A stretch of DNA of 64,000 nucleotides from Desulfobacteraceae bacterium. Lineage in GTDB: Bacteria; Desulfobacterota; Desulfobacteria; Desulfobacterales; Desulfosalsimonadaceae. A program made the translations under genes and the position numbers. The notes below the pieces were generated by a model. It saw nothing but the letters and a program-made list of their open reading frames with translations, searched no databases and was not told where the DNA came from. Shown here one piece after another: positions 1-64,000 of the stretch. Positions within the stretch are counted from its first letter, which is position 1; each line of letters begins with the position of its first letter. The DNA is taken from positions 1-64,000 of the forward strand of contig QZJS01000075.1 of assembly GCA_003597945.1 (NCBI GenBank), given 5' to 3'.

Positions 1-300
1 GGCTTGCGCAATATCGAAGAATGCAGCGTACTTAGCGTACGTGAAATTCTGAGAGATTGCGCGTAACGCAGATATTGGACTTTTTACAAGGCCGTCATCT
101 TTCCTTTCCCCGAATGCCGGGCCATGCGCTTTTACCGTTTTATTGAAATTTTGCCGGCGACGCATTGCCGGGGCATAAACTTTACCGGTGAAAACTTTGC
201 CGGTTGCCTTGACGAAATTTTTAAGTTATATATGCGCACACGTCGGTATTCACAAGATTTTTTTTGTTTACCAAAGCAGTATGATGCAGAGGTCAGGACA

Positions 301-1206
301 ATGAACGACAAGCAGGCAATGTCCATCCTGATCACGGGAGGAAACGGTCAGCTCGGCATGGATTGCGCGCAGGTGCTGGGGCCGGATTACGCCGTCACCT
401 CAGTGGATATCGACACCACCGATATCACCGACCCGGCACAGGTGAACGCGATATGCCGAAAGGTCAACCCCGCGGTGATCATCAATTGCGCGGCCTATAC
501 CCAGGTGGATCATTGTGAAACCCATGTTGCGGCGGCCCGGGCCGTCAATGCCGAAGCGCCCGGCCATCTGGCGGCCTGCGCCCGTCAATGCGGCGCCGCC
601 CTGATCCATATTTCCACCGATTACGTGTTTGACGGCAAAAAACCACTGCCCACGCCCTATCGGGAAAACGATCCCACCGGCCCCGTATCCGTGTACGGCC
701 GAACCAAGCTGGACGGGGAACGCGCCGTTGCCGCGGCCGGCTGCCGTTTTATCATTCTAAGAACCGCCTGGCTCTATGGTTTTCACGGCCGCAATTTCTT
801 AAAAACCATGTTAAAAAAAGCCCTTTCGGCCCCGGAAACAACCCTTAAGGTGGTCAACGACCAGTTCGGGTCCCCCACATGGTCATACCGCCTGGCCCTC
901 CAGATCCGGCGGCTGATTGCCAGCGACGCCAGCGGGATCTACCATGCATCGGCTGAAGGATATGGCACCTGGTTTGACCTGGCGTCGTCTTTTCTTGAAA
1001 AAATGGGCGTGCCGCATCGCATCATGCCATGCGCCACGGCGGATTATCCCACGCCGGCGGTCCGACCGAAAAACGCCATCCTGGAAAACAATCGGCTAAA
1101 AGCCGAAGGGCTGAATATCATGGCGGACTGGCAAGAGGATCTGGATGAATACATCGCGACCTTTGGTAATCGATTGCGCGCCGAATGCCTGGATCCGGAC
1201 GGATAA
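301..1206 (+). CDS. rfbD: dTDP-4-dehydrorhamnose reductase
   Basis: ORF 124..1206; the internal Met at 301 (MNDKQAMSILITGGNGQLGMD) is the likely start; GGNGQLG Rossmann motif, STDYVFDG, YGRTKLDGE; adjacent to rfbB/A/C. Confidence 0.93.
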   Translation: MNDKQAMSILITGGNGQLGMDCAQVLGPDYAVTSVDIDTTDITDPAQVNAICRKVNPAVIINCAAYTQVDHCETHVAAARAVNAEAPGHLAACARQCGAALIHISTDYVFDGKKPLPTPYRENDPTGPVSVYGRTKLDGERAVAAAGCRFIILRTAWLYGFHGRNFLKTMLKKALSAPETTLKVVNDQFGSPTWSYRLALQIRRLIASDASGIYHASAEGYGTWFDLASSFLEKMGVPHRIMPCATADYPTPAVRPKNAILENNRLKAEGLNIMADWQEDLDEYIATFGNRLRAECLDPDG

Positions 1207-1322
1207 AACAATAAGATGCGCCCGATGGGGGGATTACCTGAACGGCATAATGATCGTTTCCTAAAAAATCGATGTCCGCGATCTTACCAATAATTTAATG
1301 TAAACAGGATATTAATATCAAA

Positions 1323-2366
1323 ATGAATATGCTTGTCACCGGCGGATGCGGATTTATCGGCAGCAATTTCATCCGGTACCTGTTCCAGGACGCTCCGGAT
1401 TTTAACGGCAGGATCATCAACATTGATTCGCTGACTTATGCCGGAAACCTTGAAAACCTGACCGATATTGCTGAAACTTTTCCGGATCGATACATCTTCG
1501 TCCATGCCGATATCTGCGATGCCGAGGCACTGGCCGCGGTCTTCTCGGATCATGGAATCGACACGGTCTGCCATTTTGCCGCGGAATCCCATGTGGACCG
1601 CTCCATCGTGGGGCCGGACGCCTTTATCCGGACCAACATTATCGGCACCTTCAACCTGCTGGAAATGGCACGGGACAAAAAGCTGAAACGGTTTCACCAC
1701 ATCAGCACGGACGAGGTCTACGGCAGCCTCGGACCGGACGGACGCTTCACCGAACAGACCGCCTATGATCCCAGCAGCCCGTATTCAGCGTCCAAGGCCG
1801 CCTCCGACCACCTGGTCCGGGCTTATTTCCGCACCTACGGCCTGTCCGTGACCCTGTCCAACTGCTCCAACAACTACGGGCCCTACCAGTTTCCGGAAAA
1901 GCTCATCCCCCTGATGATATTAAACGCCCGATCCGGCAAGGCCCTGCCGGTATACGGCGACGGCAAAAATATCCGGGACTGGCTCTATGTCAAGGACCAC
2001 TGCCGGGCAATCTGGGAAATCATCAAACACGGCGCTTTGGGGGAAACGTATAATGTGGGCGGGGACCACGAAATGGAAAACATCCGCCTGGTGGAGATGA
2101 TCTGCGACCTGATGGATGACATGGCCCCCCTTCCCGGCCGTTCTCCCCATCGCGGGCTCATCTCTTTTGTCAAGGACCGTCCGGGCCATGACCGGCGCTA
2201 TGCCATCGATGCCGGCAAAATAAGGGATGAATTGGGATGGACCCCGGAAACCACCCTTGAAAACGGCATCCGGGCAACCATCCAGTGGTACCTGGATCAT
2301 AGCGAATGGATCGAGCGGGTGCAATCCGGGGCCTACCGGGAATGGATCCAGCAACATTACCAATGA
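1323..2366 (+). CDS. rfbB: dTDP-glucose 4,6-dehydratase
   Basis: [71 protein letters not shown]. Confidence 0.96.
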
Positions 2367-2418
2367 AAACAAAAGCCGAGAGACGGGCATTCCGGTGCGA
2401 CGGTAATTGAAAGAGTCG

Positions 2419-2497
2419 CAGAAAGTCGATTGTGAGCGAGATCGTGGATTGCGGGAAAAAACCTAAAGACTCTCGAAACGAACCATCCGATTTTCTG
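2419..2497. repeat. Short member of structured repeat family, between rfbB and rfbA
   Basis: CAGAAAGTCGATTGTGAGCGAGATCGTGGATTGCGGGAAAAAACCTAAAGACTCTCGAAACGAACCATCCGATTTTCTG. Confidence 0.6.
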
Positions 2498-2534
2498 AGA
2501 AGCCATCAGAATATAAAAAAGAGGGAACCGAAAC

Positions 2535-3428
2535 ATGAAGGGAATCATCCTGGCCGGCGGGTCCGGCACCCGGCTTTATCCCCTGACCCGGGTCACCAGC
2601 AAGCAGCTCCTGCCGGTTTACGACAAACCCATGATCTATTACCCCCTGTCCGTGCTGATGCTGGGCGGCATCCGGGAAATCCTGATCATTTCCACCCCCC
2701 AGGACCTGCCCAATTTCAAGGCATTGCTCGGAGACGGCGCTTGGCTCGGGCTGTCCATTCAATACCGGGAGCAGCCCCGGCCTGAAGGGATCGCCCAGGC
2801 GTTTGTCATCGGCAAACAATTTATCGGCCATGACCCGGTCTGCCTGATCCTGGGGGACAATATTTTTTACGGCCACAACCTGTCGGGCATCCTGAAAAAC
2901 GCATTTAAATCCAACGCCGGAGGGACCGTGTTCGGCTATCACGTCCAGGACCCGGCCCGTTACGGCGTGGTGGAATTCGACGCCAACGGCTCCGTCATCG
3001 GCATTGAGGAAAAGCCGAAACAGCCCAAATCCAATTATGCGGTATCAGGCCTTTATATCTATGACAATGATGTGATCGCCATCTCCGAAAACCTCAGGCC
3101 ATCGGACCGGGGGGAACTGGAAATCACCGATGTCAACAAGGTCTATCTCAATCAAAACCGACTGAAAATGCAGATTCTCGGTAGGGGGTTCGCATGGCTT
3201 GATATGGGCACCCATGAATCCATGCAGCAGGCCGCCAGCTATGTCCGGGCCGTGCAGAACCGGCAGGGATTTAAAATCGCCTGCATCGAGGAGATCGCCT
3301 ATCGCCTCGGCTATATTCAAGCGGAAGACCTGAGTCGGCAAGCCGTTGACATGAAAAACAGCGATTACGGAAAATATCTGATGGAAATATCCAACACCAA
3401 GCGATCGGAGCTGGTCAAATGGCTCTAA
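2535..3428 (+). CDS. rfbA: glucose-1-phosphate thymidylyltransferase
   Basis: [64 protein letters not shown]. Confidence 0.97.
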
Positions 3429-3985
3429 CCGTCACCCGATGCGACCTGCCCGGGGTCCTGATCATTAAACCGCCGCATTTTGCAGATCATCGCGGTTTTT
3501 TCATGGAGACCCATCACCAGGAGCGATACGCCGAAGCCGGGGTGGAACGGGTATTTGTCCAGGACAACCACTCCCGTTCAAAAAAGCATGTATTGAGGGG
3601 TTTGCATTATCAGCTCACCCGGCCCCAGGCTAAACTGGTATTTGTAATTTCCGGCGAAATCTTCGATGTGGCCGCAGATATCCGAAAAGGGTCGCCGACC
3701 TTCGGCAAATGGACGGGCGCGTACCTGTCGGATGAAAACAAGCATCAGATATACGTGCCGGAGGGGTTTGCCCACGGATTTATGGTGCTCAGCGAATTCG
3801 CGGACGTGATCTACAAATGCACGGATTTTTACGCCCCCGGCGACGAACGGGGCATTTACTGGGCCGATCCGTCCATTGCCATCGACTGGCCGATCAAAAA
3901 TCCCATACTCTCGGACAAGGACCAAAAATGCCCGGGCCTTGCAGATGCCGGCGCGGCGGGGCATCTGCCGGTGTATCGCGCCTGA
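3419..3985 (+). CDS. rfbC: dTDP-4-dehydrorhamnose 3,5-epimerase
   Basis: [28 protein letters not shown]-like segment, SDEN; overlaps the rfbA end. Confidence 0.95.
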
Positions 3986-3993
3986 TTCCTGAT

Positions 3994-4608
3994 ATGAACG
4001 CATACCAGAAGGAACAGATTGACGCCTTGAACATGGTTTGGCGTTATTTTGACTCTCAGGGTGCATCCCGCTTGGCCGAACTCAGAGCCGCCATAACCGG
4101 ATATCTTGCATTCCGGCAGCGGGTGGCGGCCTTTCTGGAAACCCATTTTAAAACCATTTGCACAAAAAAATGTTATCAGAGCCGACAGAGCGCCTGCTGC
4201 TCAAAAGACGGGATCATTACTTTTTTTGCCGATGTGGCGATCAACGCCTTGATTTCTTCCCAGCCGGAAATGAAACTGCTGTCGGACGCCATTGCTCATC
4301 CATACCAAGCGGATAAATGCATTTTTCTTTCAAAAAACGGCTGCACCTGGCGCCTCAAACCGGTGGTCTGCGAATTCTTTCTCTGCGATATGGCTGAACA
4401 ACAGGTTTTTCCGGTTAAACCCGAGGCACAATCACAATGGGAAGCATTAAACGCCGAAAAAAAAACTTACACATGGCCGGACCAACCGGTGCTGTTTGAA
4501 ATGATAGAAAAAGAATTCATCATGCACGGCTATCGATCACCCCTGATGTATCTCCACAACAGTCCGGGACTTATCCGGATCAGGCGCGCCAGAAATGAAT
4601 CGTCCTAG
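3994..4608 (+). CDS. Cys-rich protein, possibly YkgJ-like putative Fe-S/Zn binding
   Basis: Internal ATG at 3994 in ORF 3817..4608; C-x3-C...CC...C..NGCTWRLKPVVCEFFLC pattern. Confidence 0.55.
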   Translation: MNAYQKEQIDALNMVWRYFDSQGASRLAELRAAITGYLAFRQRVAAFLETHFKTICTKKCYQSRQSACCSKDGIITFFADVAINALISSQPEMKLLSDAIAHPYQADKCIFLSKNGCTWRLKPVVCEFFLCDMAEQQVFPVKPEAQSQWEALNAEKKTYTWPDQPVLFEMIEKEFIMHGYRSPLMYLHNSPGLIRIRRARNESS

Positions 4609-4645
4609 CACCGAGTTGCCGTAAACAGAAGCATGGGAGGATAAT

Positions 4646-5194
4646 ATGAAAGGATGGACCGAGGAAGAACTTAGAAACAGGGAATTGATGGCGCCGTGCG
4701 GACTCTACTGCGGTCTGTGCGGGATTTATATTGCCACAAGGGACAACAATTTCAAATTCAAGGAAAGACTGGCAAGCATCTACGGATCAAAACCCGAAGA
4801 AACCGAGTGCCTCGGGTGCATGCAGCCTGATCCCGCCAAAACACTCTACGGATACTGCCAGTCATGCAAAATTCGGGATTGCATCCGGGAAAAAAATATT
4901 TATTCCTGCCACCAGTGCGGCCAATGGCCTTGCGAGCAGATCAAGGATTTTCCGATTTCTACCGGCAAAAGAGTAATGATGAGAACCATCCCGTTATGGC
5001 GGGAAAAAGTGGCCGCGCTCGGCAACACGGAGGGAAGTGTCGCGTGGGCAAGATCGGAATGTGAGCGATATCATTGCGATACCTGCGGCGCCCCGCTTTT
5101 CAGAGGCGCCCAGAAATGCCGGGCCTGTAAAGCCGAAATCGCCCATGACCTCGACGGGACTTTCAAACTTACCCCGGAAAAATCACAAAAATGA
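4646..5194 (+). CDS. DUF3795-like Cys-rich protein
   Basis: MAPCGLYCGLCGIYIATRDN..., CLGCMQPDP, CQSCKIRDC, CHQCGQWPC, C-terminal zinc-ribbon-like CDTCG..CRAC. Confidence 0.75.
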   Translation: MKGWTEEELRNRELMAPCGLYCGLCGIYIATRDNNFKFKERLASIYGSKPEETECLGCMQPDPAKTLYGYCQSCKIRDCIREKNIYSCHQCGQWPCEQIKDFPISTGKRVMMRTIPLWREKVAALGNTEGSVAWARSECERYHCDTCGAPLFRGAQKCRACKAEIAHDLDGTFKLTPEKSQK

Positions 5195-5278
5195 TGTCCG
5201 GCTCAGAAATACTTTCTCACCTGTATACACATTCGGAGCATTCGGCTATGTTTTATGGGTGTGCATTTGTCCCACACC

Positions 5279-5662
5279 TTAACCGGCAGCCTTCCGGTCA
5301 TTGGCATTATATTTCCGGTGCGTGTAGATCTTGACAAAGGCTTTAATGGCTTCAAGCTGCTCATCCTTTGGTCCGATAAATTCCACGCCGGTAAAAAAAC
5401 AGCCTGAATCATTGCAATAACGGCTGGTCACCACTTTTCCTCTAACCTTTATTTTCTTTCCTTCCAGATCAATGGTCAAGAGCAGAACAAATGTCCCTAT
5501 CAATTTCTTTTCCGTTTCCAGGAGTACTCCGGTTTGGCTGAGATTGAGAGTTCGACCGATACCGCGATCGATTTTTTCCAGTTCTTCATTAAACAGAATG
5601 TAAACCACCCTGTTTTCAGTAGCGATTCTGGGGCATCTTCTTTTTTCACTGACAAATGTCAT
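5279..5662 (-). CDS. PilZ domain protein
   Basis: EKRRCPRI...TLNLSQTGVLLETEKKL...GVEFIGPKDE; PilZ-like RxxxR and (D/N)xSxxG pattern. Confidence 0.75.
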   Translation of the reverse strand: MTFVSEKRRCPRIATENRVVYILFNEELEKIDRGIGRTLNLSQTGVLLETEKKLIGTFVLLLTIDLEGKKIKVRGKVVTSRYCNDSGCFFTGVEFIGPKDEQLEAIKAFVKIYTHRKYNANDRKAAG

Positions 5663-5968
5663 TGCCTACCATCCGAAGGAAACCAAATAAGGATAAACTG
5701 AAAAACACTATCATTGGAAACCGGATATTGTGTATTTGTAACATAAAATTGTAAAATTTTATATTAAAATATGCAAAACAACAGCGCAATCATCTTTTGT
5801 CTGATTTTTTTGTAGGGATTATCCTACATTTAAAAGATAACATGTTGATTATAATCAAAAAAATAATTTTTAAAACAGATTATGATAATAAAAAGACAGC
5901 GGGCAGGAAAGTTACCGCGGGAAACATTGCTGGTTTATCAAGCTGATGGCAACTTATTGATTTTTTTA

Positions 5969-6046
<78 letters not shown>

Positions 6047-6097
6047 ATGTCTTGCGGCGCTTTTACCATCGATTGATCCAGGTTGCAAGTCGATATA

Positions 6098-6910
6098 TCA
6101 TTTTCCTGACTGAAAATATGCGTCGACGGCTTTTCGGATATGAATTCCCACATCCGAGAGAAACCGGGGATCTTTTAATGCATCCCTGGCCGCCGGGTTG
6201 GTCAGGTACCCTGCCTCCAGCACCACCGCCGGTGCATCGACGCCCTGGAGCACCCGCAACGGGGCCTGCCGGATCTCCACCGCAGGTATGCGGAGATCGG
6301 ACTGGAACTGCGATTTCAGGCATTCGGCCAGGTTCAGGCCCGCGGTTTCATGGCGGGGCTGGATTTCGCGCCACAGGATGCCATCATTGTTTTGCACCTT
6401 TGAAGACGTAACCGGGACCTGCGCATCCGCCCCGTGACGCCGGGCCATGTCCGGATGATCCCCGAAAGTGTATATTTCCCAGGCGTTGACATGCTGCTGC
6501 CGACTGCCGCCCAGATGAAGACTGATAAACAGATCGGCCCGGTGCTGATTGGCGGCCGAGGCCCGACGGGCCAAATCCAGGTGGTAATCTCCGGTCCGGG
6601 TCAGCACCACCCGGTAATCCGGCCGCAGAGCATCCGCCATGGCAAGAGCGAGAAGCAGGGTTATATCCTTTTCATATTCACCCCCCCGACTTTCGGCTCC
6701 CCTGTCATGCCCACCGTGGCCCGGATCGATCACGATCACGCGGGTACCGCCGGAATCGGACGCGGCCAGCGCGCTGCCGCTGGTCCCATGCGGGACCGTC
6801 AGCGCCGCGGACAGCATTGCCAGACCCCAAAAAAAGGATACATGGCGTTGCATCTGTTTTTTGAATGCCGTCATATCAATGCCTTGTCTTTCTTTTATTT
6901 TTCTTGACAC
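6098..6910 (-). CDS. N-acetylmuramoyl-L-alanine amidase (Amidase_3), exported
   Basis: [29 protein letters not shown]..., [42 protein letters not shown]; start may be the Met near 6874. Confidence 0.88.
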
Positions 6911-7072
6911 CCTTATAAATAGATATTAATTTTATCGGCAAATGAGCGCAAAATATTTGATTTTTTTATAAACTCAGGATGTTGACGGTATCGGCAGCCG
7001 GGCGGGCGCCCTGACTGCCGTTCATTTTTATTACCCGAACGCTTCGGGAAAATAAAGCAAATAATACCCATT

Positions 7073-7158
7073 GCGAGAGTGGCGGAACTGGTAGACGCAC
7101 TGGACTTAGGATCCAGCTCTGCTAAAGAGTGGGAGTTCGAGTCTCCCCTCTCGCACCA
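7073..7158 (+). tRNA. tRNA-Leu (TAG)
   Basis: GCGAGAGTGGCGGAACTGGTAGACGCACTGGACTTAGGATCC...GTTCGAGTCTCCCCTCTCGCACCA, long variable arm. Confidence 0.95.
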
Positions 7159-7214
7159 CACGGATACCCCCGAAATAATTCGGTTGAAATTCTAATATGG
7201 AGAGGAAATATCTT

Positions 7215-8546
7215 ATGCAGGTAACAGTGGAAGACATCAGCGCGGTAAAAAAAAAAATCAATGTTGAAATCCCGAAAGAAGATGTCGTACGGGAGATTGA
7301 TTCAGCCTATCAGAAAATCAAAAGCACCGCCAAAATCAAGGGATACCGGCCGGGCAAAACCCCCCGGGCCGTTTTAGAGCGGATCTTTAAAAAAGATGTG
7401 CATGCGGAAGTCGCCGGCACCCTGATCCAGAACTCCCTCATTGAGGCCGTAAAGGAAAAAAATCTTGCCTTTCTTGGAACGCCTCAAATCGATACCCCGG
7501 AACTCAACCCGGACGGTCCTTTTATCTACAATGCAACGGTAGAAGTCAAGCCCGAGCTTGCATCCATTGACTTTGCCGGGATCAAGCTGACACAGAAAAC
7601 CTACAAAGCCTCGGAAAGCGAGATCGATAACCAGATCAGCCTGCTCCAGCGCCAACTGGCCCAGTTAAAGCCGATCACGGAAGAACGGCCGGTGCAGGAT
7701 GGCGACTATGCCATCATTGATTATGAAGGGTTCAAAGACGGCCGACCCTTTGAAGAGACACAAAAGACGACCGATTATAATTTGAAAATCGGCCAGAACA
7801 CGATCACCCAAGACTTCGACAAGGCGCTGGTTGGCATGAACCCGGGGGAGAAAAAGGATTTTGAAATCGATTTTCCGGTCACCTATCACAATGCCAAACT
7901 TGCCGGTCAGCACATTGCCTTTCAGGTGCATTTAAAGGAAATCCGCGAGCAGATCCTGCCGGAACTGGACGCGGAATTTGCCGGATCTCTGGGCAATTAC
8001 AAATCCATGGACGAGGTAAGAAATGAAATCCGGGCCAATCTGCAGGCCGGCTACGACAAACGCTCCCAGCAGGAGCTGCACGAGCAGATTTTTGAAAAGC
8101 TCATGACGGAACCCTTTGAAATTCCGGATTCGCTGGTGCAGTATGAACTCGACGACATCATCTACGACACCGAGATGCGATTCGCCCAGAACAATATGAA
8201 AATGGAAGACGTGGGCCTGACCCGTGAAAAGCTGGAGACGGAATACCGGAATGTGGCGGAAAAGCAGGTGCGGCGCCATCTATTTCTGTCAAAAATCATT
8301 GAACAGGCAAACCTCCAGATCAGCGATGACGAACTGAGTGCCGAATTTGAAAAACTCGCCGGGACCCTTAAACAACCCGCCGATGCCATCAAACAATATT
8401 ACGCGCAGAGCCCGGAGAAACGCGACGGATTCAAACACGCGCTACTTGAAAAAAAAGCAATTGATCTTATTGTTGAAAAAGCGGAAGTTGAAAATGTCGC
8501 GGTGGAAGCGGCCGAATCGGCCCCTGAAACCGCATCCGCCGAATAA
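7215..8546 (+). CDS. tig: trigger factor (peptidyl-prolyl isomerase)
   Basis: MQVTVEDISAVKKKINVEIPKEDV...KIKGYRPGKTPRAVLERIF; gene order before clpP/clpX. Confidence 0.95.
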   Translation: MQVTVEDISAVKKKINVEIPKEDVVREIDSAYQKIKSTAKIKGYRPGKTPRAVLERIFKKDVHAEVAGTLIQNSLIEAVKEKNLAFLGTPQIDTPELNPDGPFIYNATVEVKPELASIDFAGIKLTQKTYKASESEIDNQISLLQRQLAQLKPITEERPVQDGDYAIIDYEGFKDGRPFEETQKTTDYNLKIGQNTITQDFDKALVGMNPGEKKDFEIDFPVTYHNAKLAGQHIAFQVHLKEIREQILPELDAEFAGSLGNYKSMDEVRNEIRANLQAGYDKRSQQELHEQIFEKLMTEPFEIPDSLVQYELDDIIYDTEMRFAQNNMKMEDVGLTREKLETEYRNVAEKQVRRHLFLSKIIEQANLQISDDELSAEFEKLAGTLKQPADAIKQYYAQSPEKRDGFKHALLEKKAIDLIVEKAEVENVAVEAAESAPETASAE

Positions 8547-8629
8547 TCCGGAGGCAGTTGCTTTTAAGCTGCAAGCCATTTGCTAAAATTTAATAAATTA
8601 GACTCAATATCAATCCAAGGAGGCCGACA

Positions 8630-9241
8630 TTGCCTTTAATACCAATGGTTATCGAACAGACCAGCAAGGGGGAGCGGGCCTACGACATATACTCCCGCCT
8701 TCTCAAGGATCGGATCGTATTTCTGGGAACCGCCATCAACGATGAAGTGGCCAATCTGCTTATCGCCCAGATGCTCTTTCTCGAATCCGACGATCCGGAC
8801 AAGGATATCAACTTTTACATCAATTCACCGGGCGGTTCCGTGACCGCCGGTATGGCGGTATACGATACCATGCAGTATATCAAGCCCGATATCACCACCG
8901 TGTGCATCGGCCAGGCCGCCAGCATGGGCGCCATTCTTCTGGCCGCCGGCGCGGCGAAAAAGCGCTATTCCCTGCCCAATTCCCGCATCCTGATCCATCA
9001 GCCCATGGGCGGGGTTCAAGGACAGGCTTCTGACATCAAAATACAGGCCGAGGAAATCATCCGCCTGCGGGGTACGCTTAACAAGATCCTGGCTTTTCAC
9101 ACCGGACAGGATCTCGATAAAGTGGAAAAAGACACGGACCGCGACCTGTTCATGAGCGGTGAAGAGGCCAGAACTTACGGCCTGATCGATCATGTCATCA
9201 ACAACCGGAATGATCTCGACGCAATTGTAACGGAGACCTGA
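8630..9241 (+). CDS. clpP: ATP-dependent Clp protease proteolytic subunit (TTG start)
   Basis: [63 protein letters not shown] 6-9 nt upstream of the TTG. Confidence 0.97.
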
Positions 9242-9242
9242 T

Positions 9243-10490
9243 ATGCCATCCAAAGGGAGCAACGGAACCGACAACCTGTTTTGCTCGTTCTGCGGGAAAA
9301 ATCAGCAGGAAGTCAAAAAGCTGATCGCGGGACCTGCTGTATACATATGCGATGAATGCATCCAGCTCTGTAGTGAAATCATTGATGAAGAGAGCGTAAA
9401 AGACACCGATATCGGCAGCCGGCTGCTGGCGCCGACCGAAATCAAGAAAAAGCTGGATGATTACGTCATCCAGCAGGATCACGCCAAAAAAGTGCTTTCC
9501 GTCGCGGTGCACAACCACTACAAGCGCCTCGACACCACCGTGAGCACCGATGACGTGGAAATCCAGAAAAGCAATATTTTGCTCATCGGTCCCACGGGAT
9601 CGGGCAAAACCCTGCTGGCCCAGACGCTCGCGCGCTTTCTCAACGTGCCGTTCACCATCGCCGACGCCACCAGCCTGACCGAGGCCGGCTATGTTGGAGA
9701 AGATGTTGAAAATATTATTCTTTCACTTCTTCAGAATGCGGATTACGACCTGGAAAAAGCCCAGCGCGGCATCGTATACATTGATGAGATCGACAAGATC
9801 GCCCTGGCTTCGGACAACCCGTCCATCACCCGGGATGTTTCCGGCGAAGGGGTGCAGCAGGCCCTGCTCAAGATCATCGAAGGAACCCAGGCCAGCGTTC
9901 CGCCCAAGGGCGGACGAAAGCATCCTCAGCAGGATTTCGTCAAGGTGGATACCTCAAACATCCTCTTTATCTGCGGAGGCACGTTCACCCGGCTGGAGCA
10001 GATTATCCGACAGCGGATCGGCGCCAAGGTCATGGGATTCGGCTCAAAACTCATCGGTCAGAACAAGCAGGAAACCAGCGAAATACTGCGCATGGTGGAA
10101 ACCCAGGATCTTATCAAATTCGGCCTGATCCCCGAATTCATGGGACGACTGCCCGTGGTGGCCACTCTGGAGGAACTGGATGAAACGGCACTGGTGCGGA
10201 TTTTGTCCGAGCCGAAAAACGCCATCATCAAGCAGTTTCAGAAACTGTTTGAAATGGAGGGCGTCAACCTGCGGTTCACCGACAGCGCCCTCACGGCCAT
10301 CGCCCGGGAAAGCCGGAAACGAAACGCCGGAGCCCGTGGACTGCGCGCCGTACTTGAAAATACCATGCTTGATATCATGTATGAACTTCCTTCCATCGGC
10401 GGCGTAAAGGAATGCGTCGTGGGTGAAGAAGTCATCATAAACCAGGAACAACCGATCCTGCTTTTTGAAAAACCTAAAAAACAGGCATAA
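9243..10490 (+). CDS. clpX: ATP-dependent Clp protease ATP-binding subunit ClpX
   Basis: [27 protein letters not shown] zinc finger, [23 protein letters not shown]. Confidence 0.98.
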
Positions 10491-10581
10491 ACCCGTATCG
10501 CGCCCCGATGCCCGGGAAATGGAACCGCCGCTGTTTCGGCGTAATAATATATTGATCTAACAGCAGAATCTTATCAAATCT

Positions 10582-13044
10582 ATGAAACAGGAATCCCAAA
10601 AATCTACAGACTTTCTATCACCGATGGACGCGGACATGGCCGGCCTGACGCTGCCCCTGTTGCCGCTTCGCGACATCGTGGTCTTTCCGGAAATGATATC
10701 CCCGCTGTTTGTGGGGCGCCCGAAATCCATCAATGCCATTTCCGAGGCCATGCACACGGAGTTGAAATACCTTTTTCTCTCCACCCAGTCCGACCCGAGC
10801 AAGGAAGAGCCCAAGGAGCGTGATATCCGGCCCATGGGCACTATCGCCAAGGTGCTCCAGATGCTGCGGCTGCCGGACGGCACGGTCAAAACCGTGGTTC
10901 AGGGAAAATACCGGGCCAAAATCCGGGAATTTCGGCCCAATGAGAGTTTCTTTGAAGTGGTGCTCGATCTCATCTCGGAACCCGGTCTCGACCCGGCTGA
11001 AAAAGAAGCATTTTTCCGCAATATTATCGACAGCTTCAAGCAATACGCGGATGTCAATAAAAACATCTCCAAGGAAACCGTTACCGGCATCGCCGCCATC
11101 ACCGATCCGGTTAAGATGATCTACACGGTGGCCGGCCATTTTTCCTTCAAGACCCGGGAAAACCAGATTCTGCTGGAAACCCTTTCCACCCGGGAACGGA
11201 TGGTCCAGCTCATCGACCTGATCAAACAGGAAACAACCATTCTCCAGACCGACATCAAGATCAAAAGCCGCATCAAAAAACAGATGGAGAAAAGCCAGAA
11301 GAATTATTATCTCAATGAGCAGATCCGGGCTATTAAAAAGGAGATGGGCGCCGAAGAAGGCGACGCCGACGATTTCAAAGAGCTGGAAAAACGGGTCAAG
11401 CGGAAAAAAATGTCGAAAGAGGCCTCAGGAAAGGCCCGGCATGAACTGACCAAGCTGAAAATGATGACGCCCATGTCCGCCGAAGCCACGGTGGTGCGCA
11501 ATTATATCGACTGGCTCATCAGCCTGCCCTGGCATAACAAAAGCAAGGTGTCATCGGATATTGAAAAGGCCCAGGATATCCTCAACGAAGATCATTACGG
11601 GCTGGACAAGCCAAAGGAACGGATTCTCGAGTACCTGGCGGTCCAGTCCCTGGTCAAGAAAGTACGGGGACCGATTCTCTGTTTTGTGGGCCCTCCCGGC
11701 GTGGGAAAAACCTCTCTGGCCAAATCCGTGGCACGGGCCACGGGCCGGGAATTCGTCCGGCTCTCTTTAGGCGGCGTGAGGGATGAAGCCGAAATCCGAG
11801 GACACCGCCGGACCTATATCGGCGCCATGCCCGGAAAAATCATCCAGTCCCTGCGCAAGGCCAATGTCAACAACCCGGTCTTCTGCCTGGATGAAGTGGA
11901 TAAAATGAGCATGGATTTCCGTGGGGACCCGTCCGCGGCCCTGCTGGAGGTGCTCGACCCGGAACAAAATTATGGTTTCAGCGATCATTATCTGGACGTG
12001 GAATACGATCTGTCCGATATCTTGTTCATCACCACGGCCAATACATTGCCCGATATCCCCTTGCCCCTTCAGGACCGCATGGAAATCATCCGCCTGCCGG
12101 GATACACGGAACTTGAAAAGTTCAATATCGCCAAAAAATTTCTAATCCCGAAACAGATTGAAAACAACGGCCTGAGCGCCGACATGATCGGATTTTCGGA
12201 TAACGCCATCTATGCCGTCATCCGGGACCATACCCGGGAGGCCGGCGTCCGGAACCTGGAGCGCGAAATCTCATCCGTGTGCCGCAAGGTAGCCAAGGAA
12301 GTGCTCCGGCGGCAGAATCGGGAGCAGGAGGAAAAACCCGTCACCATCACGGCCACATCCATCCGGAAATATTTGGGAATTCCCCAGTACCGGCACGGGA
12401 TGATCGAAACCGAGGACCAGGTGGGGATCGTGACCGGACTGGCATGGACCCAGTTCGGCGGCGAACTGCTTTTCGTGGAAAGCGTCATCATGCCCGGCAA
12501 AGGGGAAATCAACGTTACCGGCAAGCTCGGGGATGTGATGAAGGAATCGGCGCGGGCCGCCATCAGTTATGTGCGCTCCCGGGCCGATCAGTTCAATATC
12601 GACCAGAGTTTTTATGAAAAATTCGACATCCATATCCACGTGCCCGAGGGGGCAACGCCCAAGGACGGGCCGTCGGCCGGCATCGCCATGTGCACTTCCA
12701 TCATATCGGCCCTGACCCGGATGCCGGTCAATCACAACGTGGCCATGACCGGAGAAATTACTTTGAGAGGCCGGATACTGCCCATCGGCGGACTCAAGGA
12801 AAAAATTCTGGCGGCCCATCGCGGCGGCATCACACGGGTGCTCATTCCCAAGGATAACGAAAAAGACCTCAAGGACATCCCGCCGAGCGTGGCCAAGCAG
12901 GTCCGGATCTTTCCGGTGGAAAACATGGACGAGGTGGTGGCCCATGCCATTATCCGGCCCGACGGAAGGGCCCTTTACAGCCCGGAATACAAGCACAAGG
13001 AAAACGCTCCCCTGGTGCTGGCAAAAATCCAGGCCGGCAATTAA
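10582..13044 (+). CDS. lon: endopeptidase La (Lon protease)
   Basis: [55 protein letters not shown] catalytic Ser region. Confidence 0.98.
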
Positions 13045-13132
13045 TAATTTCTTACCGCCGGCTGCCAAATCGAGTGTTTTTCGCTTGACATTACCCGATG
13101 CAACTGTTAGTTAGCAGATCTTGCCTGAAGAC

Positions 13133-13208
13133 GGGCGGGTAGCTCAGTTGGGAGAGCGGCGGCCTTACAAGCCGTAGGTCACAGGTTCGAGCCCTGTTCC
13201 GCCTACCA
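13133..13208 (+). tRNA. tRNA-Val (TAC)
   Basis: GGGCGGGTAGCTCAGTTGGGAGAGCGGCGGCCTTACAAGCCGTAGGTCACAGGTTCGAGCCCTGTTCCGCCTACCA. Confidence 0.94.
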
Positions 13209-13266
13209 GGCGAAGATCCTGGGACTCTTGATCCCAACGATCGTTTTTGATTTGAAATACCTTTTC

Positions 13267-13343
<77 letters not shown>

Positions 13344-13352
13344 TAAAAATCA

Positions 13353-13386
13353 AGGGGTTATCCAGAGATGGGTAACCCCTTTTTTC
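13353..13386 (+). terminator. Rho-independent terminator downstream of tRNA-Asp
   Basis: AGGGGTTA-tccagagatggg-TAACCCCT followed by TTTTTT. Confidence 0.8.
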
Positions 13387-13437
13387 GTTTTTACCTGTTT
13401 TTTGCCATAAATTTGCCATAATTTCATTTACTCCACC

Positions 13438-13743
13438 CTACCCTTGCTTCCCGATGATTCCTGAGTACAGATTATCAAGCTTATGTCCGTCAACCGAGCC
13501 TGTGCCATCCATTATATATTTACTGTATACTTTGATAATCATGTTGGTATCGCGGTGTCCCATGACCCTGGCGATCCATAATGGATTTTCCATACAGCCT
13601 AAGGCATTGGTGGCAAAACTGTGCCGGGTCTGTTTCATGTCCCGATAAGGAACCCCGGCTTTTTTCAAGGTCGGTATCCATAACCGTTTCCTCAGGTTAG
13701 CGTGAGTGCCTTTTTCTCCCCATGGTCGTATTTTTTCTTCCAT
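13438..13743 (-). pseudogene. C-terminal remnant of tyrosine recombinase/phage integrase
   Basis: KQTRHSFATNAL (H-x-x-R-like), WIARVMGHRDTNMIIKVYSKYI catalytic H and Y box; only ~100 aa, N-terminus missing; next to tRNA-Asp. Confidence 0.75.
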
Positions 13744-13916
13744 AGGAAAGTTTTTTCGACACCGTGAAGCTCGCCACGAAACCGCCTACAACATAAAGGA
13801 CCTGTTAAAATTTGACATACAATCCAATTTCTGAGATACATCAAGTCGAAAAAAGCAGTGTCATTATTCCTTGACAACAGCAAGTTAAGAGGCTTTGCTT
13901 TAGTCCAAGACAAATA

Positions 13917-15092
13917 TTGAGAACTCATAGGTGTTTTAAAGATTTGAAGATTTTACTTTTAAATTATGAATTCCCTCCAATGGGTGGCGGGGCAGGCAAA
14001 GCAACATTTAATCTGGCCGGAGAACTTGCCCGGATGGGCCATCAAGTGAGTGTTCTGACCTCTAAGCTAAAAAACCAGCCACCTGTCGAAAATCTGGATG
14101 GTTTTACCGTATATAGGGTTATGAGCTGGCGCAAAGGGATTCATGATTGTGGTTTCCGCGGAGCATTTACGTATGTATTTTTTGCAATTTTTAAGTTTTT
14201 GCAATTAACACGGAAAAATGATTACGATGTGATTCATTATTTTTTTGGATTGCCAACCGGCTTCCTGTCCCTTTTGCCCGGGCCACACCGTAAAATACCC
14301 TATTTCATATCCCTTCGAGGATCGGATGTCCCCGGATATGATAGATATAATAAAAGCCTTCAGATGTTTCACCGAATATTAATGCCGGTAACCATAAAAA
14401 TATGGAAACATGCAGATCAAATTATCGCCGTAACGAACAGCCTGAGAGAAACTGCTCGCCTGGCCGTTCCTTCGCAATCAGTTCGTGTGATTCCGAATGG
14501 GTTAGATCCAATTTTTTTAGAGGTTCTGCCGTCTTCCAGAAGCAGAAAAACCCATGGACTGAAATTGATTTCTGTTGCCCGGCTTATTGAAAGAAAGGGG
14601 GTTCAGCATATTTTATATGCATTAGCAGAATTGCGGGATCCGGATATTTCCCTTTTGATTATTGGATCAGGAAATTTTGAGGCAAAACTTAAAAAAATTT
14701 GCAAAGACTTATCATTGGAAAAAGTTGTCACTTTTTATGGGTTTTGCCATCCCCGCAGCCTCCCCGAACTCTATGTCGGCTCTGATGTTTTCATTCTTCC
14801 TTCACAGGCAGAAGCGTTCGGCAATGTTTTCGCTGAAGCAATGGCCTGCGGACTGCCGGTGATTGGTTCCAAAACCGGCGGGATTCCTGACTTTATTGAC
14901 AGACAAAATGGTATTCTGGTGGATGCCGGCAATATCGACCAAATAAAGAAGGCTATTATAGAAATGAAATCATCACCCGACCTGAGAATAGCGATGGGGC
15001 GTGTCAACAGGGAAAAGATGATTCAGCATTTCACTTGGGAAAGCGTTGCACGGCTCCATCTCACAATCTATGAAAACAGCACGGTGCTTTAA
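13917..15092 (+). CDS. family 4 glycosyltransferase
   Basis: NYEFPPMGGGAGKATFNLAGELARMGHQVSVLT, VIPNGLDP, SVARLIERKGVQHILYAL, PSQAEAFGNVFAEAMACGLPVIGSKTGGIPD; non-ATG or internal start likely. Confidence 0.88.
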   Translation: MRTHRCFKDLKILLLNYEFPPMGGGAGKATFNLAGELARMGHQVSVLTSKLKNQPPVENLDGFTVYRVMSWRKGIHDCGFRGAFTYVFFAIFKFLQLTRKNDYDVIHYFFGLPTGFLSLLPGPHRKIPYFISLRGSDVPGYDRYNKSLQMFHRILMPVTIKIWKHADQIIAVTNSLRETARLAVPSQSVRVIPNGLDPIFLEVLPSSRSRKTHGLKLISVARLIERKGVQHILYALAELRDPDISLLIIGSGNFEAKLKKICKDLSLEKVVTFYGFCHPRSLPELYVGSDVFILPSQAEAFGNVFAEAMACGLPVIGSKTGGIPDFIDRQNGILVDAGNIDQIKKAIIEMKSSPDLRIAMGRVNREKMIQHFTWESVARLHLTIYENSTVL

Positions 15093-15206
15093 AAAAATCC
15101 CTTCTTTCCCCTCAAACCTCCAAAGGGGAAAAGCATCCAAATTCGAGAAAAAATCCGGATCGAATCTGATCAATTTATTCAAGAATTCCTGCCAATAATT
15201 TGGGTT

Positions 15207-16517
15207 TCAGGAAAGAACCGATTGTACAGAACAGAATTTGCCATTTTGTTGATTATTGATTTCCTCTTCAAGACAAACGTTTATCTCAATATCCTTCCCG
15301 ATTTGGGCTTCTAAATTTTCTTTCAGGCGGGATTTAACGAAATCTGAGTACTTATCATTAACAATTAACTTAACGATCACTTTATTTTGAGCCATCTGGA
15401 TAAATTGAAATTTGTATATTGTATCCTGCAAGGATTCCCTCAGCGTTCTGTTGATTTCATAATAGGGAATTTTTTCCCCGTGAAAGGTCAAATAATCCCC
15501 TTTCCTGCCGCAAACCATCGTCATTAATGGGAAGTTGCACCCGCAGGAACATTTTTCACTGCTGACTCTTGCGATATCACCAATTCTGTAGCGGATCAGC
15601 GGCATGGCTTTCGTCTGAAGCGATGTCACTATAATTTCCGCATCTTTATCCGGCGCTGCATTTTTTCCGTTTTTAACGAATTCTATATAAAAAAAATCGG
15701 CATTAATATGGTATCCTTTTTTCTGGCTGCACTCAAATGCGATTTCCTTAAACTCTACTGAGCCATAAATATCATAAAGACGGCAGGAAAAATAATTTTC
15801 GATGAGTTTTCTCTGGTGCTCATCCAATAATTCAGAGCTTGTAAATACCATTTTACACTTATCATAGCCAATGTGATTTTTTTCCAGATGACAGATAAAA
15901 TCGATCAGGAAAGAGGGGAATCCGTAAATAATTTTCGGTTTAACCCTTAAAAATTCGGTTTCAAGATTTTTTTTCGAGGAATATATTGAAAAATACTTGA
16001 TATTTAGAAGACGTCTGATGGGTTGACTATTTTTACGTTGGACTTCTCCTTCAGATTCAGCGCAAAAGATGGCGACGGGATCAAATAGTCGCAGGCCACA
16101 AAACGCTTTGGATCGATATTTTAGAACCCACATTAAATAAAAAAGCGAGTCTTTGCTGAAATAACTCACTGTGGGAATTCCAGTACTTCCGGAAGTTTTC
16201 ATAGGAATCAGGTCATTGAAAACAAATTCTGTTGAAATCAGCTTTTTTACCCGCTCACCTTGAAGATCATATTTAGAAATTGTTGGCAGTTTCAACATAT
16301 CATCCGGCGACTGAATATCATCCGGCGTTAAACCTGCCTCATTAAAACGCTCACGGTAAATTTGAACATTTTCATAGGCATAATTTAATGTCTCTTTTAA
16401 TAGCCGCCATTGAATGTTCAAAATTTCATTTTGCGGCTTTCTCATATTTTTTAGGAACGTATATGTCTTAGCTATTGTTTTATGATTATACATCCTTCCG
16501 ACATTCCTTAAAGTCAT
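15207..16517 (-). CDS. PaaK/CapK-like AMP-forming ligase (phenylacetate-CoA ligase family)
   Basis: YAYENVQIYRERFNEAGLTPDDIQSPDDMLKLPTISKYDLQ, PMKTSGSTGIPT, YGSVEF, LIRYRIGDIAR. Confidence 0.85.
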   Translation of the reverse strand: MTLRNVGRMYNHKTIAKTYTFLKNMRKPQNEILNIQWRLLKETLNYAYENVQIYRERFNEAGLTPDDIQSPDDMLKLPTISKYDLQGERVKKLISTEFVFNDLIPMKTSGSTGIPTVSYFSKDSLFYLMWVLKYRSKAFCGLRLFDPVAIFCAESEGEVQRKNSQPIRRLLNIKYFSIYSSKKNLETEFLRVKPKIIYGFPSFLIDFICHLEKNHIGYDKCKMVFTSSELLDEHQRKLIENYFSCRLYDIYGSVEFKEIAFECSQKKGYHINADFFYIEFVKNGKNAAPDKDAEIIVTSLQTKAMPLIRYRIGDIARVSSEKCSCGCNFPLMTMVCGRKGDYLTFHGEKIPYYEINRTLRESLQDTIYKFQFIQMAQNKVIVKLIVNDKYSDFVKSRLKENLEAQIGKDIEINVCLEEEINNQQNGKFCSVQSVLS

Positions 16518-16594
16518 GGCGGTTTAGCGCATTTAGGTTATGAGCTGGCCCCAAATGATAAAGATTTCGTATTCTTTTAAGGTCTGGGGTTGTT

Positions 16595-17362
16595 TTAGTT
16601 TATCTTGGCCAAAAGATCCTGGGAAAGAAATGACTTGCTGGGGTGGCCTGCCTGAACAAATGAAAAATTGGAAGGCGATGATTTTAGAACACATTCAGCA
16701 AGCAATCTGCCAAGAGGCGTGGGGTTGCGGACGACAATCTGTATTTTTTTACTTGATGTTTCCAGGATGCGGCTTAAAACGTCTTTCTTGGGCGTGACTT
16801 GATTGGCGATATAAACAAAATCAACATCACGGTAATTGTATTCTCTGCCGTCTTTTGCTTCAAAAACGATCTTTTCCAGATTTAACTCTTTTGAAACTGA
16901 TGATGAAAGAGCGATGCAGTCCGAATCCAAGTCTATTCCAATATATTTCATCCCAGGATAATGATCATAAATCCAAAATAATGTTGCTGGAAAAGCGCCG
17001 CAGCCAACCATCACGATTTTTTTGCAGGATGAAAAATCAACCATCCGAGAAAGGTCTTTTACACGATTATAAGAATTATTTTCAAATTCTGAGTTCCAGC
17101 GCCTTTGAATCAGCGTGTTTTCTTTATTCTGTTTAATTAATGTTCTTGATGCCTTCTGCTCTTTAAGCATTAAATAACGCCTCTGGCAGTTGGTAAAAAA
17201 CAATGAATAATGGGCAAAACTTTTTTCACCGACAGTCTCAAGTGCATGGTTTTCAAACAAGGCAAGATTTTTTATAAATTCTTCATAGGTATCAAGAAAA
17301 TCGTCAGGGTTTGATATGGGTTCAAGTAATTGACGATAATCGCGTAATAATTTTTTTAGCAT
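16595..17362 (-). CDS. SAM-dependent methyltransferase-fold protein resembling nicotianamine synthase
   Basis: KKIVMVGCGAFPATLFWIYDHYPGMKYIGIDLDSDCIALSSSVSKELNLEKIVFEAKDGREYNYRDVDFVYIANQVTPKKDVLSRIL. Confidence 0.55.
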   Translation of the reverse strand: MLKKLLRDYRQLLEPISNPDDFLDTYEEFIKNLALFENHALETVGEKSFAHYSLFFTNCQRRYLMLKEQKASRTLIKQNKENTLIQRRWNSEFENNSYNRVKDLSRMVDFSSCKKIVMVGCGAFPATLFWIYDHYPGMKYIGIDLDSDCIALSSSVSKELNLEKIVFEAKDGREYNYRDVDFVYIANQVTPKKDVLSRILETSSKKIQIVVRNPTPLGRLLAECVLKSSPSNFSFVQAGHPSKSFLSQDLLAKIN

Positions 17363-17927
17363 TGGCTTTTTTTATGAAACCTCTTTATTTAAAAAAGATT
17401 ATTGCCCCTGTTTCAGACAAAATATGCCATCAAATGATTGGGGAATCAAACACAAATAAAGGACATCAATTATTTTCTAATCGACAACATGATGAACTGG
17501 CATCTCAGCGGGATTTAACGTTTATTGCAGCAAGCCCCTCTGGCCGGCCCAGCTCACCACCCATATTCCGAACCGGGGGAAACAGATGTGCCGATATTAC
17601 GGATTCTATTAAAACCAATCCAAGGGTTGGAGAAAGAAAGCGGGATGAATGAGATTTTGCCCCAAGTCCCGTTTGTGTTACAATCGGAGGCCAGGGGGTT
17701 GTGGGGATGAAACTGGTTGATGAACGCGAATCTCCAGCAACCATTTCAAAGAGTGCAAACGGATGCACTTTTTCCTATCACGATCTCCGATAAAATCTAA
17801 AAATCCGTGCAAAATAATAAAAAAAGGACAGATCCCATCTCACGCCTGAGCAGATTAAAAGGGCCGAGGAGACCGCGTTTTTATTAACCGTTTACAAAAT
17901 TTTTGTAAACGCGACACAGGAGGAAGC

Positions 17928-18968
17928 ATGGAAACAATAACACTGCGCACCGTTCTGGACAAGCCAGATAACATTTATAAAGGGGGGGAGATAATCGCAG
18001 GACAGGTAAAAGTTTCTGTGGCTGAAAGAATCCAATCCGCAGAGCTTGTGCTTGGTCTTTATTGTAAAGGCTCATCTAAAGCGCCAAATATATTAAAGAC
18101 GATTGAAAAAAAACAACAGGAGATCCATCTTTTCATAGGGTCATGGATGCCTGAAAGATACATTTATCCTTTTGAGATCATCGCCCCTGAGTCTCCCCTT
18201 ACATACCAAGGACAAATTTTTGATGTCGGATGGTATCTTAAAACTATTGCACGCTCTTCAAAAGGGAAAGATATTGCGATTAAATCTGAAATTACGCTCC
18301 TTAAAGAAAAAAGGATGCCTATGGGCAACGAGGTAAAAAATTCAGAGGAGGTCGTACACAGCCAATCATCAGGAAAAAGCTTAACTGGTTGTTTTTCTGT
18401 AACATTGGCCTTCACTTTTATAGGTATTTATTTTGCCTGGAAAACGTTTTCTGCTGAAGGAGACTATGCGGGATTATATGGATGGGGAGGAACCATCCTC
18501 ATTACTTTTGGCCTTATTGCGTTTTTTCTTTTAACATATACAGCACTAATTAATAGGAGAATCAAAAAGGCTGAAGTAAGACTTGGTTCCAGACAGGTCA
18601 ACCCTGGAGGAAAAGTCCCTTTCATCCTCACCTTTGAAGCCAATACCCCTTTTGAGATCGAGAAAATCAGTGCAACTCTGAGGGGGAATGAAATAGTCGA
18701 CTTTTTCAGGTCGTCCAAAAATAAAAAATACCTCAAGCAATGTCTATATGAAAATCGACAGGAACTTCCCTTTTCGCAAAAAAAAATTTCGACGAAAGCT
18801 CCCTTTCAAGTAAAGGGAGAATCCCTGATACCGAAAGATGCCCCCTGTTCCATAGATTTGATGGAATCGGGAAAAGGCATGGCGCTTTCTTGGGAGATTG
18901 AGTTTGCTATCGAAATGAAAAAATGGCCTGATTGGATCCATTTTGAGGACATTACTGTGCAACCGTAG
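17928..18968 (+). CDS. membrane protein with two arrestin-like halves separated by TM helices
   Basis: N-half: VYKGGEIIAGQVKVSV-type start ...YPFEIIAPESPLTYQGQIFDVGWYLKTIA; two hydrophobic helices (FSVTLAFTFIGIYFAW, GTILITFGLIAFFLLTYTAL); C-half: VNPGGKVPFILTFEANTPFEIEKISATLRG. Confidence 0.5.
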   Translation: METITLRTVLDKPDNIYKGGEIIAGQVKVSVAERIQSAELVLGLYCKGSSKAPNILKTIEKKQQEIHLFIGSWMPERYIYPFEIIAPESPLTYQGQIFDVGWYLKTIARSSKGKDIAIKSEITLLKEKRMPMGNEVKNSEEVVHSQSSGKSLTGCFSVTLAFTFIGIYFAWKTFSAEGDYAGLYGWGGTILITFGLIAFFLLTYTALINRRIKKAEVRLGSRQVNPGGKVPFILTFEANTPFEIEKISATLRGNEIVDFFRSSKNKKYLKQCLYENRQELPFSQKKISTKAPFQVKGESLIPKDAPCSIDLMESGKGMALSWEIEFAIEMKKWPDWIHFEDITVQP

Positions 18969-19060
18969 GATGCCTCTAATAAATTAAAAAATATGTCAGT
19001 ATATTATATATTTATTTGCCTGGTTAATATATTTTCTCATAAGTTTTTCCGTCATAGAAT

Positions 19061-19280
19061 CTCAGATAGGAATCCCTGCATTGCGTCATCGAAAAATTTG
19101 TCACCCGGGACGGCACGGATTATGGTCTTTTTGAAGCCACTCTGGAGCAGAAAATCATTGATGTCATGCGCCAGGTGAAAAAAAGGCGATGCGGTGCTTG
19201 TCTATGACGAGGTTACACAGACCACCAATGCCGTGAGAAAAGAAGATATTGCCAAAGATAAAAAAAGCCTGGGGAATTGA
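19061..19280 (+). pseudogene. YheU/UPF0270-like gene, frameshifted
   Basis: Two frames give [38 protein letters not shown] / [31 protein letters not shown], joined at an A7 run; in-frame TAG at 19067 upstream. Confidence 0.6.
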
Positions 19281-19469
19281 TTCAAATTCAAATACGAAGG
19301 AAGTTGCGTTCATGGGAATCAGTATTTACTTTGATCCGCACCCCCGGCAACAAGGCGCTTGAATCACCATTGGCCAGTTGCACATCCAATGACTGTGTAT
19401 TACTTTCAGAACAACGATATCAATGGATCACCTGGTTTGCGACAATTCTTACGATAAAGGAGTTACCCC

Positions 19470-19676
19470 ATGAAATGCCCTTATTGTGGTCATCAGCGCT
19501 TTTATGTCAAGGACTCGGAAGATGAATTTGAAACGTTTTCCTTTGATTGCAGCGCCGGGAGTATCTGTTTCGATCCTGAGATCGCCAAAGACGATATTCC
19601 CGAAGTTTCTGACGGCACGCATATTTTTTGCGACAAGTGCGCATGGAACGGTGAGGCATCAAAAATAATGAAATAA
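19470..19676 (+). CDS. small zinc-ribbon-like protein
   Basis: MKCPYCGHQRF...FCDKCAWNGEASKIMK, two CxxC pairs; RBS AAAGGAG upstream. Confidence 0.6.
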   Translation: MKCPYCGHQRFYVKDSEDEFETFSFDCSAGSICFDPEIAKDDIPEVSDGTHIFCDKCAWNGEASKIMK

Positions 19677-19699
19677 TCGTCTTTTGAAAGGAGACCATC

Positions 19700-19909
19700 A
19701 TGGCCAAACCCGAGGAGATGTATCAATGCCAGACCGTCAATTGTGGTTGTATTTATGATCCGGATCGAGGGGACCGCAGAGGTAAAATTCCCAAGGGAAT
19801 CCGGTTTGAAGAAACGCCTGATGACTGGTGTTGTCCGGTTTGTGGCGCCGGCAAAAAATGTTTCCGGCCGCTGGCAGGTCCCGGATCTGTAGTGGAAGAT
19901 GGAAAATAA
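19700..19909 (+). CDS. rubredoxin-like protein
   Basis: YQCQTVNCGCIYDPDRGDRRGKIPKGIRFEETPDDWCCPVCGAGKKCFRPL. Confidence 0.88.
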   Translation: MAKPEEMYQCQTVNCGCIYDPDRGDRRGKIPKGIRFEETPDDWCCPVCGAGKKCFRPLAGPGSVVEDGK

Positions 19910-19944
19910 CTCTATAAATTAATGATCAAGAAGGAGAAAACCAA

Positions 19945-20439
19945 ATGACTCAGACGGAAAAAAATTTGAAAGAAGCATTTGCCGGAGAATCACAGGCCAA
20001 CCGGAAGTACCTCGCTTTTGCCAAACAGGCGGAAAAAGAAGGCCATCCCCAGGTCGCCAAACTGTTTCGGGCCGCCGCGGAAGCCGAAACCGTACATGCA
20101 CATGCTCATCTGCGGACCCTAGGTGAAATCAAAAGCACGACCGATAATCTGCAAGCGGCTATTGACGGTGAAACCCATGAATTTAAAAGCATGTATCCCG
20201 ACATGATCAATACCGCTGAGGAAGAAGGGAACAAGGCGGCACATCGCAGCTTTGTTTATGCCAATGAAGTTGAAAAAATTCATGCCGAACTGTATCAGAA
20301 AGCCTTAGAAAACCTGGATTCCTTGCCGGAAGTCGATTATTATGTATGCCCTGTATGTGGTTATACCTGCGAGAATGAACCTCCTGATACCTGCCCCGTT
20401 TGCAGCGCCAAAGGAAAGGCTTTTTTCAAAGTCGATTAA
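19945..20439 (+). CDS. rbr: rubrerythrin
   Basis: LKEAFAGESQANRKYLAFAKQAEKEG...EAETVHAHAHL...YYVCPVCGYTCENEPPDTCPVCSA. Confidence 0.95.
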   Translation: MTQTEKNLKEAFAGESQANRKYLAFAKQAEKEGHPQVAKLFRAAAEAETVHAHAHLRTLGEIKSTTDNLQAAIDGETHEFKSMYPDMINTAEEEGNKAAHRSFVYANEVEKIHAELYQKALENLDSLPEVDYYVCPVCGYTCENEPPDTCPVCSAKGKAFFKVD

Positions 20440-20529
20440 GTATCTAAGCACATCCATCTGAAAATGATCATTTATCCTGGCATTACTGCCCATGTTGAAA
20501 AACTTAAACTGAATGCGAAAGGACTGGAT

Positions 20530-20973
20530 ATGAAAAAAGCATTGATCTGCTATGCGAGCCGAACGGGGAAAACAGAAAAAATGGCCAAATACATTGCCGA
20601 AGGACTCAGAATGAAGGGTATTGATGTGGACATTAAAAAAATATCCGAAATCGAGAGTGAAAAACAGATGGAAGGGTTTGACGCCTATATTTTTGGGTGC
20701 CCAACCTATCACAGGGACATGACCGCCGGCATGAAAACTTTTCTTTTTTTGGCTGAAAAACTCAACATGGTGGGAAAAATCGGCGGCGCTTTCGGCTCCT
20801 ATACACACAGCGGCGAATCAGCTCCCATGATATTTGATACCATGCAGTTTGTTTATAAAATGGACATGACGGATCTGGGAGCATTAAGTTTAAAAGAGGC
20901 TGTCGTTGATTCCGGCGATGGCGCCAAGGCCTGTCAGGACTACGGGAAAGCCATTGGCGAAAAAATACAATAA
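20530..20973 (+). CDS. flavodoxin family protein
   Basis: MKKALICYASRTGKTEKMAKYIAEGLRMKGIDVDIKKI, FGCPTYHRDMTAGMKTFL; internal ATG at 20530. Confidence 0.88.
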   Translation: MKKALICYASRTGKTEKMAKYIAEGLRMKGIDVDIKKISEIESEKQMEGFDAYIFGCPTYHRDMTAGMKTFLFLAEKLNMVGKIGGAFGSYTHSGESAPMIFDTMQFVYKMDMTDLGALSLKEAVVDSGDGAKACQDYGKAIGEKIQ

Positions 20974-21240
20974 GCGTATTTCAGAAATAAATTTATTCGG
21001 CTTATAGTCATTTGCCGAAACATGCTCATTTATTATGAACATTTGTTAAAATTAGCATGCGAAAACGACCGGTCGATTCAAAAAATGATATGCCCCGCCA
21101 ATGATCAAAGGGGCATGTCATTCGAGACGTAACATATCCGTCAGAGGCTTCTTTATTTCCTGGTCTGCTACGGAAATATTATTAGGCCGTCCATTTCCCG
21201 ATCAAAGCGCTATTATTTTCTGTGACAAATCATGAAATAG

Positions 21241-21622
21241 AGTTCTATATTAAGGTCTTGATTCAGCCGAAATTGGAGATGATTGTGTGGTCAACAGTAC
21301 CCCGGCTATCTTTTCAATCTTTTTTCGATCATCCACTACCTCCTTTGCTTGGGCCTCATCAACGGGCAAACTAAAAGGTATAAACTGGCATGGAAAACCT
21401 TTAACAGCGTTTTCTAATATTTTTCAGTTACTTATCGGTTTAATCCCCATCTTTTCGAGCCTTGCAATTTCAACCAAATGCATCTCCCGAGCCTTTCCAA
21501 AAGACTTCCCAAGAACTTCATGTGTACGAATTTCAAAACGATACGCCTCCTGCCGCGCCCTGGGTGTAAGTTCTCGGGGGAAAGCCAGACAGGATGCCAA
21601 TTCTCATCATTTTTTCCGCCAT
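21241..21622 (-). pseudogene. Frameshifted small ORF, possible second gene of a TA pair
   Basis: MAEKMMRIGILSGF|PRELTPRARQEAYRFEIRTHEVLGKSFGKAREMHLVEIARLEKMGIKPISN*KILENAVKGFPCQFIPFSLPVDEAQAKEVVDDRKKIEKIAGVLL; frame change at a C5 run, then TGA at 21424. Confidence 0.45.
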
Positions 21623-21627
21623 GATGT

Positions 21628-21822
21628 TTATCCTTCCAAATATTGATCAACCGCCTTCCAGAAATCTTCGAGCAACTGGCCGGCCGATTGAAAATTATAG
21701 GATTCTATGTTATTCAACCGGTGCGCATGATCCCATGTAATTTTCCGCCCGGAAAAACCTTTCAGTCTTTTGGGCTTCAATGCATGGGCATTATCGAAGC
21801 CAACAACCCGCCCGCCAACCAT
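21628..21822 (-). pseudogene. DUF6516/TumE-like toxin C-terminal fragment
   Basis: GRVVGFDNAHALKPKRLKGFSGRKITWDHAHRLNNIESYNFQSAGQLLEDFWKAVDQYLEG; in-frame TGA directly upstream of the ATG. Confidence 0.4.
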
Positions 21823-21926
21823 TCAGGAAGTAACATACACCACCATCGTAAATGGCGGCAACGTTGACGTCGCATATCCCCTTCTCTCGCTTTTCCTTTA
21901 CCTGATCGGTGAATTGCCGAGGATAT

Positions 21927-22073
21927 TAGAAGCCGTTTCAAAACCCCATCTGAGGTCCGATGGCTACGTTGCAGCCCTCTTCAAAATGCTCACATATTAT
22001 CGAATATGCTCCGCTTTTTCATTGGCCCGCGCCTTGCCATCGAACCTGATCTGAGGTTTTGAAACGGCTTCTA
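21927..22073. mobile_element. MITE-like element, copy 1 (complete, imperfect terminal inverted repeats)
   Basis: Left end TAGAAGCCGTTTCAAAACCCCATCTGAGGT; right end reverse complement TAGAAGCCGTTTCAAAACCTCAGATCAGGTTCGATGGC. Confidence 0.7.
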
Positions 22074-22380
22074 TATGAAATCAGGATTGCCGGAGTTCCA
22101 TCCGAGTGAAAATCTCATAGAGACCAATAGATTGTAAATTCCGGGCCGCCGTTCATCAAAGCGGATCTCGCGTAGCGGTTCGATGGTTTCCCGCATGGTC
22201 TTTCGCCGGATCGCCGCCTTGAGACGCCCATTTAGACCCAACCTGAATTCCTATCGGTGTTCGGGCACCAATGCTTATGGCGGTGGGATCTACGACACTC
22301 TGTGCGCCATAAACCCTTAAACTATTAGACTTTAATGCCTCGCAAAGCCGTTATCCCCCAAAACTCCTATCAAGTACTAA

Positions 22381-23739
22381 CTATTGTAAGATGGAAATAT
22401 AACATCCTCCACTGCCATGTTTGCCTGTGGCCATGGGTGGAACGGCTGCAAAATGGTTTTCAAGACCATCCTCCGCAAGTTGCTGCCCCATGTTTACCGC
22501 TAGTACGGAGGAATCGCGGAAGTGGAGTCCTCCCCAGGTTCTGGCATCCACGATCTCTGTTCTGAGATCGTCTGCGGTGGAATAGTGCCGCATTGTTCCT
22601 GTCACACTGCTCTCAAGGTCAATCTCGATCATGGATGTGCCGAGGAACCGGGTGAAGACTTCGGCCTGCGCCGAAACAAAGGAGCCATGCCCCGCGACAT
22701 ATTCGGGAAAATTCGGCGTCATCACCAACGGCATCCACATGGGATCAGGATCTGTGGCAGGATTGCCGTCCGTATCGGCTCTTCGGATCGCCGTCACCGG
22801 CCGCCAGAAGTTGTAGAAGTATTTGGTGTCAAAAGTGGCAATCAGGCTGTCGGTTGAGACCATATTGCCCATCACCATCAGGCGAGCCGTATCGAGGAGA
22901 CTCAAGTTGAGACTTGCCGCGAGTTGCCGGTAAGCGGCGTTGAACTGGATGGCCATGTTGGTCGTCCAGAATCTGGCCACTTCGGTCTGCTCGGACGTCC
23001 GGGACATGCTCATGGCCCCGCCGATGTCTTTGACCTCGTTCAAGTCCGTCGCGTATTCGGCGCTGGTGAGGGCTGGCGGAGGTCCGGGGCGGTAAAGGTC
23101 CGGCGAGATGCGCAAAAACGGCGTCAATACGGCCATCCATGGATCCATGGGGGGCGCGGGGGTCACACCGTCAGGCATCATCGCCGTGGGCTCCCAGACA
23201 CCCGGACCGGGAGTCGGAAGAGCGTACCCGCCATCACCGCTAAGAACATCGCCGGACCGTAATGCAATGATCTCATCGGCAGCCTGTTCCCCTAGTATTA
23301 TCCCGTCATTCTTTGCGGTGCCATCCGGGATTGCGGCGAGCGAAGCGCTGTATTTTTCGGCGAGCATGGCTGAGGGGAAATAATGATTCAGTACACTGTA
23401 GGCGGCCGCCGCCACCGCGGCATCCCTCGAGGCTTTTGGAGCGGCCATTAAATCTGATTTGTATGGTTCATACCCGCCGTCTATGGCCACCAATGCATTG
23501 TAGACGGCAGCCTGCACATACGACAGGTAAACAAATGCCGCCGGCATGGAGGTTCCGCCCATAGACATCGGCATCCCCGGCATTGCTGGCGGCTGGATGA
23601 TGTCCTGAGCGATTTTGTTCCATTCAGCCACGATGCTGTCCGACGGAGAGCTGTCGGCGAGAGCCTGACCGACTCCACAGAAAAGAAAAATTCCCGCCAG
23701 CACCGAACCTGTCAATCTATAAAATTGATGCTTATTCAT
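22381..23739 (-). CDS. exported vanadium-dependent haloperoxidase/PAP2-superfamily-like protein with GGCYIS tail
   Basis: Signal peptide; KYFYNFWRPVTAIRRAD, FPEYVAGHGSFVSAQAEV, EIVDARTWGGLHFRDSS active-site-like motifs; C-term GSGGCYISILQ. Confidence 0.8.
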   Translation of the reverse strand: MNKHQFYRLTGSVLAGIFLFCGVGQALADSSPSDSIVAEWNKIAQDIIQPPAMPGMPMSMGGTSMPAAFVYLSYVQAAVYNALVAIDGGYEPYKSDLMAAPKASRDAAVAAAAYSVLNHYFPSAMLAEKYSASLAAIPDGTAKNDGIILGEQAADEIIALRSGDVLSGDGGYALPTPGPGVWEPTAMMPDGVTPAPPMDPWMAVLTPFLRISPDLYRPGPPPALTSAEYATDLNEVKDIGGAMSMSRTSEQTEVARFWTTNMAIQFNAAYRQLAASLNLSLLDTARLMVMGNMVSTDSLIATFDTKYFYNFWRPVTAIRRADTDGNPATDPDPMWMPLVMTPNFPEYVAGHGSFVSAQAEVFTRFLGTSMIEIDLESSVTGTMRHYSTADDLRTEIVDARTWGGLHFRDSSVLAVNMGQQLAEDGLENHFAAVPPMATGKHGSGGCYISILQ

Positions 23740-23813
23740 GTCATTTTTCCCTTTTTTATGGTTTTGGTTTAAATTTTTACGGGAGAGAAATTGAGGCCCT
23801 CGAGTCTTTCAGG

Positions 23814-24209
23814 TCATGAAACCTTTATCTGCAATGAATTCTGCCACAGGCCGTGGATGTTGCAATACGACGCTGCCAACAGAAGGCCCGCTTTCTTGAT
23901 TTTCATTTGCAATGTGGCGCTCGGATCCGCATAAACGTTTCCTTTGTTCGGGCCATCTACGCATTCGCCGTGCGCATTAAACTCGCAACCGCCGACTTCA
24001 TAGCAGAACTTATCGCCGTCGGGCTTAAAATACAGTTTGATCCATCGGATATGGTGCTCCGTTGTGTTCGGATGAGCGATTTCCTTGCCAACCGTGACAG
24101 TCACGGTAAAAGGCGTGTCCGCGGCTACCGTATCCTGACATGCGATAACCGGAACATGCTTTTCACTTTTCCAATCCGCCGTTTGATACAATTCACCAAA
24201 ATTTGACAT
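23814..24209 (-). CDS. superoxide reductase (neelaredoxin/desulfoferrodoxin family)
   Basis: EKHVPVIACQDTV...VGKEIAHPNTTEHHIRWIKLYFKP...ASYCNIHGLWQNSLQIKV. Confidence 0.92.
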   Translation of the reverse strand: MSNFGELYQTADWKSEKHVPVIACQDTVAADTPFTVTVTVGKEIAHPNTTEHHIRWIKLYFKPDGDKFCYEVGGCEFNAHGECVDGPNKGNVYADPSATLQMKIKKAGLLLAASYCNIHGLWQNSLQIKVS

Positions 24210-24254
24210 GACAAATCCTCCTTGTTGATTTTCATTGCTGTTTTTATGGATTAT

Positions 24255-25262
24255 TCAAAGCATATCCGCTTTTCGCATTTGATTCAGAAGACTGCTGTTT
24301 TGACTACGATGAGGAAGGGTCGTTATTTTGGGGTAGCAATTCTTGCGTCTATATTTTTTTTTATAATTATACATTTCAGCATCCGCTTCCGATATGATCT
24401 GATTGAGTTCTTTACCCCAATAACCGGTCGCACCCCCCAGGCTGAACGACAGAGGCTCCGGCACCGCTTTTTCCCGGTTATTATTCCAGAGGCGGATCAA
24501 ACCGATCAGGCGATCTTCAAACAACAGCCGCCTTTTTTCATCCATACCGCTCATCATCAGCATGAACTCATCCCCGCCCATCCGGAACAGCAGATCCGGC
24601 TCCCGCTTGTGGGTCAGCAGAAATTCGCTTAATTCCTTTAACATTTTATCGCCCATGATATGCCCGTAGGTGTCGTTTACTGTCTTGAGCATATCAAGAT
24701 CAAAGATAATCACCGATAACGGAAAGGATTGTTGATTAAGGTTTAAGATATCGCCGCGCTCGATTAATTTCAAAAAATTACGGTTATATAACCCGGTAAG
24801 TCCGTCTCTGATGGCCAGTTCCCTTTCCATTTGGATCTTGTTGATAAGATGCCTGACCAGAATATTGACATGTTCACCCAACGCGCCGAGCGGCTGATCC
24901 AGGTACTGTTTAAACACATCACAATCATAACATATTCTGTGCTTTTGACTGAAGTCCCCGCTGCAGCACGCTCCGCTTAATGTTCCGGCGATGAGCCAAC
25001 AGCGATAATCCTCACTCACACGGCAATCACAATCAAGTTGCTCGCAATCATTTATTTCCCAGCACCTGCGCCCGGGTTTATTATTCATCGACATTTTTTT
25101 TAAAAAAATATCGTATTGCCGCTCCTCCCCGGTTTCGGTCCGTTCCTGTGTTGAACGGATAAACCATTCGATGGATTTGTTTAATTGTTCTAACTGCAAG
25201 AGGATGTCTTTATTGTCAGTTGATGTCGTCATAAGAGATGTCTTTGCCTTTCGGCTCATCAA
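24255..25262 (-). CDS. GGDEF domain diguanylate cyclase-like protein
   Basis: RDGLTGLYNRNFL, VIIFDLDMLKTVNDTYGHIMGDKML, FRMGGDEFMLMMSG; N-terminal Cys-rich region CWEINDCEQLDCDCR...CCSGDFSQKHRICYDC. Confidence 0.88.
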   Translation of the reverse strand: MMSRKAKTSLMTTSTDNKDILLQLEQLNKSIEWFIRSTQERTETGEERQYDIFLKKMSMNNKPGRRCWEINDCEQLDCDCRVSEDYRCWLIAGTLSGACCSGDFSQKHRICYDCDVFKQYLDQPLGALGEHVNILVRHLINKIQMERELAIRDGLTGLYNRNFLKLIERGDILNLNQQSFPLSVIIFDLDMLKTVNDTYGHIMGDKMLKELSEFLLTHKREPDLLFRMGGDEFMLMMSGMDEKRRLLFEDRLIGLIRLWNNNREKAVPEPLSFSLGGATGYWGKELNQIISEADAEMYNYKKKYRRKNCYPKITTLPHRSQNSSLLNQMRKADML

Positions 25263-25304
25263 ATAAAAGAAGATTTTTTCTTAAGATTTAAAAAACCATT
25301 TTCA

Positions 25305-25691
25305 TCATTTTAAATATTGGGCGAATTTAATATCTTCTTCCATGATGTGATTGAGAAACCAATCTCTCATGAACGTAAACACACTATTGGGCGAAATCTT
25401 TTCCGGTGAAGATGCCATTTCCGATATCTGTGTTTCAAAATATTTATGCATTTGCCGTTGCTTTTCTAATTCAGGATAGACGTTTTCTTTCATCATGCTC
25501 TCTTCTGATCTGAAATGTTTGGTTGCATAGAGTTTTAATTGATCAATCATGGACTGCTTGATTTCAGATTCTTTTTTGATGGAACTTTTCTGTTCGAAGT
25601 TGTTCAGCAAATCCATAAATTCTCTGTGTTGACGGTCAATGTCGGCAATGCCGATATTAAAAATGTTTTTCCACATGAATTGATTCATCAC
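25305..25691 (-). CDS. bacteriohemerythrin
   Basis: IGIADIDRQHREFMDLLNNFE...KHFRSEESMMKENVYPELEKQRQMHKYFE...WFLNHIMEEDIKFAQYL. Confidence 0.93.
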   Translation of the reverse strand: MMNQFMWKNIFNIGIADIDRQHREFMDLLNNFEQKSSIKKESEIKQSMIDQLKLYATKHFRSEESMMKENVYPELEKQRQMHKYFETQISEMASSPEKISPNSVFTFMRDWFLNHIMEEDIKFAQYLK

Positions 25692-25745
25692 ATCCTCCTT
25701 TCTCGATGTGAAAATATCTTATTTTATGATTCCCTTCGTATAATG

Positions 25746-27422
25746 TTATTGATGCAATGTGGAGATGAAACATCCGCCGTCGCCTCTGCGGCCTGATGGC
25801 TGCTGACTTCCAATTCCCGAAGGGTCTGTAATGAATCCATCCGCCGTGTTGTCGCTGTCCCCGATGCCGCCGTCCGTCAGAGTCAGAACGACCCTGTCGC
25901 GAGATGTATTAAACACCGCATGTTCACTGTAATCCTGCCATCCGCCCGCATCATCATACTTAAACCACATCTCATCGGTTTCAACGGCAACCGGCAGGGC
26001 GATTTCCACCACCGCGGCGCCTCCGGGGGCATCGGTTTTGATTCGCATGTCGACGAGACCAAAACGCATATTATCGGGGCGGTTCTCCATGTCGCTGATA
26101 TCCGCCGGGTCCATAACTTCAACACTCACCAGGTCTCCGCCGGACAACACCTTTATCCCCAGATGATCCCCCATGGGGGTAGTCAGGGGAATCATATCCG
26201 CCGGCAGTGTGTTCACGCCGCTGTCGGATACGGTCACCGCCACTTCATCGGCGGCGGAAAGCCCGCCCTGGTCGACGACCATCAGTGATAAAACAATGGA
26301 TGCGCCGTTCTCATCCACCGGCGGCGCAACAAATGTAGGGTTCGGCAGGGTTGCATCCGACAGCGTTACATCGGCTCCGGTTTTGACCGACCACAGATAA
26401 GAGGCAATTCCGGCTTCCGCATCGGTTGAGGCCGTCCCGTCCAGCGTTACCGTCGAACCCTCCGCTACCGCCTGATCGGGCCCGGCGTCGGCAATGGGGG
26501 GCTGATTAACCGCCACTGCATCATTGATAATGATGCTCACTGTATCCGTGTCCTGCAGCCCGAACATATCGGTCACGGTCAGTTGAAAGGTCATCACGAG
26601 TCCCGGCGGTCCAACCAGCGGAGCGGTGAACGTCGGCTGTGAAGAGGCGGGATTGGAAAGCGGGATGCCGATAGTGGTTATCTCATCCCACATAAAAGAC
26701 GCAACCGCATCGTCCGGATCACTGGAAGCGGTGCCGTCCAGCATGACCAACGTACCTTCAATCACGGTCTGATCGGGTCCGGCATCCGCGTTTGGCGGCA
26801 GATTGCCGTTGATGGCGGCATTTGAAAAGATGAAATCATCGGCAAATATATATTTCTGATCTCCGGGAGTTCCCTCGATTTCCTTAAACTCAATCTTTTG
26901 AAAACCCTCCGTGGAAATCACCCCCCGGAATGAAAACTGGCCATTGATGGGCATGTCGTCAAAATCCGCCGTCAGCGCATCATCGATGATGAAATTGATC
27001 TGGGCCGGCGGGGTGTTGGTCATAAACCATCCGCCCGCCGCGATAAGAGGCTGCGCAGCGGAACTCGAAAGGCTGTCGGGAATGCCGTGGGGAAACGAAT
27101 AAATTCCGTATCCGCTCCGGCCGGCGCCCATGCCGGTGGTCACCCTTTCACTGGAGCTCCAGGTGATGCCCTGACTGGTAACGCTGGTTGCCGAGTTGAC
27201 GGTGTCTATCGTGGATCGGACTCCATCCCACGCATTTCCTTCGAAATCTTCCAGAAAAACCGTCTCCAGCGCAGCAAGAAACGCGGATTCGTCCGTATAA
27301 GCGGTTAACGCCCCCATGGCGGCCGGCTGCTGCGTCAGAACCACGGCGAAAAAAACAACATATTTTATTATCTGTTTCATGGCCTTTTCTCCCCCAAAAT
27401 TACGCATTAATAAACGGGTCAT
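25746..27422 (-). CDS. exported protein with two PKD-like domains and GGCFIS tail
   Basis: NLPPNADAGPDQTVIEGTLVMLDGTASSDPDD and NQPPIADAGPDQAVAEGSTVTLDGTASTDAE repeats; C-term GDGGCFISTLHQ. Confidence 0.8.
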   Translation of the reverse strand: MTRLLMRNFGGEKAMKQIIKYVVFFAVVLTQQPAAMGALTAYTDESAFLAALETVFLEDFEGNAWDGVRSTIDTVNSATSVTSQGITWSSSERVTTGMGAGRSGYGIYSFPHGIPDSLSSSAAQPLIAAGGWFMTNTPPAQINFIIDDALTADFDDMPINGQFSFRGVISTEGFQKIEFKEIEGTPGDQKYIFADDFIFSNAAINGNLPPNADAGPDQTVIEGTLVMLDGTASSDPDDAVASFMWDEITTIGIPLSNPASSQPTFTAPLVGPPGLVMTFQLTVTDMFGLQDTDTVSIIINDAVAVNQPPIADAGPDQAVAEGSTVTLDGTASTDAEAGIASYLWSVKTGADVTLSDATLPNPTFVAPPVDENGASIVLSLMVVDQGGLSAADEVAVTVSDSGVNTLPADMIPLTTPMGDHLGIKVLSGGDLVSVEVMDPADISDMENRPDNMRFGLVDMRIKTDAPGGAAVVEIALPVAVETDEMWFKYDDAGGWQDYSEHAVFNTSRDRVVLTLTDGGIGDSDNTADGFITDPSGIGSQQPSGRRGDGGCFISTLHQ

Positions 27423-28321
27423 CGCCCCTCCGGGCTTATGCCGGCGGACCTGGCTTGCGCTGCTTGTTTTTCCATTTTCCCCATGGCATAAAGTATCGCC
27501 TTTTCAATTCCGTCGGGTGTCCAGTCCCTTAGCAGGCTTCCATTGACGAATATAGTAGGCGTCCCGTCAACGCCAAGCGCTACGGCTTCCGCGATATCTT
27601 TCCGTATCCGGTCAACCGTTTCGGGGGCATGGTAGTCGTGCTCAAATTTTTCCATATCCAGATTCAGTAACTCGGCGATCTCGGTAAGCCTTTTTTCGGT
27701 CAAATTCAGGCCCTCGTCAAAAAGGATATCATGGTACAGCCAGAACATATCCTGTTCATGGGCCGCCATGGCTGCAATCGCGGCTTTGACCGCATACCGG
27801 TGCCCTCTTAACGGGTAATGTTTGAATACAATTTTGACGTCCTCCGAATAGTCGGCCTGCACCTGATCGAGCGCTTCCGCGGCCCGGGCGCAGCCTGTGC
27901 ATTGAAAGTCCGAGAACACGGTAATGGTGACCGGGGCATCCGGCGACCCCTTTACCGGGGAGTGGGATATGTTGATATCCTTGATGAAATTGACGGCCGT
28001 AATCCGGACGGTTTTTTGTTCCGTGCTGGTTAAAAACAGAATATCGTCTCTAGGTCCGGCCATAATGCCGTCAATGGCGGAGTCCACCCCGATTTTTCCC
28101 TTAAAATCCCCGTCCGCTCCATATACAAGGATATTGCGGGTTTTAGTAAGGACATAAATATAATTGCCTGTAATTGAAGCCGCCGTATCCATCGGCGTTT
28201 CCGCTAATGTAATGGTGTTTCGTGTAACCAGCTCAACCTCAACGGCGCCGACCGGACCGGCCCACATCAGGAGCAGGGCGGCAACGCATATGAAACTGCA
28301 TATTATGGATCTATTGCGCAT
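27419..28321 (-). CDS. exported DsbA-like thioredoxin-fold protein with an N-terminal propeller-like segment
   Basis: Signal peptide; SPVKGSPDAPVTITVFSDFQCTGCARAAEALDQV; GVDGTPTIFVNGSLL; overlaps next gene by 4 nt. Confidence 0.85.
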   Translation of the reverse strand: MRNRSIICSFICVAALLLMWAGPVGAVEVELVTRNTITLAETPMDTAASITGNYIYVLTKTRNILVYGADGDFKGKIGVDSAIDGIMAGPRDDILFLTSTEQKTVRITAVNFIKDINISHSPVKGSPDAPVTITVFSDFQCTGCARAAEALDQVQADYSEDVKIVFKHYPLRGHRYAVKAAIAAMAAHEQDMFWLYHDILFDEGLNLTEKRLTEIAELLNLDMEKFEHDYHAPETVDRIRKDIAEAVALGVDGTPTIFVNGSLLRDWTPDGIEKAILYAMGKMEKQAAQARSAGISPEGR

Positions 28322-28346
28322 TCTTCATTCTTCCTTTCTCTGAGGG

Positions 28347-29870
28347 TCATCGGCTGTCATTAGACGCGGAAATAAAGCATCCGCCCCCGCCTCTGCCGGA
28401 ATCATTGCCTGAACTGTTTTGCAGAAGTTCCAGCGCCGCCGGCACGTTGATCCGGCCGTACCCGTATTCATGGTCCGGTCCCGGCTCTCCCAGATCCTTC
28501 GCACCGCCGGACAGCGCCTGCTTCAGATCGGAAAGCTCCGCATCCGGATGCGCGCTCATTAAGAGCGCCAGCGCACCGGTTACGTGGGCGGCGGCATACG
28601 ACGTGCCGGACACTTCGACGTAGGGGTCGCCGATTCCGCCCAGCGTCAGATCAGCGGTGCGGACGAATTCTCCGGGCGCCGTGAATGTCGGATAAACGGC
28701 TTCCCCGCACGGAGACGGTCCTCGTCCGCTGAAATCGGCGATCTCATCATCAGCATCAACCGCACCGACGGAAATGCTTTCTACATAATTTGACGGGCTG
28801 ACGCTGGTGGCCGCATTCGGCCCGGTATTGCCGGAGGCGCAGACCATGGCTATTCCGGCCTGAGTCAATATTTGGATATCTTCCTGGAATTCCGCCACGC
28901 ATTGATCCAGCGCATCAACAAACCCCCAGGATTTGTTTACGACATCCGGCGCATCATCCGTGTCCGGATCACCGTCCGGGTCCAACAGCCACTGGAACCC
29001 TGCATGGATGATGCTGTAAGCCGAAGTCCCGTCGTCATCGTAAATTTTAACGGCAATCCATTGAGCCCCCGGCGCCACCCCTATTGCACCGCCGCCGAAA
29101 TCGCCGCCAACCGCTATCCCGGCGACCTGGGTCCCATGACCGATGGGGTCATGGGGAAGGTTATACTTGCCAAAAGGGTCAAACCAGCTATTGTTGCCGC
29201 CGCGCCATTGATCCTCCAGGTCCGGATGCTTTCCGTCCACTCCGGTGTCCATGATCGCCAGAACGACTCCCTGTCCCGTAAAACCTTGCTTCCAGACCTC
29301 CGGAGCGCCGATCATATCCAGATTCCATCGGTTTTCCGAATGCCCGGAAAACATCGGTTGCACCATGCTGATCGCTACATCCGGGTCAATCCGCTCGACA
29401 GAGGGATCATCCGACAGTTCTTCAATCAGCCGGGCATCCGCCTCCAGCGCCACCGCATTGATTGCCCACAGATTGCGGACCTTCTCAACACGGTGAGAAA
29501 GCAGCCGGTTATTGACCGCCGTCCTTGCCTGATGCGCTTTTTCTTTAAGGGCCCGGATGAGTTGTTTCCGGTCTATTTTATCCATTTTATCCTTGACGGG
29601 CGCGGGGCCGGGAATTTCCCTTTCGGTCCGTTTTATTTTCCGGGATTCGCTGTCCGTGCCCTTTATGCCGATTGGTTTGTCAAATCTACGATCATTCACC
29701 TTGCCCACGAACCTTACGATCACCGGGATTTTGCCATCCGGTTCGGCCTGTTCCAGAAGGACCGCCAGCTCCGGGGTCAGGCTCCCCGCATGCACCGGAA
29801 AGGCAAACAACCACCACACAAGGATGATCGCGGCAATCTTTTCGGTTTTTCCCAGGTTCGGCTTGCGCAT
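28347..29870 (-). CDS. exported S8 family (subtilisin-like) peptidase with GGGGCFIS tail
   Basis: Triad: VLAIMDTGVDGKHPD, PIGHGTQVAGIAVG, EVSGTSYAAAHVTGALALL; C-term GRGGGGCFISASNDSR. Confidence 0.95.
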   Translation of the reverse strand: MRKPNLGKTEKIAAIILVWWLFAFPVHAGSLTPELAVLLEQAEPDGKIPVIVRFVGKVNDRRFDKPIGIKGTDSESRKIKRTEREIPGPAPVKDKMDKIDRKQLIRALKEKAHQARTAVNNRLLSHRVEKVRNLWAINAVALEADARLIEELSDDPSVERIDPDVAISMVQPMFSGHSENRWNLDMIGAPEVWKQGFTGQGVVLAIMDTGVDGKHPDLEDQWRGGNNSWFDPFGKYNLPHDPIGHGTQVAGIAVGGDFGGGAIGVAPGAQWIAVKIYDDDGTSAYSIIHAGFQWLLDPDGDPDTDDAPDVVNKSWGFVDALDQCVAEFQEDIQILTQAGIAMVCASGNTGPNAATSVSPSNYVESISVGAVDADDEIADFSGRGPSPCGEAVYPTFTAPGEFVRTADLTLGGIGDPYVEVSGTSYAAAHVTGALALLMSAHPDAELSDLKQALSGGAKDLGEPGPDHEYGYGRINVPAALELLQNSSGNDSGRGGGGCFISASNDSR

Positions 29871-29889
29871 ATTCCTTTAACGCCCTGAA

Positions 29890-30435
29890 TTATTGAACGA
29901 CAAGATCGCTAATTTTAACATCTCCGATTACCACATTGACCCGGTCGCCGGATTTGACAACGCCGGGGTTGCCGAAAAACATCCAGTAAACCCTTCCTTC
30001 TTCCGGCGTGCCGGTGGTTCGAAGCGGCCCGACCTTGGCGGTGGTCGGCACCGCCAGGGTCTGATTGGTGGACTGATGAATCAGGTAAGCCTTGGTGTTC
30101 CGGTCAAAAACCGGCACGGCTTTTTTTTCATCGATGACCCGGTATCTGAAATCCACCATCCGGCCGGCGGCGGTCAGTGCGATCATTTCCACCTGAATTC
30201 CCCATTGCGCCGCAAGGCTTTCGGTGGAGATTTCCGAATCTGATCTCAGGTTACCGTTAATTGAGCTGCACCCGACAATCAAAAATAATAGTAACCCCAT
30301 TGTCGCGACGGCGCCAAATCGTTGTCTGCCGCATCTTTGCAATAGTAGTCTCCCGATTATTTGTTTTTTCATTTTCATACGGTTTATAAAAACTTTTATA
30401 TATGCGGGGCATCGTTGATCACGAATGCCCCGCAT
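29890..30435 (-). CDS. putative lipoprotein
   Basis: LLLFLIVGCSSINGN lipobox-like segment; no recognised family. Confidence 0.6.
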   Translation of the reverse strand: MRGIRDQRCPAYIKVFINRMKMKKQIIGRLLLQRCGRQRFGAVATMGLLLFLIVGCSSINGNLRSDSEISTESLAAQWGIQVEMIALTAAGRMVDFRYRVIDEKKAVPVFDRNTKAYLIHQSTNQTLAVPTTAKVGPLRTTGTPEEGRVYWMFFGNPGVVKSGDRVNVVIGDVKISDLVVQ

Positions 30436-30443
30436 ATTTAGGG

Positions 30444-32024
30444 TTATCTATCGGAAAACCAAACAACCCGGACCGTAACGATAGCCTCATTGGAAACGTT
30501 GCCTGCCAGATCGGTTACGGTATATCTGAATGTATCCGTCCCGGTAAAATTCCTGGCAGGCGTGTAAATGACGCCGTTGGTGACGATCTGTACGGTTGCA
30601 CTATTGGATCCACTCGGCAGTGGTGTCAGACTGATTTGAGACGCCGCCACATTGCCGTCGCTATCCTTGAGATTGCCGTCCGGATCGTAATCATTTTCCG
30701 TCAGATTGATGAACACCGACACGTTCCGACGGGTTATCGCATTATCATCAACAGCTATCGGCGGATTGTTGTCCGTCGCCGTGACGGTTATGGAGACGGT
30801 GGCATTGGTGGCGCTGTATACCGCACCATCAAACGCCCTGTAGGTGAAGGTATCCGGACCGGAATATCCCTGGTCCGGGGTGTAGGTAAAGGACCCGTCC
30901 GGATTCAATGCCACAACGCCATTGAGCGCCCCCGTTACCAGCTCCGCAGTGATGAGAAGGCCGGTGTCGTTGCCCAGCACGCCGGGAGCCGGCACTTCAA
31001 GGACCGTATCCTGGGGTGTTTCGTATGCATCATCAACCACAATGGGGCCGGGCACTCCCTCTCCCACTTCAAGATTGACGAGCATACCGCCGCCGCTCAC
31101 CTGGTTGGTGGTCAGAAAATATCTGGCGTCATATACCGGGTATACGCCTTCCGCCCCGGGGTTCCAGATAACGTCCATGGTCTTCATGGCCGGCAGGAGA
31201 ACACTGTATTGCTGCTTCGGATAGGTATAGGGGTTGCCGTCCTCGGCCACCACTTTCCAGTAGCCGCCCCGCAATGTCGGTACATGGGTTTTGAGTCCCG
31301 CATTAACGAACCGGATCAGAATATTCTGGGTGACCGCGCCCGCCAGCCAGTTGGGGTCGCCCGGCTCATAAGGCTTTCCGTTCACCAGAAAGTAGGCGGG
31401 TTTGTAATTGAGAGGCTGGGCCACGGCAGGAGACGGGTCATGCAGGGTCGCATCGATCTCGCTGTAAAACAGCATGATCTCGCTCCCGTACTCGATATTG
31501 GGATAGGCCTGCCCCGGGCCGGCGTCCATTTTGACCGCACCATACAGCCCCATATGCACCTGGAGCCCCGGGTGGCTGCCGCTGTGATAGACATATGTTC
31601 CCGGCCGGAGGTTGTTCCAGGTATAATTGGCCGTGCCGCCGCCCGGAAGCGCCGAATGGGTGAACGACCTCACCCGGCTGCCTGCAAATTGAGGATTCAT
31701 CGCGGCGAACTGTCCCGGAATCACGATGGATACCGACTCACCGGTAGCAGCCGGCAGGTCGTTTCTTAAATAAATATTCAATACCGTATCACCGGGAGGA
31801 ATCGTAATCACCGGTCCCGGCGATGAAGCAGGTCCGATATTTGCAAATCCGGCATCCGCTTCGGCAAATCCCCACATGGTAATGGGGGTTCCATTAACGT
31901 TTTTTGTAAACTCCCCGGCCACCAGGTAGACATCCATGGCAAAGGAGGGGGCCGCGGCCAGCAGGACGGCGGCAAGGGTCAGCAGGACCCGCCCCAAAAA
32001 CATTCTAAGCAGTTTACGTTTCAT
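30444..32024 (-). CDS. cupredoxin/multicopper-oxidase-like protein with cadherin/Ig-like C-terminal domains
   Basis: PGTYVYHSGSHPGLQVHMGLYGAV cupredoxin-like; VDDAYETPQDTVLEVPAPGVLGNDTG...DGSFTYTPDQGYSGPDTFTYRAFDG cadherin-like repeat. Confidence 0.8.
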   Translation of the reverse strand: MKRKLLRMFLGRVLLTLAAVLLAAAPSFAMDVYLVAGEFTKNVNGTPITMWGFAEADAGFANIGPASSPGPVITIPPGDTVLNIYLRNDLPAATGESVSIVIPGQFAAMNPQFAGSRVRSFTHSALPGGGTANYTWNNLRPGTYVYHSGSHPGLQVHMGLYGAVKMDAGPGQAYPNIEYGSEIMLFYSEIDATLHDPSPAVAQPLNYKPAYFLVNGKPYEPGDPNWLAGAVTQNILIRFVNAGLKTHVPTLRGGYWKVVAEDGNPYTYPKQQYSVLLPAMKTMDVIWNPGAEGVYPVYDARYFLTTNQVSGGGMLVNLEVGEGVPGPIVVDDAYETPQDTVLEVPAPGVLGNDTGLLITAELVTGALNGVVALNPDGSFTYTPDQGYSGPDTFTYRAFDGAVYSATNATVSITVTATDNNPPIAVDDNAITRRNVSVFINLTENDYDPDGNLKDSDGNVAASQISLTPLPSGSNSATVQIVTNGVIYTPARNFTGTDTFRYTVTDLAGNVSNEAIVTVRVVWFSDR

Positions 32025-32040
32025 ATTTTTCCCTCCTTTT

Positions 32041-33324
32041 CTACATCATCGGTGCGCCGGGCGGCAGGATCATCAGCATGGTCATCATTCCCCCGGGGAA
32101 AATGTCATAGTTGACCATTTCTTTTTCCGTGTGGGAATGCCACATATACGTATACCCCCCGTGCGGGTTGAGGCCGCCTTCACCCGGAGGGAGACTTTCT
32201 TCCCCGCCCAGGTAGGGACTGCCGCTCCAGAATCCGCCGAAAGCCATGTCGAGTCCATCGGGAAGAAATACCGGGAAGGGTTTGCCGTGATCCGGCGCAT
32301 ACTCGTTGGGCTCCATGGGATCACCCGGCGCGTGACCGTAGATGTCCCATCCAAGGCCCTTGCCGGTCCAGGTAAAAACAGCGTCCATGGTCCCTCCCGG
32401 AATGGACTGAGCCGTAAACAATTCATAGCTCAGGTCCGCGCCCGCGCCCGGCGCGCTTTCCAGCAGTCGGCCGTCCGTGGCGATGATCCGGGCGTGGTTC
32501 CCGTGATAATGAAACGGGTGCAGGTCCCTTCCTCCGCCGATGATCCGCATGAGCATCTTATCTCCCGGATGCATCATGGGCATGCAGTTATACGGCTGAG
32601 TCGGCAGCCACACGGCCATCGGCTTAAACATGGTGTCCGGCGCGCACCGGCCGTTGATGAACCAGTAGTTGGGGAAATAATCCGAGAGATAATCGGTTCC
32701 TTCCAGCGCGGCCGGTCCCATGAATTCCACCAGTTGGTGAATCCGGGGGTCCATTTCAGTGAGCAGGAACAGATATTCCATGTCATACGCCGAATCCGGG
32801 TGACCGTAAGCCGTCGGCATCATCATATTAAAACCGGCAGGCCGGACGATGACGGCGCCCACGAGGCCCATCTCCACCTGGAGTTCGGGGTTGGTGCCGC
32901 TGTGGTAGAGATAGGTGCCGGCATGGGTTGCGGTAAACGTATAGGACGCGCTTCCCCCGGGCGCGGCTTCCATGGTCAACAGGCCCTGGCTGTCGCCGGA
33001 GGCCGTCACCGAATGTCCCGGAAACACGATGGACACCGGCACATCCAGCTCATTGGAAAGATTTACGGTGACGGTGCTGCCCTGGTTAAGGATCAGGGTC
33101 GGCCCGGAATATTGGGCCGGCCCGGCGCCGTTGGCATATCCCCAGAAATAAACGCTGTTGCCGTCCGGGGTGCTGATATAATCCGCCTTGGCCGTAAAGC
33201 TGAAGTTGGTCCCACTGATGCCGTGGATCATGGCGGCGGCGTCCGGCGCCGATATGAGCAGCATTGTCGATACCGCCATCATCAGGAGGCAGACGTTGAG
33301 ATATGATTTAATTTTTACATTCAT
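32041..33324 (-). CDS. multicopper-oxidase-like protein
   Basis: GTYLYHSGTNPELQVEMGLVGAVIV; HPFHYHGNHARII; YMWHSHTEKEMVNYDIFPGGMMTML. Confidence 0.85.
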   Translation of the reverse strand: MNVKIKSYLNVCLLMMAVSTMLLISAPDAAAMIHGISGTNFSFTAKADYISTPDGNSVYFWGYANGAGPAQYSGPTLILNQGSTVTVNLSNELDVPVSIVFPGHSVTASGDSQGLLTMEAAPGGSASYTFTATHAGTYLYHSGTNPELQVEMGLVGAVIVRPAGFNMMMPTAYGHPDSAYDMEYLFLLTEMDPRIHQLVEFMGPAALEGTDYLSDYFPNYWFINGRCAPDTMFKPMAVWLPTQPYNCMPMMHPGDKMLMRIIGGGRDLHPFHYHGNHARIIATDGRLLESAPGAGADLSYELFTAQSIPGGTMDAVFTWTGKGLGWDIYGHAPGDPMEPNEYAPDHGKPFPVFLPDGLDMAFGGFWSGSPYLGGEESLPPGEGGLNPHGGYTYMWHSHTEKEMVNYDIFPGGMMTMLMILPPGAPMM

Positions 33325-33339
33325 GGCGATCCTCCTTGG

Positions 33340-34578
33340 TTAATTGACGATGATTTCGGTCATCATTCCCCCGAAATCTTCAGTATCATTGCTCAAATAA
33401 TTCATGTTGGTGGTATACAGAAAATAAGTTCCCGGCGGTATGTCCGTGGTGTCTAAAATAACGTCGATGGATTCGCCGCCGCCCATCGTAACCGAGCTGG
33501 TTGTATAATACAGATTCTTGCCGTCCGGCCCCCGATAGTGCCGGGCGTTTCTGCCCACCACTTCCATGGGGATGGACAGGCTGGTAAGGGTATAAAAACG
33601 GGTGATGTTCAGATTCGACAGCCGGAGCAGCACCCGGTCTCCCTGATTGGCCGTGATCAGCGAATGTTCCGGTTGCGTGGAAACCCCGTTTCTCGGATTG
33701 GCCATCATGGGCGCCATGGGTTGCATCATGCTGGCCGTATCCGGATATCCCCTGCCGTTTATCATGGGGTAGTTGTCCCGCATCAAGGCAAACGGAAGGG
33801 GCTGGACCATTTCACTGGCATCATGGAACGCGCTGTCAAAAGAGCCGAGCTGAATGGCGTAATCCACGTCATACCCGGTGGAGCCGTCGTTGTCGTTATA
33901 GGCGAATCGGCTGTAAGATTTCCCCTGGTAAGAGTAGACGGTGCCGTCCTGGGCCGGGCGCACGTAGAGATTGCCCAGCATCCCCATCTGCATGTGTTCG
34001 GTAGCTTCCACATGGCAGTGGTACATATACGTGCCGGGCTCCACCACATTATAATAATAGGTGAACGAAGCTCCCATATTGATGGAGACGGAAGCATCCG
34101 GGACCCCGTCGAACACCGGCGCGGCCTCGGGAAACCCGTGCCAGTGGACCGTGTGCGGATCAAACAGATCGGGCCGCATCATCATCCCCACATTGGTCAG
34201 GGTCAGGTAAAACTCATCCCCCTGATCGAGGACGATTTTAGGAGCCGGGAAAGTGGCCGCCATCATGCCGGCGGTCATTCTTTCATCGTGCGGCGTATCG
34301 GGATTATCCGTAATGCCGGTGAGATCGGAAAAACCGAACATATACATATCCCTGCCGTCGGCCATACGGACGGCCCCGTCTCCGGCGCCGATATGCATAC
34401 ATTTGACATTGTTATAAATCGGGTTACTGCTGTCCACAATGGCGTCCCCGTTGCTGTCTCCGGGGCATTGCACCAGGACCGACGCACCGGCGGCGACCAC
34501 CCAAGCCGACAACAGCAGACCCATCATGATCAGGAAGAGATATCGCTTGATTGTTTTCATGGTTGCTTTTCCTTTCAT
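33340..34578 (-). CDS. multicopper-oxidase-like protein
   Basis: DPHTVHWHGFPEAAPVFDGVPDASVSI; GTYMYHCHVEATEHMQMGMLGNLYVRP; Met-rich MMQPMAPMMANP. Confidence 0.87.
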   Translation of the reverse strand: MKGKATMKTIKRYLFLIMMGLLLSAWVVAAGASVLVQCPGDSNGDAIVDSSNPIYNNVKCMHIGAGDGAVRMADGRDMYMFGFSDLTGITDNPDTPHDERMTAGMMAATFPAPKIVLDQGDEFYLTLTNVGMMMRPDLFDPHTVHWHGFPEAAPVFDGVPDASVSINMGASFTYYYNVVEPGTYMYHCHVEATEHMQMGMLGNLYVRPAQDGTVYSYQGKSYSRFAYNDNDGSTGYDVDYAIQLGSFDSAFHDASEMVQPLPFALMRDNYPMINGRGYPDTASMMQPMAPMMANPRNGVSTQPEHSLITANQGDRVLLRLSNLNITRFYTLTSLSIPMEVVGRNARHYRGPDGKNLYYTTSSVTMGGGESIDVILDTTDIPPGTYFLYTTNMNYLSNDTEDFGGMMTEIIVN

Positions 34579-34626
34579 GTGGTATGTTCCCGTCCGGCGG
34601 GAAAACCACCGGACGGAATGATTTCA

Positions 34627-37600
34627 TTAAGGCGCCGCGTAATATTCATCAGCGCCGATGTCCACGCCCGCCCCGTTGGGCCGGGCCTGACCATCATAGT
34701 CAACAGCCAGATCGGGATAATCGCCGGTCAGGTCCATTCCCGCATCAATCACGGGAGAGCCGGCGGTAATATGATAATCGGTGATCTGCCCCGGCATGTC
34801 GTTTTCGGGCGTCGGATGGGAAGTTAATGTCAGCGGTCCGTAGCGCACCTTGATGAAATTGCCGCCTTCGTCAAAAGCGATGGCCGGCTGGAGCCCGGTA
34901 GTGGGCTCTCCCGGAAGAACGGTCTGACCCCGGCCGCCGTTATGATATCCAAGTACAAACTCCGGATCACCGTCGCCCGTCAAATGGCAGTTCTGCGGAT
35001 TCAGCGCCTGCGGAGCAGGGGTTCCCAAGACCGCCAGGTCGTTATACCCCGCATCCGTGATCAGGTACTGGGGCGGATCACCGCTCACGATCTCGAAATA
35101 AAAGGACCGGTTCTGCCAGATAATATTGTCCTGGAGAATCGGATTCGAAAAACCGGGCTCCGAATTCAACAGGACCGCCAGAAGCGCACCGGTGTGCGCA
35201 CGGGAAACAATGCCCGCGGGCTGGGGGTTGGACTGGTTGAACTGCCCCGGGCTGAAGGCTTCTCCCGCGGTGGCGGTGCTGTCATTATTGGCGATGGTAT
35301 TGTGGATGATCCTTACCCGGACGGCATCCTGCAATGAAATGCCGCCGCCCGCCAATGCCGCCACGTTGTTTGCGATCATGTTGTTATAGATCTCCACGCT
35401 ATTCCATGGATGTTCCCAGGTTTCATCTTGAATCACATCGACTCCGTTGATCCGGCTCAACCGGATGCCCGCGCCGTCGCCGGCCGCCGCATAGTTGCCC
35501 AGAATCAGGTTGTTTTTCACTTTGATCGATCCGGCGCCCGGTCCAAGGGTATTGCCGGCAAGAGGCGCGTGCCCGCCGATAAAGATGCCTCCCCCGGAAA
35601 CGGTTTCACCCTGGTTGAAACATTCGTTGAAGATGATGGTGTTATTGGCGATCAGGCCGTTTTCACTCAGACCCAGGTGGCCGATGCCGCCGCCGTTGGA
35701 CAGGTTGAAATTGCCCGAGATCCAATTGTCGGTCACCTCGTAAAAATCAGAGCCGGTGCAGAGGGATACGCCGCCGCCCGCGCCGTTAAGGCCGCCGTTA
35801 TTGACGATATGGTTGTGATGAATCCGGACGTAATCGTTATCCGCATCCTGGTGTAAAACAGTATCCTCCTGCTCCACGACAAGCTGGGGATGTCCGACCC
35901 GAACCCCGCCGCCGAAAAAGCCGCTGTTTCCCATAATCCGCAGGTTGCTGATGTTCAAGTAATCGGCATAGCCGTTGACCACCACGCCGCCGCCGGTATC
36001 CGCGCCGGTAATGGTAAACCCGTCAATCCGGGCTCCCCGGTTCCGGGGTCGACGGAACCGGGCAGTCCCGTCGGCCCTGGCCACCACCAGCACCCCGGCC
36101 CCTTCTTCGCTTTGAAGCAGTTTGTCGGGATGCGGAACGCCGGTTTCGATTTCCTGACCCGGCAGCAGCGTAATACTGCCGCTGGAAACCAGCATCTCCA
36201 CTTTGTTTCGCCAGGCCACCGTTTTTTCCTGTGGAATCTTGTAAGCCCGGATCACGGTGGCGCCTTCGCCCCATCCCTGGAGACGGACCGGCTTCCACAT
36301 GATGACCATTTCGTCATAAGTGCCGGGTCCCACCAGAATCAGATCATTGTTTCCGGCATTGTCGATGGCGGCCTGAATGGACTGGCCCGCACTGACGGTC
36401 CGGACACTCGCACCCAGGGGCAGGCCCACCTGGACCGTTATTCCGGTGATACTGGACAAACCATTGGCGCGCGTTATTTCAAGCTGTCCGGTGGTGGTGC
36501 CGCCGGCCACCGTTCCGGTGATCAGCAGATCGCTCCAGATCACGTTGGTCAACGGCACGCCGTTGATGGAGACCGATCCGGGGGTCGTGCCGAATCCGTA
36601 ATCCCTGGTGATGGTTTTGCTGTTTACGCCGTCAAATTCCGGGTTGGGAACCTCGACTGCGCCCATGGCATGGATCTCAATCTGCCCGCCCGGAGCCGGG
36701 ACATACGGCCCGCCGCCCACACCGTTTCCCGGCGCGGTTACCCGGTCAATCCGCGGGGTGCCGTCCATAAATTCGCTGTCTAACGGAAACTGGTCCGGTC
36801 CGGCAAACGCCGCCACCGGCACCACCGGAGTGTCCAGATAGGTGGTGGACCCCGGCATGTACTGGAAGGTGTAACAGAATGTGCTGTACTGCGTATTGAA
36901 TTGCGGGTCCGGTACAAACGCACCGGTCACCGGATCAATATTGCCCGGGCTGTTCATGCAGGTGGTGAGCATGTTGGGCGACATCCCGGAAAACATGGGC
37001 AGGTTCGCCGTATACGTGGAAGGAACCAGCGCATTGTATCGGCCGTACTGGTCCGAATAGGTCCGACCGATCTCGCGGCCGGTCCAATCATGAATGGAGA
37101 CCGGCATCCAGGGAGGCGCAAACTTTTCTCCGAACTGCGGGGATGCGGGGTCGAACTCGTTTGCGGTATCGTCCAGGATAAAACCCACAATGTGGCCCGC
37201 AATAGGCGCTTCCGTGAACATGAAAAAATCCGCAACCGCATTCTGTCCGCCGCTCAGATAGACCTTTTTCCGGTCGCACAGGGGCGTGTTGGTTCCCGCC
37301 CGATACGGCTGCACCGGATTGCCGTTTTCATCTTCCAACGAAAAAAGGGAGAATTCCATCGGCACCAGATGCGGGTCGCCCACGCAGGCGGGCGGCAACA
37401 ACTGGGTGCTGGGCACATACTGATCGCCGAAGTCGACATTTCGGTCTTCTTCCTTTATAATTTCATACCCGGCCGGCGGAATGGCCTCCACGATATAGAT
37501 GCCTTTTGGCAACCCATCCGGGTTGTGGACCGGATCATACCCGGCAAACGCGTACCCGCCGTCGAAAACACCGGGACGCACCTGGTTCCAGTTGCGCATG

Positions 37601-39741
37601 CCGTCGTAGCATTTATCGGGAAGCACATCCGGAGGATCCGTCGGGTCCGCTCCCGGGCATCCGGCGGGCAGATTGTCGTCCCAACTGTCGGTATAGGTAT
37701 AATCAACGGCATCGCCAAGATCGAATACGTTGTTTCCGTTATGGTCGACATCCTCCGGTCCGGGGAAGTTATCATACGGATAATTATCGACATCCGCATA
37801 CTCGATAGCGCCGCTGCCATTAATGTCGTCCACCACGCCGTTATTATCGGCATCCATATACAGATTGACCTGTACCCGGGGAATCCCCGGCTCCCAAGGC
37901 TCAGCAGCGGCATAGGCCGGGTCGTTTTCTGCACGGGTCACGGCATAATAGACCATGCCGGAGATGCCGCCGTTTTCACCGGGGCCGTAAGCCGCCTTGC
38001 CCCACTGCATCACGCTGGTCTGTCCCAGAAAACCCTGGAACGCCGCGGTCAGGACCGGGCCGGTTTCCGTCCGGTACTTGGAAGTGCCGTATTCATTGGC
38101 CGGGTCGGCCGGATCCTGGATCTGGGGTGTCAATACCCCCTGAAACGACCAGGGATCGGCCGCATCAATGGGGCCGCCGTGATCCACCGTAACGGTCACG
38201 CCGGTGGCTTTGAACCGGGCGAAATCGACTTCCGCCACCTGCCAGGAGAAAAACGGAAAGACCTGATCAAACGGTACGAAACCTTCCGTATCAGTGGGGA
38301 AGGATTGATACATGGTCCCGTCCCGCCATCTCAGATTAACGGCCTGTTCGGGAATCGGCGGCTCGCCGGCGTCCCATCTGCCGTTTTGATTCAGGTCATT
38401 GAAGACCCAGTGCTCCAGGCGGGTAAACCATTGAAACACCGGCACGTCGCCGAGGCTGCATCCGCCCAGGTTATTGCAGGATCCATCCGGATTGACGGTC
38501 ACCCCGTAAAAAGCGATGACCAGATCCATATAATCATCCCAGACCACCATCTGGTAGGCGCCCGGCGGCACGTTGGGAATGGAGAAGGTGCCGTCACCAT
38601 TGGCCCGCTGCGCATATACGCACTTGCCGATACCCACGGCCATGTCGTTTAACCCGATCCACGGGGTGGTATGCGCAAAGGGCTCGCCCGAGTAAAATTC
38701 GGTGGCCGGCGGCCGGGACAGATGCAGATTGGTTATCCGGCCGGATATGGTTGAGCCGCCGGTCAGGACGGTGGCATCATAAGTCGGCCGGACAAAACCG
38801 ACGAACACATGCCAACCCGCGGGACCGAATTCCTGAAAATACGGGGGTTCGTTGGCCTTGACCCAGGCATCGATGACTTTTGTACCTTCAATGGTGGTGG
38901 TCTGCTGCCAGTCGGTGCTGACCCAGTTGCCAGATCCGGGGGGCATTTCCACCGCATTGGGCGGAACGATGATGACGCCGTATTTGCCCGGCGCCAGATT
39001 GCGGACGGTGGCCAGGCCGTTTGCATCAGTGTAGATGTTCATGTCGCCCATGTTCTCCACAATGGGCTGCCCGTCTGCATCCAGGATATAGTTGCCCAAA
39101 CCGTCGCGCTGATAGGTGGTGCCCAGCATATTGCCGAAGGCGTCCATCATCGCCTGGCCGGCGGACATGCCGTATTTGCCGCCCGCATCCTCCAGAATGA
39201 CGCGGAACCCTTCCAGGCCCTGTTCCTCGGGTAAATCCGGCGCATTGTTAACCGGATAATTATCATTAAACACAAAGATGGAAATCTGGGCCGTGGGAAT
39301 CGGGTGCCGGTTCACATACACGGTCACGGTTCCATCTCCGATATCTCCGCTAAAGGCGGCCGCGCCGTTGCTGTACCCGCCATCCGGCAGCACGGAAATG
39401 TAATACCGCTTGGCGGGGTCCAAAGCCGGAAAAGGATCCGACTCGGCGCCCTGGGCCACCACCGGCATATAGCTTTTATGAAAGTCTGTGGCGAAATTGG
39501 TGGCGGGATCATCAGGCACGACATGGTGGGTAGCATCTTCTTCCACCAGCCATTTATACTGCGTCACCGGACTGGTCGCGCCGTTTTTGTCGACTCCTTT
39601 GACGCTTAACGTAAACGCCCATAAACTCGAATGTGTCATTAACATCATCAGGACGAAGACCGTTACATGCAGGTCCCATTTGACCGGCCTTTTGGACATT
39701 CGCCTTAAAAAGGCGTTTAAATTAAATTTCATTACATTCAT
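34627..39741 (-). CDS. 1704-aa exported multidomain protein (SdrD B-like domains, parallel beta-helix repeats, choice-of-anchor-Q-like C-terminus)
   Basis: VFNDLNQNGRWDAGEPPIPEQAVNLR; NNTIIFNECFNQ..GGGIFIGG, NNLILGNYAAAGDGAGIRL; PVIDAGMDLTGDYPDLAVDYDGQARPNGAGVDIGADEY. Confidence 0.82.
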   Translation of the reverse strand: MNVMKFNLNAFLRRMSKRPVKWDLHVTVFVLMMLMTHSSLWAFTLSVKGVDKNGATSPVTQYKWLVEEDATHHVVPDDPATNFATDFHKSYMPVVAQGAESDPFPALDPAKRYYISVLPDGGYSNGAAAFSGDIGDGTVTVYVNRHPIPTAQISIFVFNDNYPVNNAPDLPEEQGLEGFRVILEDAGGKYGMSAGQAMMDAFGNMLGTTYQRDGLGNYILDADGQPIVENMGDMNIYTDANGLATVRNLAPGKYGVIIVPPNAVEMPPGSGNWVSTDWQQTTTIEGTKVIDAWVKANEPPYFQEFGPAGWHVFVGFVRPTYDATVLTGGSTISGRITNLHLSRPPATEFYSGEPFAHTTPWIGLNDMAVGIGKCVYAQRANGDGTFSIPNVPPGAYQMVVWDDYMDLVIAFYGVTVNPDGSCNNLGGCSLGDVPVFQWFTRLEHWVFNDLNQNGRWDAGEPPIPEQAVNLRWRDGTMYQSFPTDTEGFVPFDQVFPFFSWQVAEVDFARFKATGVTVTVDHGGPIDAADPWSFQGVLTPQIQDPADPANEYGTSKYRTETGPVLTAAFQGFLGQTSVMQWGKAAYGPGENGGISGMVYYAVTRAENDPAYAAAEPWEPGIPRVQVNLYMDADNNGVVDDINGSGAIEYADVDNYPYDNFPGPEDVDHNGNNVFDLGDAVDYTYTDSWDDNLPAGCPGADPTDPPDVLPDKCYDGMRNWNQVRPGVFDGGYAFAGYDPVHNPDGLPKGIYIVEAIPPAGYEIIKEEDRNVDFGDQYVPSTQLLPPACVGDPHLVPMEFSLFSLEDENGNPVQPYRAGTNTPLCDRKKVYLSGGQNAVADFFMFTEAPIAGHIVGFILDDTANEFDPASPQFGEKFAPPWMPVSIHDWTGREIGRTYSDQYGRYNALVPSTYTANLPMFSGMSPNMLTTCMNSPGNIDPVTGAFVPDPQFNTQYSTFCYTFQYMPGSTTYLDTPVVPVAAFAGPDQFPLDSEFMDGTPRIDRVTAPGNGVGGGPYVPAPGGQIEIHAMGAVEVPNPEFDGVNSKTITRDYGFGTTPGSVSINGVPLTNVIWSDLLITGTVAGGTTTGQLEITRANGLSSITGITVQVGLPLGASVRTVSAGQSIQAAIDNAGNNDLILVGPGTYDEMVIMWKPVRLQGWGEGATVIRAYKIPQEKTVAWRNKVEMLVSSGSITLLPGQEIETGVPHPDKLLQSEEGAGVLVVARADGTARFRRPRNRGARIDGFTITGADTGGGVVVNGYADYLNISNLRIMGNSGFFGGGVRVGHPQLVVEQEDTVLHQDADNDYVRIHHNHIVNNGGLNGAGGGVSLCTGSDFYEVTDNWISGNFNLSNGGGIGHLGLSENGLIANNTIIFNECFNQGETVSGGGIFIGGHAPLAGNTLGPGAGSIKVKNNLILGNYAAAGDGAGIRLSRINGVDVIQDETWEHPWNSVEIYNNMIANNVAALAGGGISLQDAVRVRIIHNTIANNDSTATAGEAFSPGQFNQSNPQPAGIVSRAHTGALLAVLLNSEPGFSNPILQDNIIWQNRSFYFEIVSGDPPQYLITDAGYNDLAVLGTPAPQALNPQNCHLTGDGDPEFVLGYHNGGRGQTVLPGEPTTGLQPAIAFDEGGNFIKVRYGPLTLTSHPTPENDMPGQITDYHITAGSPVIDAGMDLTGDYPDLAVDYDGQARPNGAGVDIGADEYYAAP

Positions 39742-40088
39742 GTTGCCCCCTTTTATTTTAACGTGACGTTGCTCTTGTTTTTTGGTCGCGTTTAGGTTTA
39801 AAATTGCGCTGCCTCATAGGCTTCCCTCCTTTCTTAAACGATGGTTGATAATATCTGTTTTGTAATTTTTTTCTTCACAACGCCTCGGTATTCGCTTTTT
39901 TTGTCATTAGATCAGCGAAAAACGAGTAAAACCGTTCCCGAAAAGAGCATTTTGAAATAATGCAAACTCGTCATTTACACCATTTGCGTTCTTTGTATCG
40001 ATTTCCCGGACAGATATCCATTCCCTGAAATGTGTATTTTGATATGGCAAAACTACGTAGAAACAGCTCCGGTTCTCTCGTGTTTGCA

Positions 40089-40175
40089 TAGAAGCCGTTT
40101 CAAAATCCCGGATCAGGTTCGAGGACAAGGCCCGGGCCGATGAAAAGCGGGGCATATTCAAAAATATGTACGCAT
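40089..40175. mobile_element. MITE-like element, copy 2 (one-ended/partial)
   Basis: TAGAAGCCGTTTCAAAATCCCGGATCAGGTTCGAGGACAAGGCCCGGGCCGATGAAAAGCGGGGCATATTCAAAAATATG aligns to the reverse complement of copy 1. Confidence 0.65.
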
Positions 40176-40208
40176 TTCGAGTGGATGGGGAATAACGAAT
40201 ACGGTTAA

Positions 40209-40266
40209 GCGGGGAAAAAATTCATGTCGGCCCCATATGCAGGTCAATGCATCCAGGGGCCGACAT
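40209..40266 (-). terminator. Hairpin with perfect 11-bp arms, T-rich on minus strand
   Basis: ATGTCGGCCCC (40224-40234) / GGGGCCGACAT (40256-40266); minus-strand 3' flank GAATTTTTTCCCC. Confidence 0.5.
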
Positions 40267-40289
40267 CTTGACGGTAGGAAAATAATGAG

Positions 40290-40370
40290 GAAAATAAAAA
40301 ATTGAGACCGGATATCGTATTTAAACAGCTTTTAAACTGTGAAAAACGGCTATCCGGCCTCATGGGTCTC
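40290..40370 (-). terminator. Putative terminator of phosphoribosyltransferase gene
   Basis: Minus strand GAGACC...GGATA/TATCC..GGTCTC inverted repeat followed by AATTTTTTATTTTCC. Confidence 0.45.
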
Positions 40371-40381
40371 ACATTTGCTCA

Positions 40382-41095
40382 TCATGTTAAATCATCGGCT
40401 TGAAAATTCAAGAATGATGGAGCTAAAAGTTCGCGTTTATGTGGACGCTTATTCCATGCCCGATTAAGAATTTCCTTAACCTCCACGTCGGTGGTTTGGG
40501 AGAAATTATGATACCATTCACCAACGCTTCGAAAGTATATCGGTATAACCGGACATATGAATTTATCGGCAGCCTTGCTCATGGTACTGAATACATCGGA
40601 TGGCGCTACCGGCGCAGCAGCAATAATCCGTTCCGGGTTTAATTGCCGCAACGCCGTAACGGCCGCCTTCATCGTAGCCCCGGTGGCGATCCCGTCATCC
40701 ACTATAATAACGTTTCTGCTTTGCACATTATAGGGAGGCCGATCCCCCCTGTAAGCCCGTTCTCTTCTCAGGAGCTCTTTATTTTCAATACGCCTGATTT
40801 TCTCAATGGCGGAATCCGGAACCCCGAAACTTCGAACCACATCCGCATTTATTACTTCCACGCCGCCGGTCGCAATGGCGCCCATCGCGACTTCCTCATG
40901 TCCGGGGACGCCAAGTTTGCGCACGACAATCACATCAAGATCCGCATGTAGCCGTTTTGCGACCTCGGCCGCCACCGGGACGCCCCCCCGGGGCAGCCCG
41001 AGAACCAATACATTCGTCAGATCGCTATAATCTTTAAGCTCATCAGACAGGATACGTCCGGCTTCTGTTCTGTTTTTATATATGAAATTTCTCAT
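40382..41095 (-). CDS. phosphoribosyltransferase family protein
   Basis: VLGLPRGGVPVAAEVAKRLHADLDVIVVRKLGVPGHEEVAMGAIA; NVIIVDDGIATGATMKAAV PRPP motif. Confidence 0.92.
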   Translation of the reverse strand: MRNFIYKNRTEAGRILSDELKDYSDLTNVLVLGLPRGGVPVAAEVAKRLHADLDVIVVRKLGVPGHEEVAMGAIATGGVEVINADVVRSFGVPDSAIEKIRRIENKELLRRERAYRGDRPPYNVQSRNVIIVDDGIATGATMKAAVTALRQLNPERIIAAAPVAPSDVFSTMSKAADKFICPVIPIYFRSVGEWYHNFSQTTDVEVKEILNRAWNKRPHKRELLAPSFLNFQADDLT

Positions 41096-41130
41096 CTCGG
41101 CCTCGTTTTACGCAGCACTCTAATCGATGT

Positions 41131-41222
41131 CTGGGTTAAAAGTCCGATTTTTCGATTCAAAAGTCTTTCGTGATACGATTTTCCCTGAAACTCACAATCT
41201 GGCTCAAAATCGACTTTTTGTC
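41131..41222. repeat. Short member of structured repeat family
   Basis: Minus strand AAAAAGTCGATTTTGAGCCAGATTGTGAGTTTCAGGGAAAATCGTATCACGAAAGACTTTTGAATCGAAAAATCGGACTTTT. Confidence 0.6.
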
Positions 41223-41356
41223 AGTGCATCCTGATTAAAAATAAACCAAAATTGAACAAAATCAATCTACCCTCAAAACTGGTATTTCCGTGAAAATGCA
41301 TTATTGTTTAAAGTAGCGGAATAAAGAAAAGTTGTAATCAAGAGGAGGTGATATTC

Positions 41357-41536
41357 ATGGAAGATGAAAAAGCAAAAGACTTTGCCGTGGAAAGTACTGA
41401 AAAACCGAAAACGGCAAAAAATTCCTGCGGGTGTCTTATTGTTGATGAGTGCGGCTGCATTCAGGACGCATGCGCCGTTGAAGCCTCATCCGGATGCAAC
41501 TGCTATAAGGATCCCTGTGCGTGCCCGATTCGGTAA
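41357..41536 (+). CDS. small Cys-rich (metallothionein-like) protein
   Basis: ATG at 41357 after GAGGAGGTG; KNSCGCLIVDECGCIQDACAVEASSGCNCYKDPCACPIR, nine Cys including four CxC. Confidence 0.6.
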   Translation: MEDEKAKDFAVESTEKPKTAKNSCGCLIVDECGCIQDACAVEASSGCNCYKDPCACPIR

Positions 41537-41642
41537 CCTCTTGAAAACATCTGTATCGATCAGGGATGAAATATAAATTCTCTTCCCGCAATCTTCGAAA
41601 CCGGACTTGCATCAGCAGCCGTTCATTAAATCATTGAGACTA

Positions 41643-41924
41643 TCATAATGCGGCCGGCGGCGATGCGGGATCATACTTGCTCATCAGAAAGATGGCCTTT
41701 GTCGGGCAGGCCATCATGCAGGCGCCGTCCCCGATGCAGTCGCCGGGGCGCACCGGTTTTGCAATGCCGTCCACAATATCAAGTACGTTCGGTCCGAGTT
41801 TCTTGCAGAGGTTGACGCAATGCCTGCAAGCCATACAGCGCACGGGGTTGATTTCCGGGATGTTTCCTTTTACAAACGTTCTCCCGAAAGCCTCGAAGAC
41901 TTCCGTTTCAATCTTCGCGTTCAT
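41643..41924 (-). CDS. 4Fe-4S ferredoxin-like protein
   Basis: NPVRCMACRHCVNLCKKLGPNVLDIVDG...CIGDGACMMACPTKAIFLM. Confidence 0.88.
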   Translation of the reverse strand: MNAKIETEVFEAFGRTFVKGNIPEINPVRCMACRHCVNLCKKLGPNVLDIVDGIAKPVRPGDCIGDGACMMACPTKAIFLMSKYDPASPPAAL

Positions 41925-41936
41925 GATATTTCTCCT

Positions 41937-42269
41937 TCATAAGTTTGTATTGATCATGGAATAGGCTTCTTTAGAATCACACGCGAAATTTTCCCGATCC
42001 TTAAATTTTTCCTTATGTCTTCCTTTGAATTCAATACTGATTAATCGCTGATGAAACTTCTTGATACGGGCAATAAAAACATTGAGACCAAATTGGTCAA
42101 TTTTTTTTAACCCGTCCGTGTGTATGTAAATCTTTGTTGCGTTTTCTATTTTTTCATTCATAACGTCCGCAAGCCGGCAGGCGGATGTGCCGTCAAAATC
42201 GCCAAATAACGAAATGGAAACCTTATCCCTTGATTTATTATTTATCCGTGTTTGAAAATTATTTGCCAT
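41937..42269 (-). CDS. STAS-like domain protein
   Basis: KVSISLFGDFDGTSACRLADVMNEKIENATKIYIHTDGLKKIDQFGLNVFIARI. Confidence 0.6.
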   Translation of the reverse strand: MANNFQTRINNKSRDKVSISLFGDFDGTSACRLADVMNEKIENATKIYIHTDGLKKIDQFGLNVFIARIKKFHQRLISIEFKGRHKEKFKDRENFACDSKEAYSMINTNL

Positions 42270-42295
42270 AGCAAATATCGTCCTTATTCATTTGT

Positions 42296-43243
42296 TTAGA
42301 TGCCCGATGCGCCATTCGGTAATAAATTAATAAAATCCGGTATGTTGTCTTCAAAATAAGTTTTTATTTTATTAATAATTTCCTTTTCAACCTGGCGGAC
42401 CCTCTCTCTTGAAATTCCGTACCGTTGGCCAAGGTTCTGCAATGTAACAGGATCCTCGGTAAAGATACGCCTGTCAAATATGTCACGCTCTCTATTGGTA
42501 ATGGTGGTTTTAAACTCATCTATCTTTTCATTCAGCAGGGTTTTGATTTCCTCTTTAACGATCTGCTCCTCCGGAGATTTGCTTTCCGCGTGAAGAAAAT
42601 CAATCATCTCCGTATTAGAATTTTCTTTTACAGGAGCATTTAGAGAAACATCCCAGGAGTTCAACCGCTGGTCCATGTCAATAATATCCTTGGAGGATAG
42701 ACCGAGCTTTTGTGATAAAAATTCCGGTTCGGGCTCAAATCCATCATTGATCAGTTTTTCCTTTTCCTTGTTGAGCCTGAAAAACAGCTTGCGTTGGGCC
42801 TCCGTGGTGCCGATTTTGACCAGCCGCCAATTATCCAATATAAATTTCAATATATATGCTTTAATCCAGAATGAGGCGTAATATGAAAATTTAACGTTGC
42901 GGGATGGATCAAATTTCAAGGCCGCCCGCATGAGCCCGAGATTTCCTTCCTGAATCAAATCCTGCAGGTTCTGCATCCAGGGCCGCTGATAATCTTTTGC
43001 GATTTTAAACACCAGCCGCAAATTCGTGACCACCAGAAGTTGGATTGCTTCGGGTTCATCATTTTCCTTAAAGCGAATGGCGAGATTTTTTTGTTCATCC
43101 GGCGACAACATTTTGTATTTTTTAAGCTCAAACATATACTGTCTTAACGGATCAACGTTGACCATCGCTTTGCCGGGGGACGGCAATTCCATATCCAGGA
43201 ATTTTTGATCATCATGATTGACATGCCTTTTTCCCTTACGCAT
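42296..43243 (-). CDS. sigma-70 family factor, RpoH (sigma-32)-like
   Basis: LVVTNLRLVFKIAKDYQRPWMQNLQDLIQEGNLGLMRAALKFDPSRNVKFSYYASFWIKAYILKF; region 4 LQNLGQRYGISRERVRQVEKEIINKIK. Confidence 0.88.
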   Translation of the reverse strand: MRKGKRHVNHDDQKFLDMELPSPGKAMVNVDPLRQYMFELKKYKMLSPDEQKNLAIRFKENDEPEAIQLLVVTNLRLVFKIAKDYQRPWMQNLQDLIQEGNLGLMRAALKFDPSRNVKFSYYASFWIKAYILKFILDNWRLVKIGTTEAQRKLFFRLNKEKEKLINDGFEPEPEFLSQKLGLSSKDIIDMDQRLNSWDVSLNAPVKENSNTEMIDFLHAESKSPEEQIVKEEIKTLLNEKIDEFKTTITNRERDIFDRRIFTEDPVTLQNLGQRYGISRERVRQVEKEIINKIKTYFEDNIPDFINLLPNGASGI

Positions 43244-43354
43244 AGCACCCTCCCCAAAATCAATTGTTTAGATAAACCATCCGCCGACTTTTCGAAACAC
43301 AACTCCAGGGACCGGCAACACGAGTTTGACGCCGGCAGAAACGTTATTTGGAAA

Positions 43355-44527
43355 TCACGGCGCGAGTGGAATGTTTATATTCTCAAAACGGCATTTGATC
43401 TTCTCCGGATCCGACAGGTAAGAAAAGAGAGTCTGCCTCACAGGATCTATCTCGCCAATGCAAGACAGGGATTCGGCCACCATGGGATCAGCTGCAATAA
43501 TGACCGGCGCCTGGTGTATATCCGCCAATTGGAATGACAGAATCGTCTTATAAAAAGCGTCTTCCGCGCTTTTAGGGATCAGGACTATCCCGGAGGTTTT
43601 GCCCTTTCCCGTGCATACTTCGGACAAATAATCGACCGTATGGTTTTTTGCGTCCTTGTTGCGAGCCATCCCCAGCCGCCATCCGAAAACAATAACCACC
43701 GGCGTGTCGGCCAGACATTCAAAAAACATATCGTCTGCCGACCATTCAAATCTTTTGCGCCGTAAACCGGATTTTGTGTTATCAGCGATTTTGATCCCGT
43801 CACTATTGAACGGATTGATCGGGGTAGCGAAGTGTTCAATCTGCCGGGCAAATTTTCCGAACCGGCTCTCTTGCTTTTCAAAAAACGTGACCATCCTGTC
43901 CGGCGGCGTCGTGGGGCAGGAGTATATGAATCGGCATCCGGCATATGCCGCACCCATTGCAATGGCATCATTGCCGGTGATGCCGATATAACGCTGTTTT
44001 CCGACGGGCAACCGGCGTTTTGGGATATTCCGGATCTTGCCGGAGGCAATGGCATGGCCTCTTTTCGCGGCCGCCTGAACACCGGATGCGCAATCATTGT
44101 GGACAGTTGCGAAATGCCTGGTAAGTTGATGCGTCAGCGTATAAAAATCCATGCCGATTGCGACTGATACGGCGCCCAATAATTCGGCATTTGCTAAGAT
44201 TTGGGTGGTAATCGGATGGTTTTCAAGCCGGTCGTTTGCCGGTAAAGGTTTCATGCCGGATGAATCAATATCATCAGGAATTGTTATCGCCCACTGGCCG
44301 GCTGAACCAAGGTCCACAAGAACGTCCGCCCGGGAAAAAGGTCCGTCAAGCGGTCTATCGGAAATTTCGATATGGTAATAGTTTTTCCGGCCAATGTGTT
44401 TGGGGCCGTTTTCCTGCCATGCAAAAACCGCGCAGCCCTGAGCAAGGGCCGTATCGATCAGAATATTTCCAATGGACGCCACTTGGTCTTTGGCCGACCC
44501 CGCAATGGTAATTTTTACATCTTTCAT
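43355..44527 (-). CDS. divergent 2-oxoacid:ferredoxin oxidoreductase alpha-like protein (gamma + pyrimidine-binding-like domains)
   Basis: KITIAGSAKDQVASIGNILIDTALAQGCAVFAW...; GNDAIAMGAAYAGCRFIYSCPTTPPDRMVTFF resembles KorA GNEAIALGAxxAGCRFYAGYPITPSSE. Confidence 0.6.
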   Translation of the reverse strand: MKDVKITIAGSAKDQVASIGNILIDTALAQGCAVFAWQENGPKHIGRKNYYHIEISDRPLDGPFSRADVLVDLGSAGQWAITIPDDIDSSGMKPLPANDRLENHPITTQILANAELLGAVSVAIGMDFYTLTHQLTRHFATVHNDCASGVQAAAKRGHAIASGKIRNIPKRRLPVGKQRYIGITGNDAIAMGAAYAGCRFIYSCPTTPPDRMVTFFEKQESRFGKFARQIEHFATPINPFNSDGIKIADNTKSGLRRKRFEWSADDMFFECLADTPVVIVFGWRLGMARNKDAKNHTVDYLSEVCTGKGKTSGIVLIPKSAEDAFYKTILSFQLADIHQAPVIIAADPMVAESLSCIGEIDPVRQTLFSYLSDPEKIKCRFENINIPLAP

Positions 44528-44737
44528 TTTGATACCAGATAGTTACAAATAGTTTTCGCTTTCCCTTCGCGTGCATGCTTTTTAGACGGAATTCAAAGTA
44601 CAGATTACCAAAGGATAAATACATACGGTTTCGGCAGTATTTTTTTTTAAAAAAAACTGTAGTCGCTTTGATGAGGGGCCAGGATCAGGAACCGGAATCG
44701 ATCAGGGCAATCATATGAGAAGGAATCGGAGAAAGAA

Positions 44738-44763
44738 ATGCCGGCGCCGATAGGCGCCGGCAT
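44738..44763 (-). terminator. Terminator-like hairpin downstream of NarL-type regulator
   Basis: ATGCCGGCGCC-gata-GGCGCCGGCAT perfect 11-bp stem; minus-strand 3' flank TTCTTTCTCC. Confidence 0.55.
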
Positions 44764-44825
44764 TCAGATGATTTCAACGTAACAAATTCAGGGACTTCTA
44801 TAAAGGAGGCGGGTTTTGTCCGCCA

Positions 44826-45500
44826 CTAAACCTCCCGGTTTGATACCAGACCTCTTTCAATGGCATAAACCGTCAATGCCGACACATTATGGAGATCAAG
44901 CTTTTCCATGAGGTTTGAGCGATGCTTGTTGACGGTCTTGACGCTGATAAACAGAATATCGGCGATATCAGCGCTCTTATAGCCTTCGGCGATCAGTTTG
45001 AGGATTTCTTTTTCACGAGGGGTTATGGTTTCCCATGTGGAGGTGGATTTGATGGTTTTTTTCTCTTCCAGATACCCGGTCAACACTTTCGCCGATACTT
45101 CCCCGCTCATATAAGGTTTGCCGGACAGTATCGTTTTCATCGCGTTCAAGACCTCGTCAAAACGGGCGTCTTTGAGGCAATATCCGTCCGCGCCCGTCTG
45201 AAACGCGGTAAGAATGTACTCTTCATCCTGATGAATGGTTAATACCAGTATTTTGGTTTTCGGGGATTGTTTCTTTATTTCCCTGATGGCGGAAATACCG
45301 TTCATTTTCGGCATGGACAGGTCCAGTATGGCGATATCCGGCAGACACTCGGACGCGCAGCGAATCGCCTCGATACCGTTGGTCGCTTCCCCGATCACTT
45401 CAAACGCATCGCTTAAGTTCAGCAACGCGCGCAATCCGTCCCTGAGGATCGTGTGATCTTCCGCGATGATAACCGTTTTCTTCATACCCCCGTCCCCCAA
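44826..45500 (-). CDS. NarL/FixJ-type response regulator
   Basis: VIIAEDHTILRDGLRALLNL, DIAILDLSMPKMNGI; HTH TPREKEILKLIAEGYKSADIADILFISVKTVNKHRSNLMEKL. Confidence 0.95.
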   Translation of the reverse strand: MGDGGMKKTVIIAEDHTILRDGLRALLNLSDAFEVIGEATNGIEAIRCASECLPDIAILDLSMPKMNGISAIREIKKQSPKTKILVLTIHQDEEYILTAFQTGADGYCLKDARFDEVLNAMKTILSGKPYMSGEVSAKVLTGYLEEKKTIKSTSTWETITPREKEILKLIAEGYKSADIADILFISVKTVNKHRSNLMEKLDLHNVSALTVYAIERGLVSNREV

Positions 45501-45949
45501 TAAAATAAAATCAGCTGGCTATCCGGCCGGATCCCCGCTCCCCCATTGCGCTGAAAGTGTTTTTGAATCAGCATCTTCATGATATCTACCCATTCTTGAA
45601 AACGGGCCGGTTTGGTAATAAATGAATCCGCCCCCATTTCCCGGCTGAAGACGATATCTTTTTCGTCTTGAGAGGTGGTGAAAATCACGATCGGGATATG
45701 CTGTAAGGACCGAATCGACTTGATTTCCCTTAACGCCTGCCGTCCGTCTTTCCGGGGCATATTCAGATCCAGCAGGATTAATGACGGCAGCCGGCTTGTG
45801 TTCAACAAGTGATCCATGAGTTTGATCCCGTCTTCCACGCAATGCAGATTATCGTTTCCAGCGGCTTCTCCAAAGGCTTCTTTTGCCAGCATGCAATCGT
45901 CAACATCGTCATCCGCCATCAGAACAATCGACATTTGCTGATTCATCAA
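45482..45949 (-). CDS. response regulator receiver (Rcp1/CheY-like)
   Basis: VLMADDDVDDCMLAKEAF, LILLDLNMPRKDGRQALREIK, VIFTTSQDEKDI. Confidence 0.92.
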   Translation of the reverse strand: MMNQQMSIVLMADDDVDDCMLAKEAFGEAAGNDNLHCVEDGIKLMDHLLNTSRLPSLILLDLNMPRKDGRQALREIKSIRSLQHIPIVIFTTSQDEKDIVFSREMGADSFITKPARFQEWVDIMKMLIQKHFQRNGGAGIRPDSQLILFYWGTGV

Positions 45950-46025
45950 TCAAGTCTCCTGAGGGTTGTCAATTCCAGCAAAGAGTAGCTATCACATCGT
46001 AATTAAATGAAATATAAGCGATTAT

Positions 46026-49000
46026 TCATTTCTTGACTTTTTTTCGGGGCAGTTTCACGATGAAAGTTGATCCCTTCCCGGGTTGGCTTCGGGCCGTGAT
46101 AATTCCGCCATGGTTTTCGACAATCCGGCGGCATATGGCAAGGCCGATGCCGGTTCCCTGATATAAGTCGCTTTTTCCGTGGAGTCTCTGAAACGGCAGG
46201 AAAATCTTGTCCAGGTAAATTTCATCAAACCCGATGCCGTTGTCTTGTACGTGGATTTCGTAAAACCGCCCTCTCTCCGATGACGCATCATATATTTTAA
46301 TGACCGGCTCTTGATCACCTTGATATTTTAAGGCGTTACTGATCAAATTTTGAAAAAGCTGTCTCATCTGGCTTCGGTTGGCTGTTACGTCCGGAAGCGC
46401 GCCGATGTCGATGATCCCTCGACCGTCCTCAATCACAACCTGAAGGTCAGTCAACGCCTCCTCAACGGGTTCTTTTAAATTAAACGGGGTAAAAAGTTCC
46501 AGATTTGCAGCCAGCCGCGAATATGCCAACAGATCCTGGATCAGGGTCCGCATTCTTCCGGAGGCCTTATCCATTCGCGCCAGGTAATCCCTGGCCTTGT
46601 CATCTCCAAGATCCGGCATGGATTTCAACCGGTCGGCAAAAGTCCGGATCTTTCGCAGGGGTTCCTGCAGATCATGGGATGCCACATAGGCAAATTCCCC
46701 GAGGGCTTTGTTGCTTCTCGCCAATGCCTCATTTGCTTTTTTCAGCTCGGCGGTGCGTTCTCCCACCCGGGTTTCCAGCACATCCTGGTGCTGATGGAGT
46801 TCCTCAATCAGCCGCATCCGTTCCATGGCCGTGGCGACCTGATGCGTCACCGTCCGCATCAATGCCAGATCATCTTCGGAAAATGAGGCCCGCGTTTTTG
46901 TTCCGAACGACAGTGTGCCGATGACATGTCCCCGCACAATCATCGGATGGCAGGCATACGCCTGAATTCCGAAAGATTTGACCAGTTCGGTTCTGGGATC
47001 GACTTTGTTGAAGATATTTTCAGCGATAATGGGGACCCCGTCCCTGGCCGCGCATCCGCAAACCGCCACCCCGTAATCCAGCCACTCAATCCTTGCGGCT
47101 TCTTCATCCGGAATACCAATGCAGGCGTTCAGATGAAGTTTTCCGGCTTCTTCGTCGACCAGAAAATTGAAACAGGCCTGGCAGTCCAGATGTTCCATGA
47201 CCTTTCGGGAAATAAAATCGACAATTCCCTCCGGATCTTCCGATTTGAGCAATTTTTCCGCGATCTCCGCCAGTAACCGAAAACGGGCTTCTTTTTCCCT
47301 CAGGGACCGGTTCACCTTCCCGCGCGCTTCCAGTTCTGCTTCGAGGTCTTCAAAAAGACGCGCGCTTTCAAGGGACAGGGATATCAAAGCCGCGAGTTTG
47401 ATCCCGAAATCCAGGTGGGCATCGCTGAAAGCCGCCGCCGACGTGTGATTGTTGAAAAAAATCGCCCCGACGGCCTGTTTCCGGAGCAGAACCGGGACCA
47501 CCATCACGGAGCGGATGCCCCACTTTCGCATGCTCTCGTTATTTACCCGGTCATCGGTATACGCGTCATTGATGATCACCGGCTGCATGGTGTTAACGGC
47601 AAGCACGGCATGGGGATTTTCCTCGTCACTCATCCGGGTCCCGATGACGGATTCCGGAAACCCATGCACCCAACTGACGATCCACTGGTTTTCCTTTCTA
47701 AGGGATATGGCGGCGGTATCGCTTCCGATGGCGGATGCGCCCTTAAAAATGGCGGTTTCCATGATATGATCAAACTTGAGCGTGGAAAGGAGCGTCTGAT
47801 TGATTGAATTGACGGCTTTGCTGAAAGACTCGGCCTGCTTGATGTCGGTGATGTCCTGGGTGGTGCCGAAGCCGCCCAGCAATTCGCCGTTGCCGTCAAA
47901 CTCCAACTCGGCTTTTTCACGCACCCATTTCACGTTGCCGGCGACAACAATCCGGTGCTCAATATCATAGGGCGCCCCGCCCAGGCAGGCTTTCCACTCG
48001 CGATCGACGTATTCGCGGTCATCCGGATGAACCGTTTCCATAAAGGTTTCATAGGACATGGGGACCCCTGGAGAGATTCCAAAGATCCGATGCGCCTCGT
48101 CCGACCACAACAATTTGTTTTTCGCGACATTAAGGCGCCAACTTCCGGTACGGGCCACCTCCTGCGCCCGGTTGAGGTCTTCCCGGTTTTCACGAAGAGA
48201 TTCTTCGGCCAGAAATTTCCCGATCGTCATTGCCAGATAATCCGCCAGCCTTTCCAGAAATCTGATAAGCTGTATCGAAAAAACCTCTTGCCGCGGATCA
48301 TTTAACTGCAAAAGGCCGAGGCGGTCTTTGCCCACGAATAACGGCAATAGGGCCACGGATTCATACCCCGCCTGGTTGCACCGATTTCGCGTCCGCGGCA
48401 ACATATCCGCTTCCGTAGCCGAGGCAATCAACCGGGTCGTGCTGTTTGTCCAGAAACTGCCGTGGGGCGTAAAGAAAGGTTTTGCCGGATCAAAACGGCC
48501 GCAAATAACATTGCCGCACATGCATTCAAAGATCGGATTGCCGGTAAAATCTCTTATTATATTCAAGTCCTTATCCAATGCGCAAAGGCTATTTTCCGCC
48601 TGGATGAACTCATCCGGGAATCCCCTGTATTCATAATAAGGAAAATCGTCTCCCTGGCGCAGACGGATGCCCACGGCCGCACAACCGGATTGGCGCTGAA
48701 AAAAGGTCGTCACGGACGCAATCAGCTCGTGCATGCTTTTGCTTGAATTGACGACCTGCAGAAACGCAATGGTGGTTTCCCGTTCCATCTCCACGTGTTT
48801 TCGTTCGGTGATGTCGGAGACCGTAACCACGGCAAGCAATGGCTGACCCCATTCATCCCGTACAACGGCGCCGCCATAGTTTAAAATACGCTGCCAGTCG
48901 GTATGAACCCGCCTGATCCGAATCTCCAAATTTTCCAGGCGCTCATCCCGCAGAATACGGCTAAGCGGCCATTGGTCCACCGGGAGCACGGTTCCATCCA

Positions 49001-50690
49001 GTGCTGCAAGCTCAAAGATGTCGGCAAACTCGGGCAGCCGTCGACGATATTCATCATGGTTTTCAAATCCATGCATCGCAACCGCGGCCTTGTTCCAGTG
49101 GAACAAATGACCATCCATCGTGGCGACCACAAGGCCTTCCGTCAGGTTTTCCAAAATCGTTTGCAGTTGGGCCTCGCTGTGCCTCAAGGCTTTCTCAACG
49201 CTTTTTATCTCAGTGATATCCCTGGCCACATGCACGCTGCCGATGATCTTCCCCTTATCATCGACCAAGGGGGTGGTGCTGATAAGAAAATGCCCCCCGA
49301 GACACTCCTCATAAAGTTCAATGGAATGCTGAACCCCATCGGCAATGGTCATGGTATGGGGACAATACGCAGGCGGCGCGTCAGTACCATGTACGGCTTG
49401 ATAGCAGGGAAGGCCCACGCACTGCTCAGGCCGGCGTCCCAGCCGATCGGCCATGGCCTTGTTGGCTCGCACCACCCGGTGCCGATTGTCTAAAATGGCT
49501 ATCAGATCCGGAACGGTGTCAAATGTTTTTTCCCACTCCTTCTTGGCCCGGCTGACGGCTTCCTGATGATTTTTACGCTCGGTGACATCCAGGAACATGA
49601 CCCCGAATCGGCCCGGCTCGGTTTGATATGCGTAAACCTCGAACCAACGGTTTAATTGGCCGGAAAATGACTCAAAATGATCCGGCTCTCCCGTGAGGGC
49701 CACATGGCCGAACCGATCGATCCAGACCTGTTCGGTATCGGGCATGATTTCCAATACGGTTTTACCCAAAACCGTTTCGGCCTTTAATCCGGTGAGACGC
49801 TCAAATGCCGGGTTGATTTCTAGAAAACGGTAATCGCGCGGGTTGCCGCCGACGTCACAAATTACTTCGTGGACCGCAAACCCCTCGTTCATCGTCATAA
49901 AAAGTCCGTGATACCTTGCTTCACTTTCAGCCAACATAGCGGTCCGTTCGGCGACTCGATCCTCCAGCGTTTGCTTGGAATCGAGCAAGGCGGCCTCGTA
50001 TTCTTTCAATTCCGTAATATCGATCCCCATCTCCAGGATCAGAGACGAGCCGTCCGCATCGGTAAAGGGATAGTCATAGATATCGTAATTTCTTCCGTCC
50101 GGCCCGAGCCATTCCCATCGATGGGGCCGACCGGTTTTTAATACCGTATAAGTGTCGCAAATCTCACAGGGTTCGGTCCGGCCAAACAAGTACTCGTAGC
50201 AGCGCATGCCGGAGGCTTCGCCGAAACGTTCGCGGAAAAACCGGTTGGCAAACGGCACATGATAATCCGGCGTGAGGAGGATTACATAAACCGGCAGGGT
50301 CTCAAGGACGTCATAGAGCCGCTTGCGTTCTTTCCGAACGGCATCTTCGGCCCACATGCGCAGAGATATTTCCTCCTCCAGCCTTTGATTGGATTGAGCC
50401 AGTTCTTTATTAGCCGAGCTTAATTGTTCGTTGGCGGATCTCAATTCTTCATTGACCACCGCATGTTCCTCGGTGATATTCCGAATCATGTCATCGGCAT
50501 GCTTTAAATCTTCGACGGTTTTCCGAAGCTTCTTTTGGGCGGCGGCAAGCTCTTTTTTGAGACGACGAACATCGCTGTCTTTATCGGATTTTTCGGATGA
50601 TGCTGGGGGGGAAGGGGATTTTTTGGGGTTTGATTTATCGCCTGTTTTATCGGTATCGGGTTTTTTGCGGCTTTTGGTTATCTTGTTCAT
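46026..50690 (-). CDS. 1554-aa multi-PAS/GAF sensor histidine kinase
   Basis: Coiled-coil N-term; repeated PAS/PAC, GAF segments; [23 protein letters not shown] H-box; [56 protein letters not shown]-type ATPase. Confidence 0.95.
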   Translation of the reverse strand: [1554 protein letters not shown]

Positions 50691-50894
50691 TGATCACCCA
50701 CAATGCAAATAAACGCTGGATTGCGCTTCCGGGGGTTGCACAGGCGGTATAAATTAAAACAAGTATTTAAATTTTTTGTTATATACCCGTTATCTACTTA
50801 TATGTCAAGATAGCAAGCATTTCCCATTTCTTTCTATCCGGCGCCAGGAGAAAACATACTTTAATCCGCGTCTGGAAAAGTAATGCCGGGTCTC

Positions 50895-51989
50895 TTAAAC
50901 CCTGCACGACAACACCGGCCAGATCGCTTGAACTTCCGTGCCTTTCGTTTTCGCCGAAGAGATTAAGAAGCTGCCGCCGGAATTGCCGACCCGCTCTTTC
51001 ATACTCATCAGTCCCATCCCGCTGAAACAATCTTTTTCAGGCCTTTTGCCGGAAATATCAAACCCGCGGCCGTTATCGCGTATGGTAAGTATTATTTTAT
51101 CATCGGTTTTTTCAAACACCAGTTTTACTTTATCGGCCCCGCTGTGTTTGGCCACATTGGTGAAAGCCTCCTGCATCACTCTGAATATGACCACTTTTAA
51201 CGGTTCGGGGACTTCCTTCTCGGAGATTTTCAAATCGGCATCGATGGAAATATTTGAATATGATTGCGGGAAATTTCGGCAATACCACTTAATGGCTATG
51301 ACAACTCCAAGATCGTCTAGAACGGACGGACGCAGATTATGGCAGATCCTCCGGGTTTCATCTATCGTTTGTTGAACAATATCAGTCAGATTTTTAAATT
51401 GATGATCAATGTCGAAATTTTCTTTTCTTTTTTTTAAATCGGTCATCTGTTTTTGAATTTCGAATTTAACCGCCGCCAGATTTGAACCGATGCTGTCATG
51501 CAGTTCCGTTGCAATCCGTTTTCGTTCATCTTCCTGTGTGTTAATTAATTTTATGGAAAGTTGCCTGAGTCGTTTTTCCGATTCCCGCAGCAATTCCATG
51601 GTAAAAAATTTCTGTATGGAATAGCGGATAACCCGCTCAAGGAGTTGCGGCGTTATCATTTCTTTTTCCAGATAATCCGCCGCCCCTTCTTTCATGGCCT
51701 GCACATCGATGTCATGATCGCCATGCCCGGTCAGAAGGATGAAGGGTTTTTCCATAGCATTTTCTTTCAATGCCTGGAGCAGCTCAATCCCCGTGCCTTC
51801 GCCCAGCAGATAATCGACGATGTAAATATCATACAGGCTCTTCCTTGCCTCAACAAGGGCATGTTGAAAGTTGTTTACCCATGTCAGCTCAATGCGAAGA
51901 TGCTTTACTTCCGAAACCACATCGCGGAAAAGGACATAATCGTCCTCATCGTCTTCCACCAGAAGAACTCTTACCGAATCTTTATTCAT
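50895..51989 (-). CDS. receiver domain + HisKA_3/HATPase (NarX-type) histidine kinase
   Basis: VRVLLVEDDEDDYVLFRDVV; ERKRIATELHDSIGSNLAAVKFEIQ; VMQEAFTNVAKHSGADKV; likely start MNKDSVRV at 51989. Confidence 0.92.
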   Translation of the reverse strand: MNKDSVRVLLVEDDEDDYVLFRDVVSEVKHLRIELTWVNNFQHALVEARKSLYDIYIVDYLLGEGTGIELLQALKENAMEKPFILLTGHGDHDIDVQAMKEGAADYLEKEMITPQLLERVIRYSIQKFFTMELLRESEKRLRQLSIKLINTQEDERKRIATELHDSIGSNLAAVKFEIQKQMTDLKKRKENFDIDHQFKNLTDIVQQTIDETRRICHNLRPSVLDDLGVVIAIKWYCRNFPQSYSNISIDADLKISEKEVPEPLKVVIFRVMQEAFTNVAKHSGADKVKLVFEKTDDKIILTIRDNGRGFDISGKRPEKDCFSGMGLMSMKERVGNSGGSFLISSAKTKGTEVQAIWPVLSCRV

Positions 51990-52276
51990 AATTTTTCCCG
52001 ATCCAAGGAATTGGTGGGCACTACGTTCAGGATGCGGCTTTTTTGCGGACAACTCGGGAAAATGCCGCAATGCCGCTTCACGGCTTTTGCCATCCCCGTT
52101 AATAGTTATATACTCGAAACTTCAGGATTGAAAGTACTTAATTTATATTGACAAGGACGAGGTACGGCCCTGTTTGCCAGGTAGAAAATGGTTTGTGGAA
52201 TGATGTGCGGAAATTTCTAAAATGGATGAATCGGGTGGAAAACATGGTGAGTAATAACTGTTCGGTGAAAAGCGAT

Positions 52277-52334
52277 GGGAAGATGCATACCGGGCAGGGG
52301 CAGTACCTCCTTTGCCTTGGGAATGCATCTTCCC
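52277..52334. repeat. Perfect 12-bp inverted repeat in intergenic region
   Basis: GGGAAGATGCAT (52277-52288) / ATGCATCTTCCC (52323-52334). Confidence 0.75.
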
Positions 52335-52380
52335 TATTTCCTAATTTCCTATAAAAAACGAATTTTAAACCAAAATCGTT

Positions 52381-53427
52381 TCACTCCTTAATCAGCAACT
52401 CCCCGGTTTGCTCTTTTTGGAGCTGCTTGAAGAATTCTTCAGGGGTAAGCTGCAATGTCGACATTGCCCGGACCTGGGCCTCCCTTGCCGCGGTTCCGGT
52501 TTCGATTCTGAGTTTTCTGATCTCATTAAACATTTCGCCCATCAGTCTTTCGGCCGGGACCGGGGTATTGAGGGCAATCATCTTCTGCTCGATCGGTTGC
52601 GCTTGTCCGCTGCCGTTCAAGGTGAATTGCAGAAATCCCATGCTCACGCCGTTACGTGCCGGATGAAGCATATCCGTTTCGCTTTGTTGCGGCCCATGAT
52701 CGGCGCATCCGGCAAGACGGGCGCCGGGACAGATCGCAAAATCAATGCCTTTTACGGCATCCACCAGCGCGGTGGTTTCATCAAGGTCGCACTGGGAAAG
52801 AAGAACGATCACGTCCGCTTCTTTTTTGAGGGCCGGAATTAGTGCATCCAATGCTTCCTTCGGCGGAAGGATTTTAAGATTTTCCGAATATTTCGGATCG
52901 GCTATATTTTTCAGACCATCTGCGGGCATCACGCCCACGATGCCCACTTTTACATTCCCCAAATTCGTGAGCACATATGGTTTCCAGAGTGGCTCTTGCC
53001 CGTCCTTTAAGACCAGATTTGAAGAGAGCAGCGGGAAACGCATCCCCGTGGTGACTTCCCCGAGAAAATCCGCGCCGGCGTAAAGCTCGCTGCCGCCCAG
53101 GTTCATGGCCGTATACCCCATCTGGTCCATTCCCCTGACCATGTATCTTGCGGTCAGCCGAAAATCCTTATCAACTACCGAAAACGCCCCACCGGATTCC
53201 AGAAGAAGCAGCGGACCGTTTTCGTTCCGAATCTTTTCCACCATATGCGCGTGCCGGGCAAGACCGCCCGCTGTTTTGCCGCCTCACTGGGGAATGGGAT
53301 TGATTTTGCCTTCGATATTTCCCGTGTAAAGAAGCGTCAGCGGACGGGCGTCTTCCGCCAGGCCGCTTAACGGTGAAAACAACATAGCGGCTGTAATACA
53401 AATTGTAAAAATAATTAATTTTTTCAA
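52381..53427 (-). CDS. UshA-like metallophosphatase-type selenoprotein; in-frame UGA at 53284-53286 read as Sec
   Basis: TTG start at 53427 after AAGGAG; LKKLIIFTICITAAMLFSPLSGLAEDARPLTLLYTGNIEGKINPIPQ-U-GGKTAGGLARHAHMVEKIRNENGPLLLLESGG continues in the same frame across TGA; hairpin CGGGC-GGUCUU-GCCCG starts 14 nt after UGA. Confidence 0.82.
53255..53270 (-). promoter_or_regulatory. Putative bacterial SECIS hairpin (UshA-like gene)
   Basis: CGGGC-GGUCUU-GCCCG, apical loop starts 19 nt after UGA and contains GGU. Confidence 0.75.
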
Positions 53428-53431
53428 GTTA

Positions 53432-53647
53432 TTACTCCTTACCCTCACACTTGTCATCGTTAATGCCACACATACCACATTGTGGCAAATTGAACTTCAC
53501 AATTACGAAATTATCCGATTCTGTCAATACATAATTTGCGACCCAATCATTTACAAAATGGAAAAGAGTGGATTCGTCCGTCAGTCTTTTAAAAGATGAA
53601 ATACTGGAAGAAGGCATCTTTTCAGCAAGGGATAGAACCCTAATCAA
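53432..53647 (-). CDS. small hypothetical protein with C-terminal CxxC
   Basis: 71 aa, ends NLPQCGMCGINDDKCEGKE; overlaps upstream gene by 4 nt and ends 4 nt before the next start (translational coupling geometry). Confidence 0.55.
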   Translation of the reverse strand: MIRVLSLAEKMPSSSISSFKRLTDESTLFHFVNDWVANYVLTESDNFVIVKFNLPQCGMCGINDDKCEGKE

Positions 53648-54543
53648 GGCGTTTGGTATTTGTTTTTTAATCCTTCCAGTGTTTCAATATAGCTTTTCTT
53701 AAATGCCAGCCCCTGCTGGGAGCGGACATCATTGAGGGCGATATCGAGATGGGGCCGGATATCGATGCCGTGGGTATTTAAGCCCTGATCATTGGCCATA
53801 TCCAGGATCTGTAAACTGTAAAAAACGGCCAGGATGCGGATTTTCGAGTTACGCCGCGCGAGATAACTTTTGCCGCCCAGGGTTTCCAGGAAATAGGCCG
53901 CATAATCATAGAGCACCGCTTTGTCCGGTGCAGGGGGCAGATCGTCAGCAGGCGCATCCCCGTTGACCCATGTCATGGCATCGGCCAGCACCGGCTCGAA
54001 AACATCGGCCTCTTCCCGCAAAATGGCGGCGATCATCCGCACAGGCTCTTTTCCCAAAACCCGGTAAAAATGAGCCAGGTTGCGCAGCAGAATCTCCAGA
54101 TCTTGTTTCTCGTTTGCGATAAACGGCGGATTTTCGGCCAGCCTGTCTATGGCATCTTCAAGCAGCACCCGGGTGCTGGTTTCCTCAAGATACGGCTGAA
54201 GATAATCCCGGCCGTCCAGATAAGTCAAAAAAGAAGAAAACCGACGGGCCGCGTCCCGATGCCGAGTTTCGGGATCATCGGCCGGCGGCAGGGCAACGGA
54301 TTCACCCAGTGCCTCGGCCAGCCGTTGCTCGGAAACCGTATCTTCCTGGAGCAACGCAACTTCATCCTGCTTTTCCTCGAGTTTTTCATGCAATAGTTGA
54401 ACCTGATATTCATGTTCCCTGCGTTCCCGCTCCACCGCCACGCTCATCTGGTCGGCATGCCACTGCTGGACGCGCATTACTCCCACATAAGAAATAACGG
54501 CCAAGCCGATCAAAGCAACGACAATGGCGACTAAACGTCTCAT
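53644..54543 (-). CDS. hypothetical protein with N-terminal TM helix and coiled coil
   Basis: LVAIVVALIGLAVISYVGVM TM; QVQLLHEKLEEKQDEVALLQED coiled coil; operonic with neighbours. Confidence 0.7.
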   Translation of the reverse strand: MRRLVAIVVALIGLAVISYVGVMRVQQWHADQMSVAVERERREHEYQVQLLHEKLEEKQDEVALLQEDTVSEQRLAEALGESVALPPADDPETRHRDAARRFSSFLTYLDGRDYLQPYLEETSTRVLLEDAIDRLAENPPFIANEKQDLEILLRNLAHFYRVLGKEPVRMIAAILREEADVFEPVLADAMTWVNGDAPADDLPPAPDKAVLYDYAAYFLETLGGKSYLARRNSKIRILAVFYSLQILDMANDQGLNTHGIDIRPHLDIALNDVRSQQGLAFKKSYIETLEGLKNKYQTP

Positions 54544-54544
54544 A

Positions 54545-55576
54545 TCATTCTCCTTTACTGATCCACTTTTCCCGCAAACGTTCGGACAGCGCCTTCACCA
54601 TGGCAAATCCTTTTTCCACGGTTTTTTCAATATCCAGGTTAACCAGACAGCAGGTGGCGGGCGAAATCAGGCTCTGGGCCAGAAGCTGCCGGCGGTCGAT
54701 GCCGCTGTCGGTGAGCCGCTTCCAGACGTCTTCGATAAGGGTCATCAGGGAAGCGATATTTTCCTTTTCATGAGGCTCGGCATTGGTGGGCACGATCCCC
54801 CAGCACAGGATGCCGCCCCGGTCCAGAAACCGCCGGATGGATTTCAGATAAGCGGGAAAAACATCGACATTGGTGTAGATATCCATGGACAAAATATCGA
54901 GATCCAGGTTCAGCAGAAAATCCCAGTCCGGATTGCCGCATAAGTGAACCCCCCGGGGCCGTTCGATCATGGCGAAAAAGGATTCCATATCCGCGCGCGC
55001 CTTGGCGTCGCCGTAACCGGACATGGCGGAAAACAGAAATTGCAGGCCGGGTTCGTCGATATACATGAAGGCATTGGAATTTATTTTTTTCAGCCGCTCC
55101 AACTGGACATTGACCCGCCGGGCCATGAACTCGAACATGAACGGCCGCACCGTGTCGTCAAACAGGATGGGCCGCTCATCCTGGTCGAGCACATTGAATC
55201 CGAAACTGACGGGACCTTCCAACTGCCCCCGGATGGCGGGCCGATCTGAAAGATCGAGCTCAAGGAATCGGTGATACACCGCCGAAAAATCCGGGCTGAT
55301 ATCAAAAATCTCCGGCGAATCAAAACGGGCCAGCACATCTTCGAGTTCTTCCATGAATTTGTCCATGGAAAATCTTAAGGTCCGTTTTTCCATATTTAAT
55401 ACGATGCCCGGAAAGTGCTCGGCAGCCTGGACATACATGTCCTCGTGATAATTGAGCCGGGGAAGCTGGGGCCAGAAGGGGATATCCATGGTCAGGGCCA
55501 CATCCAGGGCCCGTTTGACATCCGTGTGCGGCATCACGGCCATGGCCGTGGTCAACAGATTTCCAGGGATCGGCAC
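54545..55576 (-). CDS. UROD/MetE-like superfamily protein
   Basis: Barrel-like sequence, FMYIDEPGLQFLFSAMSGYGDAKARADM, VHLCGNPDWDFLLNLDLDILSMDIY, GGILCWGIVPTNAE. Confidence 0.7.
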   Translation of the reverse strand: MPIPGNLLTTAMAVMPHTDVKRALDVALTMDIPFWPQLPRLNYHEDMYVQAAEHFPGIVLNMEKRTLRFSMDKFMEELEDVLARFDSPEIFDISPDFSAVYHRFLELDLSDRPAIRGQLEGPVSFGFNVLDQDERPILFDDTVRPFMFEFMARRVNVQLERLKKINSNAFMYIDEPGLQFLFSAMSGYGDAKARADMESFFAMIERPRGVHLCGNPDWDFLLNLDLDILSMDIYTNVDVFPAYLKSIRRFLDRGGILCWGIVPTNAEPHEKENIASLMTLIEDVWKRLTDSGIDRRQLLAQSLISPATCCLVNLDIEKTVEKGFAMVKALSERLREKWISKGE

Positions 55577-55713
55577 AATGCCTCCTTATGCATGGAAAAA
55601 GGGCTGACATCCAATACAATAACGGCCCTATCCTGCTACATCCGGACGTATTTGTCAAACAGCCGTTCCATGGAGTAACGCATGATGCGAAAGATTACTG
55701 ATGTGGCCTTGTC

Positions 55714-56040
55714 TCAGCCCACGTCATCAAAAAACAATTCCTTCGACCCCCCCCGGTCGGTATCATATAAATCAATGACCGATTCGGCAATTTTGGCCGC
55801 GGTGGGAGCCATGGGAAACAGCCCATCGGTGCGCAATGCCGACACCAGAGCGCCCTTGCCGTCGGAAATGGCTTTGGCGATGGCGGCGCCGTCATATTTT
55901 TCCTCAAATACAAAAAAATAATCATCGGGCCGCAGGACGGGGGTTTTAATGTTTTGCAGGTTTTTATCAATGACGGCATATTCCCTGATGGTGAGGATGT
56001 TTCCGGCGGCACTGCGGATAATCTGGTATTTCCGGCGCAT
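55714..56040 (-). CDS. hypothetical protein
   Basis: 108-aa ORF MRRKYQIIRSAAGNILTIREYAVIDKN; no recognised family. Confidence 0.5.
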   Translation of the reverse strand: MRRKYQIIRSAAGNILTIREYAVIDKNLQNIKTPVLRPDDYFFVFEEKYDGAAIAKAISDGKGALVSALRTDGLFPMAPTAAKIAESVIDLYDTDRGGSKELFFDDVG

Positions 56041-56445
56041 GGGTTTTCTCCTGTTGATCCGGTTTACGGATTGAACCGGGAATCGGTCCCTTTGCCCTTT
56101 TGCTCAGACGGCGGCGGCGTGCTGCTTTCGGGATAACCCGGACCGGCCATATAAAACCGGTTTAACGGCAAACCCGGGTTATACAATCCTGTTGGCGGAT
56201 GATTCGGCCTTGAGGGAGATAGGTGCGTGGGAATCTGAAATTGATCCGTTCCCGATTTCCCGTACGGGGGCAGGCTGAACGATCATATTTCTATTGAGTA
56301 TAGCGGAACTTTAAAAAAAGTCAATAGATTATAATCAGACTGTATTAAGCGGAAAAACCGACCGGGGTTGCGGCATATAAATTGCCCGTTTGGTTGAGTA
56401 CCATCCAGGCCCCCAATCAGCGGGACAAAAAAGACCGGATTTCGG

Positions 56446-57645
56446 TCATTGGATCACGTCTTTTTTTTTAACGGACGCCGCTTCCCTGTTTGCGCGCGCC
56501 TTGATCCGGTCATTATACCAGACGGCAACCGCCGGGGCCCGGCCGAACAGGTAAACGCCGATAAAGGCCGTGATCACAATATAAATACCGCTGAAGATCC
56601 GCAACTGCGGGATGGCCAGACTGGCGATGATGGCGGAAAACTCGCCCCGCTGCACCATGGAAAACCCGGCCCGGCACGAGACCTTGGGACTCAGCCCGAA
56701 CAGGCGGCTTCCCGCATAGGCCGACACGATTTTCCCGACAACGGCCCATGCAACCAGCGCCGTCATCATTGGGATAAAGGGCACGCCCTCGCCGAAACTC
56801 ATGGTGGTGCCGAACCAGAAGAAAAAAAACGGCAGAGTCAGGTCCCGGATCGGCAGGATCAGATGTTCCAGCTCCGAAGACCTTCCGGTTTCCGACAGCA
56901 TGACCCCGGCCAGAAACGCTCCCAGAATCTCCGACAGCCCCAGGGAAATGGCAATGCCCGCATACGCCAGGGCGACGCCCACGGTCAGGAGGGGCATGAA
57001 ATCCTGCTGGATGTATCTGGAAACAAACTGGTTGAGCCGCTTGAATCCATAATGACCCATGAGAATGGCGCCGGCCACCAGCAGGATAATTTTAACCATA
57101 AGCAGGCCCATAAATGCGGGGGAAATCGCTTCCCCGTCGCTTACGCCGGCAATAAACGACACCAGGACCGGGGCCACCAGGTCTTCAAAAATCAGCAGGG
57201 CCAGGATAAATTCGGCCTCGGGATTGGCCAGACGTTTGTTTTCTTCCAGCATCTTGGCGGAGATGGACGAACTGGTGGCATAGGCCACGGACCCGATAAT
57301 AAACGATGGGATAAGCCCCAGGCCGAACATCCACGCTATGGCCATGGCCCCGCCGAGATTAAACAGCACGTCTAACAGCCCGGCCGGCCAGATTTTCCGG
57401 GAAATATCGACCATCCGGGCCAGGGGAAATTCCAGGCCCAGGATGAAAAACAGCAAAACGATGCCGATTTCGGCCACCGTGTGGATGGCCTCGATATCAT
57501 GGAAAAACGTCGATACGGCCGTCCCCAGGACGATATAAACAAGGACCGACGGCAGCCTGAATTTCCGGGAAGTGAAGCTGACCAGAAAAAAGGCGCACAG
57601 AATCAACCCGGCGAACAACAGAAATGGAAGATTTAAAGTTTGCAC
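56446..57645 (-). CDS. Kef-type/CPA2 cation:proton antiporter membrane subunit
   Basis: ~12 TM; VLFFILGLEFPLARM, SLGLSEILGAFLAGVMLSET, FFFWFGTTMSF. Confidence 0.92.
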   Translation of the reverse strand: MQTLNLPFLLFAGLILCAFFLVSFTSRKFRLPSVLVYIVLGTAVSTFFHDIEAIHTVAEIGIVLLFFILGLEFPLARMVDISRKIWPAGLLDVLFNLGGAMAIAWMFGLGLIPSFIIGSVAYATSSSISAKMLEENKRLANPEAEFILALLIFEDLVAPVLVSFIAGVSDGEAISPAFMGLLMVKIILLVAGAILMGHYGFKRLNQFVSRYIQQDFMPLLTVGVALAYAGIAISLGLSEILGAFLAGVMLSETGRSSELEHLILPIRDLTLPFFFFWFGTTMSFGEGVPFIPMMTALVAWAVVGKIVSAYAGSRLFGLSPKVSCRAGFSMVQRGEFSAIIASLAIPQLRIFSGIYIVITAFIGVYLFGRAPAVAVWYNDRIKARANREAASVKKKDVIQ

Positions 57646-58115
57646 ATGCTGTCCAGGCTTTTGGTCTGGTCCCGGTTGCCGATGGCCATGAGCACGTCCC
57701 CGGGAAGGATCACCTCGTTGATGTCGGGACTGCCGATCATTGTGTTGCCCCGCTGGATCCCGATGATGGTTGAACCGGTCCGTGAACGGATCTGGCTGTC
57801 GATGATCTTCTTATTGGCGATGCAACTGTCGGGCTCCACCCGGATCCATTCCAGGCGGATGTTTTTCAAGAAGAACTCCACCCGCTCATCGGTGACCGGC
57901 TGGTAATCCACCCCCAGCAGGATGGTGCCGAGCTGCCGGGACTCCTCGTCGGTCAGGGTGATGGTAAAATCCGGATCATCCTCGTCATCCGGGCTGAAAT
58001 GATAAATCTCCCGGTTGCCGTTGTGATGCAGGATGACGGTGACCTGGTCCTCGTTGGCGGTTTTAAAGGTATAGCGCTTGCCGATGCCCGGCAGGTCGCT
58101 GGTCTTGATCTGCAT
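57633..58115 (-). CDS. TrkA-C (RCK_C) domain protein
   Basis: NKKIIDSQIRSRTGSTIIGIQRGNTMIGSPDINEVILPGDVLMAIGNRDQ; overlaps antiporter gene. Confidence 0.85.
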   Translation of the reverse strand: MQIKTSDLPGIGKRYTFKTANEDQVTVILHHNGNREIYHFSPDDEDDPDFTITLTDEESRQLGTILLGVDYQPVTDERVEFFLKNIRLEWIRVEPDSCIANKKIIDSQIRSRTGSTIIGIQRGNTMIGSPDINEVILPGDVLMAIGNRDQTKSLDSMCKL

Positions 58116-58136
58116 GTGTGATCTCCTGGGTGTGTT

Positions 58137-60596
58137 CTATTTATCGCCTTCCGCGCTCTCATCCTTGCGCTTGTGCTGGCGGGCCAGGATAGCGACGGTT
58201 TCGCTGATCTCCTCCGGGGTCACGCTTTGGCGCAGGGCCTCCATCTGCTCCATGACCTGCTTGAAGCGGATGCCTTCGGCCGCGCTGATCCATTCCAACT
58301 GGAGCCGCTCCGGCCGGATGCCCCATTTGGCCATGCGCTTGCGGATTTTCTCCACCCGTTTTTCCGTCCACTTGTTGGCGTCGATGTAATGGCAGTCCCC
58401 GATATGGCACCCGCTCACCAGGACCACGGGCGCTCCCTGTTCAAAGCCGCGCCAGATGAATTTCTCATCCACCCGGCCCGAGCACATGGTGCGGATCATG
58501 CGCACGTTGGGCGGATACTGGAGCCGCGACACGCCGGCGTAATCGGCTCCCGCATAGGAGCACCAGTTGCAGGCAAAGGCCAGGATCTTGGTTTCCGCTT
58601 TGGTTTCCAGCAATGCGTCCACCTGGCCGATGATCTGCTCGTCGGTGTAATGGTTCATGATAATGGCCCCGAAGGCGCACTCGGCCGCGCATGTGCCGCA
58701 GCCGGCGCAGGCCGCGGTATTGACCACGGCCGGGGTCTTGGCACGGACATCCACCACAATGGCGTTATACGGGCAGACTTCGGCGCACTTGCCGCAGGAT
58801 TTGCAGAACCGGGGGATCACTTCGGAGGTGATGGGCTCGGTGGCGATCTCGCCTTTGTGCATCAGCCGGATGGCCCGGGCCGCCGCGGCCGACGCCTGGG
58901 TGACCGATTCCTTGATGTCTTTGGGACTTTCCGCGCACCCGGCGTAAAATACGCCCCGGGTGGCGGCATCCACGGGCTGAAGCTTGGGATGGGCTTCCAG
59001 GAAAAACCCGTCGGGCGTCATCTGGAGTCCCAGCATTTCCTGAAGCCGCCGGGCCCCGTCGGCCGGCTCCAGGCCCAGGGCCAGGACCAGCATATCCAAA
59101 TCATGGGTTTCCAATCCGCCGGTGACCGTGTTTTCCACCGACACCCGCAGGCTCTTGTCGGGAAGCTGCGTGACATTGCCGGGCAGACCCCGGAGATAAT
59201 TGACCCCCAGCCGCCGGCTCCGTTTGAACAGGTCCTCGAATCCCTTTCCAAAGGCCCGGATGTCGATGTAGAATACCTTGATGTCGATATCCGGATAATG
59301 TTCTTTCAACACCAGGGTGCTCTTGATGGTGTTCATGCAGCAGACATTGGAGCAGTAATCGCTCCCCCGGCGGCTGCTCCGGGAGCCCACGCACTGAATG
59401 AAACCGATGGATTTCGGGTGATTGCGGTCCGTTGGCCGGATCAGTTCCCCGCTGGTGGGGCCGCCGGCATTGACCATGCGCTCAAATTCCAGGCTGGTGA
59501 GCACGTTTTCAAACCGGGTATAACCGTATTCGTCCAGCTCCCGGGGGTTGTAAGGCTTCAATCCCGTGGCCACGATGATGGAGCCCACCTTTTCGGTGAT
59601 TTCCGCGTCCGACATGTGGAAATCGATGCTCTTTTTCTCGCAGGCATCCAGGCATTTGGCGCATACGGTCAGGTTGTGGCCCAGGCATTCATCCAGGTTG
59701 ATGACATAGGCCGAGGGCACGGCCTGGGGAAACGGCGAAAAAATGGCCTTGCGGGAGGAAAGCCCCATGTTGAACTCATCGGGCCGCACCACCGGGCAGA
59801 CCGCCACGCAGTCCCCGCAGGCGGTGCAGGATTTTTCGTCGATATAGCGGGCTTTTTTAAGGATTTTGACCTCAAAATTGCCCACGTAGCCGGAAACGTC
59901 CGTGACTTCGCTTAAGGTCAGCAGCTTTATTTTGGGATGTCGACCGACATCCGTCATCTTCGGACCGAGAATTCAGATGGAACAGTCCATGGTGGGAAAG
60001 GTCTTGTCCAACTGGGCCATGACCCCGCCGATGGACGGATTCTTCTCCACCATGACCACCTCGTACCCGTTGTCGGCCAAATCCAGGGCCGCCTGAATCC
60101 CGGCCACCCCGCCGCCGATGACCAACGTGCGCCTGGTCAGAGGAAGGATATCCTCATACAGGGGCTCGAGTTTGCGGACCCGGGCCACGCCCATCCGAAT
60201 CAGGTCCAGAGCCTTTTCGGTGGCATCTTCGGGCGCGCGCATGTGAACCCAACTGCACTGTTCCCGCAGATTGGCCATCTCCAGCATATAGGGGTTCAGA
60301 CCGGCGGCCTGCATCATCTGCCGAAATGTCGGCTCGTGCAGCCGCGGCGAACATGCCCCGATCACGACGCGATCCAGACCGTTGGCCAGGATGTCTTCCC
60401 GGATTTCCTGCTGGCCGGGCTCGGAACAGGCATACAGAATGCTCCGGGACACCACCACGTCCGGACTGCCGGCCAGTTTTTCGGCCACGGCCTCGCAATC
60501 CACGGTCCGCGCGATGTTGAGCCCGCAATGGCAGACATACACGCCGATCCGGCTCCCCGCCGCTTCCGGCGATGTTTCCATCAGTTTTGCTTCCAT
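58137..60596 (-). CDS. hdrA: HdrA-MvhD fusion selenoprotein; in-frame UGA at 59973-59975 read as Sec
   Basis: ORFs 59973..60596 and 58137..59957 are one frame: GGVMAQLDKTFPTMDCSI-U-ILGPKMTDVGRHPKIKLLTLSEV; FAD motif VIGGGVAGIQAALDLADNGYEVVMVEK; 4Fe-4S clusters; MvhD CNWCSYAGADYAGVSRLQYPP...CHIGDCHY. Confidence 0.9.
59935..59952 (-). promoter_or_regulatory. Putative bacterial SECIS hairpin (hdrA)
   Basis: GGAUGUC-GGUC-GACAUCC, perfect 7-bp stem starting 21 nt after UGA, apical loop GGUC. Confidence 0.82.
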
Positions 60597-60642
60597 ATTG
60601 TTGCCTCATTTAGATATGGACGGCTTATTATAAAACAGCAGA

Positions 60643-60816
60643 GTCTTAACAAGTTGATTTTGAGCGAAATCGCGGATTTCGGGGGAAAAAGCGATTTTTG
60701 CGGATGCGTCAAGAATGGCAAACTGTTTGAGGAGCCTGCGACGAGTTTTTGCCATTCAGCATCCGGAAAAATCGCGCCCCGAAAGACGTTTGAGCGCAAA
60801 ATCAACTTGTTAAGAC
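60643..60816. repeat. Long structured palindromic intergenic repeat, copy A
   Basis: Terminal GTCTTAACAAGTTGATTTTG / CAAAATCAACTTGTTAAGAC perfect arms; inner arms TTTCGGGG / CCCCGAAA and GCGATTTTTGCGGATG / CATCCGGAAAAATCGC. Confidence 0.88.
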
Positions 60817-60820
60817 GCCA

Positions 60821-62404
60821 TCACTTCCAATAAATGGTCCGCGCAATCACGCTGGCGAGATCGAGCATCTCCATTTCGATCTCCTCCTTTAAAAACATAT
60901 CCTCCATGGCGCATTTGAGATGAATCTGGCATTTGGGGCAGGCCGTGACCAGCAGATCCGCGCCGGTTTCCTTTGCCTGGCGAAGCCGCCGCACCTGGAG
61001 ATTCTTGGAATAGGCGTCGCACATGCTCCACCCGCTGTTGCCGCAGCAGATGCTGCCGGCGCCCCTTTCGTCCATCTCGAAAAACCCGTCGGTCTTGAGC
61101 CGGGCGATGAGATTTCGGGGCAGATCCGCCATGTGTTCATGCCGGCTCAGACGGCAGGGATCCTGAAAGCTGATGCGGCGGTTGAGCTTTTTAAACCCCA
61201 CGGCCCCCTTGCCGATCTCCCGCTCCAGCAGATCATACATGTGGGTGACCTTAAAAGGCAGCTTGACGCCGTTGGCCGGATAATCATGATGCAGGGTGCG
61301 AAAACATTCCGGACATGTCGTCACCACTTCTTCGGCGCCCGTTGCCGCGATGGCGTCCACGTTAAGCTTGGCCAGGGCCAGGAAATTCTCCCGGTCGCCC
61401 GTCCAGAGCAGATCATGGCCGCAGCACCGCTCGCCGGACAGCAGGACCGGCTTGATGTCGAAAAAATTGAGCAGCCGCAGACTGTCTTCCAATATCATAT
61501 TGGTCCGGGCGCGGACGTAACTCTTGAAAAACACGTCAAAATACGGCGCGCACCCCCCGAAAAACAAAATGGGCCCGGCCGTCTCCGTCTGGATATCTTC
61601 CGGCAGCCAGTCCCAGTGCTTCACGGGAATATCAGCATGGGTCATGGCCCGCATCAGGGACTGGAACACCCCGCTGTGAGCCTTGTGGCCATCCTCGCCG
61701 CCTTCCAGCAGCACGTGGCGGATCTCCTGGATAAACGACGGGAAATCCACGGCCGACGGGCACCGCTGATAGCAGATGCCGCAGGTGAGACAGGACCAGA
61801 TATCCTGCTGCACCGCCTCGGCGGCGATCTCTCCGGCGATCAGGGACCGGACAATGGCCCGGGGGGAATAATTTTTCCCGGACAGGGCCAACGGGCAGGC
61901 CGACGTGCATTTGCCGCAATCCTGGCACGCGTGGGCGTCGTATCTGGCGATGATGGCGTCCACCGCGGCCCGGTCGATGGGCGCCCTCTCCTTCCGGCGG
62001 CCGGGGAGAATGGGCGTGGGGCCGAGTTCCCGGATCCGGGCGGTAAAATCTACCATCAGGGCCAGCAGCGCGTCGGCGGCATCGGGCAGAAAGGTTTCAT
62101 GCCGGATGCGCTCCCCGCCGATGCCGATAATTTCGAGCAGATGGCGGGCGTCTTCGGTGTGATCCCGGGCGATGCGGGCTCCGCCGCCGTAACGGCAGGT
62201 CCCCGGGTTGCAGCCCACCAGCAGGACCCCGTCAGCCCCGACTTCAAAGGGCTTGAACAGCAGCGACTTGCTGATGCGCCCGGTGCACGGAATCCGGACC
62301 ATCTTGATTTCCGGCGGTATGGGGATGCGCCGGTCCTGGAGGGTCTGAAACGCCGCGTGCGGCCCCCAACTGCATAAATACAAAATGATATTAATCGGTT
62401 TCAT
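60821..62404 (-). CDS. MvhD-HdrD-like fusion (delta subunit domain + 4Fe-4S + CCG domains)
   Basis: MVRIPCTGRISKSLLFKPFEVGADGVLLVGCNPGTCRYGGG; CGKCTSACPLALSGKN, CLTCGICYQRCP; CCGHDLLW, CPECFRTLHHDYP, CCGNSGWSM, CPKCQIHLKCAM. Confidence 0.88.
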   Translation of the reverse strand: MKPINIILYLCSWGPHAAFQTLQDRRIPIPPEIKMVRIPCTGRISKSLLFKPFEVGADGVLLVGCNPGTCRYGGGARIARDHTEDARHLLEIIGIGGERIRHETFLPDAADALLALMVDFTARIRELGPTPILPGRRKERAPIDRAAVDAIIARYDAHACQDCGKCTSACPLALSGKNYSPRAIVRSLIAGEIAAEAVQQDIWSCLTCGICYQRCPSAVDFPSFIQEIRHVLLEGGEDGHKAHSGVFQSLMRAMTHADIPVKHWDWLPEDIQTETAGPILFFGGCAPYFDVFFKSYVRARTNMILEDSLRLLNFFDIKPVLLSGERCCGHDLLWTGDRENFLALAKLNVDAIAATGAEEVVTTCPECFRTLHHDYPANGVKLPFKVTHMYDLLEREIGKGAVGFKKLNRRISFQDPCRLSRHEHMADLPRNLIARLKTDGFFEMDERGAGSICCGNSGWSMCDAYSKNLQVRRLRQAKETGADLLVTACPKCQIHLKCAMEDMFLKEEIEMEMLDLASVIARTIYWK

Positions 62405-62439
62405 TTATTCCCCGAACAACCATGTCTGGTATCTTGCCG

Positions 62440-62522
62440 TTGAACGCCGCGTTGTTCGCTTCAGAGTCTTTCGGGGGCTTCCCCCCCGAAATCCACAATT
62501 CAGCTCACAAGCGGCCTTCAAC
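62440..62522. repeat. Short member of structured repeat family
   Basis: Minus strand TTGTGAGCTGAATTGTGGATTTCGGGG..CCCCCGAAAGACTCTGAAGCGAA flanked by TTGAA..GCGGCC / CGCGGCGTTCAA arms. Confidence 0.65.
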
Positions 62523-62592
62523 CGCCAAAATAATGGCAGCTTTACACTGTTAAACTTCGCCGTTTAGTCTTGACCTCTATTCTTGTCGTTAG

Positions 62593-62769
62593 GGCCTGAA
62601 CAATTTGATTTTGAAAGAAATCGCGGATTTCGGGGGAAAAAGCGATTTTCGCGGATGCGTCAAAAATGGCAAACTGTTTGAGGAGCCTGCGACGAGTTTT
62701 TGCCATTCAGCATCCGAGAAAATCGCGCCCCGAAAGACGCTTGAGCGAAAAATCAACTTATTCAGACCC
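62593..62769. repeat. Long structured palindromic intergenic repeat, copy B
   Basis: Near-identical to copy A over ~165 bp (ATTTCGGGGGAAAAAGCGATTT...GGCAAACTGTTTGAGGAGCCTGCGACGAGTTTTTGCCATTCAGCATCCG...). Confidence 0.88.
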
Positions 62770-62786
62770 GATCATTAATGTTGTTG

Positions 62787-64000
62787 TTATTCCGGCAGCG
62801 GCGCATCCATCAGTTCGGCGATGGTCTGCTCCAGAAACGCCAGGTCCCGGTACGGGCTTTCGGCCGCGTTGGAGGGGCATACGGAAATGCAGTTGCCGCA
62901 CCCCTTGCACAGGGCCTCGTCGATCACCGCGTGCCAGCCGCCCAGGCTGTTTTTCGTCATGTCGATGGCTTCAAAGGGGCATACCCCGATGCACCGGCCG
63001 CAGCCGCGGCAGATGTCTTCCCGGACCACCACCATGTATCCCTTATTCTGCCGCGGCCCCCGAGGCATGACGGCGGCGGCCAGCAAGGCCGCAGCCGCGC
63101 CCTTGCGTCGGGCCGACACCCGGATGCCCGGCGGCTCAGCAAGGAAAAGGCCCGATATGGCGGTCATGCCCGGATACTTGAAGGGAATGCCGTCCACGTC
63201 GGCTTCCTGAAGGGATGGATCCACCCGGTGGCCCGGCAGTTCTTCCTGCCGGATATAATCAATGCTTTTGCGCCCTTTTTCCGACAAAATCACCGCGCCC
63301 GCCTGAAGGGTCCGCTGGTTGTCGCCTTCGACGGCTGTTACCTGGAAATTGCCCAAAGTCCCGCTGATGGCCCTGACCGCGGCATTTTTGAAATAATGGA
63401 TATTGGGGTGCAGAACCTCTTGCCCGCATGATTCACCCCCTACCCCGAACAGAAATACTTCCAGGCCGAAATCCGCCAGAGTGGCCGCGGCCTCCAGGGA
63501 GGCTTCGGAGCATCCGATCACCGCGGTGGTGAAATTGTAATTGCGGGCCGGCGAGGGAAACGGCTTGAGGTTCCGGGACCGGCTAACGGAGCGGTTCATC
63601 ATGCCGGTAAACCGCTTGAAAGCCAGATCCGGGTCCCGCTCCAGAAAACTCAGCACTTCCCCCCGCATATTGTAGGGCTGCACCATGGACCGGCTGATGC
63701 CGGTGCCGTTAAACAGCCCGTCCTTGAGGCGGCTGCGGGAATACGTGCAGGAACTGCATACGAAATTGAGCGGGCAGCACACGCATGAGGCCAGCACCAG
63801 CCGGGTGATCTCCTTTTCCCGCACGGCCCGCAGGATGGCCGCGATCCCCTCCGGGGTGCACGCCGAATCCACCACATCGGAAAAAACGATATCGGATTCC
63901 CGCGTCAAACCGCCCACAAAATCGGTCATGGCATCGGTCCAGCCGAAGGAATCATTGCACCGACAGGCAATCACGCCGATGCGGATCTCCGGGGAAAGAC
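62787..64000 (-). CDS. HdrA-like C-terminal iron-sulfur/FAD-type protein (open at window end)
   Basis: NYNFTTAVIGCSEASLEAAATLADFGLEVFLFGVGG; CRGCGRCIGVCPFEAIDM and CKGCGNCISVCPSNAAE; the frame stays open to 64000 (LSPEIRIGVIACRCNDSFG). Confidence 0.78.
   Translation of the reverse strand, partial: LSPEIRIGVIACRCNDSFGWTDAMTDFVGGLTRESDIVFSDVVDSACTPEGIAAILRAVREKEITRLVLASCVCCPLNFVCSSCTYSRSRLKDGLFNGTGISRSMVQPYNMRGEVLSFLERDPDLAFKRFTGMMNRSVSRSRNLKPFPSPARNYNFTTAVIGCSEASLEAAATLADFGLEVFLFGVGGESCGQEVLHPNIHYFKNAAVRAISGTLGNFQVTAVEGDNQRTLQAGAVILSEKGRKSIDYIRQEELPGHRVDPSLQEADVDGIPFKYPGMTAISGLFLAEPPGIRVSARRKGAAAALLAAAVMPRGPRQNKGYMVVVREDICRGCGRCIGVCPFEAIDMTKNSLGGWHAVIDEALCKGCGNCISVCPSNAAESPYRDLAFLEQTIAELMDAPLPE

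Follow-up and report, generated by a model that had tools for sequence, protein, structure and literature searches.

Two long, near-identical palindromes occupy gaps between genes of an hdr-type operon in a draft Desulfobacteraceae genome, and the locus raises the question of what these palindromes are and what maintains their fold. The window analyzed here is the whole 64,000-nucleotide stretch of DNA that carries this operon. A first-pass annotation had placed the palindromes at 60643-60816 (copy A) and 62593-62769 (copy B), between co-oriented genes. We found the location to be correct, with genes on the minus strand and with A and B 93% identical over 172 bp and almost gapless, while alignment to the family places the exact ends slightly further out (Table 1). 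The reported change from a T:A pair in A to a C:G pair in B, which keeps the pairing, is real. Folded as RNA, copy A reached -79.8 kcal/mol (z = -10.4) and copy B reached -76.3 kcal/mol (z = -8.0), and no shuffled sequence equaled either value. From the analysis below, we conclude that both palindromes are old insertions of a MITE-like, non-autonomous transposable element approximately 187 bp in length.

A dispersed family and its empty sites

To count the copies, we searched the draft genome that contains the window (3.72 Mb in 137 contigs, 88% complete). Genome-wide BLAST with copy A, a check proposed in the first-pass annotation, hit 43 places, and a search for the core pattern gave 36 matches. 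We then built a covariance model, R1, from 19 sequences out of several genomes. R1 yielded 84 matches in this genome, of which 38 are close copies, about 31 belong to a second subfamily and about 13 are short forms; the figure of 84 is probably an undercount, since only part of the candidates were scored and some contigs end inside copies. The short forms (approximately 55 nt) keep the outer part of the element and lack the inner hairpin. A local segmental duplication of one palindrome inside the hdr operon, the case that the first-pass annotation had named as its own refutation, could be entertained while only A and B were visible in the stretch first described. We reject it given the 84 matches of a dispersed family, in which several further copies, C71:20266 among them, resemble A almost as closely as B does.

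Within the window, a third, short relative is located about 100 bp away from copy B, in the opposite orientation, and two weaker short forms occur further away; all three had been overlooked. Copies of the two subfamilies are often inverted relative to each other and about 70-120 bp apart, as in the pairs at C71, C11, C81 and C4 of this genome, and three copies stand in tandem at C9:14275-15069 with a spacing of about 217 bp. A further long palindrome (GAAGCCGTTTCAAAACC...GGTTTTGAAATGGCTTC) lies inside or beside a left end of the element at L168 (C132 near 6100-6300). We also observed a second hairpin family of about 150 bp with the same terminal repeats (GATAGTCTCGTAAAAAGTC...GACTTTTTACAAGGCCGTC), present at the start of the window and at L228-L233, L236, L238, L239 and L242. 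Several of its copies have exact target duplications, and many contig ends of the draft fall within this family.

Table 1. Positions of the element copies, related elements and neighboring genes in the window
Feature	Position	Strand	Basis or remark
Copy A of the element	ends near 60637..60822	+ (strand with the preserved fold)	ends by alignment to the terminal repeat
Structured core, copy A	60657..60801	+	covariance model R1, 157 bits, E = 8.2e-51
Right terminal inverted repeat, copy A	60804..60822	-	GATGGCGTCTTAACAAGTT, 3 mismatches to GATGGNNTCGTAAAAAGTC
Copy B of the element	ends near 62588..62773	+	alignment to the family
Structured core, copy B	62608..62751	+	covariance model R1, 143 bits, E = 8.9e-46
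Short form without inner hairpin, inverted relative to copy B	62430..62532 (core 62454-62511)	-	R1, E = 1.4e-8; arms by alignment
Weak short form	41150..41210	-	R1, E = 2.2e-4
Weak short form	2429..2483	+	R1, E = 4.5e-4
End of a different hairpin element (about 150 bp) that shares the terminal repeat and is truncated at the contig end	1..96	-	repeat at 78-96 with 2 mismatches; complete copies at other loci
Ferredoxin-like gene of the hdr-type operon, upstream of copy B and extending past the window	62787..63998	-	gene order conserved in relatives
HdrD-like gene between copies B and A	60821..62404	-	orthologues in relatives
HdrA-like gene, downstream of copy A and interrupted by a single in-frame TGA at 59973-59975	58137..60596	-	orthologues

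Across the order, R1 matched 96 of 292 sampled genomes, and in a phylum sample of 395 genomes approximately 11 further genomes outside the order had matches. Scanning named public genomes with the motif returned 14 stretches, mostly from Desulfobacterales assemblies with the same fold; the motif matches in Chloroflexi, Gulosibacter and Flavobacteriales have a fold unlike that of the element and look like chance. The neighborhoods of copies in other genomes revealed no recurrent neighboring gene, and we found no description of the present family in the literature searched on Desulfobacterales repeats.

The order of the upstream gene, the hdrD-like gene and the hdrA-like gene is kept in relatives. 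The two gaps measure 382 nt and 224 nt in the window; in the orthologous operons of the relatives G005 and G023 they span only about 0-5 nt and 26-51 nt. Both relatives have empty sites, the element being absent from the same hdr operon. Between the hdrD-like and hdrA-like genes, a long hairpin of another kind is present in most of the remaining relatives, so that this gap looks like a repeated landing place. The long hairpin repeats in it differ between genera (L177, L178, L179, L180, L181, L183), and it also holds GTAGGTCGGGATTCC-type REP sequences. The single in-frame TGA of the hdrA-like gene (...DCSI*ILGPKM...) looks like a selenocysteine codon.

Element ends, target duplications and a candidate transposase

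The element is bounded on both sides by 19-bp inverted repeats (GAYGGnnYCGTAAAAAGTC), and recent copies have termini GATG...CATC flanked by exact 6-7 bp AT-rich repeats. Exact duplications in the genome of the window were AAATTT, AAGTTT, AATATC, AAACCAT, ATGTGTT, AATATTT and AATTTT. Five close copies had flanking repeats of at least 6 bp compared to 0.57 expected, and none of 300 shuffles scored as high; the same test gave little evidence of duplication for the second subfamily. No clear target duplication was seen at copies A and B, and the left ends of both are decayed. The end sequence GATGGnnTCGTAAAAAGTC is common to other genomes and also occurs in other hairpin families. Among elements of 38-190 bp bounded by GATGGnnTCGTAAAAAGTC in several genomes, about two dozen had exact duplications (for example AATTTT, AATATT and AAATCTT), including a confirmed R1 match in G252 and, in G140 and G256, elements whose sequence resembles the R1 family. 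One 210-bp element is 96% identical between loci with non-matching flanks.

Some of these elements, at about 35-40 bp, consist almost entirely of two abutting terminal repeats (L241, 1314-1351 region; L244; L245, 1339-1373). The clearest, at L241, is 38 bp long and flanked by AACATT, and such elements suggest that the ends alone would suffice for movement. The family thus has the features of a MITE, being short, non-coding and multicopy with terminal inverted repeats and target-site duplication. The first-pass annotation had read the palindromes as possible mobile, MITE-like repeats, and the high copy number, inverted terminal repeats, target duplications and empty sites bear this out. By the features tested, the elements are MITEs of a new family, with an unusual interior that is conserved strand-specifically. 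Non-autonomous itself, the element has colonized intergenic DNA throughout the Desulfobacterales and, at lower density, the wider phylum.

To look for an enzyme that could mobilize the element, we searched five genomes for DDE transposases. In G228, the sequence GATGAACCCGTAAAAAGTC, preceded by AATATT, lies 48 nt ahead of the first and 112 nt ahead of the likely start codon of a DUF772/DDE gene. This end sequence has 2 mismatches to the terminal repeat and stands just upstream of the gene, which is only IS1182-like, as its product scored 118 bits against a family cut-off of 270; the contig stops inside the transposase gene, so that only one element end is visible. The best plasmid homologue of this transposase, from Microvirga sp. 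VF16 (36.6% identical), is flanked by identical 18-bp inverted ends (GACGGGGCGGTAAAAAGT). These match at 14 of 17 defined positions, and none of 2000 shuffled patterns did as well. An IS1182-like DDE transposase is therefore our candidate mobilizer, and we consider this assignment somewhat better than even; the enzyme would move the element in trans by recognizing its ends. The transposase relative (DUF772 plus DDE) thus stands beside the same terminal repeat both in G228 and on the Microvirga plasmid, but differs from the IS1182 family in its score below the family cut-off, and the duplications of 6-7 bp differ from the 4-bp duplications made by the characterized IS1182 element ISPse1 (PMC3281130).

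The genome of the window, an 88% complete draft, had no PF01609 match. The enzyme now at work there has been lost, falls outside the assembled sequence or has diverged beyond the reach of this model. Solo arms in this genome, examined as possible ends of an autonomous element, proved to be degenerate or partial copies only. Viral contigs with the terminal repeat had neither a partner end that would make a long element nor a transposase homologue. A scan of twenty G155 contigs found no long elements, and archaeal transposase homologues had no convincing inverted ends.

A hairpin conserved on one strand

We assessed covariation in 111 distinct sequences, using an alignment that was fitted to the structure and in which kinship inflates the counts. 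Paired cells amounted to 96.4% compared to 68.2% after shuffling, 29 of 37 pairs had changed in both partners, and the covariation signal vanished when partners were shifted by one to three columns. Because a structure-fitted alignment of related sequences inflates such counts, we also counted changes on a tree. This resulted in 130 pair-keeping double changes, compared to a mean of 7.5 and a maximum of 21 when partners were permuted. Covariation had been claimed from a single change in the first-pass annotation, which proposed a covariance model as a check; it extends far beyond that change. The interior forms a long hairpin in which bulges, an apical loop and an internal loop are conserved, and its compensatory changes lie on one particular strand. 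Its conserved unpaired positions include a GTnAA bulge, the apical GTTTGAGG...CG and positions in a GA-rich internal loop. As one hairpin has been kept through about 130 independent paired base changes, the fold itself matters and is under selection. Double changes outnumbered broken pairs 77 to 29 on internal branches, with 53 to 67 on terminal branches. This is as expected if the lineages that spread are under constraint while many of the copies in place decay; ordinary purifying selection would give a similar pattern.

Several asymmetries between the strands were evident. G-U cells outnumbered A-C cells 141 to 23 (about 6 to 1), or 74 to 20 when counted as separate changes, and G-A cells outnumbered C-U cells about 83 to 11. 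The aligned strand folded better in 122 of 126 elements (36/38, 31/31, 11/13 and 44/44), with a margin of approximately 12 kcal/mol for nearly every long copy in the genome of the window. These asymmetries indicate that one strand is selected in its single-stranded form, either as RNA or as DNA.

Quasi-palindromes can be corrected by template-switching during replication, and we considered whether the arms of a neutral MITE might be kept complementary in this way, with no selection for a folded strand. Such a process would be consistent with the few one-sided intermediates seen at several pairs. We judge it improbable, however, as the asymmetric bulges and loops have been conserved rather than erased, the G-U:A-C and G-A:C-U asymmetries point to one strand, and double changes dominate the internal branches, though less so the tips.

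In the window, the fold is preserved on the plus strand, which runs antisense to the hdr genes. Of 52 long copies situated between co-oriented genes, 37 were antisense, including both copies in the window, and 15 were sense (two-sided sign test, approximately 0.003); three of the 15 sense copies belong to one tandem array, and the gene calls behind these counts are heuristic. The neighboring genes would thus mostly transcribe the strand opposite to the folded one. The short forms showed the opposite orientation, with 9 sense and 2 antisense. Nearly all copies are intergenic, and convergent (10) and divergent (8) gaps are used about equally, which speaks against a terminator role. Many element ends coincide with a stop codon because the terminal TGATGG supplies a TGA. 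At copy A, it forms the TGA stop codon (60821-60823) of the upstream gene, which the GA of the right terminal repeat completes. GTAG REPs have likewise been reported to supply TAG stop codons (PMC3733652).

The almost exclusively intergenic placement, the many copies abutting stop codons and the strong folds could suggest a structured RNA that serves the host in its mRNAs, as a 3'-end stabilizer, processing site or terminator, and is only apparently repetitive. An mRNA processing or stability element had also been offered as an option in the first-pass annotation. This is not the best reading, since it is the antisense strand, relative to the hdr genes and most other co-oriented neighbors, that keeps the fold. 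The similar use of convergent and divergent gaps also speaks against a host mRNA element, as do the target duplications and empty sites, which show insertion, and we regard such an element as distinctly improbable. The overall explanation, MITE insertion with a hairpin interior selected on one strand and with proposed mobilization in trans by an IS1182-related enzyme, is very probable. As RNA or single-stranded DNA, the folded strand would be bound by something that favors the spread or persistence of the element.

Relation to known elements and significance

A strand-specific hairpin with a conserved bulge also characterizes REPs (PMC8266576), and the first-pass annotation had raised a REP-like origin and proposed a search for a linked RAYT. 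We therefore considered whether the palindromes might be REP-like and mobilized as single-stranded hairpins by a RAYT (TnpA-REP, HUH) transposase, and Y1_Tnp genes are indeed present in these genomes. RAYT loci bear other inverted repeats, however, and their numbers do not track the abundance of the element: G139 combines at least 10 copies with the absence of any Y1_Tnp match, while G001 and G044 have 16 and 24 Y1_Tnp matches and no copies. In ten Y1_Tnp neighborhoods, neither a terminal repeat nor an element was found beside the gene, and one unrelated copy lay about 4 kb away. The REP definition of a 20-50 nt palindrome tagged with GTAG (or CGTC) does not describe an element of about 187 bp with GATGG ends and target duplications, and RAYT mobilization is highly improbable. 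The element shares with REPs and REPINs an extragenic location, palindromic structure, strand-specific bulged hairpin, inverted pairs and stop-supplying termini (PMC8266576, PMC3116915), but differs in being about five times longer, in its target duplications and in having neither a GTAG tag nor a RAYT link.

In form, the element resembles bacterial MITEs such as RUP, NEMIS/Correia, ERIC and Nezha (PMC3733652). Like these, the element is short, non-coding and intergenic, with inverted ends, target duplications, high copy number and strong hairpins. It differs from them in its own ends, its 6-7 bp AT-rich duplications, its conserved unpaired motifs and its extensive strand-specific covariation. 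HEARO-type multi-copy structured RNAs of mobile elements are likewise, as generally described, large, structured, repeated and covarying, but the present element has no Rfam match at the gathering level. At E values up to 1, Rfam gave only two chance-level matches, both outside the element.

MITEs are usually regarded as passive remnants with decaying palindromes. The present family, found across the phylum, holds a complex one-strand fold through about 130 paired changes, while elements that are nearly ends only also show target duplications. The question of why a mobile element that perhaps needs only its ends keeps an elaborate interior thereby becomes testable. It is conceivable, though we hold it only tentatively, that the interior is a device in its own right, a mobile non-coding RNA or single-stranded DNA that has a dedicated protein partner, travels across the phylum as cargo on MITE ends and is kept for the action of its fold instead of as a by-product of palindromic ends. 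The fold may also serve a role beyond the element's own spread. In their host genomes, these repeats break draft assemblies, place long hairpins in energy-metabolism operons and give stop codons to neighboring genes.
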